Shown: piece by piece, positions 1-64,000 of the stretch
Position numbering within the stretch: position 1 is the first letter of the stretch
Layout of the letters: every line of letters begins with the position of its first letter
From: Roseibacillus ishigakijimensis
GTDB lineage: Bacteria; Verrucomicrobiota; Verrucomicrobiia; Verrucomicrobiales; Akkermansiaceae
Length of the DNA stretch: 64,000 nucleotides
Reading direction: 5' to 3'
NCBI RefSeq assembly: GCF_016595415.1
Contig: NZ_JAENIO010000012.1
Location: 1 to 64,000 of the forward strand
Program-made: the position numbers and the translations under genes
The notes under the pieces: model-generated
The model's database searches: none
What the model saw: only the letters and a program-made list of their open reading frames with translations
Told to the model about the DNA's origin: nothing

Positions 1-93
1 ATTTTGGGCGGCCACCGACATTGCAAGCCTTTTTTGCGTATTTTTTCCTTATTTTCAGTGCGTTACGTGCTCGATTTTTGTCGTGTAGTGTGA

Positions 94-813
94 ACCGAAA
101 TAAACATTCCGGAAAGCACGACTCGAATCTTTCCTTGTGCCTTCTGGGGTTGTTCTAGCCTGAAGGAAGCCGTGTTACCAAACTCGGTGCGCTGGCTAGG
201 AGATTGTGTTTTCATGGATTGCGTAGGCTTGGAGAGGGTGAAGCTTCCCGATTCTATAAACATAATACAATCCCAATTTTTCAACGGGTGTTCTTCTTTG
301 AAGACGATTGAAATTCCAAAATCTGTAACTAAAGTTGAATCTGCGGCCTTCTTTGGTTGCTCAGAGCTACAGCGAATTAATCTTCCACCTCATCTTGAAT
401 TAATCGAGGTATCTGCGTTCTCATGGTGCAGTGCTCTTAGTCGAATTATATTCACCGGCCCTCCACCGATCATAGAAGGTTCGGTGTTTCGTGGTGCCCC
501 CGAAAACATCAAAGCTCTGGTTCCTTTTGCACAGATGGAATCCTATCTGCACGAAGAATCATTTGAAGACAGATTTAATTTCGAGGGCTACGACCCTCCT
601 AAAATATTGAATTTCGGATTTGTCAATGATGCTGCTTTCTTTATCGAACATTCTCCCGGAGAAACCAATTATCAGGTAGTGGCTAGCGATGATATGGTAT
701 TTGGTAACTGGATTACAGTTGAGGAATATTCTGTTTCGAAGATCGGTTCAATCGAGAGGATTGAGTTTCCCTTTTCTGCATCTCGTAAATTTTTTCGTAT
801 TGAAGTCAAATGA
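94..813 (+). pseudogene. LRR_5 (BspA-like) surface protein, 5' end broken
   Basis: The reading frame encodes repeats of the F-x-GC-x-SL-x-x-x-x-LP-x-S-V type, the signature of BspA-like leucine-rich repeats (LRR_5). After them comes a C-terminal module ending in FFRIEVK, a style of tail common on verrucomicrobial secreted proteins. The first usable start is GTG at 172, but repeat-like coding (FWGCSSLKEAVLPNSV) is already under way upstream. It runs back to a TGA at 91-93 with no start codon and no signal peptide. I therefore read the gene as having lost its 5' end, by an in-frame stop or frameshift, or as a fragment. The sequence is more AT-rich than most of the window. No function beyond surface binding can be inferred. 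Confidence 0.6.
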
Positions 814-1120
814 CTATCCCCTGATCCTGTTTGGGATAAATTGTTTATTTGAGTGGCCAACCGCATCGATGATGCGAAGTATACAAAGGAGAGGAAGCTG
901 TCCGTTCTTCGTTCGTAGCGAGTAATGAAAGTTACCTGATCTTATTCAGTTAAGCCGACAGCTTTCACTTGTTGAGATGACTCAGTCAAGTTTGCGAGTT
1001 CCAAGATCAGAGCGATCAAGGAGTCTTCAAGACTCCCTCACCAAATGCTCTTTCCGAGAACTTCGGACCTCTCGAGTGGATTGTCCCTGACAGCGGGGGA
1101 TTTTCTCACAAGATACCGCC
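814..1120. other. Gap without a recognised gene; one perfect palindrome
   Basis: I see no convincing coding sequence here. The only clear structure is a 17-base perfect inverted repeat at 1020-1036, with arms GGAGTCTT and AAGACTCC around a single C. It has no following T-run, so it is not a standard terminator, and a one-base loop is too short for a good hairpin. It could be an operator or a degraded repeat. Confidence 0.4.
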
Positions 1121-1768
1121 GTGAGGAGGGAGAAACGGAGTGCTCGTGAGGTCTATCAACCGCCCGGAGGAGAAAGCATCGGGGCGAGGGCTTCCGCGAT
1201 GCGGTCAGCCTTCGTGCGCTCTCTGATCCCCAATGTCCCGCCCTCCGAGAGCGAATTGGCCGAGGCCTTTTCCCTCCTCAAGCTTGATGCCGATGATCTT
1301 CGCTGCGTCTATTGCGGAGACCGCTCCACCGAGTGGGATCATTTTCATCCCGTGATGCGGAACGGTCGGCCCACCGGCTACCTCACCCGGATCCAAAATC
1401 TCGTCCCCGCCTGTGGAAAGTGCAATCAATCCAAAGGCAATCGAGACTGGAGAGATTGGATGACGAGCAATGCGCCACGGAGCCCGACCACCCGCGGAGT
1501 GAGAAAACTGAGTCAAAGAATGAAACGGTTGCAGTCTTTCGAAGCCTGGGGCGCAGAGGCCACCGTCGATTTTGAAACCGTCCTAGGCAGGGATGCCATC
1601 AAGCAGCACAACGACTATCTGAAACAAATTCTCAGCCTGATGCGCGAGGCCGAAGCTCACTCCAAGGCTCTTCGCTCCGCCCTGCTCGACGAACTCCCCT
1701 ACGTCTTGCAGGAAAAGAAGCCCTCGCTCTGGAGGAGGCTCTGGCGACTCCTCTTTGGTGGCCGTTGA
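1121..1768 (+). CDS. HNH endonuclease domain protein
   Basis: A 215-residue protein from a GTG start. An in-frame ATG at 1199 is an alternative start and would drop 26 residues. It has a zinc-bound HNH core: CVYC at about 62-65, WDHFHP at about 72-77, then NLVPACGKCNQSKG at about 93-106. This gives the two CxxC pairs and the DH and N positions of HNH nucleases. The C-terminal 90 residues are helical and basic, ending in a tryptophan/arginine-rich tail, and match no domain I recognise. There is no restriction methylase, toxin partner or phage gene beside it, so it looks like a solitary HNH protein. The substrate is unknown. Confidence 0.8.
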   Translation: MRREKRSAREVYQPPGGESIGARASAMRSAFVRSLIPNVPPSESELAEAFSLLKLDADDLRCVYCGDRSTEWDHFHPVMRNGRPTGYLTRIQNLVPACGKCNQSKGNRDWRDWMTSNAPRSPTTRGVRKLSQRMKRLQSFEAWGAEATVDFETVLGRDAIKQHNDYLKQILSLMREAEAHSKALRSALLDELPYVLQEKKPSLWRRLWRLLFGGR

Positions 1769-1795
1769 ACGAATTGGCCCGTCAGAGCACTTCTA

Positions 1796-1833
1796 GAAAC
1801 AAAAAACGGCGGGCTCTTTCGAGGCCGCCGTTT
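1796..1833 (-). terminator. Rho-independent terminator for sucCD
   Basis: Arms AAACGGCGG (1804-1812) and CCGCCGTTT (1825-1833) pair perfectly. On the minus strand the stem is followed by a T-rich run. It lies just downstream of the sucD stop. Confidence 0.8.
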
Positions 1834-1856
1834 GGGAGTGAAAGGTGGTTGGGAGC

Positions 1857-2765
1857 TTATTTGCCCCAGGCTTCCATGAGGGCTTTGCCCATTTCGGCGG
1901 GGGTTTCGGCGACGGTGATGCCGCAGCTTTTGAGGATTTCCTTCTTCGCTTCGGCGGTGTCTTCTGCGCCACCGACGATGGCACCGGCGTGACCCATGCG
2001 GCGGCCGGGAGGGGCGGTGGCGCCGGCGATGAAGGCCGCGACGGGCTTTTTGCAGTGCTCCTTCACCCAGCGGCCGGCTTCGACCTCGGCGGTGCCGCCG
2101 ATTTCACCAATCATGATGATGGCTTCGGTCTCTTCGTCGTCGTTGAACATTTGGAGGATGTCGAGATGGGAGGTGCCGTTGATGGGGTCGCCACCGATGC
2201 CGACGCAGGTGCTCTGGCCTTCGCCGAGTTGGCTGACCTGCCAGACTGCTTCGTAGGTGAGGGTGCCGGAGCGGGAGACGATGCCGACTTTACCACGCTT
2301 GTGAATGTGTCCGGGGGCGATGCCGATGCGGCAACCGCCGTGGGAGCCTTCGCCAAGGCCGGGAGTGACGAGGCCGGGGCAGTTGGGGCCGATGAGACGG
2401 GTCTTGCTGCCCTCAGCCATGATGGACTTGACCTTCATCATGTCCATGACGGGGATGCCTTCGGTGATGGCGACGGCGAGCTCGAGCTCGGCATCGACCG
2501 CTTCCAAAATCGCGTCAGCGGCGAAGGGAGGGGGCACGAAGATGGCCGTGGCGGTGGCTCCGGTCTCCTTGGCGGCTTCGGCCACGGTGTCGAAGATGGG
2601 CACGGAGTGGCCGTTGTGTTCAAAGGTTTGTCCCCCTTTGCCAGGAGTGACGCCGGCGACGAGCTGGGTGCCGTAGTCGAGGCTGAGCCCCGCGTGGCGA
2701 CCACCAAAGCCGCCGGTGATTCCTTGCACCATCACCTTGGTGTTTTCGTCTACTAGAATAGCCAT
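1857..2765 (-). CDS. sucD: Succinyl-CoA synthetase (ADP-forming), alpha subunit
   Basis: A 302-residue protein of the normal family length. The N-terminal CoA-binding Rossmann region carries [13 protein letters not shown]. The C-terminal ligase half carries GHAGAIVGG, the active-site histidine loop that is phosphorylated during the reaction. With SucC it interconverts succinyl-CoA, ADP and phosphate with succinate, ATP and CoA in the TCA cycle, in the cytoplasm. It starts about 44 bases after the sucC stop and is closed by a strong hairpin terminator, so sucCD is a two-gene operon. Confidence 0.95.
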
Positions 2766-2809
2766 AAAAGTTTGTGAGTTAGAAGTTTTTCAGTTTGTCA
2801 GGGTTGGAC

Positions 2810-3997
2810 TTAGGCGGCTTGGGTGGAGGCGACCACTTTCTGGGCGGCGTCGAGGATGTCGTCGCCGGTGATGAGGTTGAGTCCGCTTTCTTGCAGGGTC
2901 TTTTTGCCCGCTTCCACGTTGTTGCCTTCGAGGCGAACGACGAGGGGGATGTTGAGGCCCACTTCCTTGGAGGCCGCGACCACGCCCTCGGCGATGACGT
3001 TGCAGTCCATGATGCCACCGAAGATATTGATGAGGATGGCTTCCACGTTGGGGTCGCCGGTGATGATTTTGAAGGCCGCGGCGACCTGCTCCTTGGAGGC
3101 TCCGCCCCCGACGTCGAGGAAGTTGGCAGGCTCGCCGCCAGCGAACTTGATGATGTCCATGGTGGCCATGGCGAGACCGGCTCCGTTGACGAGGCAAGCG
3201 ATGTTGCCGTCGAGGCCGATGTAGTTGAGGTCGTATTTGCCGGCTTCCACTTCGCGGGGATCCTCTTCGTCGAGGTCGCGGTATTCCTGGATGTCGGGGT
3301 GGCGGTAGAGGGCGTTGTCGTCGAAGCCGAACTTGGCATCGAGGGCGAGGACGCGGCCGTCGGTGGTTTCGACGAGGGGGTTGATCTCCACCATCGCGCA
3401 GTCGCACTCAATAAAGAGTTTGTAAAGATTGCTGAGGAGTTTGGCGAATTGCTTGCCTTCGTCCTTGCCGAGGCCGAGGCCTTTGACGAGAGAGCGCACC
3501 TCGTAGGCTTGTAGGCCGGCGAGGGGGTGGACGAATTGCTTGAGAATCTTCTCGGGGCGATTTTCAGCCACTTCCTCAATGTCCATGCCGCCTTCCACCG
3601 AGGCCACAATGACGGGGCGGGAGGTGGCGCGGTCCATGAGGATGGAGAGGTAATACTCGTGCTTGATGTCGACGGATTCGGCGACCATGACCTTGCGGAC
3701 GAGCTTGCCCTCTTCGCCGGTTTGCTTGGTGACGAGGGTCTGGCCGATCATTTGGCCCGCGATTTCGCCGATTTTGGCCGGGTCGCTGTCGAGGTGGACC
3801 CCGCCTTGGAAGCCGTTCTTGAAGGTTCCTTTGCCGCGGCCACCGGCGTGGACCTGGGCTTTGACGACGTAGTTGCCGCCGCCGATTTCTTCAGCTGCGG
3901 CTTGGGCTTCGGCTGCGGTTTCAGCGACTTTTCCGTTCGGGCTCGGCACGCCGAACTTTTCGAACAACTCCTTGGCTTGGTATTCGTGAATATTCAT
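2810..3997 (-). CDS. sucC: Succinyl-CoA synthetase, beta subunit
   Basis: A 395-residue protein starting at the ATG that gives [17 protein letters not shown], the conserved N-terminus of the family. A GTG 15 bases upstream is in frame but less likely. The N-terminal ATP-grasp fold shows HAGGRGKG, and the C-terminal half carries the conserved glycine-rich ligase loops. It forms the nucleotide-binding subunit and determines ADP versus GDP use. It is the first gene of the sucCD operon. Confidence 0.95.
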
Positions 3998-4292
3998 TTC
4001 TCTCGCGGACACGGGAGGCTAGCGGCTGGACGACAAGGCGCAACCTTGAACTCCCGGGGTGACTTTTTTCCGAATGATGAGGGAGATTCATTCGGTTTCC
4101 TTGGCGGATTGTGGAGTCCGGCTCTTTCTGTTAACAAATTTGTGATGAGAGACGAGCGGGATGGTGAGAGGTTTCGGGATTTGGTGTGGACCCTGAGTCA
4201 TCCCGAGGGCTGTTCTCTGCGTGTGCAGGTGTTGGCGGGATGGTTGTTGCCGGGGGGGGCTTTGTTGGTATGCCCGGCGGTGCTGGGTGACG

Positions 4293-4529
4293 ATGGAAGC
4301 GGGGTTTGGCTGGCACCACGATGCGCTGGTGATCTATGGGGACGGGGCCCGCGCCTTGGCGGTGGCGATGCTGGCGGGAGCGGCCTTTCTTCACCTGACT
4401 TTCTGGTGGGGGGCGAGGGGGCATGCAGGAGTGCACCGGCCCTTTGCGATCACCGCGCTGCTGGTGTTTCTCACGGCGATGTTCAATGTTTTCCTCATGG
4501 GGATGGATGGCGGCTTTGGTTTTAGATAA
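4293..4529 (+). CDS. Small two-helix membrane protein, hypothetical
   Basis: A 78-residue frame from an ATG preceded by GGTGAC at suitable spacing. It contains two hydrophobic stretches, at about residues 20-40 (ALAVAMLAGAAFLHLTF) and 50-70 (FAITALLVFLTAMFNVFLMG), separated by a charged loop. Its stop overlaps the stop of the convergent SprT-like gene by 8 bases. I recognise no family. The regular helix spacing supports it being real, but it is short and lies in a GC-rich region where spurious frames are common. Confidence 0.45.
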   Translation: MEAGFGWHHDALVIYGDGARALAVAMLAGAAFLHLTFWWGARGHAGVHRPFAITALLVFLTAMFNVFLMGMDGGFGFR

Positions 4530-5379
4530 TCGCTTCGAGGGGGAATTTGTAGCGGGTGCCGGCCTCGTTCTCACCGATGACGGGATACTTGCGGTTGCGG
4601 GGTTTGAAGGCCACGAGCTGAAAGGCCTGCCCTTCGTAGTGGAAGGGGCGGCGAAAGTCGTCTTCGCTGAGGCCGAAGAGGGGGGCGAGCTCGGCAAATT
4701 GTTTGGCTTCGGGATCGCGGCCGTCATGGGTTTCCACTGCCAGTTGGATGCCGATGGTGCCCTCGGTGGCGGTGAAGCGGCTCTTGCCCGGGGACAGGTG
4801 CAGGCCCATCTCCTCGGCCAGCGGGGCCAGCTGGGCGAGCATTTTTTCCTGCAAGGCCAGCACGGTGGCGCGGTCGAGATAGGCCACCGGGCCTGAGGTG
4901 AACTCGGGATTGGCCCGCACCTCCAGTTGACCCAGGGTTTCCTTTTTGCGGCCCCGGATGAAGGTTTGCGACAGGTCTTTCTTGGGACGCTGTTGATGGT
5001 AGGAAAAGATTTCCCCCGTCTCGCGATGGATCAGCACCCAGGGAGCTTGTGGGGAGGTGACCTCGTCGTCGTCATAGCAGCGTTCCGGGCGCGCGCCGAT
5101 GCGGCGGCAAATGGTTTTCCAGCGCTCGTCGTGGCCGCAGTTCTCCCCGGTCTCGTGGTAGGCGAGGGCGTGGGCTATCTCGTGCAAAATCGTGTCGAGG
5201 ACTTCTTCGTCGGTATTCAGGGCGCAAAGGGTGCGGCTGAGGGAAATTTCTTTTTGCGCGGGCCGACAGACTCCGAAACGGCGTTCGGCCTGGTCGAGAG
5301 CGCCCGTCCAGCCAATTTGGGCCAAGCCGTGTTCGGAGAGCTTCTGCTCGAGAATGGTGAGGGCTTCCTGAGGGTTCAT
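4522..5379 (-). CDS. SprT-like zinc metalloprotease domain protein
   Basis: A 285-residue protein. The N-terminal third is an SprT/SprT-like domain, with the zinc motif HEIAH at 66-70 and a further histidine in GHDERW at about 83, matching the third ligand of the family. CR-rich positions after it may form part of the zinc-ribbon region. The remaining 150 residues are not a domain I recognise. Eukaryotic SPRTN-type members cut DNA-protein crosslinks, while the bacterial role is poorly defined. It lies alone, convergent with a small membrane protein and divergent from the PBP2 gene. Confidence 0.8.
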   Translation of the reverse strand: MNPQEALTILEQKLSEHGLAQIGWTGALDQAERRFGVCRPAQKEISLSRTLCALNTDEEVLDTILHEIAHALAYHETGENCGHDERWKTICRRIGARPERCYDDDEVTSPQAPWVLIHRETGEIFSYHQQRPKKDLSQTFIRGRKKETLGQLEVRANPEFTSGPVAYLDRATVLALQEKMLAQLAPLAEEMGLHLSPGKSRFTATEGTIGIQLAVETHDGRDPEAKQFAELAPLFGLSEDDFRRPFHYEGQAFQLVAFKPRNRKYPVIGENEAGTRYKFPLEAII

Positions 5380-5522
5380 AGCTCGTGGCCCTCACCATGG
5401 ATTTTTTCGCCGGATTTGCCAACCCGGTCTTGGGTCGGGGGGAGAAAGGCCGGAAAAGTAGCATCAGTTTGCTTTAACCGCTCGCATTCCCGGTGAAAGG
5501 GTGGCACAGTCATTTCCCTGAA

Positions 5523-7661
5523 ATGAAGCGACTCCTCCTCACTTTGCTCGCCGGTCTCCCTCTGAATGGCCCGGCCCAAGAAGACTCTCCTGCGGCGGGG
5601 ATGAGCCCCGGCGATCTTGAGCTCAAGGAGCAGGCCTTGCTCATTGCCGACTTCGATGGCCAGCAGCGCAGGCGTCCCGAGGATGCCTCCGTGCTCACCC
5701 GGACCAATGCGCGGGCCATCACACGGGTGGTGCCGGCTCCCCGCGGCCTCATCACTGATCGGGACGGGAGGGCGATGGCGCGCAACAAGGTGGCCTACTA
5801 TTTTGCGGTCCAGTTTCCGCAATTTGTGGCTGGGGTGGGGGATGACGAGGTCGTGGCCTGGGCCCGGCGTCGTCTCGGGCAGGTCGCGGAATTGACAGAG
5901 AAGGAGGTTAGCATCAGCGATGCCGAGCTGCTGGCCCACTACCGGGATCGGCGTTGGGTTCCTCTACTTTTGCCGCATCTGGCGGAGGAGTCCGAGCGTG
6001 CTAGTTGGGAGCCCCGGTTGATGCGGGGGCTGGCGCTGCAAGCGGTCTATTTGCGGGAGTATCCCGCCCAGGAAACGGCAGCCCATGTCATTGGTTATGT
6101 GCGCAGCAAGGGCAAGTTGCCCACTGGTCCGATTTTTCCCAATGAGCCAATGTGGGAAGAGACCTATGGGGAGGAAGGGTTGGAAAATACCCTGGACGCC
6201 GAGTTGACGGGCACGCCGGGTGAATGGCGGCTCTTGGTGGATGAGAATGGCGACCGCCTGCAGGACGAACTCATCGAGGCTCCGGTGATTGGGAATACCG
6301 TGGTCACTACCATTGATCTAGAGTGGCAGCGGCATGCCGAGTCGGTTCTGCGCAGCCACAGCCGTCGTGGGGCCTTGGTGGTGGTCGATATCCAGACGGG
6401 AGAGATTCTCGTGTTAGCCTCGCGCCCGAGCTACGATATCAACAAGTGGATTCCCTTTATCTCCACGGAAGATTACGACGAATTGAGAGAGGATGAATCC
6501 GACCCCATGTTCGCGCGGGCCTTCCAAGGCGGGTATCCCCCTGCTTCCACTTTCAAGCCGGTGGTGGCCGCTACCGCTCTCACCAATGGAGATATCGAAG
6601 AGTGGACCAAGTTCAACTGCCCTCCCTTCATCACCATCGGGTCGCGGAAATTCCACAACCACACCCGCAAGCACGCCGGGATGGTGGATGTGAAGATGGC
6701 CTTGGCGATTTCCAACAATCCCTGGTTCTATCAGGTCGGGATGAAAGTGGGGCCGAGCTCTTTTCTCTCGGTGGCGCGTCGCATGGGCTACGGGACCCGC
6801 ACCGGGGTGCCTTTGTTCAATGAGAATCCAGGCTTGATCCCGACAGAGGAATTCGTGCGCAAGAAATGGAACCGCCCCTTTACTGATGGCGATACCGCCA
6901 ACTCGGCCATTGGCCAGGGTGATGTGCAAGCGACTCCGCTACAGGTTGCCCAGGCGATGGCGGCCTTGGGCAATGGCGAGCTGCTGCCCCAGCTGCGGTT
7001 GATTCGGCAGATTCAGGATCACAAGGGCGGGGTCCTGGAGGCGACCGTGCCAGCGAAAAGAAACGAACTCGGCATCACCCCGGAAGCGGCCCGCATTGTG
7101 CGCACGGGCATGATGCAAGTGGTCAATGCCGACTATGGCACGGGGAAAAATGGGGGAACGAACTTCTGCCGCGTGGCGGGCAAGACGGGCACCGCCCAGT
7201 GGCGAGGAGCCGGGCGCACCAAACAAGAGTTGGCTTGGTTTGCGGGCTTTTTGCCCTACGAGAATCCGCGCTTCGCCTTCGCCATTCTCTATGAAGGCGC
7301 GCCTGGACAATCGGTGAGTGGTGGTCGCCGGGCGGCCCCTATGGTGGGCCGCTTTTTCAACCGCTTCGGTGATGAAATCATGGCCAAGGCCGCTACCAAA
7401 ATCGCCCTACCGGAGGAATTGACTGAGGCGGATGAGGGCGAGGAGGTGCCGGAGCCCTCCTTCGAGCGCAACCAGCATCGCGATCTGATTCTGCGCGCCT
7501 TACCCATCGAGGGGTCGGGTGGGATGTTGCCGACGGCACCGATGACTCCGCAGCAAGAGGAAGAGGCCCCGGCAGAAGAAGCGCCCCCTTTGCGGCCCTT
7601 GGAAACAACCCCTGGTAACGAGGGATTGCTCCGCGCGGTGCCCGTGCCTGACGACCAGTAA
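5523..7661 (+). CDS. Penicillin-binding protein 2-type transpeptidase
   Basis: A 712-residue class B PBP. The start is placed at the ATG giving MKRLLLTLLAGLPL, a signal or anchor sequence. After a dimerisation region (residues about 60-240) comes the transpeptidase domain, with all three motifs: STFK at 342-345 containing the acylated serine, SNN at 397-399, and KTG at 554-556. It cross-links peptidoglycan in the periplasm, with PBP2 proteins usually serving elongation with RodA. No rodA or mreBCD gene is adjacent. The C-terminal 80 residues are rich in glutamate and proline and extend beyond the catalytic domain. Confidence 0.9.
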   Translation: MKRLLLTLLAGLPLNGPAQEDSPAAGMSPGDLELKEQALLIADFDGQQRRRPEDASVLTRTNARAITRVVPAPRGLITDRDGRAMARNKVAYYFAVQFPQFVAGVGDDEVVAWARRRLGQVAELTEKEVSISDAELLAHYRDRRWVPLLLPHLAEESERASWEPRLMRGLALQAVYLREYPAQETAAHVIGYVRSKGKLPTGPIFPNEPMWEETYGEEGLENTLDAELTGTPGEWRLLVDENGDRLQDELIEAPVIGNTVVTTIDLEWQRHAESVLRSHSRRGALVVVDIQTGEILVLASRPSYDINKWIPFISTEDYDELREDESDPMFARAFQGGYPPASTFKPVVAATALTNGDIEEWTKFNCPPFITIGSRKFHNHTRKHAGMVDVKMALAISNNPWFYQVGMKVGPSSFLSVARRMGYGTRTGVPLFNENPGLIPTEEFVRKKWNRPFTDGDTANSAIGQGDVQATPLQVAQAMAALGNGELLPQLRLIRQIQDHKGGVLEATVPAKRNELGITPEAARIVRTGMMQVVNADYGTGKNGGTNFCRVAGKTGTAQWRGAGRTKQELAWFAGFLPYENPRFAFAILYEGAPGQSVSGGRRAAPMVGRFFNRFGDEIMAKAATKIALPEELTEADEGEEVPEPSFERNQHRDLILRALPIEGSGGMLPTAPMTPQQEEEAPAEEAPPLRPLETTPGNEGLLRAVPVPDDQ

Positions 7662-7770
7662 AGGCTCTTCCCGGGCGGGGGAAAGTCCCTTGAGGTCAAG
7701 CTATCAAGCTAATCTCGCAAAAAAAGGGCTGGACCTCCGGAGGGCAGACAGGCAGTTAAAGGGCTCAGTT

Positions 7771-8193
7771 ATGGATTTTCAAATTGCCACCCTCTGTGAT
7801 TACGCTGCCGACCACCAAGGAAAAATGACCGTGGTCGCTCCGTTCGATGCTCTTGCCGCTCGCGAGCTCCCCGTCCGCCACCCCCAGTGCGCGTTGGCCA
7901 TGCGGGTTTGCATGACTCCCGACGACAACGGCGATCACACCATGCTCATCAGCCTCATCGACGAGGATGGCGATGCAGTGAACCCCCAAATGCCCATCAA
8001 AGCGGATTTGCCCGTGAAGATGCCCGAAGACGTTGCCTTCGTGACTCGCAACCTCATCGTCAATTTTCAAGGTCTTGAGTTCAAAAAAGCGGGCGTCTAC
8101 TCCGTGGACATCACCCTCGACGGCGAGTTGGCCGTGCGCATCCCCCTTCGCGTGGTGAAGGTCGACCAGAAAGGTCAGCCGGCTGCCAACTAA
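7771..8193 (+). CDS. DUF6941 family protein
   Basis: A 140-residue protein from the ATG giving MDFQIATLCDYAAD. It matches the small DUF6941 family, whose members begin with an ATLCDYA-like strand followed by a beta-sandwich-like body. No catalytic motif is visible, no signal peptide is present, and the function is unknown. A strong hairpin terminator follows, so it is probably the last gene of its transcript. Assignment rests on the N-terminal signature and length. Confidence 0.7.
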   Translation: MDFQIATLCDYAADHQGKMTVVAPFDALAARELPVRHPQCALAMRVCMTPDDNGDHTMLISLIDEDGDAVNPQMPIKADLPVKMPEDVAFVTRNLIVNFQGLEFKKAGVYSVDITLDGELAVRIPLRVVKVDQKGQPAAN

Positions 8194-8216
8194 GAGAGCA
8201 TTTTTCTTCTTTTTTT

Positions 8217-8258
8217 GATCGCCTGCCCTCGTCGCCGGGGGCCAGGCGATTTTTTTTG
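8217..8258 (+). terminator. Rho-independent terminator
   Basis: Stem ATCGCCTG (8218-8225) with CAGGCGAT (8243-8250), followed by a run of T to 8258. It ends the DUF6941 transcript. Confidence 0.85.
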
Positions 8259-8320
8259 CGGGTGGGGGCAATCGTCTGCTCGGGGCTTGCAAAGCGGTCG
8301 AGGCCGGGCAAGTTGAAGCG

Positions 8321-9133
8321 ATGAGCACAACCTACGAAACGGGATTGATTACGGGGGCCTCTGCCGGATTGGGCGAGGAATTCGCCAGCCAATTGGCGCA
8401 GCGGTTGGATCGGCTCATTCTGGTCGCGCGCCGCGGCGATCGTTTGCAAGAGTTGGCGGAGGACTTGCGGGCCCGTTATCGCATTGAGGTGCTTGTCATC
8501 GCGGCGGACCTTTCCCAATCGGCCGAGCGCGAGCGCGTTTTCCAAGAGGTTTCCCAACATGGATGGCGGGTGGATGTCCTGGTCAACAATGCGGGGTTGG
8601 GTGATTATGGCGAATTCCGTTCTTCGCAATGGGAGCGCAACGAGGCGATGTTGCGGGTCAATATCGAGGCTCTCACCCATCTTTCGCACCTGTTTCTTCC
8701 GGTCATGATGGCCAGCGAGGGGGGCGCGATCGTCAATGTCAGCTCCTTGGCGAGCACCTTGCCCATTCCGGATTTCGCCGTTTACGCGGCCAGCAAAGCC
8801 TACGTCAGCAGCTTTTCAGAGGCCCTGCGGTTGGAAGTGAGGGAGCATGGCATCGACGTCCTCGCCGTCTGTCCCGGACCGGTCAAGACCGAGTTCGGCA
8901 GCATTGCGGCCCGGGTGGAGGGTGGCCCCGGCATGCCTGGCGGGCGCAAGAATTTCTACGTTTCCCGCCAGCAGGTGGTGGCCGAATCCCTTGCCGCTCT
9001 CGAGGCCGGACGGGCCCGGGTTTATCCGGGCTGGAAGGTTTCCCTCGCTGCTGCCGGAATCTCTCTTTTACCTTTGGCCGCGCTCCGCCTAATCATGGGC
9101 TCGCGTCCCCGTCGTCAGCAATTGCTCGAATAA
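8321..9133 (+). CDS. Short-chain dehydrogenase/reductase (SDR)
   Basis: A 270-residue classical SDR. The cofactor loop TGASAGLG is at 11-18 and NNAG at 89-92. The catalytic serine lies in VNVSSLAS (about 138-145), with tyrosine and lysine in YAASK at 155-159. The layout resembles the DltE/YqjQ-like group acting on lipid or ketone substrates, but the sequence does not decide the substrate. A hydrophobic C-terminal stretch (SLAAAGISLLPLAALRL) could associate with membrane. The next gene starts 3 bases after its stop, suggesting co-transcription. Confidence 0.9.
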   Translation: MSTTYETGLITGASAGLGEEFASQLAQRLDRLILVARRGDRLQELAEDLRARYRIEVLVIAADLSQSAERERVFQEVSQHGWRVDVLVNNAGLGDYGEFRSSQWERNEAMLRVNIEALTHLSHLFLPVMMASEGGAIVNVSSLASTLPIPDFAVYAASKAYVSSFSEALRLEVREHGIDVLAVCPGPVKTEFGSIAARVEGGPGMPGGRKNFYVSRQQVVAESLAALEAGRARVYPGWKVSLAAAGISLLPLAALRLIMGSRPRRQQLLE

Positions 9134-9136
9134 GCC

Positions 9137-10417
9137 ATGACCCTTTCCCCAAAACACCTCTTCTGGCCTCTCCTTTGCGGAATCCTTGCCGTAGCTACCC
9201 TCGTGATCGCCCTGCGCCCACCGAAGGTGAAAGTGGTCGAAAAGACCATCGAGGTTCCCGTGGAAAAAGAGGTCGTCAAAGTCGTCGAGAAAATCGTGGA
9301 AGTGGAGAAGGAACCCGAGCCACGTCTCGGGATTTCTTCCGACCTCGATCTGAGAGAGACCTCCAAGGGCTTCTCCTTCAGCTCGCGGCTCGAGGTGGAG
9401 AATGGCGGTCTGGCCAGCGTGGAGCGGCGGGATGTGAGGGCCTATCGCTCCGAGCACATTCTTCGCGTCCGCATTCCCCGCGCGGCGCACACCATGGAGG
9501 AATTGGAGAAAGCCTCTCCTCAGCTGGGGTCGCTGCTCCCGGGGCTGGAGCCTCTGCTGGCCTCGGCCTCGGTTTCAGGGTTCTTTGAAAAACTCTATGC
9601 CAATAAGACGGGCCGCTTGCGCGAGAAAGCCGGCCAGCTGGGCTCTCTCCTGACCTCGCACAACTTTTTCGATTGTCAGACCATGCTCGATATCACCGCG
9701 GAGAATGGGAGGAAAATCTTTCTGCTCCAGGGGGATATGGATGTGGTGAGCGATGGTTCCGACGGGGATCGCCTTCCGACCATGCCGAGCGAGATCGTGA
9801 ACTCTACCCACTACCAACCCACCACCAGCTATGGTTGGGCCAAGGTGGGGCGAACCCCGAATCCTCTCATTGCTGGTTACGAGCGTCGTCTCGAGGTTGC
9901 CCGCAGCGAGTTGCAAGACTCCAGTGTCTCCGCAGAGCGCAAGGATTGGGTTCGCTCCCGCATCGATGGTGTGCTGTTGCCTGGGATTGAGGAAATGAAG
10001 CGGCGCAGTTTTCTCATCGCGGAGTATGATCCTTTTATCGTTATCCCCATGAATATCATCCTTGATCGACGGGACCCCTTCGGCCCTAAGGTCGGGGACT
10101 ATGCCGTCGTGGTGCACAAGGGCGTGCTCTACCCGGCCATCGTGGGGGATGCCGGGCCCACCTTCAAAGTGGGGGAAGCCTCCCTGCGCATGGCGCGTCA
10201 GATTGACCCCAAGTCCAGTCCCTACTGGCGTCCGGTCAGTGACCTTACGGTGACTTATCTTTGTTTCCCCGGCACGGCCGAGAAGCCTCACCGCCCGCCA
10301 GATTATGAATTCTGGCGGCAACGGTGCGCCGAATTGTTGGAGGAGATCGGAGGGGTGGCTGCGGGCACGGAGCTCTTCCGCTGGGAAAATACCCTACCTC
10401 CTCCGCCGGAAGCCTGA
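9137..10417 (+). CDS. Membrane-anchored GH75 (chitosanase-like) protein
   Basis: A 426-residue protein. An N-terminal transmembrane helix (residues about 8-26) is followed by a VVEK/VEKE-rich stalk (about 32-65). The C-terminal domain (about 270-400) resembles glycoside hydrolase family 75. In VGDAGPTFKVGEASLRMA, Asp338 and Glu347 are nine residues apart, which is the spacing of the catalytic pair in fungal GH75 chitosanase. GH75 enzymes hydrolyse chitosan. The anchor and stalk suggest an enzyme held on the periplasmic face, perhaps acting on cell-wall or imported amino-sugar polymer. The region 70-260 is unassigned. The hydrolase activity is inferred. Confidence 0.65.
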   Translation: MTLSPKHLFWPLLCGILAVATLVIALRPPKVKVVEKTIEVPVEKEVVKVVEKIVEVEKEPEPRLGISSDLDLRETSKGFSFSSRLEVENGGLASVERRDVRAYRSEHILRVRIPRAAHTMEELEKASPQLGSLLPGLEPLLASASVSGFFEKLYANKTGRLREKAGQLGSLLTSHNFFDCQTMLDITAENGRKIFLLQGDMDVVSDGSDGDRLPTMPSEIVNSTHYQPTTSYGWAKVGRTPNPLIAGYERRLEVARSELQDSSVSAERKDWVRSRIDGVLLPGIEEMKRRSFLIAEYDPFIVIPMNIILDRRDPFGPKVGDYAVVVHKGVLYPAIVGDAGPTFKVGEASLRMARQIDPKSSPYWRPVSDLTVTYLCFPGTAEKPHRPPDYEFWRQRCAELLEEIGGVAAGTELFRWENTLPPPPEA

Positions 10418-10437
10418 ACATTGGGGGAAAAATCGTC

Positions 10438-10626
10438 ATGAAACTCGCGCAAGGACAAGTTTGGAAAGTTGGGGACGAGCGTTACCGCATCGTCACCTGG
10501 CAGCGGCTCGCCATTGAATACAAGCACTTCACCGATTGGGAAGAGCGGGAGGGGACTTTTCACAAGGTCAGCAAGAAGGAGTTCTGCCGCTTGATTCGGC
10601 ACGGGGAACTGGTGGAGGGGGAGTGA
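10438..10626 (+). CDS. Small hypothetical protein
   Basis: A 62-residue protein from the ATG giving [18 protein letters not shown]. It is predicted to be all-beta and basic, with an EYKHF...KKEFCRLI pattern at the C-terminus. There is no signal peptide or catalytic motif. It starts 20 bases after the GH75-like stop and ends one base before the VF530 gene, so it is translated within this cluster. I do not recognise a named family. Confidence 0.6.
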
Positions 10627-10627
10627 G

Positions 10628-10852
10628 ATGGCGGCTTCCCCTTCCAACGATCCTTTGCATGGGCTCACTCTGGAGACCATGCTGAAAAAGCTGGTGGCGG
10701 AATATGGTTGGGCAGAGTTGGGCTATCGCATCCGCATCAATTGCTTCCTCTCCGATCCCTCGTTCAAATCCAGCCTCAAGTTCTTGCGGCGCACCCCTTG
10801 GGCTCGCAAGAAGGTGGAAGAGCTTTACCTCGATACCTTTTGGGAAAGTTGA
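10628..10852 (+). CDS. VF530 family protein (DUF2132)
   Basis: A 74-residue protein with the full signature of the VF530/DUF2132 family: [26 protein letters not shown], then [20 protein letters not shown]. The family is small, helical and widespread in proteobacteria and allies. A structure is known, but no reaction is established and DNA binding has been suggested. It sits immediately after a small hypothetical gene and 18 bases before a membrane protein gene. Confidence 0.9.
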
Positions 10853-10870
10853 TGCTGGCAGGGAAAGGAG

Positions 10871-12229
10871 GTGCGTTACCGTCTCTTTTCCTCTAAGGGT
10901 GCCACCTTGTCTCGTCCTTGGATAGCTCGTCTCGTGCTCGCCGCTCTCACGCTGGAGATCGGACTGCTCTGCCGTCTCTACACCGGTGACCTTCCCTTTC
11001 TGCAGCGGGCGGAAGAACTCGTCTTCCGATTCTTGCTGCAGGAGTTTCAGGAGGTGGATAGCGCCCAAGCCATTCTCGAGCCCCAGCCGGATTCGCAGGG
11101 GTGGAGCCTGCGTCGTCTCCAGGAGGCCCGGCCTGGCCCGGAAGAGGATTGGACGCGGGTGGAAATCCTCGAGTCGCCCGAGCTTTTCGATGAGGATGAA
11201 CCTTCGCCTTCCGAGATGGCTCTCATTCTTAGCAAACTGCACCAGGCGGGCGTCAGGGATCTGGCCCTCACCGCCTACCTCTCCTGGTCGCAGGCCGAGC
11301 AACTGGAGCTCTTGGCCCTCGAGAGCTCCCTGCAACCATTCGAGACGGTTTTGCTGCCGGTTGCGGCCAGCGAGGTTCCCCAGCCGGATGACTCTCCACT
11401 TTGGCTTGCCGATTCCCTGCTCTCGCGGGAGAACCTCCGGGGCGACACCTCGGGCTTGCCATTGCTCAATCAAGTGGTTGCCCCGCCCTCGCTGGAGGTC
11501 AACCCACGCATTCGATTCGCTTTTCCCGATTTTGGCAGTCGCGATTTTCAGTACCGCCGGGAGGGGCGGGTGCCCTTGCTGGCTCGCTGGCACGAGGGCT
11601 TTCTGCCATCCTGGCCTCTGGCCCTCGCCATGCGTCTGGAGGGGGTCTCTGCGGCGGACTTGGTTATCGAACCGGGTCGCCATTTGCGATTGGGAGCGGA
11701 CGGCCCGGTGATTCCTCTCGATGACTTCGGCCGGGCCCGGATGGAGGGAAATCAGCCGGGAGCGAAGGAGTGGCCCAGCATCAAGGCGCGGGAGCTTTTT
11801 CCTCTTGGCGAAGTTGATTTGCCCCAGCTGACCCGGCGGGTGGTGGTGCTGGAGAAGTTGGACGAGCGGCGGGCTGCACGCAGTGAGGAATTGCTGGCCG
11901 AGGCCCGGGCCCTCCTGAGTTTTCCCCGCCCGGGTCCCCAGCAGGTCTTTGCTCGCATCGGTTGGCAATGGGAGGTTTTCCTCTTCGCTGAGGTCCTTCT
12001 GGTGGCCTTGTATGCCCTTTTCCTCCGTCCTTGGGGACAGTTTCTGGCTCTGGCGGGCCTCTGCTTGTTGTTCGTGGCCTCCGCCGGGGGGCTCTTTCTC
12101 TGGCAGGGGCTTTGGACTCCGGTCTTTCCCTTTGTGATTGCGACCACGGTGGCCTGGTGCCTCGTCGGCTACCTGCAGCAAATCGCCCATCCTTTGCCCC
12201 AAAAGAGGAAAGCGCCCTCGCAGAGCTGA
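10871..12229 (+). CDS. CHASE2-like membrane protein
   Basis: A 452-residue protein from a GTG start that directly abuts AAAGGAGG. One N-terminal transmembrane helix (about 20-38) precedes a roughly 320-residue extracytoplasmic region. Three C-terminal helices follow (about 370-440, including VLLVALYALFLRPWGQFLALAGLCLL in part). This one-plus-three topology and acidic sensor region resemble CHASE2 proteins, though no kinase or cyclase output domain follows the last helix. It may be a stand-alone sensor remnant. The function is not assigned. Confidence 0.6.
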   Translation: MRYRLFSSKGATLSRPWIARLVLAALTLEIGLLCRLYTGDLPFLQRAEELVFRFLLQEFQEVDSAQAILEPQPDSQGWSLRRLQEARPGPEEDWTRVEILESPELFDEDEPSPSEMALILSKLHQAGVRDLALTAYLSWSQAEQLELLALESSLQPFETVLLPVAASEVPQPDDSPLWLADSLLSRENLRGDTSGLPLLNQVVAPPSLEVNPRIRFAFPDFGSRDFQYRREGRVPLLARWHEGFLPSWPLALAMRLEGVSAADLVIEPGRHLRLGADGPVIPLDDFGRARMEGNQPGAKEWPSIKARELFPLGEVDLPQLTRRVVVLEKLDERRAARSEELLAEARALLSFPRPGPQQVFARIGWQWEVFLFAEVLLVALYALFLRPWGQFLALAGLCLLFVASAGGLFLWQGLWTPVFPFVIATTVAWCLVGYLQQIAHPLPQKRKAPSQS

Positions 12230-12283
12230 CGATTTCCACGAATGCGATTGCCCTGAAGGCCGCAAATTGCTGCACTAGTGAGG

Positions 12284-13420
12284 ATGAAGAACCTCCTTTC
12301 TCTCTCCCTGTTTTTGGCGATTTCGGCGCAAATCGCCTCCGCGCAAAGAGTTTATCTGGCCTGTGGAAATGCCGGGGTGCGCTATGCGGAATTCGACGCC
12401 AGCACGGGAACGCTGAGCGCGAGCAAAGAGGGCATCAGCCTCGCCGGGGCCGGCTTTCTCGCTTTGCACAGCGAGGGCACGCACCTCTATTCCACCTACT
12501 GGAAAAAGGATGAGGAGGGGCATAGCGGGGCGGTGGCCAGCTTGCGCATCGGGGAAGACGGGGACTTGGAGTTGGTGAATTCCGTCTCCACCAAGGGTTC
12601 GGGGGCCTGCCATGTCTCCCTCGACGACACCTCCCAAGTGGCCTTTGCTGCCAACTACGGCAGTGGTTCGGTGGCCAGTTTTCAGGTGCAGGAGGATGGT
12701 TCTCTCTCGGAAGCCGTCTCCAGCATCCTGCACGAGGGCTCCAGCAAGCATCCCCAGCGGCAGAAGGGGCCTCATGCCCATTATTTTGCCGTCGGTCCGC
12801 AAAACAGCTTTGCCTATGCGCCCGACCTCGGTCTCGACCAAGTGGTGATCTATCGCTTCGATCCCGCCACCGCCGCGCTGAGCCCTGCGGGGGAAGGAAA
12901 GCTGGCGGCAGGAGCCGGACCCAGGCACATGAAGTTCTCCCGCGACGGGAGCTACGCCTACGTTCTCAATGAGCTGGACCTCACCGTGACCACTTTCCGG
13001 GTCGATGCTCGTGACGGCTCTCTCACCGCCATCGATACCATCTCTACCGTCGAGCTGGAGGACAAGGAGGAGATGAGCTGTGCGGAAATCCGCGTTCATC
13101 CCAATGGACGCCTGGTCTATACCTCTCAGCGCGACCTCCGCACGCGGGAGGGGGAGGAGATTGGTCGCAATAGTCTCTCGACCTTTTTTGTCACCGATGA
13201 AGGGACGCTGCGCCGGGTGCAGACCATCTCCGCCGGCGTGCGCATTCCGCGCAATTTCAATCTTGATCCCAGTGGACGGTGGCTTTTGGCGGGAGGGCAG
13301 TCCTCCGAGGATATCCAGATATTCTCCGTCGCGGAGGACAGCGGCAAGCTGACCCCCCACGGCGAGCCCGTCGCCTGTCCGGGCGGGCCCATCTGCTTCC
13401 AGTTCGTGCCCGAGGATTGA
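12284..13420 (+). CDS. Secreted lactonase-family beta-propeller (Pgl-like)
   Basis: A 378-residue protein with signal peptide MKNLLSLSLFLAISAQIASA. A GTG two codons upstream is also possible. The mature part has about seven blade-like repeats, with GACHVSLD, AANYGSGSVA, KGPHAHYFAV and GAGPRHMKFS. These match the 6-phosphogluconolactonase (YbhE/Pgl) lactonase family. Family members open sugar lactones, but many secreted ones have no proven substrate, so periplasmic lactonase is an inference. It is convergent with lpxA. Confidence 0.85.
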   Translation: MKNLLSLSLFLAISAQIASAQRVYLACGNAGVRYAEFDASTGTLSASKEGISLAGAGFLALHSEGTHLYSTYWKKDEEGHSGAVASLRIGEDGDLELVNSVSTKGSGACHVSLDDTSQVAFAANYGSGSVASFQVQEDGSLSEAVSSILHEGSSKHPQRQKGPHAHYFAVGPQNSFAYAPDLGLDQVVIYRFDPATAALSPAGEGKLAAGAGPRHMKFSRDGSYAYVLNELDLTVTTFRVDARDGSLTAIDTISTVELEDKEEMSCAEIRVHPNGRLVYTSQRDLRTREGEEIGRNSLSTFFVTDEGTLRRVQTISAGVRIPRNFNLDPSGRWLLAGGQSSEDIQIFSVAEDSGKLTPHGEPVACPGGPICFQFVPED

Positions 13421-13444
13421 GGACCGGTTCGGCGCGCCGGCTCT

Positions 13445-14221
13445 TCAGCGCACGATTCCGCGGTCCGAGCTTTCGATGAAGTCGAGCACACGGGCCGCTC
13501 GCTCGTTCTGCGCCTCGGGCAGGGCCCGGAAAGCTTTCACTTGTTCCCCCAGATTCAGGTCCTTTTTCAGGAAGAGTTTTTTGTAGACCATTTTGAGGGC
13601 CCGGATGTCTTCTTCGGAGAAACCCCGGCGCTGCAAGCCCACGATATTGAGTCCCCGGGTGGAAGAGGGATTGCCGTCCACGATCATGAAGGGAGGCACG
13701 TCTTGCACCACCCGGGCCAGTCCTGCCGTCATGGAATGCTCGCCCACGCGGCAGAATTGATGCACGGCGCTGAGGCCGGAGATGATGGCGTGGTCACCAA
13801 CCGTCACGTGTCCGGCGATGGTGGCATTGTTAGAGAAAATGGTGTGGTCGCCGACGATGCACTCGTGGGCCACGTGGGAATAGCAAAGAAAGTAATTGTG
13901 GCTGCCGATCCGGGTCGGAGTGTCTGGAGTCGTTCCCCGGTGGATGGTCGAGTTTTCGCGGAAGGTGTTGTCGTCGCCGATGACGAGCTGGGTGCGTTCG
14001 CCCTTATATTTGAGGTCCTGGGTCCGGCCCCCGAGGGCCGCGAAGGGGAAAGCCTCGCAGCGCTCGCCAATGATGGTGTCGCTCTCGATGACGACATGGG
14101 AATGGAGCCGGGCTCCCGCCCCCAGAACCACGCGGTCACCAATCACACAATAGGGGCCAATTTCGCAGTCAGCGGCGATCTCGGCTTGGGGGGAGATAAT
14201 GGCAGTAGGATGAATGGCCAT
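13445..14221 (-). CDS. lpxA: Acyl-ACP--UDP-N-acetylglucosamine O-acyltransferase
   Basis: A 258-residue left-handed beta-helix protein with hexapeptide repeats from residue 1 to about 185 and a helical C-terminus. The catalytic histidine is His119 in [11 protein letters not shown], equivalent to His125 of E. coli Lpx[20 protein letters not shown] near 195 is the family C-terminal signature. It adds the first hydroxyacyl chain to UDP-GlcNAc in lipid A synthesis, in the cytoplasm. Unlike many genomes it is not beside fabZ or lpxD, and lpxB lies 25 kb away. Confidence 0.95.
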
Positions 14222-14387
14222 GGGACAGCCATTTCAGCAGGGCGGGACCCCGCTGCAAAGCGGTGATTGTGGCGTATTTCTTCCGAAAAAGGTGGCCATT
14301 GAAACTATTTTATAAAAAATGTGACGTTCTGACAATTGGAAGAGTCTTCCTTTGGGCAGTTTAACAACGAACCAACCTCAACTCACA

Positions 14388-14780
14388 ATGCTAAAAGAAT
14401 TCAAAGAATTTGCCTTCAAAGGCAACTTGGTGGACATGGCCGTCGGTTTCATCCTGGGCGGGGCTTTCTCCACGGTCGTCAAGTCTCTGGTCGATAACGT
14501 CATCATGCCTCCCATTGGCTTTCTATTGGGGAAAGTGCAATTCGCGGACCTTTCCTGGAACATGCCGGTGCCCGATGGAGATCCGGTCAAGATTTCTTAC
14601 GGTCAATTTCTGCAGGATTTTGTCTCCTTCACCATCTTGGCCTTCGTGGTCTTTATCGTGGTGAAGAAGGTCATCGCTTCTTTTGAGAAGGCGAAGGAGG
14701 AAGAAACGGTCGAGCCGCCGGCCCAGGAGAAGTTGCTTGCGGAGATCCGCGACCTTCTCAAGAAGGATGTGGCAAACTGA
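14388..14780 (+). CDS. mscL: Large-conductance mechanosensitive channel
   Basis: A 130-residue protein from the ATG giving MLKEFKEFAFKGNLVDMAVG. The first helix contains the gate (VDMAVGFILGGAFSTVVKSLV), and the second helix is at about 75-100. A short charged cytoplasmic helix (LLAEIRDLLKK) ends the protein. As a pentamer it opens under membrane tension to release solutes during hypo-osmotic shock. It is a single gene closed by a strong terminator. Confidence 0.95.
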   Translation: MLKEFKEFAFKGNLVDMAVGFILGGAFSTVVKSLVDNVIMPPIGFLLGKVQFADLSWNMPVPDGDPVKISYGQFLQDFVSFTILAFVVFIVVKKVIASFEKAKEEETVEPPAQEKLLAEIRDLLKKDVAN

Positions 14781-14820
14781 TTTCCCGGGCCACGTCCCCC
14801 CCGAAGACGTGATTTGGTGA

Positions 14821-14862
14821 GCAGTCCCGTGCTTTGTGCGCGCGCGGGGCTGCTTTTTTTTT
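14821..14862 (+). terminator. Rho-independent terminator after mscL
   Basis: Stem GCAGTCCCG (14821-14829) with CGGGGCTGC (14845-14853), including one G-T pair, followed by nine T. The T-run reaches the stop of the convergent deacetylase gene. Confidence 0.85.
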
Positions 14863-16171
14863 AGCGGGGTTGGTAGGCGGCTTCCAGATCGACCCGGAAG
14901 GACCAGCGCATGGGCAGTTCGTATTCGCGCTTGTCTGTGCGGCGCCACTGCACGGTGACCTCGCAGACCGGAATGCGGAGGGGACGGTTGACTTGCCAGC
15001 TGAAGGTTTTTTCTTCCTCATTCCAGAGGCCAGGCACTTTGCCAAAACCTGCCACCCGCATCACGATGGACTCGGCATCGAGGTCTTCTTCCTCTCCCAA
15101 TTGGGCGCTGATGAGGGGAAGGCGCTCGGCGATGAGTTCGCCCGGCTCGGGAGTCACCGGGTGCCGGGTGGTCTGCACCGTCAGGCCGGCGGCTGCCGCA
15201 CTGGCGCTGGTAGCGCGGAAGGTGGTGGCTTGCTCGAAGACGCCATCCTGGTTTCCCAAGATGATGTAGCGGGGAATGAGCAGGTTGTCGGTGTCACTAC
15301 GGGTCATCCCCGGATCCACGGTGAAGAGATATTCGTAGCCATGCTCCTTCGCCACCGGGAACATGTCCTCGGTGTAGTAGCCGCCGGGATAGGCGAAGGT
15401 GGTGATGGGGCGCTCAAATTTCTTCTCCAGAAAGACCTTGGAAGCCCCGAATTCCTCGTCGAGGAAGTTCTGGTAAGCCTCTTCTCCCTTGCGGGCGGCG
15501 GCCTTGAACTTGGAGGGGAAAGGGTGACTGACGGAGTGGGAGCCGATGGTGCAGAGGCCGGACGCCATCATTTCCTCAATCATGGCGGTGGTCAGGGCGC
15601 GCCCTCCTCCATCGACATAGTTTTTGTAGAGGAAAATGGTGAAGGGCATCTCGAATTCCTTCAGGATAGGGTAGGCATCGGTGTAGACCGACTTCCAGCC
15701 ATCATCGATGGTGATGAGGAAGGATTGCGGGGGAATGGTGTCTTCTCCTTTCCGCCATTTGATGAATTGCTCCAGGGAGATGACCGGTTTGCCGAGATTG
15801 TGCAGGGCCTCGATTTGTTGGCGGAACTTGTCGGTCTTGATGCGCATCTGGGTGTTGGGCAAATCGGGCGAGAACTCGTGATACCCGAGCACGGAGACGC
15901 GGATGCCGTCATCGACGACCTCTTTCTCGGGTTCGGGGAGGGCTTCATCGGGGGACGTCTCTTCCGGCTCTTCCGCCTGCTCGTCTACAGCTCCTTCTGG
16001 TTCGTGGGGAGGGGCTTGTTCCTCAGCGGCGGGCCGTTCTAGGGCACGTTCTGGGGCAGAAAGGGGTTCTTCTTCGCGGCTGTCGTTCTCGGTCCCGGGG
16101 AGGGGAGGCGCAGGGGACTCGGCTTGCAGGACCAGGAGAGGGCAGAGAACCAGGAAGAGCAGGGAACGCAT
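14861..16171 (-). CDS. Secreted polysaccharide deacetylase (NodB-type)
   Basis: A 436-residue protein with signal peptide MRSLLFLVLCPLLVLQAES. A disordered Glu/Pro-rich linker (about 25-90) follows, then a NodB carbohydrate esterase 4 domain. Family motifs are present: VLGYHEF, TIDDGW with the catalytic aspartates, and SHSVSHPFP with the zinc-binding histidines. A C-terminal beta domain of about 120 residues follows. Members remove acetyl groups from chitin, peptidoglycan or exopolysaccharide in the envelope, and the target here is unknown. It is convergent with mscL. Confidence 0.88.
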   Translation of the reverse strand: MRSLLFLVLCPLLVLQAESPAPPLPGTENDSREEEPLSAPERALERPAAEEQAPPHEPEGAVDEQAEEPEETSPDEALPEPEKEVVDDGIRVSVLGYHEFSPDLPNTQMRIKTDKFRQQIEALHNLGKPVISLEQFIKWRKGEDTIPPQSFLITIDDGWKSVYTDAYPILKEFEMPFTIFLYKNYVDGGGRALTTAMIEEMMASGLCTIGSHSVSHPFPSKFKAAARKGEEAYQNFLDEEFGASKVFLEKKFERPITTFAYPGGYYTEDMFPVAKEHGYEYLFTVDPGMTRSDTDNLLIPRYIILGNQDGVFEQATTFRATSASAAAAGLTVQTTRHPVTPEPGELIAERLPLISAQLGEEEDLDAESIVMRVAGFGKVPGLWNEEEKTFSWQVNRPLRIPVCEVTVQWRRTDKREYELPMRWSFRVDLEAAYQPR

Positions 16172-16246
16172 TGCCGAAGACTCCCGAAAAATAGCTCTCG
16201 AAGCAAGCCGGAGTCTGCCCCGGGGGGAGATTTCCTGGTGGAGACC

Positions 16247-17197
16247 TTAGTTCGCGGGGAAGGGATTGGCGCGCAGACGGAGCTCTGCCTCCTGCAGCAG
16301 CGGGAGCGACTCCGGGGAAAAGGCCGCTCTGGCGCTGGGACGCAAGGTGGAAAGGGCGATAGCCGTGCCTGCGGTGAGAATCAAGGTGATCCCGATGGCG
16401 GGCCAAGTGAGTGGGCGCCGGGGGCTCAGCAGGTGCTCCACCCGGTCGCGCAGGGTGGACTGGGTTGCCATCGTCATCGCCAGCGCAGGGGAGGGGGCAT
16501 GGCGGGGGAGGGCCAGATCGCAGAGGGTGTGGGCGTAACGCTTGGCATCGATCCCTGTGGCCAAAACGCGGCGATCACAGGCGAATTCGCACTGGGTCAA
16601 GAGCTGGCGGCGCAGGAACCAGGCCAGGGGATTGAACCAGTGGAGGATGCAGGCCAGGCGGGCGGCGAGGGCGCACCAGAGGTCGCGGCGCTGATGATGG
16701 CCCAGCTCGTGCAGGAGGACGGCTTCTGCTGTCGGGCCCTGCCAGCTTTGCGCGCAGGAGGGAAGGATGACGCGGCGATGCCAGAGCCCGACGGCGACCG
16801 GAGAGGCCAGCTGCGGGTGGAGGCTCAGGGTCACGCGGGGAGAGAATTGCAGGCGCCCTTGCGCCCGCTCGAGGGCTGTCAGCAGAGAGAGCTCGGAGCA
16901 GGGGACTGTTTGTTGAAGCCAGCGGCGCAAAGCGAGCCCGTCGAGTAGCAGGCGCAGCAAGAGGAGGCCGACACCGAGAAGATAGGCGGGGGCCACCAGA
17001 GTGAGATAGGTCGCGCCATTGCTGGCGGGGAGCCCCGTCGGCAGGGGGAGGGCCACCTTGGGCAAAAGGTCCAGGAGAGGGAGCGCCAGCAAGGTCGCCA
17101 AGGTGATGCCGGTCAGCAGGGGCGAGCGACGGCCACCCAGCTGCATGGCCAGGAGGCCGAGGGCGGCGATGAGAATGCTGACTAGGGGCGAGGGCAT
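16247..17197 (-). CDS. M56 (BlaR1-like) membrane metalloprotease
   Basis: A 316-residue protein. Several N-terminal transmembrane helices (about 5-90) precede the M56 zinc protease domain, with HELGHH at 163-168 and CEFACDRRVLATG further on, including the E-x-x-x-D ligand region. It ends soon after a last helix at about 275-295. It therefore lacks the extracellular penicillin-binding sensor domain of BlaR1 and MecR1. In such pairs the protease removes the BlaI-type repressor after a signal. It follows the BlaI-like gene by 11 bases. What it senses cannot be told. Confidence 0.88.
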   Translation of the reverse strand: MPSPLVSILIAALGLLAMQLGGRRSPLLTGITLATLLALPLLDLLPKVALPLPTGLPASNGATYLTLVAPAYLLGVGLLLLRLLLDGLALRRWLQQTVPCSELSLLTALERAQGRLQFSPRVTLSLHPQLASPVAVGLWHRRVILPSCAQSWQGPTAEAVLLHELGHHQRRDLWCALAARLACILHWFNPLAWFLRRQLLTQCEFACDRRVLATGIDAKRYAHTLCDLALPRHAPSPALAMTMATQSTLRDRVEHLLSPRRPLTWPAIGITLILTAGTAIALSTLRPSARAAFSPESLPLLQEAELRLRANPFPAN

Positions 17198-17208
17198 GGG
17201 CGGTCGAT

Positions 17209-17583
17209 CTACTTATCGTCGATGAGGCTGCGAATATTCTCGATTTCTTCCGGCGAGAGTTTTTGATCCTTGGGATCGAGAAGAGCGGCGACGAGATTCT
17301 CCGGCTTCCCTTGGAAAAAGGTCCCGAGCAGGTTTTTCAAAGCCGAGCGCTTGGCCGAGTCCTCGCCAATCACGGGCTGATAAAGATAGCGTCGGCCGAC
17401 CCGGATATGTTTCACCAGCTCCTTGTTTTCCAGATTCACGAGAAGAGCCCGCACTGCGGAATAGCTGGGCGGGTCGGGCAAATTGTCCTGTACTTCCTGC
17501 GCCGTCGCTTCTCCCAAGCGATAAATGATGTCCAGAATCTGTCGCTCCCGGCGCGAAATCTGACCTTTCTCCAATCGGTTCAT
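17209..17583 (-). CDS. BlaI/MecI/CopY family repressor
   Basis: A 124-residue winged-helix protein. The N-terminal region ISRRERQILDIIYRLGEATA and YSAVRALLVNLENKELV are the characteristic BlaI/MecI DNA-binding domain, followed by the small helical dimerisation domain. It would repress its own operon and is normally released by proteolysis by the M56 partner encoded next. Its start is 111 bases from the divergent thioredoxin-like (candidate selenoprotein) gene, so it may also control that gene. This last point is inference from position only. Confidence 0.92.
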   Translation of the reverse strand: MNRLEKGQISRRERQILDIIYRLGEATAQEVQDNLPDPPSYSAVRALLVNLENKELVKHIRVGRRYLYQPVIGEDSAKRSALKNLLGTFFQGKPENLVAALLDPKDQKLSPEEIENIRSLIDDK

Positions 17584-17694
17584 GCCCGCGAAATTACTCG
17601 ATGCTGCATTTTTGGCAATTGAAATGTTGTTTTTTTGGCAGAAAAGACTTTCTTCCCGGCTTGCACCCTACGGGCAAGCGGCTAGTGTGGAAGG

Positions 17695-18360
17695 ATGTTC
17701 AAACTGATGTTGATGCTTTTGTTTGGCGGGCTTCTCGCGCTGGGGGCTTATGAGATCCCAACCGGGGTGGTTGGGCTCAGTGGTCTGGAGCAGGCACAGA
17801 AGAAAGCGAAGGCCGCGCAGAAGCCGGTGGTGCTGGTGGTCGCGATCAAGACCCAGCCCGAGACATGAGACACTTGCCCCGGGACCATCAGTTCGTTGGT
17901 CAGCAAGCATCTTCTCACTTGGTCGGAGCCGGTCGCGGTTGATCCTTCGGAAATACTGGCTTTGCCCGAGGGCGCCCGCGAGGTGGTCAAAGCCAAGTCG
18001 GGGGTGACTCCCAAGGTCTTCGTCATGAACCCTGACTTGACGGCGAGTTTCGGCGAGTTTTCGCACTCCGAGATGACGAGCAAGAATTGGAACACCATCT
18101 TCAAGGACGCCAAGACGGCGGTGGGGACGGCTGTGCGGGATGGCTCCTTCCTGAAAGCTGCCGAGGTGGTCACCATTACGGGATCGGCATTGGAGAAGTG
18201 GGAGAGTTCGGCTGGCACGGCGATCGAAGCCAAGCTGGTCGCGATTGAGGACGAGTCGGTTTTTGTTTTTGAGACTGCGGCGGGCAAAACCATTCGAGCT
18301 TCGGCTGATCAGCTCAGCGAGGCCTCCGTGGCCCGGGCAAAGGCTTTGGGCGAGAAATAG
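17695..18360 (+). CDS. Candidate selenoprotein: secreted thioredoxin-like protein with UxxC motif
   Basis: Translated as one frame it is 221 residues, with a single in-frame TGA at codon 58 (17866-17868) and a TAG stop. An N-terminal hydrophobic stretch (MFKLMLMLLFGGLLALGA) suggests export. The KPVVLVV strand precedes T-U-D-T-C, so the TGA replaces the first cysteine of the thioredoxin CxxC, with Cys61 intact. GVTPKVFVMNPD is the expected later strand, with the cis-proline-like TP. Coding quality is unchanged on both sides. A hairpin with loop AGUUC lies downstream. A split gene caused by mutation is the alternative, but a second gene in the window shows the same pattern. Likely a thiol/selenol oxidoreductase. 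Confidence 0.75.
17883..17901 (+). promoter_or_regulatory. Putative SECIS hairpin after TGA codon 58
   Basis: GACCA (17883-17887) pairs with TGGTC (17897-17901). A T-T mismatch and a C-G pair (17889 with 17895) close a five-base loop AGTTC. The loop G is 23 bases after the TGA. Position and loop G fit the bacterial SECIS pattern bound by SelB. The second candidate selenoprotein has the same AGTT loop start. Confidence 0.6.
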
Positions 18361-18438
18361 CGCGGCAGCGATGAAGAACCGGCGCCAAGAGCGGCTGATG
18401 GGCGGAGCGGTGGGCGCGCGACAAGGCGGGAGGACGGA

Positions 18439-19239
18439 GTGAAGAGGTCTCCCCGCCTCGCCTACTGGCTCTATCGGGCGGCGCGGCTCCTTGTCCTGGC
18501 CTATGGCACGGTGCTCCTTTTTGCCTGGGTGATGGGCGATCGGCTGCTTTTTCAGCCCCCTCCCGCGAGCTATCGTTCCGGGGCAGAGGGATTGGTTCGA
18601 TTCGGGCCCGGGGATGAGTTTGCGGGAATTTATCTCCCTCCGTCTCAGCCGGAAGGGCCGATTCTGCTGTGGTCCCATGGCAATGCGGAGGATGCCGGGC
18701 AAGTCCGCGAGCTGGCTCCTTGGTTGGAAGAAAGAGGCCTGGGGGCTTTTTTCTATGATTATCCCGGATACGGCTTGTCGCGAGGGCGGGCCGACGAAGA
18801 GGGAGTCTACCGTTCTGCCGAGGCCGCCTGGCTCTTTCTTCGGGAAAAGGGGCATGCGGAGGAGGAGATCGTGCTTTTGGGCCAGTCTCTGGGCAGCGGA
18901 GCGGCGTCCTTTTTGGCCCGGGAAAAAAAGGCAGGCGGCTTGATCCTCGTCTCGCCTTTCAAGTCGGCCTTCCGGGTGGTGACCCGGAGAAAGATTGTGC
19001 CGTGGGATCGGTTTGACAATTGGGCCCACTTGCAGGGAGTCGAGATGCCGCTTCTCGTGATTCACGGCGAGGAGGATGAGGTAGTCCCTTTTTCCCACGG
19101 AGAGGCGCTCGTCGGTCGCCATGAGGGGAGGAAGCGATTCCTCGCACTCCCGGGGGTGGGGCATAACGACCTCTGGGGGCAAGCGGGGGAAGAGGTGCTG
19201 GATGCTCTCCACGAGTTTGTGACCCGGCCGGAAAGTTGA
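18439..19239 (+). CDS. Alpha/beta hydrolase, membrane-anchored
   Basis: A 266-residue protein from a GTG start with GGGAGGA upstream. One N-terminal helix (about 10-32) precedes an alpha/beta hydrolase fold. The oxyanion HGNAED is at about 80, the nucleophile Ser150 is in GQSLGSG, Asp213 is in HGEEDEVVP, and His242 is in GVGHND. It resembles the Bem46/ABHD13 group of membrane-associated serine hydrolases. The substrate is unknown. It follows the candidate seleno-thioredoxin gene by 78 bases in the same direction and may be co-transcribed. Confidence 0.88.
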   Translation: MKRSPRLAYWLYRAARLLVLAYGTVLLFAWVMGDRLLFQPPPASYRSGAEGLVRFGPGDEFAGIYLPPSQPEGPILLWSHGNAEDAGQVRELAPWLEERGLGAFFYDYPGYGLSRGRADEEGVYRSAEAAWLFLREKGHAEEEIVLLGQSLGSGAASFLAREKKAGGLILVSPFKSAFRVVTRRKIVPWDRFDNWAHLQGVEMPLLVIHGEEDEVVPFSHGEALVGRHEGRKRFLALPGVGHNDLWGQAGEEVLDALHEFVTRPES

Positions 19240-19344
19240 TCCCAACCCCCGGTTCATTCGGGTTCAGGGAGGCCCTCTTTTCTGCAGGAAAAGTGCGCGA
19301 CGGGGCGCGGCTTACCTCTTCTTGGAATCTCTCCTTGGGAGAAA

Positions 19345-19374
19345 AGAAAGGCCCGGGACGTTTCCGCCCCGGGC
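19345..19374 (-). terminator. Terminator for the TonB-dependent receptor gene
   Basis: Stem GCCCGGG (19351-19357) with CCCGGGC (19368-19374). On the minus strand it is followed by a T-rich tract. It lies about 60 bases past the receptor stop. Confidence 0.7.
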
Positions 19375-19437
19375 TGCACATTCACCTATACGAGTGACGG
19401 AAGCGGCCAGACTCCGCTCCCGCCAGGAAAAGCTGAG

Positions 19438-21486
19438 TTACCAGCGATAGCGGGTGGTGAGGAGGGCTCCGAAGCCGGCGCCATTGACCCCCGAGCCATG
19501 CACGCGGTAGTCTTCGTCAAAAAGGTTTTGCAGGGCGATGCTGACGTCGAGGTTCTCGCTCACCTGCCAGCCGCCGGAGAGACTGGCGGTGAGGTAGGCC
19601 GGGGTGCCCCCGGGCGGGATGCGCTGGGTGTCGTCTTTATCGTCTTCGGAGAGGCGGTTGGCGCGAGCCGCCGCGATGAGGCGGGCTTCTGCCCACCAAT
19701 TGCCGGGCTCATAGCGCAGGGCCAGAGAACCACGCAAGGGTGAGAGCCGAGAGAGGGGTTCGGTGATTTCGCGGTTGCTGTTGGTGGCCTCCACGCGGTC
19801 GGCATCGCCGTATTGATAGGTCAAAAAGCCCGATAGAGTGAGGCAGTCGGTCAAGCGGTAGCTGGCTTCCGCTTCCGCACCCACCAGCCAGGCTTCTGAA
19901 CCATTGGTGGTGATGGTCGTGCTACTACCCGGGGTCTCCGGAACACTGGTGATGATGTCGTCGATGAGGGTGTAGAAGACTGCCGACTCCATGGCGAAGC
20001 GATCGGCCCGGGCCCGCGTCCCCAGCTCGAAGGTCCAGGTCTTTTCAGGGTCCAGATCAAGACTCCCCAAGGCATTGTTATCGTTGCGGGTGGTCAGGTT
20101 GCCGGAAAGATCGTTCACATTGGGGGCCCGGAAGCCCTGTGAGACGCCGCCGAAAGCCGTCCAAGTCTCGTTGAAGTGATAGAGGGCCCGCACATTGAAG
20201 ACGAGTGAATTCCAGTCATCGTCAGCAGAGATGTCCTCCGAGCCGGTCCAGACCTTGCCCAGCTCGGCCTCGGAATAGGTGTAGCGCAGGCCTGCGGTGG
20301 TCTCGAATTGGTCGTTCCAGGGAGTGCGGGCTTGCGCAAAGATGCCCAGCGAGCGGTATTCGGAATCGTCGGCGAGGGGGCGCATGGAGCGGGGATCCCG
20401 TCCGGTGCGGCGACCACGGGATTCGATTTCGTCTTCATAGTAGTCGAGCCCGTAGAGGAGTTGACTGCCCACGAGCTCGGACTCCGCCACTAGACTGACT
20501 CCGTAGGTTTCGGTCTCGATGACTTGGTTGCGAATGTCGCTGGGTCCCCGGTTTTGGAACTCGGAGTCTTGGGCGGTTTGGTAGGAAAAGGTGGCGGTGT
20601 AGCTATCCACCGGTCCCTTGGCGAGGTCGTGCTCGACCTTGAGATAGGTCAGGCTGCGCTCCTGGTCGTAGACCCGGGCGGGGAAGGTGCCGGGGGAAAG
20701 CCCTTCCCAGTTGCCGGGATTGTTCTCCGTGGAGTGCCAGCGGTTGACCTCGTCCTGGTTGAGCTGTTGGTGGGCGAGGGTCAGGTGGAAGTCCGCGCTC
20801 GGCGACCATTCGAACTTGAGGTCGAGGTTTTGTTCCGGATAGCCGGTTCCCTTCATCTTGCCGAAGGCGTTGGATTCGATGTCGCCGAAGTCTTTCCAGG
20901 TGCCTCCGAGAGTCAGCCCCCAGATGCCGCCTTCCCCGATACTTTGTTGCACGCGGGCAATTTGCGAGTTGGAATTGGTGTCGAAGCGATAGAGTGCGCT
21001 GCCATGCTGGAAGAAGCCTGCTTCGGCTTCGCGATAGCCCGAGCCGATGGTGATGGAGTTCACGGTGCCGCCCAGGGCATCACTGCCATAGAGCACCGAA
21101 CCTTGGCTTTTGATCAGCTCCAGTCGATCGAGAGCGAAGCCGTCGATGGTATTGGCATACTGCACGGGCCCCGAGCGGAAGGTGGAGTTATTCAGGCGCA
21201 CCCCGTCGATAAGGTAGAGGTTCTGGCGCCCGGTGAAGCCGCGGATAAAGGGCGAGCCGTGCCCGTGGGTCGTCTTTTGCACCGAGACTCCTGGGGTGAG
21301 CTCGAAGGCTTCGGGCAGAGTGCGGAAGCCTTGATCCAGATATTCTCCGGAAGTGATGACCTCCGTGCTGTAGGGGGTGTCGCGGGAGTCTTCGGCAACG
21401 CGGGAGGCGGTGACGACGGTGTCCCGGAGGACATCCTGGGCAGTCAGGCTGGCGGGAATGCAAAAAAGCAAAGGTGTGTATCGCAT
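19438..21486 (-). CDS. TonB-dependent outer membrane receptor
   Basis: A 682-residue protein starting at MRYTPLLFCIPASLTAQ, a signal peptide. The plug domain follows (VVTASRVAEDSRDTPYSTEVIT, then ELTPGVSV, RGFTGRQNLYLIDGVRLNN and YGSDALGGTVN). The C-terminal beta-barrel ends in an aromatic residue (TTRYRW), as is typical. The plug resembles the BtuB and haem/siderophore receptor groups. The ligand cannot be decided here. It is divergent from thiL across a 119-base region containing a perfect inverted repeat. No B12 or TPP riboswitch is evident there. Confidence 0.92.
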   Translation of the reverse strand: MRYTPLLFCIPASLTAQDVLRDTVVTASRVAEDSRDTPYSTEVITSGEYLDQGFRTLPEAFELTPGVSVQKTTHGHGSPFIRGFTGRQNLYLIDGVRLNNSTFRSGPVQYANTIDGFALDRLELIKSQGSVLYGSDALGGTVNSITIGSGYREAEAGFFQHGSALYRFDTNSNSQIARVQQSIGEGGIWGLTLGGTWKDFGDIESNAFGKMKGTGYPEQNLDLKFEWSPSADFHLTLAHQQLNQDEVNRWHSTENNPGNWEGLSPGTFPARVYDQERSLTYLKVEHDLAKGPVDSYTATFSYQTAQDSEFQNRGPSDIRNQVIETETYGVSLVAESELVGSQLLYGLDYYEDEIESRGRRTGRDPRSMRPLADDSEYRSLGIFAQARTPWNDQFETTAGLRYTYSEAELGKVWTGSEDISADDDWNSLVFNVRALYHFNETWTAFGGVSQGFRAPNVNDLSGNLTTRNDNNALGSLDLDPEKTWTFELGTRARADRFAMESAVFYTLIDDIITSVPETPGSSTTITTNGSEAWLVGAEAEASYRLTDCLTLSGFLTYQYGDADRVEATNSNREITEPLSRLSPLRGSLALRYEPGNWWAEARLIAAARANRLSEDDKDDTQRIPPGGTPAYLTASLSGGWQVSENLDVSIALQNLFDEDYRVHGSGVNGAGFGALLTTRYRW

Positions 21487-21569
21487 GTGTGGAGAGAGAA
21501 ACGCGGCCACAGAAGGATTCTTTGAAGAAAATCGCCCTTTGGACTCCCGGAGAATTGGCAGTTGGTTTT

Positions 21570-21586
21570 TTGGCAAGCTTTGCCAA
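21570..21586. promoter_or_regulatory. Perfect inverted repeat in the receptor/thiL intergenic region
   Basis: TTGGCAA, a three-base centre GCT, then TTGCCAA. It lies 19 bases before the thiL start and about 84 bases upstream of the divergent TonB receptor start. This is the arrangement of an operator or a short hairpin, and no binding protein can be named. Confidence 0.4.
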
Positions 21587-21605
21587 CTTGGGGGACTTGC
21601 CAGCT

Positions 21606-22514
21606 ATGTCCGACTCATCCGATTCTACGAAAATGCATCATCTGGGCGAAGAGGAAATCGTGCGCCGTCTGGTGGCCGGGCTGTCTCAGGGGGAGCGCGT
21701 GCTGGTCGGTCCGGGGGACGATTGCGCGGTGATCGATGCCGGGGGGGAAGACCTTTTGTTGCTCAAGACCGATGCGGTCGTGGCGGGGGTGCATTTTTTA
21801 TCGGAAACGGATCCGGCGCGGGTGGGATGGAAGGCTGCGGCCCGCGTGGTGAGCGACTTTGCGGCCATGGGGGGAAGGGCGGAGGAATTGCTAGTGACCG
21901 TTGCCGTGCCGGAAGATTGTGCGATGGCCTGGCTGGAAGGCCTTTACCGAGGTCTGACCTGTTGTGCGCAGGAGTATGGAGCCAGTATCGTGGGGGGCGA
22001 GACAGTAGGGCTCCCGGCGGGAGCGGCGGCCATGATCAGCGTGGCGGGCACGGGGCGGGTGGAGCGGGGACGGGTGGTGACCCGGGCCGGGGGGCAGGTG
22101 GGCGATGGCATTTGGGTCACCGGGCGCCTGGGTGGCAGCTTTGCCAGCGAGCGGCATCTGGACTTTCTGCCCCGGGTGGCGGAGGGGCAGTGGCTGGCTG
22201 CCCATGCGACGGCCATGATGGATCTTTCCGATGGAATTCGGCGGGATCTTCCCCGCCTTGCCGATGCCAGCGGCTGGGGTTTCGAGCTCTGGCGGGAGAT
22301 GCTTCCGCGTCAGGCGGGTTGCTCGGTGGAGCAGGCCTTGTCCGAGGGGGAGGATATGGAGTTGATTTTTACCGCTGCGGAGGGGGCTTGGGAGGACGAA
22401 TTTCGGCGCACTTTTCCCTCGCTGGAACTGACCCGCATCGGCACTCTCACCCCGGGAGAGCGCAGTGACCTCGGCTCCGGGGGCTGGCAACATTTCACCA
22501 CCCAATCAGCATGA
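21606..22514 (+). CDS. thiL: Thiamine-monophosphate kinase
   Basis: A 302-residue protein from the ATG giving MSDSSDSTKMHHLGEEEI. It has the AIR synthase/ThiL fold: GPGDDCAV, LLKTDAVVAGVHF, ARVVSDFAAMGG, GGETVG, MMDLSDGIRRDLPRL, and SEGEDMELIF. It phosphorylates thiamine phosphate to thiamine diphosphate in the cytoplasm. I considered selenophosphate synthetase (SelD), which shares the fold, but SelD's Cys/Sec plus lysine N-terminal loop is absent and the ThiL motifs fit. It overlaps the following DUF445 gene by 4 bases, so the two are co-translated. Confidence 0.92.
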   Translation: MSDSSDSTKMHHLGEEEIVRRLVAGLSQGERVLVGPGDDCAVIDAGGEDLLLLKTDAVVAGVHFLSETDPARVGWKAAARVVSDFAAMGGRAEELLVTVAVPEDCAMAWLEGLYRGLTCCAQEYGASIVGGETVGLPAGAAAMISVAGTGRVERGRVVTRAGGQVGDGIWVTGRLGGSFASERHLDFLPRVAEGQWLAAHATAMMDLSDGIRRDLPRLADASGWGFELWREMLPRQAGCSVEQALSEGEDMELIFTAAEGAWEDEFRRTFPSLELTRIGTLTPGERSDLGSGGWQHFTTQSA

Positions 22515-23761
22515 AAGACGGACGCGAACGATTGCAACGCATGCGGGCCTTTGCCACCGGGCTCCTCGTGCTCATGGCCTTGACCTATGGGCTTTCTCGT
22601 AGTTTGGAGGAATCTCTGGCAGGATGGGGATGGGTGCGGGCTTTCGCCGAGGCCGCGATGGTGGGCGCGCTTGCGGATTGGTTCGCGGTGACGGCTCTCT
22701 TTCGCCATCCGCTGGGATTGCCCATTCCCCACACGGCGATTGTGCGGGAGGAGAAGGAGCGCATCGGGGCTCTCGTCGGTCAGTTTGTGCGGGGCAGTTT
22801 CTTTACTCGCGAGGAAGTCAGTCGCCAGTGGCGCGACTGGCAGCCGGCGGAGAAGATCACGGCCTGGTTGGCTCGGGCCGAGAATGCCGAAGCTGCGGTG
22901 CGGCGGGTGGCGGGCACTTTGCCGGGATTGCTGGCGAAAGCGGACGGGCTGGAGCTTTCCCGCCTGGGGGGAGAAAAGGTGAGGGAGGCCCTGCAGGGGC
23001 TTCCCGTGGGGCGCTTGGTCTCCGTGTTGTTGGAGGGTTTTTTGCGGAGTCCCACCCGGCGCGAGGTCCTTGCTCCCATCCTGGGGCGTTTGGGCGAAAC
23101 AGTGGCTCAGAATCGGGATTGGGTGATGGACGAGGCCCGCAAGGGAGCCCCCATGCGCAAAGCCAAAATTCTCGGCGCGGTGACCGAAGTGGCCGCCATG
23201 ATGATGTCGGGCAAGGCCATCGAGAAGCTTTCCGGCGAGCTCGCGGCCGCGAGCCAGGACCAGGAGCATGCGCTTTATGAAAAAATCGAGGAGGCTCTCC
23301 GCCAGACGCTGCGCGAGCTGCAGGAGGGAGGCGGTGGCGAGTGGGAAGCCTTCAAAGAGCGCGTCCTCGCGGATCCGGAAACCCAGGCCGTGCTTGAGGA
23401 AGTCATTCGTGGTGCCGGGCGATACGTGCTGAGCGAGGCCGAGAACTTGGAAAGCGGCAGCGATGGCGGCCGGTGGGCGCAGGTGATTGCCTCCTCGGCT
23501 ACCCGTCTGCAGGAGAATCCCGAAAAGTTGGCTCACTTTGAGGAGACTCTCGAAAATGCGGTGGCGGGCTTTTTTGAACGCTACGGGAGTGGCATCGAGA
23601 CCGTCATCAGCCGCACGGTCGATAGCTGGGAGGCGGATGATCTCATTGAAAAGTTGGAGAATCAGGTCGGCCCCGATCTGCAGTTCATCCGCATCAATGG
23701 CACCCTCATCGGAGGTTGCGTGGGACTTCTCCTACATGGGGTGGAAATCCTGATTTGGTAA
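22511..23761 (+). CDS. DUF445 membrane protein
   Basis: A 416-residue protein with the family signature near the N-terminus: FAEAAMVGALADWFAVTALFRHPLGLPIPHTAIV. A long helical middle section follows, then a final hydrophobic helix (GTLIGGCVGLLLHGVEILIW). Such proteins are predicted inner-membrane proteins of unknown function. Its ATG overlaps the thiL stop (ATGA), implying translational coupling. The fusion of DUF445 with thiL in one operon has no obvious metabolic logic. Confidence 0.9.
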   Translation: MKDGRERLQRMRAFATGLLVLMALTYGLSRSLEESLAGWGWVRAFAEAAMVGALADWFAVTALFRHPLGLPIPHTAIVREEKERIGALVGQFVRGSFFTREEVSRQWRDWQPAEKITAWLARAENAEAAVRRVAGTLPGLLAKADGLELSRLGGEKVREALQGLPVGRLVSVLLEGFLRSPTRREVLAPILGRLGETVAQNRDWVMDEARKGAPMRKAKILGAVTEVAAMMMSGKAIEKLSGELAAASQDQEHALYEKIEEALRQTLRELQEGGGGEWEAFKERVLADPETQAVLEEVIRGAGRYVLSEAENLESGSDGGRWAQVIASSATRLQENPEKLAHFEETLENAVAGFFERYGSGIETVISRTVDSWEADDLIEKLENQVGPDLQFIRINGTLIGGCVGLLLHGVEILIW

Positions 23762-23770
23762 AGCCGGGAG

Positions 23771-24742
23771 CTATTCCCGGGACCCGGTGCTGGTCCGGGG
23801 GGTGCAGGAGGCGGGCTTGGGAGGCCCGGTCGGGGAGAGGCGTTGGGCGGCGAGGAGGGAGAGAATGACGAGGGTGCCGCCCACAAGGAGGCCCCAGGTG
23901 GCCTTTTCCCCGGGAATGAGCAGGAGGGACTCGCTCACTCCGCATATGGGGATGAGAAAGCGGTAGCTGGCGAGCAAATTCACCGGATGCTGGGTCGAGA
24001 GGTGGTTCCAAAGGGTGAAGGCGAAAGCTGAGACGAAGGCCAGCCAGAGGGTGAGGGCGAGGACCTTGGGGGTCAGGATTTCCGCGCTCTGGGGGGCGGC
24101 GGGGCTGCCGGCCGCGAGGAGGACGAGCCCACCGAGGAAGAGGGAAAAGCCCGTTGCCGCCCGGGGACCCATGGTGGGCCGGATTTTGGAAAAAGTGATG
24201 ATGCCCAGCGCCCCCATCAGGGTCGCGGTGAGGAGACAGAGGAGACCGGGAAGGGAGAAGGGGCGGCCGTCAGCCGGAGTGCTGGTGGCCAGGCTCACAC
24301 CCACGGCACCGAGGAAGAGTGCGGCCCATTGGCCGCGACTGGGCCAGGGGGTGCGCAGGATGAGGGGAGCCAGCAGCATCCACCAGAAGGAACCGGTGGC
24401 GACCATGAGGCTGCCCAGACTGCCGCTGGAGAGATTGAGGCCCAAGTAGAAGAAGAGATATTGACCGATGGTCTGGGTGGCTGCAAAGGCGAGAGTGAGC
24501 TTGATGGGGGTGGCGCGGAAGTCCCGCAGTGCTTGACGGGAAAGGAGGAGTAGGACGCCTCCGGCCAGGGTGAAGCGGAGGCCGGCGAACCAATACATTT
24601 CGGCTAGGCCGATGGAGAGCCCCTGCTGCTCCCACTCGAGATAGGCGAGCTTGATGCCGGGAAAGGCGCTGCCCCAGAGGACGGCACAAAGGAGGACGGG
24701 CGGCAGGATGCGCAGCCAGTGGTGCTCGGCTCGTTCAGGCAT
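23771..24742 (-). CDS. EamA/DMT-family transporter
   Basis: A 323-residue protein starting at MPERAEHHWLRILPPVLL. It has about ten transmembrane helices in two EamA repeats. The first opens with LCAVLWGSAFPGIKLAYL and the second contains FVSAFAFTLWNHLSTQHPV. This is the drug/metabolite transporter superfamily, whose members export metabolites or amino acids, and the substrate is not deducible. Its stop converges on the DUF445 gene with 9 bases between them. Confidence 0.88.
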   Translation of the reverse strand: MPERAEHHWLRILPPVLLCAVLWGSAFPGIKLAYLEWEQQGLSIGLAEMYWFAGLRFTLAGGVLLLLSRQALRDFRATPIKLTLAFAATQTIGQYLFFYLGLNLSSGSLGSLMVATGSFWWMLLAPLILRTPWPSRGQWAALFLGAVGVSLATSTPADGRPFSLPGLLCLLTATLMGALGIITFSKIRPTMGPRAATGFSLFLGGLVLLAAGSPAAPQSAEILTPKVLALTLWLAFVSAFAFTLWNHLSTQHPVNLLASYRFLIPICGVSESLLLIPGEKATWGLLVGGTLVILSLLAAQRLSPTGPPKPASCTPRTSTGSRE

Positions 24743-24881
24743 GTGCTGGCTATGGAGCGGCAGGCTGTCCTTGGCAAGCGCGGGTTGGCTGAAGGCGGGG
24801 GGGAATTTAACACAAGGCCGCGAAAGGTTTCCCAATTGCGGATCGTCTCATAGGCTGGCACCCGCCCGACATCATCTCGTC

Positions 24882-27800
24882 ATGACTTCTCTTTCCTGCT
24901 CCCTTTCTCTCTCGACCACTCTTTGCACGACTCTCCTCGCCGCTGACCTGGGTCACGTCCCGGCGGAGGAAAATGCCTCCATTCAAGTGCCCCGGGGATT
25001 GACTCTGAAGCTTTTCGCCGATGAGTCGCAGGTGACCAATCCGACGACCCTCTGCTTGGATGATGAGAACCGGGTCTACGTGGGCGAGTCCCACCGTTGG
25101 CGCATTCAGGTGCAGGACATTCGGGACGGGGGCAAGTTTCTCAAGGAGCGGGTGGAGGACGACATCCGCTGTTGGACCACCGATGATCGCATGGCCTATC
25201 ACAAAAAATGGTCCAGCCCGCAGTTCCTGGAGTGGAAGGATTTCACGCGCGAAGCGGAGAAAATTCGCCTCTTGACTGATCATGATGGCGATGGCCGGGC
25301 GGATGAATCCGGCTACTTTCGCGATGACTTCAATGATCCGCTGTCCGGCACGGCGGGGGGCCTCATGGAGCGCGATGGCACGGTCTATTTTGCCAATATT
25401 CCGGGAATCTATGCCCTCCGCGACCTTGATGGCGATGGTCAGGCTGAGGAGGTCAAGACCCTGGTGGATGGTTTTGGCTGCCGGGTGAGCTTCTCCGGGC
25501 ATGATCTCAATGGCTTTGCCTTTGGTCCCGATGGCAAGCTCTACTGGACCATCGGGGACCGGGGCTATCATGTGGAGCAAGAGGGGCGGGTCTTTGCCGG
25601 AGGGGATACCGGGGCGGTTTTCCGGGCCTTCCCCGATGGCTCGCACTTCGAGGTTGTGCACAAGCGGCTGCGCAATCCCAAGGAGATTGTTTTTGATGCT
25701 TTTGGCAACCTTTTCACGGCGGATAACGACTACGATCAAGGGGACAGCGAGCGTATTGTCTACGTCGTGCCCCATGGCGACTCGGGCTGGCACATGGGGC
25801 ATCAGACGCAGACTTCCTTTGGCACGGCGGTCTTCAAGCATCGCAAACCCCAGTCCAATGATTTGGCCCAGCGAGAGGATCCCTGGATGGCGGAGGGGCT
25901 TTGGAAGCCCCGTCACGAGGGGCAACCCGCCTACTTGCTGCCTCCGGTAGCGCTCACGGTCAATGGGCCCGGGGGCTTGGCTTACAACCCCGGGGGGGTC
26001 GCTTTGCCCAAACAATTCGACCGCTCGTTCTTCCTGACCAGTTATGTGGGAAGCACCGCGAACTGCAAGGTGGAGACCTTCCGGTTGAACGCCGCCGGCG
26101 GGGGCTTTGCCCTCGAGTCCAGTGAACCTTTTGTGAAAAGTCTCGCCGCCACCGATCTCGACTGGGGCACTGACGGGCGGCTCTACCTCTGCGACTACAT
26201 CGGGGGGTGGGGACAGCCCGAAAAGGGACGAATCTGGACTCTCGCCGATGAGGATGTGCGTCAGAGCAGTCATGTGCAGGAGACTGCCCGCCTGCTGCAG
26301 GGCGACTTTTCCGCTCTTTCCCCGGCCCGCTTGCTGGAACTCCTTGCCTTTGACGATCAACGGGTGCGCCAGCGGGCCCAGTTCGCTCTTGCCCAGCTTC
26401 CGGCGGCCGAAGCTCGCAAACGGTTTGCGCAAGGGATTCAAGCGGAGGAGCCTTTTTTCCGGCGTCTCCATTCGCTCTGGGGCTTGGGGCAGCTGGCCTT
26501 TGCCGAGCCGGAGGCCCTCGCCGACCTGGCCGGGCTCCTGCATGATGAGGAGGAGGAAATGCGCGCCAATGCCGCCCGGGCCCTGGGCTGGCATCCCCGG
26601 GGAATGGCTCCCCATCGGGTGCGGTTGCAGCAGCTTTTGCAAGCGGACTCACCCCGGGTCGCTTCGCTGGCGGCCTTTGCCCTCGCCAATGAGGGGCATC
26701 CCTCTTCGCTGGCTCCAGCGCTGGCTCTGCTGAGGAAAAATGCGGATCAAGACCTTTACCTCCGCCATGGAGGCATCGTTATTTTGGCCGAAAGCGCCAC
26801 TCCGGATCAGCTCGCCAAGCTAGCAAATGATGAATCCCGGTCCGTGCGCTTGGCTGCCGTGGTGGCCTTGCGCCGACAAGGGGCGGGCGAGATTGCCCAC
26901 TTTTTCGAGGACTCCGATCAGGCCGTGCGGCAGGAGGCGATTCGTGGAGCCTACGATGAGCATATCGTCGCCGCCCTTCCCGCCCTGGCCGACCGGGTGG
27001 GGGAGGTGGTCGGCCGGGTGGGTTCCGGGGACCATTTCTACCCCCTCACTGCCAAGCGGGCCATTTATGCAGCCTGGCGCACGGGACGAGCTCAGGATGT
27101 GGCGGCCTTGGCAAGAATCGCGGCCGATTGGGGCTTGGATGCTCGCCCGCGGCGCGATGCCCTGGTGGCACTGTTGGATTGGAACGAGCCTCCCGTGGCT
27201 GATCCCGTGACGGGGACAGCGGTCCCCTTGGGCGAGCAACGTGAGCCCCTGACTGCGGAACAGCTGGCCTTTTTGCCGGATTATTTGGCCCGGGCGGCGA
27301 AGGATCCGGCGGGGGAAGAGATGCTGCCACTGGCTCTCCTCCTCGCCGAGGAGACCGGCCGGATCATCGCTGGCGAGGTCCTGCAGAATATCCTCCAGAA
27401 GGCGGACTATGGTCTTCGTGCCCGCTTGACAGCGGGCCGCCTCCTGGTGGCTCAGTCAGAGGAAGAGGCTCAAATCCAGAACACGCTGGCCGCTTTGCTG
27501 GCGTCGCCGCATTCCGAGCTGCGGAGCTTTGCGCGGGAGTCTCTGCTGAAAACAGATCGGGAGACTGCGCTGGGCCTTCTCGCCGAGGCCTTGACCAACG
27601 AGAGCAGCACCGTGCCCGAACAGCAGATGACCTTGCGCATCCTCGGGGAGGAGAAAGGAGCGGCGGCGGCCCAGGCTCTGACCCAGACCATCGCTCGTCT
27701 GCAGGCTGGGACTTTGCCCAAAGCTCTCGTCCTCGATGTCCTGCAAGCGGCAGAAAAGTCCTCTGAGCCGACCGTGGCGCAGGCCCTCGCCGCTTACCGG

Positions 27801-28298
27801 GCCAGCCTGCCCACCGACGATCCCTGGGCCGAATGGTTTGCCGCTTGCGAGGAAGGGGGCGATCGACAGCGGGGGGAGGAGATTTATCTCAATCACGGCG
27901 CGGCCCAGTGCGCCCGCTGCCACGTCATGGATGGCATCGGGGGGCAGGTCGGCCCCGAACTTTCTACCATTGGCAAAAGCCGCGACCGGGCCTATCTCCT
28001 GCGCTCCCTGCTCACGCCGGGCAGCGAGGTGGCGGAGGGCTTCGGCGTGGTGACGGTGACTCTGCAGGATGGTTCCACGGTGAGTGGCATCAAGCTCGCC
28101 GGGAATGAGGACGGGGCAGTTGTGATTCAGGTGGGAGAAGAGAAAAAAGTGATCCCCCGGGAGAAAGTGGCTGGCGAGACGGAGCCGGTTTCCGCCATGC
28201 CGCCCATGGGGGGACTCCTCGATCAAGGTCAGATTCGTGATGTGGTGGCTTATCTCGCCAGTCGGCAGGAGGATCAGGCGGACGAAAAGAACAAGTAG
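24882..28298 (+). CDS. PVC-type heme-binding CxxCH protein with beta-propeller and HEAT repeats
   Basis: A 1138-residue secreted protein with N-terminal signal MTSLSCSLSLSTTLCTTLLA. The layout is typical of the PVC superphylum. A propeller of the membrane-bound dehydrogenase type (ESHRWRIQVQDI, DHDGDGRADES, GTDGRLYLCDYIGGW) spans about 30-460. A HEAT-like helical solenoid spans about 460-980, and a C-terminal cytochrome c domain has CARCH at 1010-1014 and GGQVGPELSTIG. It probably moves electrons in the periplasm and may oxidise a sugar or polyol, although the substrate of this family is unestablished. It is a single gene. Confidence 0.92.
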   Translation: MTSLSCSLSLSTTLCTTLLAADLGHVPAEENASIQVPRGLTLKLFADESQVTNPTTLCLDDENRVYVGESHRWRIQVQDIRDGGKFLKERVEDDIRCWTTDDRMAYHKKWSSPQFLEWKDFTREAEKIRLLTDHDGDGRADESGYFRDDFNDPLSGTAGGLMERDGTVYFANIPGIYALRDLDGDGQAEEVKTLVDGFGCRVSFSGHDLNGFAFGPDGKLYWTIGDRGYHVEQEGRVFAGGDTGAVFRAFPDGSHFEVVHKRLRNPKEIVFDAFGNLFTADNDYDQGDSERIVYVVPHGDSGWHMGHQTQTSFGTAVFKHRKPQSNDLAQREDPWMAEGLWKPRHEGQPAYLLPPVALTVNGPGGLAYNPGGVALPKQFDRSFFLTSYVGSTANCKVETFRLNAAGGGFALESSEPFVKSLAATDLDWGTDGRLYLCDYIGGWGQPEKGRIWTLADEDVRQSSHVQETARLLQGDFSALSPARLLELLAFDDQRVRQRAQFALAQLPAAEARKRFAQGIQAEEPFFRRLHSLWGLGQLAFAEPEALADLAGLLHDEEEEMRANAARALGWHPRGMAPHRVRLQQLLQADSPRVASLAAFALANEGHPSSLAPALALLRKNADQDLYLRHGGIVILAESATPDQLAKLANDESRSVRLAAVVALRRQGAGEIAHFFEDSDQAVRQEAIRGAYDEHIVAALPALADRVGEVVGRVGSGDHFYPLTAKRAIYAAWRTGRAQDVAALARIAADWGLDARPRRDALVALLDWNEPPVADPVTGTAVPLGEQREPLTAEQLAFLPDYLARAAKDPAGEEMLPLALLLAEETGRIIAGEVLQNILQKADYGLRARLTAGRLLVAQSEEEAQIQNTLAALLASPHSELRSFARESLLKTDRETALGLLAEALTNESSTVPEQQMTLRILGEEKGAAAAQALTQTIARLQAGTLPKALVLDVLQAAEKSSEPTVAQALAAYRASLPTDDPWAEWFAACEEGGDRQRGEEIYLNHGAAQCARCHVMDGIGGQVGPELSTIGKSRDRAYLLRSLLTPGSEVAEGFGVVTVTLQDGSTVSGIKLAGNEDGAVVIQVGEEKKVIPREKVAGETEPVSAMPPMGGLLDQGQIRDVVAYLASRQEDQADEKNK

Positions 28299-28367
28299 CA
28301 GCGGTGAGCTGCGTGGAGAAAGGGACCCGGCCAGCGCGGGTGCCCCCGGTCGCGATGAGCGCCGGGC

Positions 28368-28520
28368 TCAGGGCTTCTTCTCTTCCGCAGGGCTTGCTTC
28401 GCCGATCTCGCCAGAGGTCTTGCCTGCGGTAGTGGAGGCGCTCGGCGATTCCTCCGCTGTGGAGACGAGAATGAGCGCACTGAAAAATCCGCTAATCGCG
28501 AGAAGAATAATTAATTTCAT
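28368..28520 (-). CDS. Small secreted peptide, hypothetical
   Basis: A 50-residue frame: hydrophobic N-terminal signal (MKLIILLAISGFFSALILVS), then a short hydrophilic tail rich in Ser, Thr, Glu and Ala ending EEKKP. It reads as a small exported or lipid-free anchored peptide. There is no clear ribosome site and no family recognised. The clean signal peptide and the placement between genes favour a real gene. Confidence 0.45.
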   Translation of the reverse strand: MKLIILLAISGFFSALILVSTAEESPSASTTAGKTSGEIGEASPAEEKKP

Positions 28521-28631
28521 GATGGGGAGGGGAACGGGCGGGGGGTAGCAGGTGTTAGGCCAGCCTGCAAGGGGGGAGTAAAGCTTTTCAGTGAAAATAT
28601 CGTCACAAAAAGGCTATATTGATGAGCTATC

Positions 28632-28958
28632 TTAATCGTTGTTACTTGTTACCTTTTCTTTTTCTTCTTCCGCTAAAAGCTCAGACAGGGCATTGGCTTT
28701 TCGTAAGCGATTGATTCGAACCAATCCCGTGGCAAGGATCAGGGGACAGAAGATCCAGACCGCAACATGGTAGGGGGCACCCCCGCCCGGCTGGGCTTGC
28801 TCGGCGAGGGTGGCGGCCGCCCGCAGATTGATGGCCGAAAGGGCTGCCCCTCCCACCGTGACATAGGTTAAGGGCCAAATGCCGGTCACCCGGAAGACGG
28901 CCACCGCGAATCCGAGAGGAAAGAGGAGGAGAAGCAGTTGCGGAAGGTCGAGAATCAT
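28632..28958 (-). CDS. Small membrane protein, hypothetical
   Basis: A 108-residue protein with three hydrophobic segments: about 5-25 (LPQLLLLLFPLGFAVAVF), 28-48, and 64-80 (VAVWIFCPLILATGLV). The tail is highly charged (LLAEEEKEKVTSNND). I recognise no family. It is divergent from the GH13 gene with 35 bases between starts, so the two probably share a promoter region. Confidence 0.65.
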   Translation of the reverse strand: MILDLPQLLLLLFPLGFAVAVFRVTGIWPLTYVTVGGAALSAINLRAAATLAEQAQPGGGAPYHVAVWIFCPLILATGLVRINRLRKANALSELLAEEEKEKVTSNND

Positions 28959-28993
28959 CTTTTTGGCAGGAATCAGGCAGGCCCGGGCGGACC

Positions 28994-30334
28994 ATGACGG
29001 GCAGCGGGGGAAAAATGAAGGGCAAAGCTCGTCCTCCGGGAGCGAAGAAGCTCGCCTTTTCCTACCCCGTCCCTTCCTTTGAGGGAGTGACGTCCCCCGG
29101 TCCCAGGATTTTGGCCCAGCTCTTCGAGTGGTCTTTCCGTGAGGTGGAGCAGGCCCTCCCGCGGCTCGCCCGCACGGGCTACACCCACCTGCAGCTTTCC
29201 CCCGTGCAAAAAAGCCTCGAAAACGGGCATTGGTGGGGCAAATACCAGCCCGTCGACTACCGCCTCATCGAAGGCCCCCTCGGCACGCGCGAGGACCTCA
29301 TGCGCTTGGCCCGGGCCACGCGGGAACACGGACTCACCCTGGTGGTGGATGTGGTCCTTAATCACCTCGCTGCTGCTCCCTTCGTGAGGGTGGAGCGGGG
29401 GAGGCTGCGGGAGGTGGATTTCCCGGACTTCACGGTGGCGGACTTTCACCCCTACGCCCCCATTCGCGATTGGAGCGATGAACGCCAAGTGCGCAATCGC
29501 TGGCTCTTCGGAGGGTTGCCCGACCTGAAAACGGAGTCGCCCCGGGTGCGGACCAAGCTGGCCAATCACCTGCGTGACTTGCAATGCTGCGGGGTCGGGG
29601 GCTTCCGGCTCGATTCCGCCCGCCACATTCCCCCTGCGGATCTGGCGGCTATTCTGGCTGAGGCCGGGGTCGCCGGGCTCCTCGTGGGCGAGATTGCCGA
29701 TACCTCGCTCGCCACCTTTGCGCCCTATCTTTCGGCCTTGCCGGGCGTGCATTATTTCGACTTCCCCCATCTCGCCTCCCTGGCGGCGTGCTTGCGGGGG
29801 GAACGAGCGATGAGCTCTCTTTTGCCAGAAAACGGCGCGGCCCCCGCCCTGCCTCCCCAGGCGGCGGTGCGCTTCCTCACCAACCATGATTTGGTCAAGG
29901 GCGCCAGCAGCCGCAGTGAGGGGATTCGCGATGAGCGCTTCCACCTGCCCGCCGCGATGCACCAGCTGGCGGAGACTTTTCTTTTCGGGTGGGGGGAAGG
30001 GGTTCCCTCGGTGTTTGTGGGCGAGCCCGGCGCGGGGCTCTACCCTCCCGAAAGCCCTTCCCTCCAGGCTGGGATCTCCTTTTTTCGTCGCACCCATGGC
30101 TTGGCCCGCCAGGTCTGGCTCTCGGAGGAAGCCCGCCTTGCCTGGAATCTCGGGGACCAAGCTTGCGTGTTCGCCAATCGCGGGGGTGCGTTTGCCGGAG
30201 GGTGTTTTCCCAGCACTCTCCCAGCCGGAAAGTATCGTGACCTGCTTTCCGGGCAAATGGCGGAGGTCGCCGCAGGAGAAATCCGCTTGCCCTTGCTCGC
30301 CGGGGCCCGGGGCTACGCTTTTCTCCGCACGTAG
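28994..30334 (+). CDS. GH13 alpha-amylase family protein
   Basis: A 446-residue protein without a signal peptide. A (beta/alpha)8 barrel shows the GH13 catalytic residues: VVDVVLNH, Asp207 in GFRLDSARH as nucleophile, Glu233 in VGEIAD as acid/base, and Asp299 in LTNHD. A short C-terminal beta domain closes it. It would act on alpha-glucans in the cytoplasm; exact specificity is not visible. An ATG at 29015 is an alternative start. Its stop overlaps the convergent folA stop by 22 bases. Confidence 0.88.
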   Translation: MTGSGGKMKGKARPPGAKKLAFSYPVPSFEGVTSPGPRILAQLFEWSFREVEQALPRLARTGYTHLQLSPVQKSLENGHWWGKYQPVDYRLIEGPLGTREDLMRLARATREHGLTLVVDVVLNHLAAAPFVRVERGRLREVDFPDFTVADFHPYAPIRDWSDERQVRNRWLFGGLPDLKTESPRVRTKLANHLRDLQCCGVGGFRLDSARHIPPADLAAILAEAGVAGLLVGEIADTSLATFAPYLSALPGVHYFDFPHLASLAACLRGERAMSSLLPENGAAPALPPQAAVRFLTNHDLVKGASSRSEGIRDERFHLPAAMHQLAETFLFGWGEGVPSVFVGEPGAGLYPPESPSLQAGISFFRRTHGLARQVWLSEEARLAWNLGDQACVFANRGGAFAGGCFPSTLPAGKYRDLLSGQMAEVAAGEIRLPLLAGARGYAFLRT

Positions 30335-30786
30335 CGCCGGATCTCAAATTCCGCCCTCTCGGAGATTATTTCAGCGCATTCAAAATCCGCCTCATAGGGA
30401 GGGAGGTGGGTGTCGCCTTGATGAGTCGTCTTCACGAAAGTGACCAGCATCTCGGCGGTGAGGGGGAGAAAGAGGCGGTAGATTTCCGCTCCCCCAATGA
30501 GGTAAACCGGCCCGGGCAAGGTCAGGGGCAGGGAAGTCAGGTCCTCGGGGGCGTGAATCACGGAAACCCCTTCTGCCGTCCAGCTCGGGTCCCGGGTCAG
30601 CACGATGTTCTGGCGTCTGGGCAGGGGGCGGCCAATGGAGTCGTAGGTCTTTCGGCCCATCACGATGGGATGCCCGCTGGTCGTCTTTTTGAAAAAGGCG
30701 AGGTCGGCTGGCAAGTGCCAGGGCAGCTCTCCACCTGCCCCGATGAGGAGATTGGGGTCGTGGGCGACAATGGCGATCAGTTTCAT
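30313..30786 (-). CDS. folA: Dihydrofolate reductase
   Basis: A 157-residue protein from the ATG giving MKLIAIVAHDPNLLIGAGG, with a GTG directly before it as an alternative. It carries the DHFR core: LPWHLPADLAFFKKTT, VMGRKTYDSIGRPLPRR, and YLIGGAEIYRLFLP. It reduces dihydrofolate with NADPH to restore tetrahydrofolate consumed by the thymidylate synthase encoded just upstream on the same strand. The thyA stop and the folA start are a few bases apart, so they form a thyA-folA operon. Confidence 0.95.
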   Translation of the reverse strand: MKLIAIVAHDPNLLIGAGGELPWHLPADLAFFKKTTSGHPIVMGRKTYDSIGRPLPRRQNIVLTRDPSWTAEGVSVIHAPEDLTSLPLTLPGPVYLIGGAEIYRLFLPLTAEMLVTFVKTTHQGDTHLPPYEADFECAEIISERAEFEIRRYVRRKA

Positions 30787-30791
30787 CACGT

Positions 30792-31601
30792 TCAGACGGC
30801 CACCGGGGCCTTGATGGCAGGGTGAGGATCGTAGGCAAGAAGGGAAATATCGTCGAAGGTGAAGTCATCGAGATTTCGCACCGCCGGATTGAGCTCCAGA
30901 CGGGGCAGCGGGCGCGGTTCGCGGCCCAGCTGCTTGCGCGCTTGCTCAAGGTGGTTGGAGTAAAGGTGCAAATCGCCGAAAGTGTGCACGAAGTCGCGGG
31001 CTTCATAGCCACAGACCTGGGCCATCATTTCCGTCAACAAGGCATAGGAAGCAATGTTGAAGGGGACCCCCAGAAAGAGGTCGGCCGAGCGCTGGTAGAG
31101 TTGGCAGGAGAGGCCCGGGCGCTCGCTATCAATATCGTGCACGTAGAATTGGAAGAGCAGGTGGCAGGGAGGAAGGGCCATCTCGTCAACCACTCCCACG
31201 TTCCAGGCCGAGACCACATGGCGGCGGGAGTGGGGATTGTTCTTGAGGGAGTCCACCACGCGCGCAATCTGGTCCACCACTCCTCCATTCGGCTTGGGCC
31301 AGGAGCGCCACTGCTGGCCATAGACGGGCCCGAGATTGCCCTCCGCATCCGCCCATTCGTCCCAAATGGTGACTCCGTTTTCCTTCAGGTAGGCAATATT
31401 GGTTTCCCCTTTGAGGAACCAAAGCAGTTCGTGAATGATGGAGCGCAAGTGCAGCTTCTTGGTCGTGAGACAAGGAAAACCCTCCCGCAAATCGTATCGG
31501 CTCTGGTGGCCAAAGACAGAAAGGGTCCCCGTCCCCGTGCGGTCGCTGCGGGCTTCTCCGTGTTCGAGGACGTGGTGGAGCAGGTCGAGGTAGGTGCGCA
31601 T
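30792..31601 (-). CDS. thyA: Thymidylate synthase
   Basis: A 269-residue protein starting at [17 protein letters not shown]. The catalytic cysteine is Cys146 in [12 protein letters not shown], matching E. coli ThyA, and [14 protein letters not shown] and [10 protein letters not shown] are the phosphate-binding and active-site loops. It methylates dUMP to dTMP with methylene-tetrahydrofolate, yielding dihydrofolate for the adjacent FolA. Together with folA it makes the folate-dependent dTMP cycle. Confidence 0.96.
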
Positions 31602-31791
31602 GGCTGGCGAGGGGGCAGAGTAGGCAGGCTTTCCCCTCCTCGAAAGCAAATTCATGCTCCGCCGCCGCAGGACGAGCTTGGGGCGTCATCTCCCGCCCTT
31701 GGGATGGACTTGGCTGCCCTTTTTCTTTAGCATGAATCCTCCAGCAAGCTTCCTCTCCTCCTTTTTCCGAATTTTCCCTCCATCGACAACC

Positions 31792-32673
31792 ATGGCCGAC
31801 CACATCGAGCGACGACCTCGCAAATCCTTTCTTTCCTATCTGGTGGAGATTTTTATCTTCCTCTGTGTGGTCGCCGTTTCCGCCGGGCTGGGTTGGTTCG
31901 TGGGTCGTTCCGACGTCAAGGACGTGCGAGCGATCAACCGCCAATTGCAAGAGGAGCGGGCCAAAAGCGCCGAGCTGCGGCAAGAGCGGACCGAATTGCG
32001 AGCCCAGCTGACCGCGGCCTTGGCAAGCGACGCCAACCGGCAGGAAACCGATGTCGACCAATTGCTCGCCCGCAAGGAGGCGGAGTGGAAGCGGGAATTC
32101 AACCGGGTGCGCATCGAGGCCGAGGTGGAAAAGGCCCGGCGCGTTGAAGAACTGGAACGGGAAATCCGTCAGCTCAAGATCGATCAGCGCATTCGCGAAG
32201 AAATGGCCTCCGGGGATGATTCCGCAGTGCCCGAGAGCGTGGCCCAGGGCCTCACCCCCCGGGCTCGCCAGGTTTGCGCGGACCTCCTCGCTTGGGAAGC
32301 CCTCGAGCCCGAGGCCCGGGAAGCCGCCCGGAGCAAGCTCGCCAACGACCTGGGGGCCCGCTCTCTGGTGCGGGTGAAGTTTGCCAGCGGCAGCGCCCAT
32401 GTCGGCAATGACGACCTCGATGCCCTCCGCGTCGCGATGGCCGATACCAAGGACTATTCTCTCATCTTGGCCGTCGGCTTTGCTGATACCGGCGGAGATG
32501 AAGAACTCAATCGCGAACTCGGCAGCCTGCGCGCCAAACACACCGCCGACGCCCTGCGGGAACTCTTGCGGGGCAATCAACTGGTCGAATACGTTTATCT
32601 CGGGGAAACTGATCGCTTCGGCGAAAAGCGGGCCGACAACCGCGCGGTGGAAGTCTGGGAGCTGCAGCGCTGA
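31792..32673 (+). CDS. OmpA-like domain protein with coiled coil
   Basis: A 293-residue protein. A transmembrane helix (about 12-36) is followed by a long coiled coil (about 45-130, rich in Arg, Glu, Leu). The C-terminal domain of about 100 residues resembles the OmpA peptidoglycan-binding fold (VKFASGSAHVGNDDLDALRVA, then GFADTGGDEELNRELGSLRA). That topology resembles envelope anchor proteins such as MotB or Pal-like, but there is no motA next to it. Its role may be holding the membrane to peptidoglycan. Confidence 0.72.
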   Translation: MADHIERRPRKSFLSYLVEIFIFLCVVAVSAGLGWFVGRSDVKDVRAINRQLQEERAKSAELRQERTELRAQLTAALASDANRQETDVDQLLARKEAEWKREFNRVRIEAEVEKARRVEELEREIRQLKIDQRIREEMASGDDSAVPESVAQGLTPRARQVCADLLAWEALEPEAREAARSKLANDLGARSLVRVKFASGSAHVGNDDLDALRVAMADTKDYSLILAVGFADTGGDEELNRELGSLRAKHTADALRELLRGNQLVEYVYLGETDRFGEKRADNRAVEVWELQR

Positions 32674-32725
32674 GGCCCGCAATCCACCCTTTCCAAAAGT
32701 CCACTCGCCCTTCATTCTCCCTCTC

Positions 32726-33793
32726 ATGTCCGACTACTCCGTCAATCTCCTTCGCCAATTGACCGAAGCTCACTCCGTCCCCGGCTACGAGGACGAGGTG
32801 CGTACCATTTTTCAGCAGGAATTGGCCGGCCAAGGTCAATTTGGCCGCGATCGCCTTGGTTCGACTTACTGCCAGAGTGAGGCCGACCAGCAGGGGCCCC
32901 GCATCCTCGTCGCCGGTCACATGGACGAAGTGGGTTTCCGCGTTCAGGCCGTCACCCAAGGCGGTTACCTCACCTTCGTCCCGGTCGGCGGCTGGTGGGG
33001 GCACAATTTGCTCGCTCAACGAGTGGAGGTGAAAACCCGCTCCGGGCGCAAGATCACCGGCGTCATCGCCTCCAAGCCTCCCCATTTTTTGAGCAAATCC
33101 GAGCGAGGCAAAGTGCAGGAACTCGACGATATGTTCATCGATATCGCGGCCAGCTCCGCCGAGGAAGTCGCCTCCTGGGGAGTGCGGATTGGCGATCCGG
33201 TCGCCCCCGTCAGCTCCTTCCAACCGACCGCCCATGAGCATCGCTACCTGGCCAAAGCCTTCGACAATCGGGTCGGCATGGCCGGAGCCATCGAGGTCGG
33301 ACGCGAGTGCTTGGGGAAAGGGGCCAACCTCATCGTGGCCGGCACCGTGCAAGAGGAAGTCGGCCTCCGGGGCTCCCGCACCCTGGGTAACCGGCTCGCT
33401 CCCGATGTCGCCATCGTGCTCGAAGGGCCTCCTGCCGACGACACCCCCGGACAAGACCTCTCCCTCAGTCAGGGAATCTTGGGCGAAGGCGTGCAGATCC
33501 GCCTCCACGACCCCAGTGCCATCATGAACCCCCGGCTCGTGGACCGGGCTTTGGCTCTGGCTGAGAAAAACGGCATTCCCCATCAAGTGACCGTGCGGCG
33601 TAGTGGGGGAACAGACGCCGGCGGCTTTCACCAAACCCAAAGTGGCGTCCCTTGTATCGTCCTCGGTGTCCCCGCCCGCTACATCCATTCTCACAATGGT
33701 ATCATCGACCTGCGTGATTATCAGGCCATGGTGTCCCTCACCAAAGCGCTCGTTGACGACCTCGCCACCGGCATTGACGACCTCTTTGCCTGA
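32726..33793 (+). CDS. M42 family aminopeptidase/endoglucanase-like metallopeptidase
   Basis: A 355-residue protein from the ATG giving MSDYSVNLLRQLTEAHSVPG. The M42 zinc sites are visible: AGHMDEVGF, DNRVGMAGAIE, QEEVGLRGSRT, LEGPPADDTPG and RRSGGTDAGGFH. Members are large oligomeric cytoplasmic aminopeptidases of the FrvX/YsdC type. It lies 53 bases after the OmpA-like gene on the same strand, with a long gene-free stretch beyond it. Confidence 0.93.
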   Translation: MSDYSVNLLRQLTEAHSVPGYEDEVRTIFQQELAGQGQFGRDRLGSTYCQSEADQQGPRILVAGHMDEVGFRVQAVTQGGYLTFVPVGGWWGHNLLAQRVEVKTRSGRKITGVIASKPPHFLSKSERGKVQELDDMFIDIAASSAEEVASWGVRIGDPVAPVSSFQPTAHEHRYLAKAFDNRVGMAGAIEVGRECLGKGANLIVAGTVQEEVGLRGSRTLGNRLAPDVAIVLEGPPADDTPGQDLSLSQGILGEGVQIRLHDPSAIMNPRLVDRALALAEKNGIPHQVTVRRSGGTDAGGFHQTQSGVPCIVLGVPARYIHSHNGIIDLRDYQAMVSLTKALVDDLATGIDDLFA

Positions 33794-34313
33794 GTAAAAC
33801 CAAGCCCTCCTTGGCGCCTCACGGGAAGCTACCGCCCCGGTAGTCACAGTGGGGGAGAGCGCGCTGTCCTCTGCCATCGCCTGGCCAACCTTCTCATCCC
33901 CGCTCGGTCAGCAAAGTCTCTCCGCCCTTCCGCCCGGCTCCGCAGCGGGCGGGAGATCGCTCGTCACAAAGGACATTTTTCCGAGAAAAACCTCCAAAAA
34001 GGCGCGGGGGAACTTTGTCAACATGTGTCACCTTTTTCCCCTCGAGAGGCCAAAAAACAGATTTCACTTCTCCGGGAACCTCCGCCTTCCCCGGTGGCAA
34101 TAGCTTTCCCCGCGCTTCTAATTTCTTATTTTTAAGATTCTTGTGATTCTCGGGGCAGCTCCCTGGCGGAATGTGACAATCTTGAGATTCTCGTAAAAAA
34201 AAATTGACGGTTGCTCCTCCCGGTAGCTATCTTGTCCGTGGATTGCCTGCGGAATACAAATAAGACCACAAAGTCCAGGAATCATCCTGGCAACAAACTT
34301 ACGAAAAAAAATC
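33794..34313. other. Gene-free region upstream of the surface-protein pair
   Basis: A 520-base stretch without a recognised gene. It becomes AT-rich towards the right and contains a promoter at 34204-34233 for the TIGR02597-like gene. A small hairpin follows it at 34275-34290 (CCAGGA, TCCTGG) in the leader. I see no RNA gene. Confidence 0.5.
34204..34233 (+). promoter_or_regulatory. Sigma70-like promoter
   Basis: TTGACG at 34204-34209, an 18-base spacer, then TATCTT at 34228-34233, about 80 bases before the next start codon. It is a plausible -35/-10 pair. Confidence 0.55.
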
Positions 34314-35354
34314 ATGAAAATGACAACACTGAAATCAGTGGCCATCGCAGTGGGCCTTTGCTCCTCTGCCTTCGGTCAGGCAACTAGCCCTGTAGTGGGG
34401 TATGAGACCTTGGCGATTGAGCCTGGGCTGAATTTTGTTGGGTTGAGATTGCACGAAAAGCCGGTCGCATCAGGTCAGCTTGAGTCTGCCACGGCGTCGA
34501 CTGTGACCGACGATGATGTGTTGCTGGGAGATTTAATTGTTTCGGGCACTTACATTTTGGAGCTTGAGGATGGCTCGGGAATTATCCAAGAGGTCGTAAC
34601 TGGAGCTGGCAATTCTCTCGATGTTGCCGCTGATTTGACGAGTCTTTCTTTCCCTGTTTCATACACCTTGAGGCCGTCGGCTACTCTCGAAAGTGTTTTT
34701 GGCAGCGAAGTCGTGGGTGGTAATTTGACTTCTGGTCTTGCTGTAGGCGGTGCTAGTTCTGCTGGAGCTGACCAAATTTGGCTGTGGAATGGTTCTTCAT
34801 TTGATAAATATTATTTTGATGAATTCGCTGAAAGTACCGGTTTTTCCAGTGCTGCGTGGGTGAATTTAGCTAATAGCGGTGCTCCTGTTGATGCTTCGGC
34901 GGTTAATCTCGTGTATGCGGACGGGTTTGTCATTTCCTCAGCCAGCGGTAACGATTTCACTGTGGCAGGAGATTTAAAAGCTGCGGCAACTGAGCTGAAT
35001 TTGCAAAGTGGGCTAAATTTTGTATCAGCCGTGGCTCCTGTAGGAGTTGAGTCGATTGAAGACGCATTTGGTTCAAGTTATTCAAACGGGTTTCTTGATT
35101 CAGGTTTAGCAATAGGAGGAGCAAGTTCAGCTGGAGCTGATCAAGTCTGGGTTTGGAATGGAAGTGGATTTGATAAATATTATTTTGATGAATTTGCTCC
35201 TAGCACAGGTTTTGCCAGTGCTGCTTGGGTAAATTTGGCTGACACTAATGCGAGTGTGGATCCATCTGCTGTTAATCTCGGCAGCGGTTTCGTCATTTCC
35301 TCGGGTGGTGGAAACGCGACAGTTGCCACTCCAGAAATCTACGAAGGTCTATAA
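34314..35354 (+). CDS. TIGR02597-like secreted protein with internal duplication
   Basis: A 346-residue protein with signal peptide MKMTTLKSVAIAVGLCSSAFGQ. SPVVGYETLAIEPGLNFVG resembles the opening of TIGR02597, a family of paralogous secreted proteins in Verrucomicrobia. The mature part contains a nearly repeated unit of about 110 residues: GASSAGADQIWLWNGSSFDKY recurs as GASSAGADQVWVWNGSGFDKY, followed each time by YFDEFA...STGF...AAWVNLA. Gene AT content is well above most of the window. It is followed by a PEP-CTERM gene. Probably a surface or extracellular structural protein; the function is unknown. Confidence 0.6.
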   Translation: MKMTTLKSVAIAVGLCSSAFGQATSPVVGYETLAIEPGLNFVGLRLHEKPVASGQLESATASTVTDDDVLLGDLIVSGTYILELEDGSGIIQEVVTGAGNSLDVAADLTSLSFPVSYTLRPSATLESVFGSEVVGGNLTSGLAVGGASSAGADQIWLWNGSSFDKYYFDEFAESTGFSSAAWVNLANSGAPVDASAVNLVYADGFVISSASGNDFTVAGDLKAAATELNLQSGLNFVSAVAPVGVESIEDAFGSSYSNGFLDSGLAIGGASSAGADQVWVWNGSGFDKYYFDEFAPSTGFASAAWVNLADTNASVDPSAVNLGSGFVISSGGGNATVATPEIYEGL

Positions 35355-35378
35355 GCTTTTAAAATACACACAAATTAA

Positions 35379-36011
35379 ATGAAAATAACGATTCAAAAAC
35401 TAGTTTTTGCGGCATCAGTCTTCGCGATGCCAGCTTATGCCGTAACAACGTTTACTCCTACAAATGCTAGCACCACTCAGGGTTTTGCCTTTCAGGTGGT
35501 TGATAACACTGGAGAGCCTGTGACTGATGCTCAGGTTCAAGTCGGATACTTTAATGGTGAGGCCAATTCTCTTGCAAACTTCGTTTCGCTTGGATCTGCC
35601 AATTTTACGTCTAGTCCTTTGGGACCTGGGTTGTTCGGAGCTCTTGGTGGCGAGAGTATCGACATTAATTTGAAGCCCGGTGCAAATGATGCCGCGCTTG
35701 GGATGCTGGCATATGCAGTGGTAGTCAATCCGAACGATAGTGCCGACACTTCTTTTATAGCGTTTACAGATAATTCAACCCGTTTTACGGTTGAATCGGT
35801 AGATGTGGATGGTGCCGCTCAATCTATTTTTAGTAATGAGACGAACTTAGTTTGGGGAACCGTCCGGGAAGGGGAGACCAAAAACCTTGGTGGTCCCTTT
35901 GCTAGTCGCAATGGAGGTAACGCTGTGACTTTCTTCGTCATCCCCGAGCCTTCTTCGGCTCTGCTTGCTGGTCTTGCGCTCGTTGGTGGTCTTGTCCGCC
36001 GCCGTCGATAG
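35379..36011 (+). CDS. PEP-CTERM sorting domain protein
   Basis: A 210-residue protein with signal peptide MKITIQKLVFAASVFAMPAYA. Its C-terminus VIPEPSSALLAGLALVGGLV followed by an arginine cluster is the PEP-CTERM sorting signal, recognised by an exosortase and tied to export and surface or exopolysaccharide matrix assembly. The body has beta-sandwich-like sequence with no recognised domain. It lies 24 bases after the TIGR02597-like gene in the same direction, so the pair probably share the promoter near 34220 and the strong terminator after this gene. Confidence 0.85.
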   Translation: MKITIQKLVFAASVFAMPAYAVTTFTPTNASTTQGFAFQVVDNTGEPVTDAQVQVGYFNGEANSLANFVSLGSANFTSSPLGPGLFGALGGESIDINLKPGANDAALGMLAYAVVVNPNDSADTSFIAFTDNSTRFTVESVDVDGAAQSIFSNETNLVWGTVREGETKNLGGPFASRNGGNAVTFFVIPEPSSALLAGLALVGGLVRRRR

Positions 36012-36044
36012 TCCAGTAGCTATCATTAGAAACTGATTTCAGTG

Positions 36045-36082
36045 CCGCCTGCTTCTTCGGAAGCAGGCGGTTTTCTTTTTTC
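36045..36082 (+). terminator. Rho-independent terminator after the PEP-CTERM gene
   Basis: CCGCCTGCTTC (36045-36055), loop TTCG, GAAGCAGGCGG (36060-36070), then a T-rich run. An 11-bp perfect stem with a UUCG tetraloop. Confidence 0.95.
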
Positions 36083-36222
36083 TCCTTCTTTTTTCTCCTA
36101 GTTCGGCGGGATTGACGTCATGGCGGCCTTTGCCCGGCGCCGAGTTCTTGTCTCTCTTGGTAACCGGACAAAGGAGGCGTGGATAGGAGGGCCAAGAGGA
36201 AGCTGGCACTTCCTTCCAGGAG

Positions 36223-37497
36223 TCACTTCATGGAGATCCTGCCAGTGTGGCGGGCTCCTTCCTCGATCGAAAGGGTGGAGACGGTGAGATCGCCATCCAA
36301 GGTGGCTCTCTTTTTAAGAACCAGCTTCTGACAGGCCACCGCGCCCTTGACGTGACCATCGATGATCACCTCGCGGGCTTGCACCGGGCTCATGAACTCG
36401 ACCTCGGCCCGGCGCTCGATGATGACGCGGTCGCCGCTGACGGGGCCGTTGATTTTTCCAGTCTTCCGCAGGATAAAGTCGCCCGAGCATTCCGCGCCTC
36501 CCTGGATCTGCCCTTCGATCGTCAGATTGTGGCACTGGATGGTGATGCCGCTGACGTGGCCTTTCTTGTGCACAAAAACGTCACCCCGGGTTTGGATCCG
36601 GGAGTTCTCGTTCTCCCGGATATCAAAGTGTTTCAGCCCGATGTAGGAGCCGCAGTGAGGACAGAGCGCGGAGGTGGAGTCGGCGAGGATTTCGTGCTCC
36701 CGTTCGCATTCGAAGCATTTCACCGAGCGCTTTTTCACGCTACGCAGTCGGGGCAGAGGTCCGTGCTTCTCTGGGGTCTTCGCCTCCAGAGGTGGTCGAT
36801 AGCGGGAGGTTTCTGGAGGAGGGGTCTCCGGGGAAGGGTTCTTGGTTGGGCCCTCTTCCTTCGCGGTTTCCTCTGCGGGCTTCAAGGCCTTTTCCTCGCG
36901 CGGGAGGGGGGGCTCCGCTGTATTGCTTCTCTCCGGTGTTGCTGGTTTCGCTTTTTCGGTCGGAAGATCTTTGGGGGCCTCAGGGCTGGAGGGCTTGGGG
37001 GGTGGTGGCGGCGCTTTTGGCTTGGCCGGCTTTTGCGGAAGAGGATTCGGTCCCTTTCCTTCGGGAATGTGCGCGGGAGGGCGGGGCTCGGAGCGCTGCC
37101 ACTTCTTCAGGGCAGGGAATTTCGCCTCGCCTTCCTCCTCCTCGTGGTTCTTCTCGTTCTTCTCCGTCGGCTTCACCTCTTTCACCTTCTTGGCGGGTGC
37201 CGTCTCTGGAGCGGGCGAGGGCTTCGCGGCCTCTTTCGTGACCGGAGGTTGGGAAGGTTTCTCTTCTTTCGCTACCGGTTTTGCGCTTGGTGGCTCGGCT
37301 GGCTCGTCCAAGGTGGAGCGGTAGCGTGGGCCTTCCTGGCCTTGCTGGGGGGCGATGACTTTTCCCTTCTCAATGCGGAGGTAGCCCCGGCATTGTTTGC
37401 AATTGGTGGAGACGACAAGGCTGGACTCACGCTGCGTGTATCCACAGAGGGGGCAGGTGAGGTCTTTGAAGTCAGGGTTGCGCCGTTTCCCGAACAG
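36223..37497 (-). CDS. Double zinc-ribbon bactofilin, probable CTG start
   Basis: A 424-residue protein if started at CTG (37497), which gives M-F-G-K-R-R-N-P-D-F, like bactofilin relatives with N-terminal ribbons. The first ATG/GTG/TTG-type start, TTG at residue 63, would cut off a zinc ribbon (CPLC at 15-18, CKQC at 33-36) that is plainly coding. A TAG lies just upstream, so no ATG start exists. The middle (about 65-250) is Pro/Lys/Glu-rich. A second ribbon has CFEC at 261-264 and CPHC at 279-282. The C-terminal bactofilin fold (about 300-424) has repeats such as GQIQGGAEC, GPVSGDRVI, GHVKGAVAC and GDLTVS. Probably polymer-forming and cytoskeletal. Confidence 0.75.
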   Translation of the reverse strand: MFGKRRNPDFKDLTCPLCGYTQRESSLVVSTNCKQCRGYLRIEKGKVIAPQQGQEGPRYRSTLDEPAEPPSAKPVAKEEKPSQPPVTKEAAKPSPAPETAPAKKVKEVKPTEKNEKNHEEEEGEAKFPALKKWQRSEPRPPAHIPEGKGPNPLPQKPAKPKAPPPPPKPSSPEAPKDLPTEKAKPATPERSNTAEPPLPREEKALKPAEETAKEEGPTKNPSPETPPPETSRYRPPLEAKTPEKHGPLPRLRSVKKRSVKCFECEREHEILADSTSALCPHCGSYIGLKHFDIRENENSRIQTRGDVFVHKKGHVSGITIQCHNLTIEGQIQGGAECSGDFILRKTGKINGPVSGDRVIIERRAEVEFMSPVQAREVIIDGHVKGAVACQKLVLKKRATLDGDLTVSTLSIEEGARHTGRISMK

Positions 37498-37589
37498 AGT
37501 GTTGAGAGCGTGAGAGGTTGACAGAAAAACGGAGGAGGTGCACTAGGCAGGCCTCCCCCGAGATGAATGAATACCGGGCCAGTTCAGCC

Positions 37590-38183
37590 TCAGGCTTTGG
37601 CCGGAGCTTTTTGCTGATTGTTCTGGTTGGCCTTGTTTTCCGAAGCGCTGCCTTTGTTGCTGCTGGTGTCCGCGCTCTTGGCGGGCTGGCTGGAAGGGGC
37701 GCCCACTTCGGATTTACCAACAAAGATTGCTCCGGCTTCCATGGTCAGGATGGCGGCCTTGATGTCGCCCACCACCTCGGAACCCGCGCGGAGCTCGACA
37801 GTCTGGGTGGCCGTGATGTTGCCATGCACTTTGCCCTGAATCACCACCGAACCAACTTTTACTTCGGCGCGGATGCGGGCGTTTTCTTGGATGGCCAGGG
37901 TGCCGGTGGAGGAAATTTCGCCTTCGACCTTGCCGTCGACGAGCAGTTCATCCTGGAAGCGGATCGTTCCTTTGATTTCGACATCGGAAGAAAGGCGGTT
38001 GCGGTGGCCTCCCCCGGAAGCGGGAGCCTGGGCCACGGGCTGCTGGGGTTGGGGGGCGGCTGCCGCTACTTGCGGCGGCGCCGGGGCCGGATTGTGCGTG
38101 GGCTGGGGAGCCTGGGGACGGTTGGGCACGTGCGGAGCCTTGTTGGCGTTGCCTTCTTCGGGATTGATGATCTTTTGAAACAT
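37590..38183 (-). CDS. Bactofilin (polymer-forming cytoskeletal protein)
   Basis: A 197-residue protein. A disordered Pro/Ala/Gln-rich N-terminal segment (about 15-65) is followed by the bactofilin beta-helix (about 68-150), with SSDVEIKGTIRFQDELLVDG, EGEISSTGTLAI and VHGNITATQTVELR. A hydrophilic tail follows. Bactofilins assemble into filaments that organise the cell envelope. It lies 92 bases upstream of the double zinc-ribbon bactofilin on the same strand, and the two probably work together. Confidence 0.9.
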   Translation of the reverse strand: MFQKIINPEEGNANKAPHVPNRPQAPQPTHNPAPAPPQVAAAAPQPQQPVAQAPASGGGHRNRLSSDVEIKGTIRFQDELLVDGKVEGEISSTGTLAIQENARIRAEVKVGSVVIQGKVHGNITATQTVELRAGSEVVGDIKAAILTMEAGAIFVGKSEVGAPSSQPAKSADTSSNKGSASENKANQNNQQKAPAKA

Positions 38184-38223
38184 TTGCGGGAGTGAATGAA
38201 TTTAGATGGGGGGTGTCAACGAA

Positions 38224-39177
38224 TTACTCGCCGTCCGGGAGGGATTCCCCGTTCTCGGGAAGAGCGTCGTCGTCGGAGGATTCTGTCGATTCTTTAGCGG
38301 GAGCTTCGGCCTCTTCTGGGGCCTTCTCGTCAGGGGCGGCGCTTTCTTGGTCTTCAGTAGACTCGATGGGCGTGGGGGAAGGAGTTTCTTCGGCGGGGGC
38401 CTCCTCGGGGATGACTTCCACTGCTGGAGCTGGAGTGGCGGTGGGTGCGGGCACGGGAGTGGTGAAGCTGGGAGAAATTTCCAGGTCGCTGGAGGTCTCG
38501 CCAGGGGCTTCGGCGGGAGGTTGCACGCGGAGGGGCTCATCGACTCCAACGAGAGTCAGGCGAGTGACGGCCAAGCCTTGGTCGGGATAGGCGGGGTAGT
38601 CATCCATCTTGCGCTGATAATATTGTTTGGCTTTCTCGTCTTCGCCGGCGGCTTTGGCCAAATCGCCGAGGGCGATGAGGGAGAGGGGATGCAGATAGGT
38701 GGCGTTGCTGTCCTTCACGATGGCCTCGTAAGCGGAGCGGGCTTCCGCTTCTTTGCCCTGGCGTTGGTAGATGCTGGCAAGGCTGAATTTGGCCTGCGCG
38801 GCTGCCGGGTGATCGGCTCCGGAGAGTTCTTGCAAGGCTTTGATGGCATCCGCTTCCTTGCCTTCTTGCCAAAGTTCGTCCGCGCGCAGGAGGCGGGCCG
38901 AGAAGGCCGCCGCGCTGTCGGGGTAGTCCTGTCCGACCTTGGCCAGCGCCTGGGCGTCATTGGCGGCAAAGAGATGGTTGCCGGCTTCCTGGGCCTTGGC
39001 GTCAGCCAGTTGGCTGGAAATGACGTAGGCCGCAATGGCGATGATGAGGGCGAGAGCACCCAGGATCACGAGCTTGAGATTTTTCTCCATGAATTGCTCG
39101 AACTTGGAGGGACCATGTTCGATTTCACCGAGGGGTGCGGGCGAGGGGGTTGCGTTGGACTTGGATTCTTCCGACAT
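38224..39177 (-). CDS. Membrane-anchored TPR protein (YfgM-like)
   Basis: A 317-residue protein. A short cytoplasmic N-terminus, one helix (about 35-57), then TPR-like repeats (about 60-185: HPAAAQAKFSLASIYQRQ, ARSAYEAIVKDS, GEDEKAKQYYQ). A C-terminal disordered tail is rich in Glu, Ala, Pro and Ser (about 215-317). The topology matches YfgM-like periplasmic chaperone/scaffold proteins. It is divergent from lpxB and probably co-transcribed with the two bactofilin genes downstream. Confidence 0.75.
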   Translation of the reverse strand: MSEESKSNATPSPAPLGEIEHGPSKFEQFMEKNLKLVILGALALIIAIAAYVISSQLADAKAQEAGNHLFAANDAQALAKVGQDYPDSAAAFSARLLRADELWQEGKEADAIKALQELSGADHPAAAQAKFSLASIYQRQGKEAEARSAYEAIVKDSNATYLHPLSLIALGDLAKAAGEDEKAKQYYQRKMDDYPAYPDQGLAVTRLTLVGVDEPLRVQPPAEAPGETSSDLEISPSFTTPVPAPTATPAPAVEVIPEEAPAEETPSPTPIESTEDQESAAPDEKAPEEAEAPAKESTESSDDDALPENGESLPDGE

Positions 39178-39256
39178 GCGAGGACCGGAATTAACGTGTC
39201 TTGCCGCCGGAGGCAAGCTCTTGTCGCAGCGGGAGGAAAGGTTATGGTGGCCGCGC

Positions 39257-40372
39257 ATGGCATTAATTTATCTGGTGGCGGGCGAGGTGAGTGGCGATTT
39301 GCATGGAGCGGAGTTGATCTCGGCTCTGCGCGAAAGGGGCGGGCACCGCTTTGCGGGATGGGGGGGAGTGCGGATGGCTCAGGCCGGAGGCACCCGCGAT
39401 TGGGTGGAGAAAGCGGGGGTGATGGGCGTGTGGGATGTTCTCAAGCAATACCCCTGGTTCCGGGCCCGTTTCCATGAAACCCTGGCCGAGATTGAACGCC
39501 TGCAGCCCGAGGTGCTGGTGCTGATCGATTACCCGGGCTTCAATCTCCGCTTGGCCAAAGCTGTGCGGGCTCGTTGTCCCCAGGTCCGTATTTTGCAGTA
39601 TGTCTGTCCTCAGGTTTGGGCTTGGAAGCAGAGCCGCATTCCCAAAATGGCCCGGTGGCTCGATCAGGTGGTCTGCCTCTTTCCCTTTGAGGTCGAGGTT
39701 CTGGCTCGGGGTGGTTGTCCCGGAGTGTGCCTGGGGCATCCCATTGTCGACGAGTTGGCAGCAAAAAGAGAGGACCTTGCGCGGGAGAAAAATTTGATTG
39801 GTTTGTTCCCGGGGAGCCGTCGCCGCGAAGTGGAGCGGCTCTTCCCCGTGATGCGGGAAGCCGCCCGCGAGCTGCGGCAGCGTCATCCGGACTGGCTCTT
39901 CGAGGTCCCGGCTATCTCTCCGGCCTTGGCGGAGACTATGATGCTCATGCGGGGGGAAGACGACTTTATCACTATCAAGGTGGGCTCAAGTCAGGCGCTG
40001 ATGCAGCGGGCGACCTGTGCGGTGATGGCCAGTGGCACCGCGACTCTGGAAGCCGCCTACTTTGGCTTGCCTTATTGTCTGGTATACAAAGTGGCTCCGC
40101 TCACCTGGGAAATTGGGAAGCGGGTGGTGAAAGTCGCGCACATCGGCATTGCCAATATCCTGGCTGGTCGCGAAGTGGTCCCGGAATATCTGCAGGAGGA
40201 ACTCTCGGCCCCGCGTCTGGTGGAGTGGATCGAGGGGCAAATGGAGGATGAGGCTGCCCGGGAGCGATTGTCACAGGAGTTGCTTGCGGTGGCTGCCCGG
40301 CTCGGTGATGGAGGGGTGCACCAACGCGTGGCGGAAGAAGTGCTGAAACTGATCGAACACAAAACACAATGA
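39257..40372 (+). CDS. lpxB: Lipid-A-disaccharide synthase
   Basis: A 371-residue protein from the ATG giving MALIYLVAGEVSGDLHGAEL, the family N-terminus. Further LpxB motifs: IDYPGFNLRLAKAV, QYVCPQVWAWKQSRI, GHPIVDEL, LFPGSRRREV, and ASGTATLEAAYFGLPYCLVYK. A GT19 enzyme, it joins UDP-diacylglucosamine and lipid X on the inner membrane to make the lipid A disaccharide. It overlaps the next gene by 4 bases and is divergent from the TPR gene. Confidence 0.96.
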   Translation: MALIYLVAGEVSGDLHGAELISALRERGGHRFAGWGGVRMAQAGGTRDWVEKAGVMGVWDVLKQYPWFRARFHETLAEIERLQPEVLVLIDYPGFNLRLAKAVRARCPQVRILQYVCPQVWAWKQSRIPKMARWLDQVVCLFPFEVEVLARGGCPGVCLGHPIVDELAAKREDLAREKNLIGLFPGSRRREVERLFPVMREAARELRQRHPDWLFEVPAISPALAETMMLMRGEDDFITIKVGSSQALMQRATCAVMASGTATLEAAYFGLPYCLVYKVAPLTWEIGKRVVKVAHIGIANILAGREVVPEYLQEELSAPRLVEWIEGQMEDEAARERLSQELLAVAARLGDGGVHQRVAEEVLKLIEHKTQ

Positions 40373-41178
40373 GCGAAAACAGGGGGAAAGAAAAGAAGCC
40401 GTGGATTTGGAAGGCTGCCATCGTGGCTCTACCCGCGGGCCTGGGCTTGTCCGCAGCGATCGCGGTTTGGCTGAAAGTCTCGCGCGGTCCCGAGAATGGG
40501 ATGCTTGGCCTGGATTATGCCGCTGCCGAGCTCAATATCGCCAACTTGCGTGATGCGGCGGGCAAGGCCGACGACTTGATTGGCGTGCGTGACTTCGATA
40601 CCCCGGAGGGCCAACGCAGAATGCGGATGGTGACGTCTTTTATCTCCGGCTCTGTCGGGCCGAATAATCTGGGCTACGCTCTAGCCAGTGACAGTGGGGT
40701 GACCCGCAGTGGCCGGATTTGGAAGAATTACTGGATTGATAGTCGGGAAGAGGAAGGCCCGGGCACGGTGGTCGTTTGGGCGGTCTATAGCGATGATGAC
40801 CAGTCAGGGTCGGTGGCTGCGTTATTGGCCTTGTCGGAGTGGATTCGAGGGCGCGAGTTCGAGCATCGAATCCGGGTGGCCTGGGTGCGCGATGAGGAGA
40901 GCTTGCTTCCGGTGACCAGCGATCTCGCGGAGCGAAAGGTCGAGATTCAGCTGCAAGTCACTGACCTCGGTCATGGCAGCCAAGGAGTGATGCTTCTGGG
41001 AGGGGAGACGGCAAACGAGTCCGAGAGTGCCATTTATCAGTTCACGGGCAAGGAAGGGGTGGCCAGCGGCACCGATTGGAAGCTCACTGCGGCTTGGGAA
41101 AGCTACGAGGCCCAGGTGCGGGAGCTGTGTGAGCGCGTGAGCGAATTGGCGGGCGAAAAAGTAGTTCTCGCGCCCTGA
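40369..41178 (+). CDS. M28-like membrane protein with altered metal residues
   Basis: A 269-residue protein. An N-terminal helix (about 13-35) precedes a domain resembling M28 zinc peptidases. VVVWAVYSDDDQSGSVAALL corresponds to the HYDS...DNASGVAALL metal region, and RIRVAWVRDEES to the FVAFDGEE region. The usual zinc-binding histidine and the di-acid residues are not preserved, so it is probably catalytically dead or changed. The overlapping start with lpxB means they are translated together. A role with lipid A or envelope is only suggested by this context. Confidence 0.5.
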   Translation: MSENRGKEKKPWIWKAAIVALPAGLGLSAAIAVWLKVSRGPENGMLGLDYAAAELNIANLRDAAGKADDLIGVRDFDTPEGQRRMRMVTSFISGSVGPNNLGYALASDSGVTRSGRIWKNYWIDSREEEGPGTVVVWAVYSDDDQSGSVAALLALSEWIRGREFEHRIRVAWVRDEESLLPVTSDLAERKVEIQLQVTDLGHGSQGVMLLGGETANESESAIYQFTGKEGVASGTDWKLTAAWESYEAQVRELCERVSELAGEKVVLAP

Positions 41179-41222
41179 AAAGGCCCTTTCGGAAAAAAAT
41201 CGCGAAAAATGAAAAACAAAGC

Positions 41223-41251
41223 TTGCACGTGAGGCCAGGGCCGGGTAACGC
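41223..41251 (+). promoter_or_regulatory. Possible tRNA promoter
   Basis: TTGCAC (41223-41228), 17-base spacer, TAACGC (41246-41251), ending 18 bases before the tRNA. The -10 match is weak. Confidence 0.35.
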
Positions 41252-41269
41252 TCTGCGCCCGCAAGTGAA

Positions 41270-41342
41270 GGGGCATTAGCTCAGTTGGTAGAGCGCTTCA
41301 ATGGCATTGAAGAGGTCAGCGGTTCGACTCCGCTATGCTCCA
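41270..41342 (+). tRNA. tRNA-Ala (anticodon GGC)
   Basis: A 73-base cloverleaf. Acceptor GGGGCAT pairs with ATGCTCC, D-arm GCTC/GAGC, anticodon stem CTTCA/TGAAG around a seven-base loop with GGC in the centre, and T-arm with GTTCGACTC. The discriminator base is A and a CCA is not encoded. It decodes GCC/GCU alanine codons. Confidence 0.95.
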
Positions 41343-41391
41343 CTTTTGCCCTTCTTTTTTCTGATTCCTGTTTGGCGAAAAGCGGCGTCTT

Positions 41392-41799
41392 GTGGCAAAC
41401 TTAATTCCACCAGTGAAAGGCACCCAAGTCAAAGGCCTGGACCTCGCCATCGAGTGTGCGAAGGCCGCCCAAGAAATCAAAGCCGAGGATATTCGCATCC
41501 TCGATCTTCGCGGACTCTCCTCTCTGACCGACTTCATGGTTATTTGTTCGGGCAGTTCCATGCCCCACCTGAAGGCTATCCTGCGTGAGGTCAACAAGGG
41601 AGTTGCCGCGCGCACGGGGGATCTGCCCTCCCATTCCGAAGGCAAGGCCGTGACTCGTTGGGTTGTGCTCGATTACTTCGACGTGATGGTCCACATTCTC
41701 CACGAAGAGATGCGGGAAACTTATGCCTTGGAGGAGCTCTGGGGGGATGCCAAGGAAGTTCCCTGGAATGAAGAGGAAGTCGATGCTGACTCACAGTGA
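41392..41799 (+). CDS. rsfS: Ribosome silencing factor
   Basis: A 135-residue protein from a GTG start. The RsfS/YbeB fold signatures are present: KAEDIRILDLRGLSSLTDFM, ICSGSSMPHLKAIL, and RWVVLDYFDVMVHILHEEMRE. It binds ribosomal protein uL14 and blocks subunit joining in stationary phase. Its TGA overlaps the GTG start of ilvA (GTGA), so the two are translationally coupled, an unusual pairing. Confidence 0.93.
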   Translation: MANLIPPVKGTQVKGLDLAIECAKAAQEIKAEDIRILDLRGLSSLTDFMVICSGSSMPHLKAILREVNKGVAARTGDLPSHSEGKAVTRWVVLDYFDVMVHILHEEMRETYALEELWGDAKEVPWNEEEVDADSQ

Positions 41800-43022
41800 A
41801 TGACTTTCGGGAGAGTGCTCGTCAAGCCGAGCAGGTGATGAGGGAGGTCTTTCCACCAACCCCTCTCCTGCGCAACGACCACCTCTCTGAACGCTTTGGC
41901 GCTGATATCTGGCTAAAACGGGAAGACCTCAGTCCCGTGCGCAGCTACAAGCTACGCGGGGCTTTGAATGCCATGCGCAAGCAGGAGGGGCGGGAGCTCT
42001 TTGTCTGCGCCAGCGCGGGCAACCATGCCCAGGGGGTGGCCTACATGTGTCGCCATTTCGCCTGTCGGGGGGTGATTTTCATGCCTGTGACTACGCCCCA
42101 GCAGAAGATCCAGAAGACCCGCATCTTTGGAGGGGACTTTGTGGAGATTCGCCTGGTGGGTGATTATTTTGATGAATGCCTGGCCGCCGCGCAGGAGTTT
42201 TGCCGGCAGGAGAAGGGCCATTTTCTATCGCCCTTTGATGACGATGACGTCATCGAGGGGCAGGCCACCTTGGGTGTCGAGGTCGAGCAACAGTTGGGCC
42301 GGGTGCCCGATCATCTGGTGGTGCCGGTGGGCGGAGGAGGGCTTTCTGCGGGCCTTCTCTCCTATTTTGGCAACCGGTGTTGGCAGACTTTTGTCGAGCC
42401 TGCGGGGGGCGCGTGTTTACAGGCCGCTTTGCAAGCGGGGCAGCCGGTCACTTTACCCAGCGTCAATACCTTTGCGGATGGCGCGGCAGTAGCCCGAATC
42501 GGCGAGCGCACCTTTGCCCGTCTGCGGCAGGTTGGCTTGGCCAATGTGCTGACTATTCGCGAGGACCGTCTCTGCGAGACCATCCTGGAGATGCTCAACG
42601 TCGAGGGCATTGTGCTCGAGCCCGCAGGGGCGCTGGCCGTGGATGCGCTGCGCGATCTGGGGCTTTCCATTGCTGGAAAGACCGTCGTTTGCGTCACTTC
42701 GGGGGGAAATTTTGATTTTGAGCGTTTGCCCGAGGTCAAGGAACGGGCCCAGCGGTCGGCGGGACAGAAGAAATACTTCATTCTCCGCATGCCCCAACGC
42801 CCGGGGGCGTTGAAGGACTTCCTCAATCTTCTCGGGCCCGAGGATGACATCGCTCGCTTCGAGTATCTCAAAAAGTCTGCCCGCAACTTTGGTTCCGTGC
42901 TCATTGGCATCGAGACTCCCGAGCCCGCCAACTTCGCCCGCTTGTTTTCTCTCCTCGCTGAGAACGGGTTCACCTACACCGATATCACCGACGACCAGAC
43001 CTTGGCGGAATTCATCGTGTGA
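41796..43022 (+). CDS. ilvA: Threonine ammonia-lyase with ACT domain
   Basis: A 408-residue protein from a GTG start. It is a fold-type II PLP enzyme with Lys52 in SYKLRGA as the cofactor lysine, SAGNHAQGVAYM, VPVGGGGLSAG, and ATLGVEVEQQLG. A C-terminal ACT domain (about 325-408: MPQRPGALKDFLNLLG, then FGSVLIGIETPE) is regulatory, as in biosynthetic IlvA. It deaminates threonine to 2-ketobutyrate for isoleucine synthesis. It is coupled to rsfS. Confidence 0.94.
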   Translation: MNDFRESARQAEQVMREVFPPTPLLRNDHLSERFGADIWLKREDLSPVRSYKLRGALNAMRKQEGRELFVCASAGNHAQGVAYMCRHFACRGVIFMPVTTPQQKIQKTRIFGGDFVEIRLVGDYFDECLAAAQEFCRQEKGHFLSPFDDDDVIEGQATLGVEVEQQLGRVPDHLVVPVGGGGLSAGLLSYFGNRCWQTFVEPAGGACLQAALQAGQPVTLPSVNTFADGAAVARIGERTFARLRQVGLANVLTIREDRLCETILEMLNVEGIVLEPAGALAVDALRDLGLSIAGKTVVCVTSGGNFDFERLPEVKERAQRSAGQKKYFILRMPQRPGALKDFLNLLGPEDDIARFEYLKKSARNFGSVLIGIETPEPANFARLFSLLAENGFTYTDITDDQTLAEFIV

Positions 43023-43061
43023 ATCCGAGTGGGCCCTCTGGGCGAGCCGTTCGCAGGGGCA

Positions 43062-43094
43062 CAGAAAAAGCGGGCTCGCAATGAGACCGCTTGT
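43062..43094 (-). terminator. Terminator for the second candidate selenoprotein gene
   Basis: On the minus strand AAGCGG, one mismatch, CTC, a five-base loop, GAG, one mismatch, CCGCTT, followed by a short T-run. It lies about 40 bases after the TAG stop at 43130. The plus-strand ilvA gene ends just beyond it, so it may serve both strands. Confidence 0.6.
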
Positions 43095-43129
43095 TGGGTA
43101 AATTTGAAAAAGAGGATTACTGGAAGGTG

Positions 43130-43825
43130 CTATTCTTTGGTCAGTTCCGCGATTTTGGCAAAGGCGGCGGCTTGTCCCTTCGCGAGGCTGTTGCCTTCTC
43201 CGTCGACGAGGTGGTATTCCGGCACCGCGTTGGTCGTCTTGTAATCTCTCATCGTGCTGCGGTCGACTTTATCGGGGAGCACGGTGAGCCAGGGGAATGA
43301 TTCTTTCTCGGCCCATTCTTCCGCCGCATCGTCATCTTGGTCGAGGGAGACGTGAATCATCTCCACGTTAGCCAGGTCCGCGATTTCTTTTTTGTATTTC
43401 TCCACCAACTGTGGAGCAGAAGCCCGGCAAGGGCCTCACCAGGAGGCGGAGAAGTAGAGTAGGTAATACTCTGGCTTCTTCTCCATTTCGGCTCGCTTCA
43501 TGCGCTTACCGTCCAAGCGGCTCAAGACCCGGTCCGTCAGCTCTTTGCCGACTTTCTGTTCTTCCAGGTTGACTTCGGAGGCCGGTGCCTCCGCTTCTTT
43601 TTCCGCCCATTCCTGGAGGAAAGTGATGTCTTCTGCCGACAGTTTGTCTTGGATGAAAATCAACTGGCGTCCATTGGTGAGGACAGTGACCTCGCCCGAA
43701 GTGGCGTCGTAGGCTTGTAGCTCGCCTTCAAAAGTGCGCTCGCCGTCCGAGCTGGTCCAAGTCCGGGCCGGGGCCCAGACCAAACCGGCGGCCAGACAGC
43801 TGGCAATGAGGAATTTCGTGCTCAT
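43130..43825 (-). CDS. Candidate selenoprotein: SHD1-thioredoxin fusion with W-U-G-P-C
   Basis: Read as one frame it is 231 residues, with a single in-frame TGA at codon 130 (43438-43436) and a TAG stop. Signal peptide MSTKFLIASCLAAGLVWA is followed by an SHD1-like domain (about 22-72: RTWTSSDGERTFEGELQAYD, then DKLSAEDITFLQEW). A thioredoxin-like domain follows: YLLYFSASW, TGA, G-P-C-R. The TGA therefore replaces the first cysteine of WCGPC in the tryparedoxin/nucleoredoxin style. The later domain is intact (VEMIHVSLDQDDDAAEEW, then FPWLTVLPD). A hairpin with loop AGUUG follows the TGA. A mutant split gene is the alternative. Expected role: a secreted thiol oxidoreductase. Confidence 0.8.
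43400..43416 (-). promoter_or_regulatory. Putative SECIS hairpin after TGA codon 130
   Basis: On the minus strand CTCCAC (43416-43411), loop AGTTG (43410-43406), GTGGAG (43405-43400): a six-bp perfect stem with a five-base loop. The loop G is 27 bases after the TGA. Same AGTT loop start and similar distance as at 17883-17901. Confidence 0.65.
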
Positions 43826-44143
43826 ATCTCTTAGCATAACGTTTCGTAAGAGAGTCTTCACTCAAAAAAATTCCGCGAATTTGTTGATTCTGCCGGAGAA
43901 AATGTTCCTGCCGAGAGTTCCCGGGGCTTGACTTCCTTTCCGGTGGGGCGCATCACCCCGCTGTTGTGATTCTCCTTCCTTTCCGTTCGATGCGACTTGC
44001 AGTGGCTAAGATTTGGCGCTCTGTGGCGAAGGATGTGATGGGATAGAGAGAATCGAAATCCATTCCTCCGGGGCCGTAAGCCAGACCGGAGGGAGGATGC
44101 TTCTTTCCCTGCGGTGGGCGAAGGCGCTCCGGTATGAGCGACT
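43826..44143. other. Divergent intergenic region, no gene seen
   Basis: A 318-base gap between the candidate selenoprotein gene and the DMT transporter, which is transcribed away from it. I looked for a tRNA-Sec-like fold here and saw none. It should contain promoters for both genes, but I cannot place them confidently. Confidence 0.5.
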
Positions 44144-45004
44144 ATGACCGAAGCTGTATCCACTCGCAAAGGCATCTTTCTGATGCTGATGTCCGTTATT
44201 TTCTTTTCCGCCAACTGCCTGATCATTCGTTGGGTCGGGTTGTATGCTGCGGTGGATGGATGGTTGTCCTCCTTTACGAGAGGCTTGGCGGGCACTCTCT
44301 TCGTGCTCGCCGTCTACTCGCGGGGACGGGGTCTCCAGTTGGCTCATCTCGTCCGCCCCATGCTTATTCTGCGGGGGGTTTTGGGGGTGGTGACCATCAC
44401 CATGCTTTACTTCACCATCCATCATCTGGGGGCGGGGCGCGCGTTGGTGATCAATTTGACTTACCCGCTTTTTGCGGCCTTGCTGGCGGCGGTGGCACTG
44501 CGGGAGTTCCCCCGGCCGACCACCCTGGGGCTCCTGGTGGTGGCTCTGGGCGGGCTTTTGCTGTTTTTTTGGGAAAGTCTCCGGGGGGCCACTTTCGGCT
44601 TTTACGATTTCATTGGTTTGCTGGGAGCTGCTTTGGCGGGGGCGACAGTGGTGGTGATTCGCAAATTGACGGCTACCGAGACGGCCCCCACCATTTATTC
44701 CGGGCAATGTCTTGTTACTTTGGTGGCGACCTTCCCCCTCGCGGCCCCGGGTTTCGGGGACGCTTCCGCCCTGGCGTGGGGATTCCTCATGGCGGGTGGC
44801 GTGATGGTGGCCTACGGGCAAATTCTCATCACCCGGGGCTTTTATCACCTCAATGTTGCCCAGGGTTCGGCCATTCAAATGCTGATTCCCTTGCTCACGG
44901 GGGGAGGGGCTTTCTTTTTGTTCGGGGAACGCTTGAGCACGACCGAGCTGGCCGGGGCGGTTGTCACGCTCTTCGCCACCTGGCGGATTTCTCTCCAGCG
45001 TTGA
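44144..45004 (+). CDS. DMT-family (EamA) transporter
   Basis: A 286-residue protein with ten transmembrane helices in two EamA repeats: GIFLMLMSVIFFSANCLIIR at the start, ALVINLTYPLFAALLAAV, and LGAALAGATVVVIRKL. The C-terminal half contains FYHLNVAQGSAIQMLIPLLT and ELAGAVVTLFATW. It is probably a metabolite exporter of unknown substrate. It is a separate paralogue from the EamA protein near 24 kb. Confidence 0.88.
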   Translation: MTEAVSTRKGIFLMLMSVIFFSANCLIIRWVGLYAAVDGWLSSFTRGLAGTLFVLAVYSRGRGLQLAHLVRPMLILRGVLGVVTITMLYFTIHHLGAGRALVINLTYPLFAALLAAVALREFPRPTTLGLLVVALGGLLLFFWESLRGATFGFYDFIGLLGAALAGATVVVIRKLTATETAPTIYSGQCLVTLVATFPLAAPGFGDASALAWGFLMAGGVMVAYGQILITRGFYHLNVAQGSAIQMLIPLLTGGGAFFLFGERLSTTELAGAVVTLFATWRISLQR

Positions 45005-45035
45005 ACTCGGGGTCCGGTCCGGGCCTGGATATAGC

Positions 45036-45070
45036 AATCCCGCAGGATTCATGAAAAATCCTGCGGGATT
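45036..45070. repeat. 14-bp perfect inverted repeat
   Basis: AATCCCGCAGGATT (45036-45049) and AATCCTGCGGGATT (45057-45070) around a seven-base loop, 31 bases past the transporter stop and 127 bases before lysS. No T-run follows, so it is not a typical intrinsic terminator. It could be a terminator needing another factor, or a regulatory stem before lysS. Confidence 0.6.
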
Positions 45071-45196
45071 ACAGTTCCCCCCAAAAAGTTAGAAACCCAG
45101 AATAGGAACCAAAACGATTTCCGCAAGCACAAACTCTGCATTTTCCCTGTTCATTACCGCGATTCTCTCCAATAAACCCCTTTTCCAATCTGATTC

Positions 45197-46678
45197 ATGA
45201 GCGCAGACGCCCCAAACAACCAGCCGAAGTCCACTGTGGAAGAATTGATCGCCGTGCGCCGGGAGAAACTCGGGAAACTCCGCGAGATGGGCCATGATCC
45301 TTATGGTCAGTCCTTTGCTGTGACCCATACTCCGGGCGAGTTGAAAGCGAAGTTCGAGAACGATCTCGCCGCCACGATTGCCGGTCGGGTGGTCGCCATC
45401 CGGGACTTTGGCAAAAGCGTCTTTTGCACCCTGGGCGACGCCGAGGGGCGCATCCAGATTTATCTGAACAAGAAGCAGCTCAGTGAGGAGCAGTGGGAGC
45501 TCTACCAGTGCCTTGATATGGGCGATTGGGTGGGAGTGAGCGGGACGACCTTTACGACTGGAAAGGGCGAGCCTTCCCTGCAAGTGGCCGAGCTGACCGT
45601 GCTCTCCAAGGCTCTGCGTCCCATGCCGGACAAATGGCAGGGCTTGACCGATCGGGAGACCAAGTATCGCAAGCGCCATCTGGACCTGATGTCCAATGAG
45701 GCCAGCGCGGAAATCTTCGTCACCCGCTCCCGCATGGTGGCCGAGATTCGCAATTTTCTTCACGAGCGCGGCTACCTCGAGGTGGAAACGCCCATGTTGC
45801 AGGCTGTGGCGGGCGGTGCGGCGGCCCGTCCCTTCGAGACCCATCACAACGCGCTCAGTATGGCCCTGACCCTGCGCATCGCACCCGAGCTCTTCCTCAA
45901 GCGTCTTTTGGTCGGTGGCTTTACCAAGATTTTCGAACTCAATCGAAACTTCCGCAATGAGGGCATTTCCCGGCGCCACAATCCCGAGTTCACCATGCTG
46001 GAGGCTTACCAGGCCTTCGCTGACTTCGAGATCATGGCCGAAATGGTGGAGGAGATGACCTGCCATCTGGCTGAGAAGTTCTGCGGTGGTCTCCAGATCG
46101 AGCACAAGGATGAGGAGGGGAATGTCACCCGCACTATCAATCTGGAGCGTCCTTGGAAGCGCGCCAATTACCACGATTTGGTCAAGGAAGTGGCGGGGGA
46201 TGACTTCTTCGACCTCACGCCAGAAGAGCGGCGGGCCAAGTGCGATGAGCTGGGAGTGCAGATCTCTCCTGAGATGGAGGATTACGAGGTCATTCAGCAA
46301 GTCTTCGAGAAAAAGGTCGAGGAGCACACCTTCGATCCTTGTTTCGTCACGCGCGTCCCCAGCGAGCTGATTCCCTTGGCTAAAGTGACTCCAGGAGGAA
46401 AGACGGTGGAGGTTTACGAACTCATCATCAATGGTCAGGAGATTTCTCCCGGGTATTCTGAGCTGAATGATCCCGATGTCCAGCGCGAGCGCCTGGAGCA
46501 CCAGGCCGGGGGCGAGGAGGAGCAGTTGGTGGACTATGATTTCATCGAGACCCTGGAGCACGGCATGCCTCCGGCGGGTGGCATCGGCATCGGTATTGAT
46601 CGGCTCATCATGATGCTCACTGGGGCCCCGACCATTCGCGACGTGGTCCTTTTCCCTTTGCTCAAGAAAAAGGACTGA
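45197..46678 (+). CDS. lysS: Lysyl-tRNA synthetase (class II)
   Basis: A 493-residue protein. The N-terminal OB-fold (about 45-160) binds the anticodon. The class II core carries motif 2 (NRNFRNEGISRRHNPEF and TMLEAYQAFADFE) and motif 3 (GGIGIGIDRLIMMLTGAPTIR). HHNALSMALTLRIAPELFLK is the lysine site. It charges tRNA-Lys. It is a single gene with a long hairpin upstream. Confidence 0.96.
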   Translation: MSADAPNNQPKSTVEELIAVRREKLGKLREMGHDPYGQSFAVTHTPGELKAKFENDLAATIAGRVVAIRDFGKSVFCTLGDAEGRIQIYLNKKQLSEEQWELYQCLDMGDWVGVSGTTFTTGKGEPSLQVAELTVLSKALRPMPDKWQGLTDRETKYRKRHLDLMSNEASAEIFVTRSRMVAEIRNFLHERGYLEVETPMLQAVAGGAAARPFETHHNALSMALTLRIAPELFLKRLLVGGFTKIFELNRNFRNEGISRRHNPEFTMLEAYQAFADFEIMAEMVEEMTCHLAEKFCGGLQIEHKDEEGNVTRTINLERPWKRANYHDLVKEVAGDDFFDLTPEERRAKCDELGVQISPEMEDYEVIQQVFEKKVEEHTFDPCFVTRVPSELIPLAKVTPGGKTVEVYELIINGQEISPGYSELNDPDVQRERLEHQAGGEEEQLVDYDFIETLEHGMPPAGGIGIGIDRLIMMLTGAPTIRDVVLFPLLKKKD

Positions 46679-46827
46679 TCCTGCGGGAGGGTCTCACCGG
46701 GAAATCTTCTTGAGGAAAGAGAGTCTCCCGGTGGGTTCAGGCGGGCCGCCGCCGCCAGCGAGGACCCCTTTGTCCGCCCATTCGCCAGCCAGGAAGGCCA
46801 GCAAATGGGAAGGCTGGGGAAGGCTCT

Positions 46828-47706
46828 TTAGAAGCGCCAGGAGCCTTCGAGTCCGAGGACGAGGCTGCCATCGAAATCGCGGCTGTCGAGCTGGTCGCCA
46901 TCGGAGTCCTCTACTTCCAGTTCCCCGCCAAAGGTGTAGCCGAGGTGGCCGGTGAGGCTGAGGTTTTCGTGGAATTGATGAGTCGCGGCTAGAGCGATGC
47001 GGTGCTGCCGGAATTGCCCGATCCCGTCCGGGGCGGCGTCGGAATTCTCCGCGAGGCGATGGCGGTCGCTTTGATAGCTGTAGACGAGGGAGAGGGCGAG
47101 GTCGTCCCGTGCATCCCAGCGCAGGCTGGCGGCCGGGCCGACGCGGAAGCCTTCCGGTGGCAGGGTGCTGAAGGTGAGGTCGGGGCAAATCTTCCAATCG
47201 ATCACGAGGATGGGGAAAACCTGCACGTCGTCTTCCAACTGGCTGCGCACACCCAGTCCGGCTCCGAGGGTGAGGCTGTCACTGACTTCGGTCCAGGCTG
47301 CGCCCATCCCGCCGTAGGTGAGGGCTTCCCCCCAATCGGCACCATCCTCGGCATCGGCCGCGACCCAGGGAATAGCCAGCCAGGTCCAGCCATTGGCGAG
47401 GGTGCCTTTGCTGACCACCGCCACTTGGGGGCGGTAGACGTCCTCCCAGGGGTTGACCAGAGTGTCGTCGAACTCGAAGTGTTCCCAGACGCCCCCGGCG
47501 GTGAGGCCCACGAAGTAGTCGTCGGTGAAGTGGAGGGGAGCGGAGACCCGGAAGCGGGCCGCCGAGCGGGAAAATTCCCCGCTGTCATCAATATCGGCCG
47601 CGAACTGGTGTTCGCCGCCGATGGCGAAGGGGGCGGGAATGAGCTGGGCTTGGGTGGCTGGAGCGAGGCCAGCCACCAGGCTGAGGGCGAGGGTGCTTTT
47701 TTTCAT
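46828..47706 (-). CDS. DUF6268-like outer-membrane beta-barrel protein
   Basis: A 292-residue protein with signal peptide MKKSTLALSLVAGLAPATQA. The rest consists of alternating amphipathic strands and glycine/aromatic turns, and it ends in an aromatic strand (GSLVLGLEGSWRF). It resembles the DUF6268 outer-membrane family. No plug or periplasmic domain is seen. The channel substrate is unknown. Confidence 0.65.
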   Translation of the reverse strand: MKKSTLALSLVAGLAPATQAQLIPAPFAIGGEHQFAADIDDSGEFSRSAARFRVSAPLHFTDDYFVGLTAGGVWEHFEFDDTLVNPWEDVYRPQVAVVSKGTLANGWTWLAIPWVAADAEDGADWGEALTYGGMGAAWTEVSDSLTLGAGLGVRSQLEDDVQVFPILVIDWKICPDLTFSTLPPEGFRVGPAASLRWDARDDLALSLVYSYQSDRHRLAENSDAAPDGIGQFRQHRIALAATHQFHENLSLTGHLGYTFGGELEVEDSDGDQLDSRDFDGSLVLGLEGSWRF

Positions 47707-47754
47707 GAAAGGGTCGGGATGCGGGTGAGCAATGAGTGTGCGAAGGGCTAGTGG

Positions 47755-48903
47755 TCAGTCGACGATTTTCCAGACGGCGCCTCCGCCCATTTCGACCACG
47801 TAGAGTTCTTGGTCGGCATCGGTGCCGAAGGAGGCCAGTTGCTGGAACTTTTTACCATCGGGTCGGGAGAGCGTGTCGGTGAGGTCTTTTTCGTCCACGG
47901 CCTCCCCATTTTCGTAGCGGAAGGACCAGATGCGGGGGTTGAGGTGATCGCTGTAGAGGTAGTGGCCGACCAGCTCCTGGACCGAGCCGCGATAGACGTA
48001 GCCGCCATTGATGGAGAGGCCTTCCCCGTTGCCCATGCCGTGCTTGTAAACGACCACCGGGTCGATGGCTCCTTCGGGTTTTGGTCCGCCCACACCCTCC
48101 TTGGGAGTCTCGATAAAGCCCTCGCGCGGACGCCAGCCGAAGTTGGCTCCCAGCAACTCGGAGTGGCTCACCACGTTCACTTCCTCCCAGTGATTCTGGC
48201 CCACGTCGGCGATGTAGAGGTGGTCGCCATCCCAGCCGCAGCGCCAGGGATTGCGGAGTCCATAGGCGTAGATTTCGGGGCTGCCTCCGCCATTGGCGAA
48301 AGGATTGTCCTCGGGGATGGTGTAGCCCTCCTCGCCAGAGACATCGATGCGGAGAATTTTTCCGAGGAGATTGCTCAGGTTCTGGGCGTTGTCCTCGGGA
48401 TCATTGGCCGAGCCGCCGTCCCCGGTGCCGATGTAGAGGCAGCCGTCGGGACCGAATTCCAGGTAGCCGCCGTTGTGATTGCCAAAGGGTTGCTTGAAGG
48501 TGAGGAGGAGCTCCTTGCTGGCGGGATCGCAGCGCAGGTCTTCCCCGGGATTGGTGACCGTGTAGCGGACAATCTCGTTGGTGCGATCGTGGTTGGAAAA
48601 GTTGACGTAGACCCGTCCGCTGGTGGCGTAGTCGGGGGCCAGGGCGAAGCCGAGGAGGCCTTCCTCATTGTGCTTGCGCGTCACTTCCTTGGAAATATCG
48701 AGAAATGGCTCCTCCAGGGTCTTCCCGGTGGCCTGATCGTGGAGATACACGGTGCCCGCTTGCTCCACGATGAAGAGGTGGTTGGCGTTGTCGGGCTTGG
48801 AAGTGACAAAAATGGGGCGTTCGAACTCGCCTCCCACGCGGGTGAGCTTGGGGTCGGCCTGCGCGAGGAGGGGAAAGAGGATGAGGGGTAGAAGTGTTCT
48901 CAT
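47755..48903 (-). CDS. PQQ-dependent sugar dehydrogenase-like protein (soluble GDH family)
   Basis: A 382-residue protein starting at MRTLLPLILFPLLAQA, a signal peptide. A six-bladed propeller of the GSDH (soluble glucose dehydrogenase) family follows: NEEGLLGFALAPDY, GNHNGGYLEFGPDG, YIGTGDGGSANDPEDNAQ, EIYAYGLRNPWRCGWD and YIADVGQNHWEEV. These match the sugar dehydrogenase/Hhip family, which uses PQQ. Activity and substrate are not proven. It is a single gene, 48 bases from the DUF6268-like start. Confidence 0.88.
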   Translation of the reverse strand: MRTLLPLILFPLLAQADPKLTRVGGEFERPIFVTSKPDNANHLFIVEQAGTVYLHDQATGKTLEEPFLDISKEVTRKHNEEGLLGFALAPDYATSGRVYVNFSNHDRTNEIVRYTVTNPGEDLRCDPASKELLLTFKQPFGNHNGGYLEFGPDGCLYIGTGDGGSANDPEDNAQNLSNLLGKILRIDVSGEEGYTIPEDNPFANGGGSPEIYAYGLRNPWRCGWDGDHLYIADVGQNHWEEVNVVSHSELLGANFGWRPREGFIETPKEGVGGPKPEGAIDPVVVYKHGMGNGEGLSINGGYVYRGSVQELVGHYLYSDHLNPRIWSFRYENGEAVDEKDLTDTLSRPDGKKFQQLASFGTDADQELYVVEMGGGAVWKIVD

Positions 48904-48955
48904 AGTTTCGTTTGTTATTGGGCAGTAAAGCAGTCCTTTGCCCGCCCGCAATCAT

Positions 48956-51499
48956 TCAGTTGCCGGAAGGGGACATTCCCTCCTCCAAATGGACCCGAAT
49001 GGCGAAAAAACGTCCTTTTTCGTCCCAGGGAATGTTCAGGCGGGCTTCCTCTCCCGTGCCGGGGAGGCTGCTGGTGGACTCGAGGGCCCAAGGCTCGTCC
49101 CCGGCCAGCAGCTCATAGGTGCGCCCCGCGAGGGTGGGGAAGACCAGTTCGCCCTGATTCGCTTGCTGCGGGTTTCTCCGCAAAACGGCCACGAAGCGCG
49201 CGTTGGCATCGCCGGGGTCGGTTCCGACGATGAGGACCTCCGCGCCGTTGCTCTGGCCGTCGCCATCGCTGTCTTCCTCCCCATCGCTGATGCCGTCGCC
49301 GTCGCTATCGCTTTGCCCGGGGTCCAGCCCCAGCGCGAGCTCGACTTCATCAGGTAGGCCGTCCCCATCGCGATCAGTGGTTTCCACAGGGCGCACCTGC
49401 AGGTCATCCAGGGAAAAGGCCTGCGCGGGCAGGGGAGTGGCACCGGTGAAGCTCTGCCCCGCGTTGGCTGCTCCCGGGCTGTGGCTCACATCCTCCCCGA
49501 AGCGGGTCCAGCTCAGGCTGCTCTCATCCGCTCCGCTGCCGGTCAAGCCGAGTGCGCCGAAGCCTACCGGCGGGGGATCGTCCTGGGCGACCGCAATCTC
49601 CTGGGAAGCCATCCCTGCCGCCGGGCCTTCGAGGGCCACAAAGCTGCCTTCGTAAGAGAGAAACTGCCGCACTTGTCCCGCCACCAGCAGGGCCAGGCCG
49701 TCGGGAGACCCGTTCTGGATGTCGCTCGGGAAGTGGCTGTAGATGCGGTAGCCATTGCTTTCTCCTGGTTGGGCAAAAGATTCGAAATCGCGCAGGGCCA
49801 CCGTGCGGTAGGGCCTTCGTTGGCTTTCGCTCCCGTTGTAAAAGACGACCTCCACCTCCTGTAGGTCTCCCCCGGCGGCCTCGAAGCCCGGGGCCACCAC
49901 CACCTCGATGAATTCGCCGTTGTCGGCTCCTGCGTTGTCGTAGTGGACTTCATTGAAAAAGACGGCGCTGGAGACCTCCCCGCCCTGGTCCGGCCCCCGC
50001 GTGGCGGTGAAGGTCAGGGTGAAGGAGGCCCCGGCGGGAATCTCGACCGCGACCGTGGTGACGAGGGTTTCGCTACGGGGCAGGGTCTCCTCCGGGCCTG
50101 CGAGGAAGGTTAGCTCCGACAGGTTGTGAGGCTCCCCCTCCTCGAGGCTCCAAGTGACCTGCAGTTGATCGGTGGTCCCGGGCGAGCGAGCGCCCAGCTG
50201 GCGGGCGAGGTAGCCAATCTCCAGTGCGGAGATGGCCGCCCCGGTCAGATTGTCGAAGGTGGCGGAGAAAACGATGGCCTCCTCCCCCGGCACGAAGGCC
50301 ACCGCTTCCTCGTGAGCGTAGCCTCCCGCAGCGGTGTCGTCGGCGAAATATCCCTGCCAGGTCGCGCCGCTGCTTTGCCAGGGCGGAGGAGCTTGTTGCC
50401 CGGCGAAGTCGGCGAAATCCTCGCTCACGGCGGGGGCCTCGGCGGTCAGCGGGTAGCTGGTGGCGGGCGGGATGGCGTCCGCGAGCGTGAAGTCGGCAAA
50501 GACCGCCCAGTGGTCGGAGGCGGTGCTGGAGGTTTCCGTGGGCAGAGGAGTTCCGCTTTTCGGGAGGCCCTGGGCATTGCTGGTATCGAGCGAGGAGCGA
50601 TAGATTTCCGCCCCCAGGGTGGTCAGGGCGGGGCTGGGGAGGAGGAAGTCGAGGACGGCCCCGCCCAGCATGAAGGTGTCGGCCTCGCCATTGAGGGCGC
50701 GGGCATCGAGGGCGACCAGATTCTGGGGCGCGGGAAAGTAGAAGTCCGGGTCGTTGGAGTAGCTCAGTGGCAGAGGCAGGTCGGTGCCGCGATTCCAAGT
50801 CGAGGGCAGTCCGGCGGGCTCGTTGGTAAAGGTGGTGCTGCTTCCCGAGAGGTTGAAGTCCCCGGTCACGATGAGGTTGTCGTCCTCATTCAGGCCGTGG
50901 CGTTGGAAGTAGTCGCGCACCCGGGCGAGCTCCACCGCGCGGCGGAAGCGGTCGTCCAGCCCGGTGGAGGACTTGGCGTGCAGGGTGAGCACGGTCACGG
51001 GCTCGGCCGCCCCCGGCACCGCAATGACGGCGGCGGGAATCACCCGCGTCACGTCCTTGGCCCGGCTGCTGTCCTCCCCCACGGCCCCGATGTCGGCCAG
51101 GTAGTCACTGGAGCCGATCTCATCGGTGGTCTCGAAGGGGTGGCGGGAGAGGATGGCATTGCGCAGGGTGAAATCGAAGACCCCGCTGTTGGTGGGAATG
51201 AGGACGTGGGGCAGCCCAAGCTCCCCGGCAAGGGCGTGGACATCGGAGGTGGTCCCGCCATTGGTGCCTCCGGAGATGTCGGCATTGGCCAGTTCCTGCA
51301 GGCACACCACATCAGCATCGATGCGGGCGAGGATGGCCCTCACCGCTTCGTAATCCTCGCTGCCGGGCTCATTGAGGGACTCGGTAATGTCGCCGTTTTG
51401 ATCGCGATTGGCCCCGATATTGAAGGTCACCACCCGCAGGGGCACGGCGGGGAGCGGGAGGAGGAGGCAGGTGAAGAGGGCAAGAAAAAGGCGGGGCAC
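48956..51499 (-). CDS. Secreted endonuclease/exonuclease/phosphatase protein with calcium-type repeats
   Basis: An 847-residue protein with signal MPRLFLALFTCLLLPLPAVP. An EEP domain occupies about 20-340: VVTFNIGAN, VVCLQELAN, VTGDFNLSG and TASDHWAVF give the Asn/Asp/His catalytic set. A central beta region follows. A lamin-tail-like segment (FFNEVHYDNAGADNGEFIEV) is near 520, and DGDG-rich thrombospondin type 3-like calcium repeats (DRDGDGLPDEVE, DSDGDGISDGEEDSDGDG) are near 730-770. It is probably an extracellular nuclease or phosphodiesterase. It starts to the right of the GSDH gene on the same strand. Confidence 0.82.
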   Translation of the reverse strand: MPRLFLALFTCLLLPLPAVPLRVVTFNIGANRDQNGDITESLNEPGSEDYEAVRAILARIDADVVCLQELANADISGGTNGGTTSDVHALAGELGLPHVLIPTNSGVFDFTLRNAILSRHPFETTDEIGSSDYLADIGAVGEDSSRAKDVTRVIPAAVIAVPGAAEPVTVLTLHAKSSTGLDDRFRRAVELARVRDYFQRHGLNEDDNLIVTGDFNLSGSSTTFTNEPAGLPSTWNRGTDLPLPLSYSNDPDFYFPAPQNLVALDARALNGEADTFMLGGAVLDFLLPSPALTTLGAEIYRSSLDTSNAQGLPKSGTPLPTETSSTASDHWAVFADFTLADAIPPATSYPLTAEAPAVSEDFADFAGQQAPPPWQSSGATWQGYFADDTAAGGYAHEEAVAFVPGEEAIVFSATFDNLTGAAISALEIGYLARQLGARSPGTTDQLQVTWSLEEGEPHNLSELTFLAGPEETLPRSETLVTTVAVEIPAGASFTLTFTATRGPDQGGEVSSAVFFNEVHYDNAGADNGEFIEVVVAPGFEAAGGDLQEVEVVFYNGSESQRRPYRTVALRDFESFAQPGESNGYRIYSHFPSDIQNGSPDGLALLVAGQVRQFLSYEGSFVALEGPAAGMASQEIAVAQDDPPPVGFGALGLTGSGADESSLSWTRFGEDVSHSPGAANAGQSFTGATPLPAQAFSLDDLQVRPVETTDRDGDGLPDEVELALGLDPGQSDSDGDGISDGEEDSDGDGQSNGAEVLIVGTDPGDANARFVAVLRRNPQQANQGELVFPTLAGRTYELLAGDEPWALESTSSLPGTGEEARLNIPWDEKGRFFAIRVHLEEGMSPSGN

Positions 51500-51559
51500 G
51501 CTCGCGAGCCTGCCACGCCTAAAGAGTTTCGGGTAGGATATTTACCGCTGGTCCGGTCA

Positions 51560-51946
51560 CTATTTCGCCACAAAGTCGAGCACCAGAATCTTGTCGATCT
51601 GGGGCTTGAAGAGAGCGACAAATTCCTGATGGGCCTCATGGGGCAGGTAGGCTTCCAAGCCCGCTTTGTCGGCAAAGGTCACCACAAAGCAATGGGTGAA
51701 TCCCTGAGCCATTCCGCGGCCATCGTCCACAGCGTGGCCCCATTCGTAATCGGTGATGGCCTCGATCTTGTCTTCCAGTTTGCCGAATTCCTCTTCGATC
51801 TTCTTGATTTGAGCCTCGGTGGTTTCTTCTTTGAACTTCACCATCACGATGTGGCGGAAGGGGGAGGAAGCGGCCTCACCATGGTGATCGGCGAACGCGA
51901 AGGTGGAGAAAAGGGCGAAAAGAGCGCAGAATAGGATGTGTTTCAT
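51560..51946 (-). CDS. Dabb family secreted protein
   Basis: A 128-residue protein with signal peptide MKHILFCALFALFSTFAFA. A ferredoxin-like stress-responsive A/B barrel (Dabb) domain follows: FRHIVMVKFKEETTEAQIKK, then HCFVVTFADKAGLEAYLPHEAH. Dabb proteins form dimeric barrels; the function is mostly unknown. It lies between the EEP gene and a rhomboid gene, all on the minus strand. Confidence 0.85.
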   Translation of the reverse strand: MKHILFCALFALFSTFAFADHHGEAASSPFRHIVMVKFKEETTEAQIKKIEEEFGKLEDKIEAITDYEWGHAVDDGRGMAQGFTHCFVVTFADKAGLEAYLPHEAHQEFVALFKPQIDKILVLDFVAK

Positions 51947-51991
51947 CGCCGCCATCATCGCCTTGAAGGCTGGAGCCCGCAATGTCTCATT

Positions 51992-52633
51992 TCAGGAAAT
52001 ATGGCGAGGGGCGGGAGCGATGAGGGAGGTCAGCACCAGACCGACCAGAAATCCGCCGAGGTGGGCGCCGTGGGCAATGCCGGTGGCCGGGCCCACCATC
52101 CCCATGATGTCGAGGATGTAGCCGCCCACTGCGACGAGGGCCAGGCGCAGGGGCGGGATGGGATGGGCGATGGGCCAGATCTGGGGCCAGGGAAGCTGCC
52201 AGCGCACCGCCAGCCCGAGGTAGGCCCCCTCGAAGCCCATCACGGCACCCGAGGCGCCCAGCAGGGGAATGGTACTTTCCGGTCGGCTGAGGACATCCCC
52301 CAGAGAGCCCCCCACGGCGGAGAGGAGGAAAATCGCCAATAGCCAACGCCCGCCCAAGAGCTCGCCCACCAAGCCGGCAAAGACCCAGAGAAAAAGCATG
52401 TTGAAGAAGAGGTGGTCCCAGTCGGCATGGAGAAAGGCCGCGCTCAGTAGCGTGGTGAAGGCCCGGGCTTCCGCCTGCCCCGCCTGCCCATCCCGGAGAG
52501 CCTCCCAGCTGGCGGTGACCTCGGCGGGCACGGCCATGTAGGCCACGAGGCTGTTCGGAGAGAAGCGTTGCCCCACGAAGATCAGCAGCATGGCAAAGAT
52601 GAGCAGAAGCAGGAGGCGATGGGGCAGTGGCAT
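51992..52633 (-). CDS. Rhomboid-family intramembrane serine protease
   Basis: A 213-residue protein from MPLPHRLLLLLIFAM, with about six transmembrane helices. HLFFNMLFLWVF (with His74 and Asn78) is the conserved loop, the catalytic Ser129 is in GASGAVMG, and His191 is in AHGAHLGG. It cleaves transmembrane substrates within the membrane. The stop lies 45 bases before the Dabb start, so they may form one unit. Confidence 0.9.
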   Translation of the reverse strand: MPLPHRLLLLLIFAMLLIFVGQRFSPNSLVAYMAVPAEVTASWEALRDGQAGQAEARAFTTLLSAAFLHADWDHLFFNMLFLWVFAGLVGELLGGRWLLAIFLLSAVGGSLGDVLSRPESTIPLLGASGAVMGFEGAYLGLAVRWQLPWPQIWPIAHPIPPLRLALVAVGGYILDIMGMVGPATGIAHGAHLGGFLVGLVLTSLIAPAPRHIS

Positions 52634-52888
52634 GAGGGCGGGAGTGTAGCCCGGGGGCGGGCCCCCTCGCAACCTCGCGGGCTGTCCCGCCGCCTCTTCT
52701 TGCTCCCCAGCCGGGTGGGATTGCCGCGAAGAAGGGAGCGCAGTTTTTTCTAAATTCCGCCAGCAGAGCGGGAAAGGAGGCCTGTCGGGGGAGGAAGGGC
52801 CGGGCTTTCTCGCACTCTGTGAAAGTCTGAATGGACAAAGCCACCATTTCTTTCCTAGCCTTGAAGTCGCACAACCAAATTCAATCCT

Positions 52889-53500
52889 ATGAAGAATTCT
52901 CGCATTTCCCGCCGACAGGGTTTCACCCTGATCGAGCTCCTCGTTGTTATCGTCATTATCGTGACCCTGATGGCCATTCTCATCCCGGTAGTCGGCTCGG
53001 TGCGGAGAAAGGCCGTCAAGCTGCAGGCCAAGAACACGCTCACTACCTTGGTCACTTCGGTGGACACCTACTATTCTACTTACAATATTCTGCCCTCCAA
53101 CACCCGTTCCGCCCCGTCCGAGGACACCGAGGTGCAGACCACTGAGCCCATCATGTCCGTTTTGGCCGGAATCAATATTGATGACATGAACAAGAAGGAG
53201 CAGGTCTTCTTCGACGGTGAGCAGGCTAAGGGTTCCTCCAAGAACAATGCCTTCAATGGTCTGTGGTTGACCAAGACCTCGGCCGAGCTCTACGACCCAT
53301 GGCGCAAGCCCCCGGGCAAGATTCGCGGCTACATCCTTCTCCTCGACTACGGCTATGACGGCCGCTTGGATGATCCCTTCAAGAATGGCAAAGTCATTGC
53401 CCGCCGCGCCGTGGCGTGGTCCACAGGCAAGGACGGTCAGTGGAACCGTGGCTCGGCCAAGACCGGAGCCAACAAGGACAACGTTTATTCTTGGTTCTAA
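52889..53500 (+). CDS. Type II secretion/type IV pilus pseudopilin-like protein
   Basis: A 203-residue protein with a type III signal: a short basic leader, then G11 followed by FTLIELLVVIVIIVTLMAIL, with Glu16 at the +5 position. A prepilin peptidase would cut after Gly11. The soluble domain has no recognised class. It is followed by a hairpin and a kinase-like gene; no other pilus genes are present. Such isolated pseudopilins are abundant in this phylum. Confidence 0.9.
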   Translation: MKNSRISRRQGFTLIELLVVIVIIVTLMAILIPVVGSVRRKAVKLQAKNTLTTLVTSVDTYYSTYNILPSNTRSAPSEDTEVQTTEPIMSVLAGINIDDMNKKEQVFFDGEQAKGSSKNNAFNGLWLTKTSAELYDPWRKPPGKIRGYILLLDYGYDGRLDDPFKNGKVIARRAVAWSTGKDGQWNRGSAKTGANKDNVYSWF

Positions 53501-53526
53501 GACTGGCTGACCGATTTTATTTTTGC

Positions 53527-53556
53527 GAAAGGGCTCACTGCGGTGGGCCTTTTTTG
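53527..53556 (+). terminator. Probable terminator after the pseudopilin gene
   Basis: AAAGGGCTCAC, loop TGCG, GTGGGCCTTT, with a bulge, followed by a run of T. It sits about 30 bases past the stop. Confidence 0.65.
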
Positions 53557-53641
53557 TGCCCCGGGAGGGGACGAATTCCCTTTCCTGTCATTGACAAAAC
53601 GCGCCCAGCCCCTTTCATCGCCGCTTCCATTTCTTTTCCCC

Positions 53642-54580
53642 ATGGCTGCCGACCTTCTTCTGACTGCTATTCGCCAACACCTGGACCTCTACCCGACACA
53701 CAAGGTGATTCTGGAGCCCATCGCGAGCGGAGCCTCCGGGCGCACCTTGGCCCGGCTGAAGCCAGAAGGCCATCCCACCTTCATCGGCCTCCATTATACC
53801 GATGAGCGTCCGGACAACGTTTTTTTCCTACCTCTAGCGGCTTTTCTCAAGTCGGCCCGCCTCAATGTGCCCATCGTTCTCTATGACAACCAGCCCAAGG
53901 GCCTCGCCATCGTCGAGGATCTGGGGGAGAAGGACCTGCTGAGCCTGAAGGACGAGCCCTACGAGGTTCGCGAGCCCTATTACCGCTCGGTCTTCACCCA
54001 GCTCGACAAGTTGGCCTACACCAAGGTGCCCAAGGACCTGGAGATGATGCCGCCCTTCACCACCGAGACTTATCAGTGGGAGCAAAATTATTTTTGCGAT
54101 CACTTCGTGGAAAAGCACTTGGGGCGCGATGCCAGCGCCCTGCGCACGAGTGAGGCCTTGGAAAAACTGGCCACCCGCCTGGGCCGCAGCCACCGCCACC
54201 TCGTTCATCGCGATTTGCAGTCGCAGAATATCGTTCTCCACGATGACAAGGCCTACCTGATTGATTTCCAAGGAATGCGCTGGGGACACCAGGAGTATGA
54301 CCTCGCCTCCCTCCTCTACGATCCCTACATGAACCACTCGGCCGAGGATAGGGAGCGGATGCTGGACCTCTGGGAGGACATCACCGAGGAGCGCCCCATC
54401 CCGCAACTGTTGCGCGAGTGCGCCATCCAGCGCCTGATGCAGGCCCTGGGAGCCTATGGCAACATTGTGGAGAATTATCACAACGAGTGGTATCGCCAGC
54501 ACATCCCCACCGCGCAGGCTTTCCTGCGCGAGAATGTGGCGGATACCGAGTTCGAAGAACTTCTCGCGCCTTTTCTTTGA
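53642..54580 (+). CDS. Phosphotransferase family kinase (AmgK-like)
   Basis: A 312-residue protein from the ATG giving MAADLLLTAIRQHLD. It has an aminoglycoside phosphotransferase/kinase fold: HRDLQSQNIVL (His189, Asp191) is the catalytic loop, and LIDFQGMRWGHQEYDLASLL (Asp208) is the metal site and C-lobe. The style resembles AmgK, which phosphorylates N-acetylmuramate and N-acetylglucosamine at the anomeric position for wall recycling. The sugar is an inference. It begins about 85 bases after the pseudopilin terminator. Confidence 0.8.
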   Translation: MAADLLLTAIRQHLDLYPTHKVILEPIASGASGRTLARLKPEGHPTFIGLHYTDERPDNVFFLPLAAFLKSARLNVPIVLYDNQPKGLAIVEDLGEKDLLSLKDEPYEVREPYYRSVFTQLDKLAYTKVPKDLEMMPPFTTETYQWEQNYFCDHFVEKHLGRDASALRTSEALEKLATRLGRSHRHLVHRDLQSQNIVLHDDKAYLIDFQGMRWGHQEYDLASLLYDPYMNHSAEDRERMLDLWEDITEERPIPQLLRECAIQRLMQALGAYGNIVENYHNEWYRQHIPTAQAFLRENVADTEFEELLAPFL

Positions 54581-54607
54581 AAACCCCGGGCCCCGGGGCC
54601 TTCCGGG

Positions 54608-56401
54608 CTAGAGCTTCTTCCGGAGGGCGAGGAGTCCGCCGATGGAAGCCAGTGCGAGAAGGGAGCACACACAGGCGGGGGCGACTGCGCGGTAGAGCCA
54701 ATAGCCCGTGCCGAGGAGAGTGCCCAGCACCGCCATCACCCCGAGGAGGGAGGCAAAGAGGGCGAGCGGCAGTTGACGCGAGGCGTCGGGCGAGGCGGAG
54801 CTTGCGGCGGCAAAAGGCTTCCAACCCGGTCCCGGCGGACGGATGCGCGCGACAAAGGCTCTGAGGTGATCGGGGTCGGTCCGCGGCCCGAAGCAAGCTC
54901 CCAGGATCCACGACACGGTCGTGATGGCCACCACGAGGGTATTTTGCCAGTAGTTCGCCATTTGCGCGCCCTCGGGAACGATCCGGGGATAGACGAGGAC
55001 GAAAAAGGAGGCGGCCAGAAAAGAGACGGCCATGGCGATGATTTCCGCCGTGGCATTGACCCGCCACCAGAGCCAGCGCAGCAGGTAGATGAGCCCGCTG
55101 CCGGCCCCGACGAGCACGAGCAATTGGAAGGCTGTCGTCGAGCTGTCGAGCACGAGGCTAAGCAGCGCGGCGAGGAAGATGATGAGGAAAGTGAAGAGGC
55201 GCCCCACCCAGACGAGCTCCTTCTCCGAGGCCGCAGGCTTGAGGAAGCGGCGGTAGAAATCGTGCGTGAGGTAGGAGGAGCCGATATTGAGCTGGGTGGA
55301 AATGGTCGACATGTAAGCGGCAATGAGCGAGGCCATGACCAGGCCGAGGAGGCCAGCGGGAAGCTTGGTCAACATGAGGGGATAAGCGATGTCGTCCGCC
55401 GCCAATCCCTTGTGCCCGGCCGGGAGGGCCGCCGCCAAGTCCTCAGTCGAGGGGAAGAAAATCAGTGAGGTGAGAGCGACCAGAATCCAGGGCCAGGGGC
55501 GGAGGGCATAGTGGGCGATGTTGAAAAACAAGGTGGCCCCCAAGGCGTGATTCTCATTCTTGGCCGAGAGCATCCGCTGGGCGGTGTAGCCCCCTCCGCC
55601 GGGCTCGGCCCCGGGATAGTAGGAGGACCACCAGAGGACGAGGAGGGGCACGAGAAAGGTGCCCATCACGAGGTCCCAGTTAGAGAAATCGGGAAAAAGG
55701 GCGAGCTTGGGGAGCACGTTCTCGTGGGCCAGCATCGCGGTGAGCCCTCCGGCCTCCGGGAGATTGAGAAGATAGCAGCAGGCTCCCAGCGAGCCCGCCA
55801 TCGCCAGCATGAACTGGAAGAAGTCGGTGGCGAGAATCCCGCGCAACCCGCCCAGCGAGCTGTAAATGACGGTGATTCCACAGCCCATCAGCAGCGTCTG
55901 CCATGGGGCTAGCCCGAGCAGCACGGTGCCGAACTTGATGGCCGCGAGATTGACGCTGGCCATCACCATGGTGTTGAAAATCACTCCCAGGTAAAGGGCG
56001 CGGAACCCCCGCAGGAAGCTGGCGGCCTTTCCGCTGTAGCGTAGCTCATAGAACTCGATATCGGTCATCACTGCCGAGCGGCGCCAGAGGCGGGCAAAGA
56101 CAAAGGTGGTCAACATGGCCGAGAGAATGAAGGCCCACCAGACCCAGTTGCCGGCCACTCCATTTTCCCTCACGATCTGAGTCACCAGGTTGGGAGTATC
56201 GGCAGCGAAGGTGGTGGCCACCATGGAGACTCCCAGCAGCCACCAAGGCATGTTGCGGCCGGAGAGAAAGAAGTCCGAAGTGCTCTTCCCCGCCTTCTTC
56301 ATCGTGACTAATCCGATGAGTAGGGAGATTGCCAGCACAGTGGCAATGATGAGCCAATCCCAGAAACTGAGCGAAACGAGTGAACTGTTGCAAAGCAGCA
56401 T
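54608..56401 (-). CDS. Sodium:solute symporter (SSS family)
   Basis: A 597-residue protein with about 13-15 helices. Family motifs include DFFLSGRNMPWWLLGVSMVA, FAADTPNLVTQ and AAYMSTISTQLNIGSSYL. The SSS (SLC5-like) family couples sodium to sugar, amino acid or other uptake. It is a single gene, the left end of a run of glycan-related genes; a sugar is therefore plausible, but that is inference. Confidence 0.92.
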   Translation of the reverse strand: MLLCNSSLVSLSFWDWLIIATVLAISLLIGLVTMKKAGKSTSDFFLSGRNMPWWLLGVSMVATTFAADTPNLVTQIVRENGVAGNWVWWAFILSAMLTTFVFARLWRRSAVMTDIEFYELRYSGKAASFLRGFRALYLGVIFNTMVMASVNLAAIKFGTVLLGLAPWQTLLMGCGITVIYSSLGGLRGILATDFFQFMLAMAGSLGACCYLLNLPEAGGLTAMLAHENVLPKLALFPDFSNWDLVMGTFLVPLLVLWWSSYYPGAEPGGGGYTAQRMLSAKNENHALGATLFFNIAHYALRPWPWILVALTSLIFFPSTEDLAAALPAGHKGLAADDIAYPLMLTKLPAGLLGLVMASLIAAYMSTISTQLNIGSSYLTHDFYRRFLKPAASEKELVWVGRLFTFLIIFLAALLSLVLDSSTTAFQLLVLVGAGSGLIYLLRWLWWRVNATAEIIAMAVSFLAASFFVLVYPRIVPEGAQMANYWQNTLVVAITTVSWILGACFGPRTDPDHLRAFVARIRPPGPGWKPFAAASSASPDASRQLPLALFASLLGVMAVLGTLLGTGYWLYRAVAPACVCSLLALASIGGLLALRKKL

Positions 56402-56682
56402 GGCAGAGATAGAAAGCGAAAAGGAGAGATAGAGGGAATACTAAACTTGAGTGCGGAGAGCGGGGAGATTTTTGCGCTTTCCCTCGACTCGCGCCGGCGA
56501 AGCTGTCTTTCCAGCTTGGCAGGTTGCAGTTCTTTCTCTTTGTGTGCTTTCTGAGAATTTTGTGCGGAGCGTGCAAGGTCGAGACCGGTGCCGGGAGAGC
56601 CGCCGGAGGGAAGGTGTTTATTTTGAGAACAATTGCCGCTGCCACCCGGGAAGGAGAGCTGGCGGGGAAAATGGGAAAGCTT

Positions 56683-57528
56683 TCAAGGAGAGATGAGCAG
56701 GCCGGTGGCATCGTCCGCAGGCTTGAGGCGGGGGAAGCGGGTGCAATCCGGATCCGCGTCCTCCAGCTGGCGCACCAGCGCAATGGCGGTGGCCACGCCT
56801 TGGCGGGCGATTCGCTGAAAAAATTCCTCTTGGGAAAAGTGGCCGAAGACATCACACAGCCGATAGAGGCCATCGGTGCAGAGGAGGATCTGCGCCAGAG
56901 AAGAGGTGGCCAGGGTGGTGCACACGAGCTCGGGAAGCCATCGTTCGCTGAGATCGGCCACCCAGAAGCCCCTTGCGCTGTTGCGCTCCCTTCGTTGCTG
57001 ACTCAGAATAGGACGGAGCCGGGCAGAGAGTTCCGCCGGAGGGAGAGCGGGGCGGATCTTTTGCAAGCGGGTGAGGAGGGCGACGGACTCTTCCTCATGA
57101 CGAGCGACCCGCTGATCGCCAATCTGCCGGAGGGTGCCGTCCTTTTCTCGGACCAAGTTGATGCAATCTCCAATGGACAGAAGAGTGGTCTCTTCCTCGC
57201 CGAGATGCACCAGCGAGAGCGAAGCCGCAGGCAGAAGGTGGGGAGGAAAGGTGCGCCAGCGGGGGTTCTCCTGGTCGGCCCGGGCGAGGACTAGGCGCAA
57301 GGCTGCCGCGAGCAGGTCGAGCGGATTCTCTTTCCCGGGAGCCAGGGCTTGCAGGGCATGGTCGAAGTTCTGGGCAAACCAAATGGCATCGCTTTTTTCC
57401 TCTGGAAAGAGACGCTCGGAGGTGATCCCGGTGACCCCATCCAGCATCCAGGCAAAGGCCCCGCCGGAGCCAGCCCGGTCTTCGTTGGATCGTCCGCCTG
57501 GCTCACTGGCTATCGCTTGGATTTGCAT
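56683..57528 (-). CDS. PP2C-type protein phosphatase
   Basis: A 281-residue protein starting at MQIQAIASEPGGRSNEDRAG. PP2C-like positions are present: NEDRAG, AFAWMLDGVTG (metal-binding aspartate), LSIGDCINLV, QILLCTDGLYRL, and KPADDATGLLI at the end (DD motif). It removes phosphate from Ser/Thr and may act in signalling. No partner kinase is visible. The start lies 68 bases after the GH20 stop on the same strand. Confidence 0.85.
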   Translation of the reverse strand: MQIQAIASEPGGRSNEDRAGSGGAFAWMLDGVTGITSERLFPEEKSDAIWFAQNFDHALQALAPGKENPLDLLAAALRLVLARADQENPRWRTFPPHLLPAASLSLVHLGEEETTLLSIGDCINLVREKDGTLRQIGDQRVARHEEESVALLTRLQKIRPALPPAELSARLRPILSQQRRERNSARGFWVADLSERWLPELVCTTLATSSLAQILLCTDGLYRLCDVFGHFSQEEFFQRIARQGVATAIALVRQLEDADPDCTRFPRLKPADDATGLLISP

Positions 57529-57546
57529 GGATGCGGGGAAAGGAAG

Positions 57547-57578
57547 AAGGCAAAAAGCCCTCCCCGCCTGGGGAGGGC
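57547..57578 (-). terminator. Rho-independent terminator after the GH20 gene
   Basis: GCCCTCCCC (57557-57565) and GGGGAGGGC (57570-57578), followed on the minus strand by a five-base T-run. It is between the GH20 stop and the PP2C start, so GH20 is probably transcribed alone. Confidence 0.85.
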
Positions 57579-57596
57579 CTGGTCGCGGGCAGGACT

Positions 57597-59480
57597 CTAC
57601 TCGCCGAACACCATGATTTCGCAAAGACGCGAAAAGCTTGGGAAGGTGAGGTCTTCGCAGCCTGCGGTGCGCAGACGCACGTAGCGGGCCCGCACCTGGT
57701 CACCCGGGTGGACGACTTTGTTGCTGTCCCCCCGGCTGCCCTTCCGGGTTTCCCCGATGGTCCGGTAGCTCCGCCCATCCCGCGAAACCTGGACCTGGTA
57801 GCTCTCCCAGCTGCCATGGACGGCGGCTTCATAGACTTCGATGCGATCGATGGTGGTGACTTCTTCCAAGTCGATGGTGATCTCGAGGGCCTCCGGCTTG
57901 GTGGGGAAGCCGAGGAAGTGATCGAAGCGGTCCGTGGCACCATTGGTCAATCGCTGGGGACCAAAGTGGGGTTGGCTGGCTCCTGCCGAAACTGTGACCT
58001 CTTTGCCATAAGCCAGGTTGCCGGGCAGGGAGGGCTCGCGGCGGTCGGGCCAACCGCCGGTAGGAGTGGCTTTTTCTCCGGGATGGAGCCGGGCCAAGAG
58101 TCCGGCCAACTTTTGGTCGCGTTGCAAAAAGCTCTCAAAGGAGTCCTCACCCTGGTCGTTCCAGGCCCGGGCCGTGGCGGCAGTCAGCCGTTGGCGGCAC
58201 AGGGGCAGGACGTTTTCCTCCCTCCCTTCCCACCAAGCCATGCAGAATCCGAGGAGTTGCTCGCTTTTCCGGATGGTGAGGGGCTTGTGAAAGGTCTCGA
58301 AGGCATGGTTGATGTGCTTGAAGCGGGTGAGGTCCAGCTCATAGCAATCCTGGGTCGGGACCGCAGTGAACATGGTGCGGGGATAGTGATCCACCACGTA
58401 GAGCGGATCCCAGTTGGCATTGATGAGGCGGTAGCCCGCCTCCACCATTTGGGGCGCTGGCATCTCGATCGAGCGCCAGTTCATGTGGATAACCTCTTCG
58501 TTGACCTTGTTTTCGCCTTCTCCCAGGCGCGGCCCTTCCCAGACGATGGTTTCGCGGCCGTGCTTTTTGAGAAAAGCGTGCAATCGGTTGACGAGGGCGC
58601 GTTGCAAGTGCTCGTCCACCCCGAAGGCTTCATCGCAACCGATGTGAATGTAGGGAGTGGCTTGGAAGACCGCCATCATCTCCTCCAAAATGGTGGTCAA
58701 GCCCTCGTAAGCCGAGTCCAGCGAGGCCAGCTCGGTAGGGGTTTTGCCAAAGACCTCCGGATACTCGTTGCGGAGGATGCCCGAGTGCCCGGGAGCCTCC
58801 AACTCGGGAATGATGGTCACTCCGCGAGCCTGGGAGTAAGCCTCCATCTCATGCCAATCCTGCAGGGTCCAGCCCGCCTGCTCGCTGAGCAACTTGGGAA
58901 AAGCGGTCGAAGGAAAGGAGAAAAGCTGGTCGTCAGTCAAGTGCAGGTGCAGGTAGCGGGTCTTGGCCAGCCACATGGCGTCAATGATCTCCCTGAGAGT
59001 CGCCGGAGAGTGGGGATTGCGACCCATGTCGACGAGAAAGGCGCGGAAGGCGTAGTCAGGTGAATCCGCCAGGGAGCCCCGGGGTAGGAACCACGCACCC
59101 TCCGCCCCGGCCTCGCCCAGCTGGAGAAGGGTGGCCGCCGCGCGGGCGACTCCTTCTGTCTCCGTGGCAAAAATGCGCACGGAGTCCTGAATGTCGATCC
59201 GATAGCCTTCCGCGCCCAGCCCCTCGGCTTGCTGAATCTCGATGGTGGAGGAATTGGCGGAGTTCGCTCCACTCTGGGGGAACAATTGTCTGAGTGCTCC
59301 CTCCAAGGCTTGCGCTTGAGCGGAGAAAATTTCGGGAGCGGAGACGCTCAGAGGCAGGGCCGTGCCCCCCTTGGCCGTTTGCATTTGCTTGGGAGCCGGG
59401 AGAACCGTGGGCTCGACAGAGAGCGCCGTGGGAGTGCAGAAAAAGAGCGACAAAAGCAGTCGCAAAATAGTTTTTTTCAT
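57597..59480 (-). CDS. Secreted GH20 beta-N-acetylhexosaminidase with discoidin-like domain
   Basis: A 627-residue protein with signal peptide MKKTILRLLLSLFFCTPTALS. An N-terminal GH20b domain (about 25-140) is followed by the GH20 barrel, with DMGRNPHSPATLREII, HLTDDQ, PELEAPGHSG and the catalytic Asp283-Glu284 in HIGCDEAFG. A C-terminal F5/8 type C-like (discoidin) module is at about 480-627 (GATDRFDHFLGFPTKPEALE, RYVRLRTAG). It removes terminal GlcNAc or GalNAc from glycans outside the cytoplasm. Its neighbours suggest a glycan-use locus. Confidence 0.92.
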   Translation of the reverse strand: MKKTILRLLLSLFFCTPTALSVEPTVLPAPKQMQTAKGGTALPLSVSAPEIFSAQAQALEGALRQLFPQSGANSANSSTIEIQQAEGLGAEGYRIDIQDSVRIFATETEGVARAAATLLQLGEAGAEGAWFLPRGSLADSPDYAFRAFLVDMGRNPHSPATLREIIDAMWLAKTRYLHLHLTDDQLFSFPSTAFPKLLSEQAGWTLQDWHEMEAYSQARGVTIIPELEAPGHSGILRNEYPEVFGKTPTELASLDSAYEGLTTILEEMMAVFQATPYIHIGCDEAFGVDEHLQRALVNRLHAFLKKHGRETIVWEGPRLGEGENKVNEEVIHMNWRSIEMPAPQMVEAGYRLINANWDPLYVVDHYPRTMFTAVPTQDCYELDLTRFKHINHAFETFHKPLTIRKSEQLLGFCMAWWEGREENVLPLCRQRLTAATARAWNDQGEDSFESFLQRDQKLAGLLARLHPGEKATPTGGWPDRREPSLPGNLAYGKEVTVSAGASQPHFGPQRLTNGATDRFDHFLGFPTKPEALEITIDLEEVTTIDRIEVYEAAVHGSWESYQVQVSRDGRSYRTIGETRKGSRGDSNKVVHPGDQVRARYVRLRTAGCEDLTFPSFSRLCEIMVFGE

Positions 59481-59520
59481 TAGGTTGTGTGTCGTTTGAT
59501 ACTTGTGGGAAAGGCGCGGG

Positions 59521-60303
59521 TTAACTGTCGAGTAACCAGTTCAAGGCTTGCAGCCAGAACTTCTGATACTCCGTCCAGTAGACAAAATTGCAGCCCCAGT
59601 GCGGCGCGGGATCGGAGGTGTAGGCGAGAACCCGGCCGTCTCCGAATTGCCCCGTGCAAACTGCCGGATGTCCCTCAGGCCACTCCAAGACCACCTCACA
59701 ATTTTCTCTGGGCTGAACGATGTTGTATCCCAAAATAGGAGGCGCGCTGCTAAAGTCTACCCCTTCAAAGATGGACATTTTATGATCAACCGGCCGGGGC
59801 ACGAAGCCCTCGGTGGATTCCCGCAGGTCCTCCACCTCGAGGCACTGGCAGGGCAGAATCTCGCGCAAACGTGTTCGCCCCCAGCCCCCTTTTCCCATTT
59901 CGCCGTTGAAGCTCAACCAGCCTCCGAGAAACATGAAATGAGTCCCCGCCTGGCAGGCTTCCACGGTCAATCTCACCCGATCCGGAAAGGTGAGAGGCTC
60001 TTTGCCAAACTTCGACCGATCAAAGAAGGAGGGATCGAGCTGGAAGTTCTTCGCCTCCACATCCGAGAAAATGATGACGTCGTATTCCGCCAGGATCCTT
60101 TCCCACTCGCCAGGCTTGTTGCGGTAGAAGTCCCAGGTCGGAACGCTGTCACACTGATGCTCGCCCGTCGATTCCAGCGCTTCTTTCAGCCAGACGCCAT
60201 AGTTGAAAATTTCCGTCCCCTTGGGCGCATAATTAAAGGGAGTCTCCGCAAAAACGGGTCCAAGCATGACCGCCCAGTCTCCCACATAGTAGATTTTAGC
60301 CAT
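59521..60303 (-). CDS. Glutamine amidotransferase-like (ThuA/DUF1355-type) protein
   Basis: A 260-residue protein from the ATG giving MAKIYYVGDWAVMLGPV. An upstream ATG at 60324 is an alternative. The class I amidotransferase-like fold (PF07090-type) is suggested by TEIFNYGVWLKEALE, YDVIIFSDVEAKNFQLDP, FMFLGGWLSFNG and GQFGDGRVLAYTSDPAPHWG. It lacks the canonical glutaminase cysteine, so it probably does not hydrolyse glutamine. ThuA-type relatives serve sugar metabolism. It shares a divergent region with the AraC regulator. Confidence 0.8.
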   Translation of the reverse strand: MAKIYYVGDWAVMLGPVFAETPFNYAPKGTEIFNYGVWLKEALESTGEHQCDSVPTWDFYRNKPGEWERILAEYDVIIFSDVEAKNFQLDPSFFDRSKFGKEPLTFPDRVRLTVEACQAGTHFMFLGGWLSFNGEMGKGGWGRTRLREILPCQCLEVEDLRESTEGFVPRPVDHKMSIFEGVDFSSAPPILGYNIVQPRENCEVVLEWPEGHPAVCTGQFGDGRVLAYTSDPAPHWGCNFVYWTEYQKFWLQALNWLLDS

Positions 60304-60429
60304 AGTCTGATCGTTGCTGTCCATCTTTCGATGAATCTCTACCAGCGTGGACGACAGAGAGAAAATTCGCTGCGCTATTCGACGGGAAAAATGTCGCATT
60401 TTTGGCCAAGTGCCTGCTAGTTTTCTGCC

Positions 60430-61236
60430 GTGATGAAGCGATTGCCGGCTCCCCTTTCGAATCCAATCGAAAGCTTGTTCTTTGTCGCAGAGAGAGAGCG
60501 GGTCTCATCCGGGAGTTTTCGTTCGGAGAGCACGCCCCAGCATTTGGTTCATATCACTCTCTCAGGGGAAGTGCGCCAAACTGCCGGGGGCCTGCAGGAG
60601 CAGTTCAGGGAGGGCGATGTTGTCTGGTATCACGAGGCCGAACCCGTGACGGGCGAAGTGATTCGCGCTCCCTGGCGCTTTATAACCATCGGATTCTCAG
60701 CTCCCGGTCTCTCTCCTCCCTCTCTGGACTGCCGGGTCTTGCCCGGGGGAGCAAGGACCATGGGACTCGCTCACGAACTCTTGCAGATTTGGCAAGATGA
60801 AGAACGGCCTTCCTTGGAGCGGGCCCTCTTGGCCACTTCACGCTTGGCCGAACTCGTTCTCGATTTCGCACCCCTGGAAGCTTTCACCCCTTCGCTGGAT
60901 AGGCAGGAAATGGGGCTTCCCCAACGGTGGTGGCAGGTGGAAAGACTTCTGCGGCAGCGTCTCGAGGAATCCTTCTCCCTACAGGATATCGCACATCTTG
61001 CCAGGATGAGCAACCGGACCCTCAACCGTGCTTGCCATCTGGCTACCGGCGACTCTCCGGCCCGACGATTGCGCGAAATCCGTTTGAGCTATGCGCGCGG
61101 ACTCTTGGAGCACACTCCCATTCCCGTTACCGAAGTCGCGTTTCGGGTCGGTTTTGCCCGCGTGCAGGAGTTCTCGCGGGACTACAAAAAACAATACGGA
61201 ATGAGTCCTTCTCAGGTTCGGAAAAGAGACCGCTGA
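60430..61236 (+). CDS. AraC-family transcriptional regulator
   Basis: A 268-residue protein starting at GTG (60430) or the adjoining ATG (60433). An N-terminal cupin-like sensing half (about 30-110) is followed by the double helix-turn-helix (about 165-265: FSLQDIAHLARMSNRTLNRA and VTEVAFRVGFARVQEFSRDYKKQYGMSP). It is divergent from the GATase-like gene across about 126 bases. It probably controls this and/or the downstream glycosidase. Such pairs usually respond to a sugar. Confidence 0.92.
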   Translation: MMKRLPAPLSNPIESLFFVAERERVSSGSFRSESTPQHLVHITLSGEVRQTAGGLQEQFREGDVVWYHEAEPVTGEVIRAPWRFITIGFSAPGLSPPSLDCRVLPGGARTMGLAHELLQIWQDEERPSLERALLATSRLAELVLDFAPLEAFTPSLDRQEMGLPQRWWQVERLLRQRLEESFSLQDIAHLARMSNRTLNRACHLATGDSPARRLREIRLSYARGLLEHTPIPVTEVAFRVGFARVQEFSRDYKKQYGMSPSQVRKRDR

Positions 61237-61519
61237 TTTGGAGCGGAAATATTCAATGGGTTGACAACTTGTCGTTTTCTTGTCGAGAGCCCGACCCATC
61301 CCTAGCTTCGCTTGCATGGTGCTCCTAGAGGAATTCTCTCTATTGTCGGAACCGTCTGCCGCAAGGGGTATTGTCCCCGCTGGCCGGGGCCGTAATCTGA
61401 GAGAATGCGCAAAAGTGGAGAAATTTTGTCCAAAAATGCTTCGTTGCTGCGGTGAACTATTGAATTTCCTCACTCCGCTCCGTCGTGCCGGTGGCACGAG
61501 ACTCGAATTGCCTCAAATC

Positions 61520-63598
61520 ATGAAACAAATCCCAACGCTCCCGCGACTGCTCGGATGGTCGATCTTCACTCTTCTTTCACCTCTGTCGCCGTTGTCTGGG
61601 GAGCCAAGCACAGGGGAGGCAATTTCAAGCTCAAAGCCCGAACAATGCTGGGAAATCGCGGCTCCCCGCCGCATCGAGTTGTCCTTGGATAAGGAGGGAG
61701 TCCTCCCCTACGAGGACAATATTGAAATGTCGGGCAAGAGGGTCTCTGGGATCATCTCTTATTCCGTGGACTCGGAGGGAAATCTCACCCTCCAGCGAGA
61801 GATCTTTTTTCCCCAGCTTCATGAGTTCAAGAACGAACAGGACTCTTGGTTTCACGACTACCGGGCTTATTTGCAGGATTCCTATGGAGATGATCTCTTG
61901 CCGAAGATCTATCTCAAGGACATGGAGTTTGTGCCCGGTCGGGTCAAAAAGGTGGCTATTGACGGCACCTTGACCATCGAACATGAGCCTTCAGCCTCGG
62001 GATTGGAGCTTTCGCGGTGCTTTTTTCCTTCCATGGACCAGCGCCTGTTCCTCGAGCAGTGGACTGTGCGGAATGTCACTGACGAACCTCTTCAGCTCCG
62101 TTCAGCAAACACCTCGCTTGAAATCGAAAACTTTGGAGCGAAAGGAAAGTTCACCCGCCGGATAGCAAGCAATGCCCCGGAAGGGGTGACGCTTCCGCCG
62201 GGAGGCCAAGCAGTCTTCGCATTCTCCGTGGCTGCCAAAATGGCCGAGGAAAAGTGGCCCGTCGTCGAGGCCGGGACCGAGCTGGCCAAGAGACGAGCCT
62301 TTTTGGACCGAGTGGCTGGGACTTTGCAGTTGGAAACCCCCGACCCTGTCCTGAATACTCTTTTCGAGTTTTCCAAAGTGCGCGCTTCAGATAGTCTTTT
62401 CGAATCTGAGTTGGGCTTGATTCACTCTCCCGGAGGGGGACGCTACTACGTCGGGATATGGGCTAATGATCAGGCTGAATACATCAATCCTTTTTTTGCC
62501 TATCTCGGCTATGAGGAGGGTAATGAGTCAGCAATGAATTGTTTCCGGGCTTTCGCGAAGGAAATCAATCCGGAGTTTGAACCTATCCGCTATTCCTTCG
62601 AGATCGAAGGTTTGGTCAAACCGTTCCCAAAAGATCGGGGTGACGCCGCTATGATTGCCTATGGGGCTTCCCACTATGCTCTCGCGCTGGGTGATGAAGA
62701 GATTGCCAGAGAGTTATGGCCCCTCGTCGCGTGGTGTTTGGAATACTGTCACCGGCAGTTGAATGACCAAGGAGTGGTTCTTTCGGAATCTGACGAGATG
62801 GAGGGTCGCATTGAGACGGGAAAGGCTAATCTTTCCACTTCTTCTCTCTATTATGGCGCGCTGGACCATGCGGTCGATTTGGCGAGGGAACTGGAGCTCG
62901 ATGAGGGCAAGATTGCGACCTATCTTAAACAGAAGGAAGACTTGGGAACAGCGATCGAGTCCTACTTTGGGGCGAAGGTGGAAGGGTATCAAACTTACAA
63001 ATACTACGAGGAGCACCAATACCTTCGCCATTGGATTTGTCTGCCATTGGTGGTTGGTATTTACAATCGCGCTGAGGAGACAACCCGGGCCCTCTTCGAA
63101 GGGCTTTGGTCGGAGAATGGCGTGCATGTGGAGAAGAACAGTGACAACGAAAAGATCTCCCGAATTTTCTGGGACCGGGGAACTCTCTATGCTCTGCGCG
63201 GAGCGCTTGCGGCGGGTGCGACCGGGCAGTCCCTTGAGAAATTAAGTGCTTTCTCCCGCAAACGACTCCTGGGCGACCGCGTCCCTTATGTAGTCGAGGC
63301 TTATCCTGAGGGAGATATGGCCCACCTTTCTGCCGAGAGTGCTCTCTATTGCCGCGTGTTTCTCGAGGGACTCTTCGGGATCAAGCCAACAGGGTTTAAT
63401 CAGTTTGAGGTGACTCCCCGGCTGCCAGAGGGGTGGGAAAAGATGAGCCTGACGTCAATCCAATCTTTTGGGGAAGAGATTGATCTGGTCGTGGTCCGAG
63501 GGCAAAAAGGTAAACTTTTGGTCGAAGCCCAAGTTTCCGGAAAAGAGAAGCTTTCTATTCTTCTTGAGCCAGGAGAATCGCATCGGTTCTCTTGGTAG
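61520..63598 (+). CDS. Six-hairpin (alpha/alpha-barrel) glycoside hydrolase
   Basis: A 692-residue protein from the ATG giving MKQIPTLPRLLGW, a signal peptide. An N-terminal beta domain (about 30-250) precedes an (alpha/alpha)6 barrel. IWANDQAEYINPFFAYLGYE, DRGDAAMIAYGASHYALALG and YVVEAYPEGDMAHLSAESAL fit six-hairpin glycosidases such as GH78/GH95-like or GH65-like. Acidic residues in these loops are candidate catalytic residues. The C-terminal GLFGIKPTGFNQFEVTPRLP is a common end of such families. It lies 283 bases after the AraC gene. Confidence 0.75.
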   Translation: MKQIPTLPRLLGWSIFTLLSPLSPLSGEPSTGEAISSSKPEQCWEIAAPRRIELSLDKEGVLPYEDNIEMSGKRVSGIISYSVDSEGNLTLQREIFFPQLHEFKNEQDSWFHDYRAYLQDSYGDDLLPKIYLKDMEFVPGRVKKVAIDGTLTIEHEPSASGLELSRCFFPSMDQRLFLEQWTVRNVTDEPLQLRSANTSLEIENFGAKGKFTRRIASNAPEGVTLPPGGQAVFAFSVAAKMAEEKWPVVEAGTELAKRRAFLDRVAGTLQLETPDPVLNTLFEFSKVRASDSLFESELGLIHSPGGGRYYVGIWANDQAEYINPFFAYLGYEEGNESAMNCFRAFAKEINPEFEPIRYSFEIEGLVKPFPKDRGDAAMIAYGASHYALALGDEEIARELWPLVAWCLEYCHRQLNDQGVVLSESDEMEGRIETGKANLSTSSLYYGALDHAVDLARELELDEGKIATYLKQKEDLGTAIESYFGAKVEGYQTYKYYEEHQYLRHWICLPLVVGIYNRAEETTRALFEGLWSENGVHVEKNSDNEKISRIFWDRGTLYALRGALAAGATGQSLEKLSAFSRKRLLGDRVPYVVEAYPEGDMAHLSAESALYCRVFLEGLFGIKPTGFNQFEVTPRLPEGWEKMSLTSIQSFGEEIDLVVVRGQKGKLLVEAQVSGKEKLSILLEPGESHRFSW

Positions 63599-64000
63599 TC
63601 AGTCCCGTTCTGCAAGTTGTAAAAGGGCCGGGGCATCCCCTGTGCTCCCGGCCGGAGGCGATGGAGCCGAGGGACGAGGTGTTCCCTTCTCGAACGGCTG
63701 CGAAGGGCCTGGCTTGGCCTTTGAAACAGAGATCTCCTGAGGCCTTCCTCTGTTGAGACACCTTGTTCGACAAGTTGTTCATTTCGTGAACAAGATTGCA
63801 GGAAGGGGTCACGACCAGTAGGTGGTCTGTTTCTTGCTCAAAGTAGGATGAACGCTATCGAAGCTGTTTCTCGTTAGGCTAGTTCAGTGATCTCAGCGCC
63901 TGGTTTCCTATGTCAGGTTGGCTTGGAAAGCGGCCACTGCCTGACGGGAAGTCTCAAGGTGAATCCTTCCGCTTGCCCGATGGGAGGTGTTCACAATTGA
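63599..64000. other. No gene recognised at the right edge
   Basis: A 402-base stretch with no convincing frame. A hairpin GGCCGGG (63626-63632) with CCCGGCC (63647-63653) is followed on the minus strand by a short T-run and could be a terminator for a minus-strand gene beyond this window. Confidence 0.4.

Follow-up and report, generated by a model that had tools for sequence, protein, structure and literature searches.

A putative selenoprotein of Roseibacillus ishigakijimensis that joins an SHD1-like barrel to a thioredoxin domain, and its relatives in the Verrucomicrobiales

When analyzing the window, that is, the whole 64,000-nucleotide stretch of Roseibacillus ishigakijimensis DNA considered here, we found on its minus strand a gene (43825 to 43130) with an in-frame TGA codon that, judged from the sequence, is almost certainly read as selenocysteine (Sec), the product being a thioredoxin-type redox protein. 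The gene encodes 231 amino acids followed by a TAG stop, and its translation reads MSTKFLIASCLAAGLVWAPARTWTSSDG...YLLYFSASW*GPCRASAPQ...AELTKE*. The single internal stop is the TGA at codon 130 (43438 to 43436), directly followed by Gly-Pro-Cys; it occupies the slot of the first cysteine in W-C-G-P-C, which would make Sec130 the first position of a U-G-P-C active site. No second in-frame TGA was found in the translation of 43825 to 43130. The first-pass annotation had described a TGA at the first cysteine position of WCGPC in a frame intact on both sides, and the translation, the homologues, and the purifying selection described below all agree with it. We assign TGA130 to Sec because dozens of relatives share the same codon together with a recoding RNA hairpin. 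Beyond the full-length TAG stop, at approximately 43100 to 43070 on the minus strand, a single-sequence fold gave a weak terminator-like hairpin with a T tract (-12 kcal/mol), which falls below the criteria of the pattern scanner.

The TGA is conserved at one position. In an alignment of 35 homologues from the genus, the family, and the order, 25 sequences have TGA and 10 have a cysteine codon at the same column, and none of the 35 has an in-frame TGA at any other column. The 10 cysteine forms supply the Cys homologues of the fusion whose alignment had been proposed as a check. Across 58 related genomes, the closest homologues each have one internal TGA and more distant ones have none. By hand count, about 40 of 240 sampled genomes of the order contain a close homologue with an internal TGA, at whatever position. 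The carriers include Verrucomicrobiales and Akkermansiaceae metagenome assemblies, members of Roseibacillus, and an isolate, Rubritalea marina DSM 17716 (L059), and TGA is also found in tandem paralogues. Nucleotide comparison with congeners gave a pN of 0.27 to 0.32 against a pS of 0.68 to 0.79 upstream of the TGA, and a pN of 0.21 to 0.29 against a pS of 0.69 to 0.84 downstream of it; the part after the TGA is therefore maintained as protein. Termination at 43436 only, which the first-pass annotation had named as an outcome that would overturn its reading, is at odds with this conservation past the TGA in many genomes. A single base distinguishes the TGA from the cysteine codons TGC and TGT, which would suit a cysteine thioredoxin gene disabled by a nonsense mutation or misread in sequencing, that is, a pseudogene or an assembly artifact. 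However, this TGA is shared by numerous independent genomes, by tandem paralogues, and by the R. marina isolate, and purifying selection continues downstream of it. We give this explanation a negligible probability, and the spread of the same TGA across genera excludes a sequencing error or pseudogene.

The RNA hairpin lies at 43416 to 43400 on the minus strand and consists of a 6-bp stem, CUCCAC/GUGGAG, closed by the loop AGUUG (43410 to 43406). It starts 19 nt past the TGA, with its apical loop 25 nt past the TGA, and folds on its own at -9.1 kcal/mol. Published criteria for bacterial SECIS elements (bSECIS) are a G among the first two bases of the loop with U or G after it, a spacing of 16 to 37 nt, and a free energy of -7.5 kcal/mol or lower (PMC13188914); the hairpin, with G as its second loop base, fits this model. 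Compensatory changes were seen in five of the six stem pairs, with none of 500 shuffles reaching the observed values, and the covariation signal was lost when the partner strand was slid by 1 to 3 bases. A SECIS had been predicted on the minus strand between 43435 and 43395, and the covarying hairpin lies inside that interval. Genome wide, a search with the SECIS model returned a strong match at this locus only and so added no further member to the selenoproteome of the organism.

The hairpin follows the Sec codon through the family. In a table of 108 tree rows, stem and loop were present in 54 of 54 Sec rows of the family and in 0 of 53 Cys rows, a count made with a presence rule fixed after the alignment had been seen and with some rows duplicated between collections. 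The sole exception in the table, L053_U_no_5522, is a member of a different redoxin family. Of the Sec members with a leucine in the loop, 22 of 22 encode it by TTG or TTA, although these two make up about 12% of the other leucine codons in the same genes and are used by 0 of 9 Cys homologues with a loop leucine. The choice of leucine codon is, by these counts, dictated by the SECIS loop.

The genome has what is needed to insert Sec. In the host draft genome (4.14 Mb, 95% complete), we detected tRNA-Sec (66.4 bits against a cutoff of 47, also called tRNA-SeC by ARAGORN) and, all above cutoff, SelB (328 bits), SelA (375 bits), and SelD (366 bits). The sel gene search suggested in the first-pass annotation thus recovered selC, selA, selB, and selD, and the absence of selC or selB, which would have spoken against a selenoprotein, does not apply to this organism. 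A second SelB-like match adjoining selA was rejected as SelB and is an ordinary EF-Tu. The selD gene (G000:C131:31892-32821, L019) has its own in-frame TGA at the catalytic position, in the motif SSCAGUASKL, as in SelD proteins that are themselves selenoproteins. The frame of the thioredoxin gene would also be open, with no SECIS required, if the lineage had reassigned TGA to Cys or Trp independently of selenium. Against such a reassignment, 7 of 8 neighboring genes terminate in TGA, the Sec machinery is complete, the SECIS hairpin shows covariation and accompanies the TGA, and TGC and TGT serve as cysteine codons elsewhere in the family, including for the second active-site cysteine. Because neighboring conserved genes end in TGA, the codon retains its stop function in this organism, and we find reassignment scarcely credible. 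Selenocysteine remains our reading of UGA130: judged from comparative sequence evidence, it is decoded by SelB and tRNA-Sec, directed by the SECIS hairpin about 20 nt downstream within the coding sequence.

Phylogenetic analysis shows that the Sec form is concentrated in the tree. On the maximum-likelihood tree, most Sec members fall within one supported clade, and the Sec/Cys label requires 6 changes against a mean of 36 for shuffled labels. TGA copies were found in 23 of 28 genomes with SelA and in 1 of 30 without it (Fisher's exact test, P = 3e-10, uncorrected for kinship among the 58 relatives). Both the Fisher and the shuffle tests are inflated by relatedness; well-supported branches offer only 3 to 4 phylogenetically independent contrasts, too few for a sign test to attain P = 0.05. 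The lone SelA-negative case (G039) is a weak partial match in an 83%-complete genome. Some Cys forms are nested among the Sec members (L057/L058, L070, and L038) and have lost the loop motif, and the hairpin is also missing in the lineages that reverted to Cys.

Pfam domain assignment and a structure model (mean pLDDT of 91) place two folded domains in the product. The hydrophobic N terminus, recognized by eye and modeled with low pLDDT at residues 1 to 15, is a likely signal peptide (residues 1 to 20; 43825 to 43766). Residues 21 to about 79 (43765 to 43589) form an SH3-like/SHD1-like domain of four strands followed by a helix, with a β-barrel at residues 21 to 60 and pLDDT above 90 over most of the domain. 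Residues 91 to 231 (approximately; 43555 to 43133) adopt a thioredoxin fold. Pfam assigns residues 119 to 212 to Thioredoxin_8 (PF13905; E value of 1.5e-13), and AhpC-TSA (PF00578), Thioredoxin (PF00085), and Redoxin (E value of 5.5e-9) also score above cutoff. Proline 202 is invariant in the alignment at a position consistent with the cis-Pro of thioredoxins, and the nearest solved relatives by sequence and fold are a nematode thioredoxin, tryparedoxins, ResA, and StoA. The SHD1 domain named in the first-pass annotation is supported at the family level, where Pfam SHD1 (PF03983) matches 10 of 26 members (best E value of 7e-7); the window copy taken by itself has no match to PF03983 at an E value of 1 or lower, and its model shows the barrel. 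Homology and the structure model together show a barrel of the SH3-like/SHD1-like type on the N-terminal side of a tryparedoxin/TlpA-like thioredoxin domain.

The best reading of the product is an exported thiol-disulfide oxidoreductase of the UxxC type with an N-terminal SH3-like, SHD1-like barrel, its export and redox role being predicted from these features. After export to the cell envelope, Sec130 would act as the attacking selenolate and Cys133 as the resolving thiol, and a cycle with a selenenylsulfide intermediate may let the pair reduce disulfides or assist in peroxide reduction. SH3-fold domains of the SHD1 type have been described in extracellular proteins of bacteria, and peptide binding is proposed for related domains (PMC5906684); here, the barrel may serve to bind protein or peptide partners or to hold them in position. 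Synteny among 19 loci and the window extends within the genus only and reveals no conserved operon partner, so the gene context gives no hint of the substrate.

The TGA comes after a complete N-terminal domain in the structure model, and these genomes encode many further proteins with SHD1-like domains. Both points would suit a regulated switch at UGA130, in which the functional product at low selenium is mainly an exported SHD1-like protein cut short at the TGA and Sec insertion is minor readthrough. However, protein-level constraint is equally strong downstream and upstream of the TGA, and in the thioredoxin-only TGA paralogues, such as L039 and the second copy of L026, which have little N-terminal domain, truncation would leave almost nothing. 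We consider the switch unlikely. A true bacterial selenoprotein, with Sec at UGA130 inserted through SelB, tRNA-Sec, and the SECIS, and with a barrel and thioredoxin domain predicted to be exported, is as a whole explanation very highly probable.

Several relatives depart from the window gene. Thioredoxin-only TGA paralogues without the SHD1-like domain (L030, L025, L026, L041, L039, and L061 to L065) often adjoin the SHD1-like fusion gene, and several have lipoprotein-like N termini. L035, L036, and the second copy of L030 have Thr for the Trp before Sec (AST-U-GPC or GST-U-GPC), which is unusual for a thioredoxin active site. In L042 (genome G012), a TGA-containing thioredoxin domain follows a different, longer N-terminal region, and the order-wide search counted two TGAs. 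An unrelated redoxin gene in a related metagenome-assembled genome (L053:6800-7200, minus strand) adjoins a homologue of the SHD1-like/thioredoxin gene and has an in-frame TGA in ...LDFWGHWUGPCRAMYPHG..., making it a candidate selenoprotein. A simple-rule scan of the window for other redox motifs containing TGA gave no second convincing candidate. A scan of genome contigs detected relatives with an alignment as the query but none with the window protein alone; plasmid and viral collections gave distant thioredoxin matches only.

We think it likely that these genes represent an undescribed family of tryparedoxin-like, exported selenoproteins of the Verrucomicrobiales that has been duplicated repeatedly, with and without the SHD1-like module, and in which Sec was apparently acquired in one or a few events and was lost to Cys, along with the SECIS, in several lineages, the whole pointing to a selenium-dependent redox system of the envelope. 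If true, this would be a system not known in the Verrucomicrobiales. The switches from Sec to Cys with loss of the SECIS provide a series of natural comparisons from which to judge when an envelope redox enzyme profits enough from selenium to cover its cost. R. marina DSM 17716, being an isolate with a homologue, makes tests in culture feasible.

The first-pass annotation knew of no described selenoprotein class with this arrangement, and that view holds against a 2026 catalogue, NCBIfam, and the open-licence literature. A review of May 2026 lists 119 prokaryotic selenoprotein (sub)families, counting distinct domain architectures or Sec motifs separately, and an SHD1/thioredoxin fusion is absent among them (PMC13188914). 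In NCBIfam release 20, no model reaches its cutoff for the window protein; the TsoB, TUGYCR redoxin, and SelL-related models are far below theirs (NF053656, 18.2 against 100 bits), and no selenoprotein model scores well across the family. Since the curated family models all fall short of their cutoffs, automatic annotation would probably split or truncate these genes at the UGA. In the open-licence literature, we found no paper describing an SHD1-like/Sec-thioredoxin family by title or abstract and no report of these selenoproteins in Akkermansiaceae or other Verrucomicrobiales. The SHD1-like/Sec-thioredoxin family appears to be new, while the mechanism of Sec decoding is already established; the catalogue would gain a well-supported family with a domain architecture that it currently lacks.

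Replacement of Cys by Sec in a UxxC thioredoxin fold is likewise of an established kind. Sec-containing thioredoxin (PF00085, UxxC) is listed as experimentally verified (PMC13188914), and the window protein resembles it in having Sec at the N-terminal cysteine of a WCGPC-type motif, with a UGA and a SECIS just downstream. It differs in being longer and predicted to be exported, in its N-terminal SH3-like/SHD1-like domain, and in a thioredoxin domain that is Thioredoxin_8/tryparedoxin-like rather than a classical TrxA. Redoxin (PF08534, UxxC) and thiol-disulfide isomerase-like (cd02966, UxxC) selenoproteins are also catalogued (PMC13188914, Table 1). They share Sec in the UxxC of a thiol-disulfide oxidoreductase fold, and Redoxin matches the window protein, although Thioredoxin_8 and AhpC-TSA match it better; the catalogue lists no SHD1-like domain for either family. 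In fold and in the arrangement of its active site, the C-terminal domain matches tryparedoxin, ResA, and StoA (PDB 1fg4, 1qk8, 2h1a, and 3erw), which have Cys rather than Sec and no N-terminal barrel and are 18 to 30% identical in structural alignments. The N-terminal domain resembles SHD1 (Slap/SLA1 homology domain 1; PMC5906684) in its small β-barrel and in the consensus R-x-W-T... and LS-x-x-D; unlike the SHD1 proteins described there, it has a window copy below Pfam detection and is fused to a thioredoxin domain with a predicted selenocysteine.
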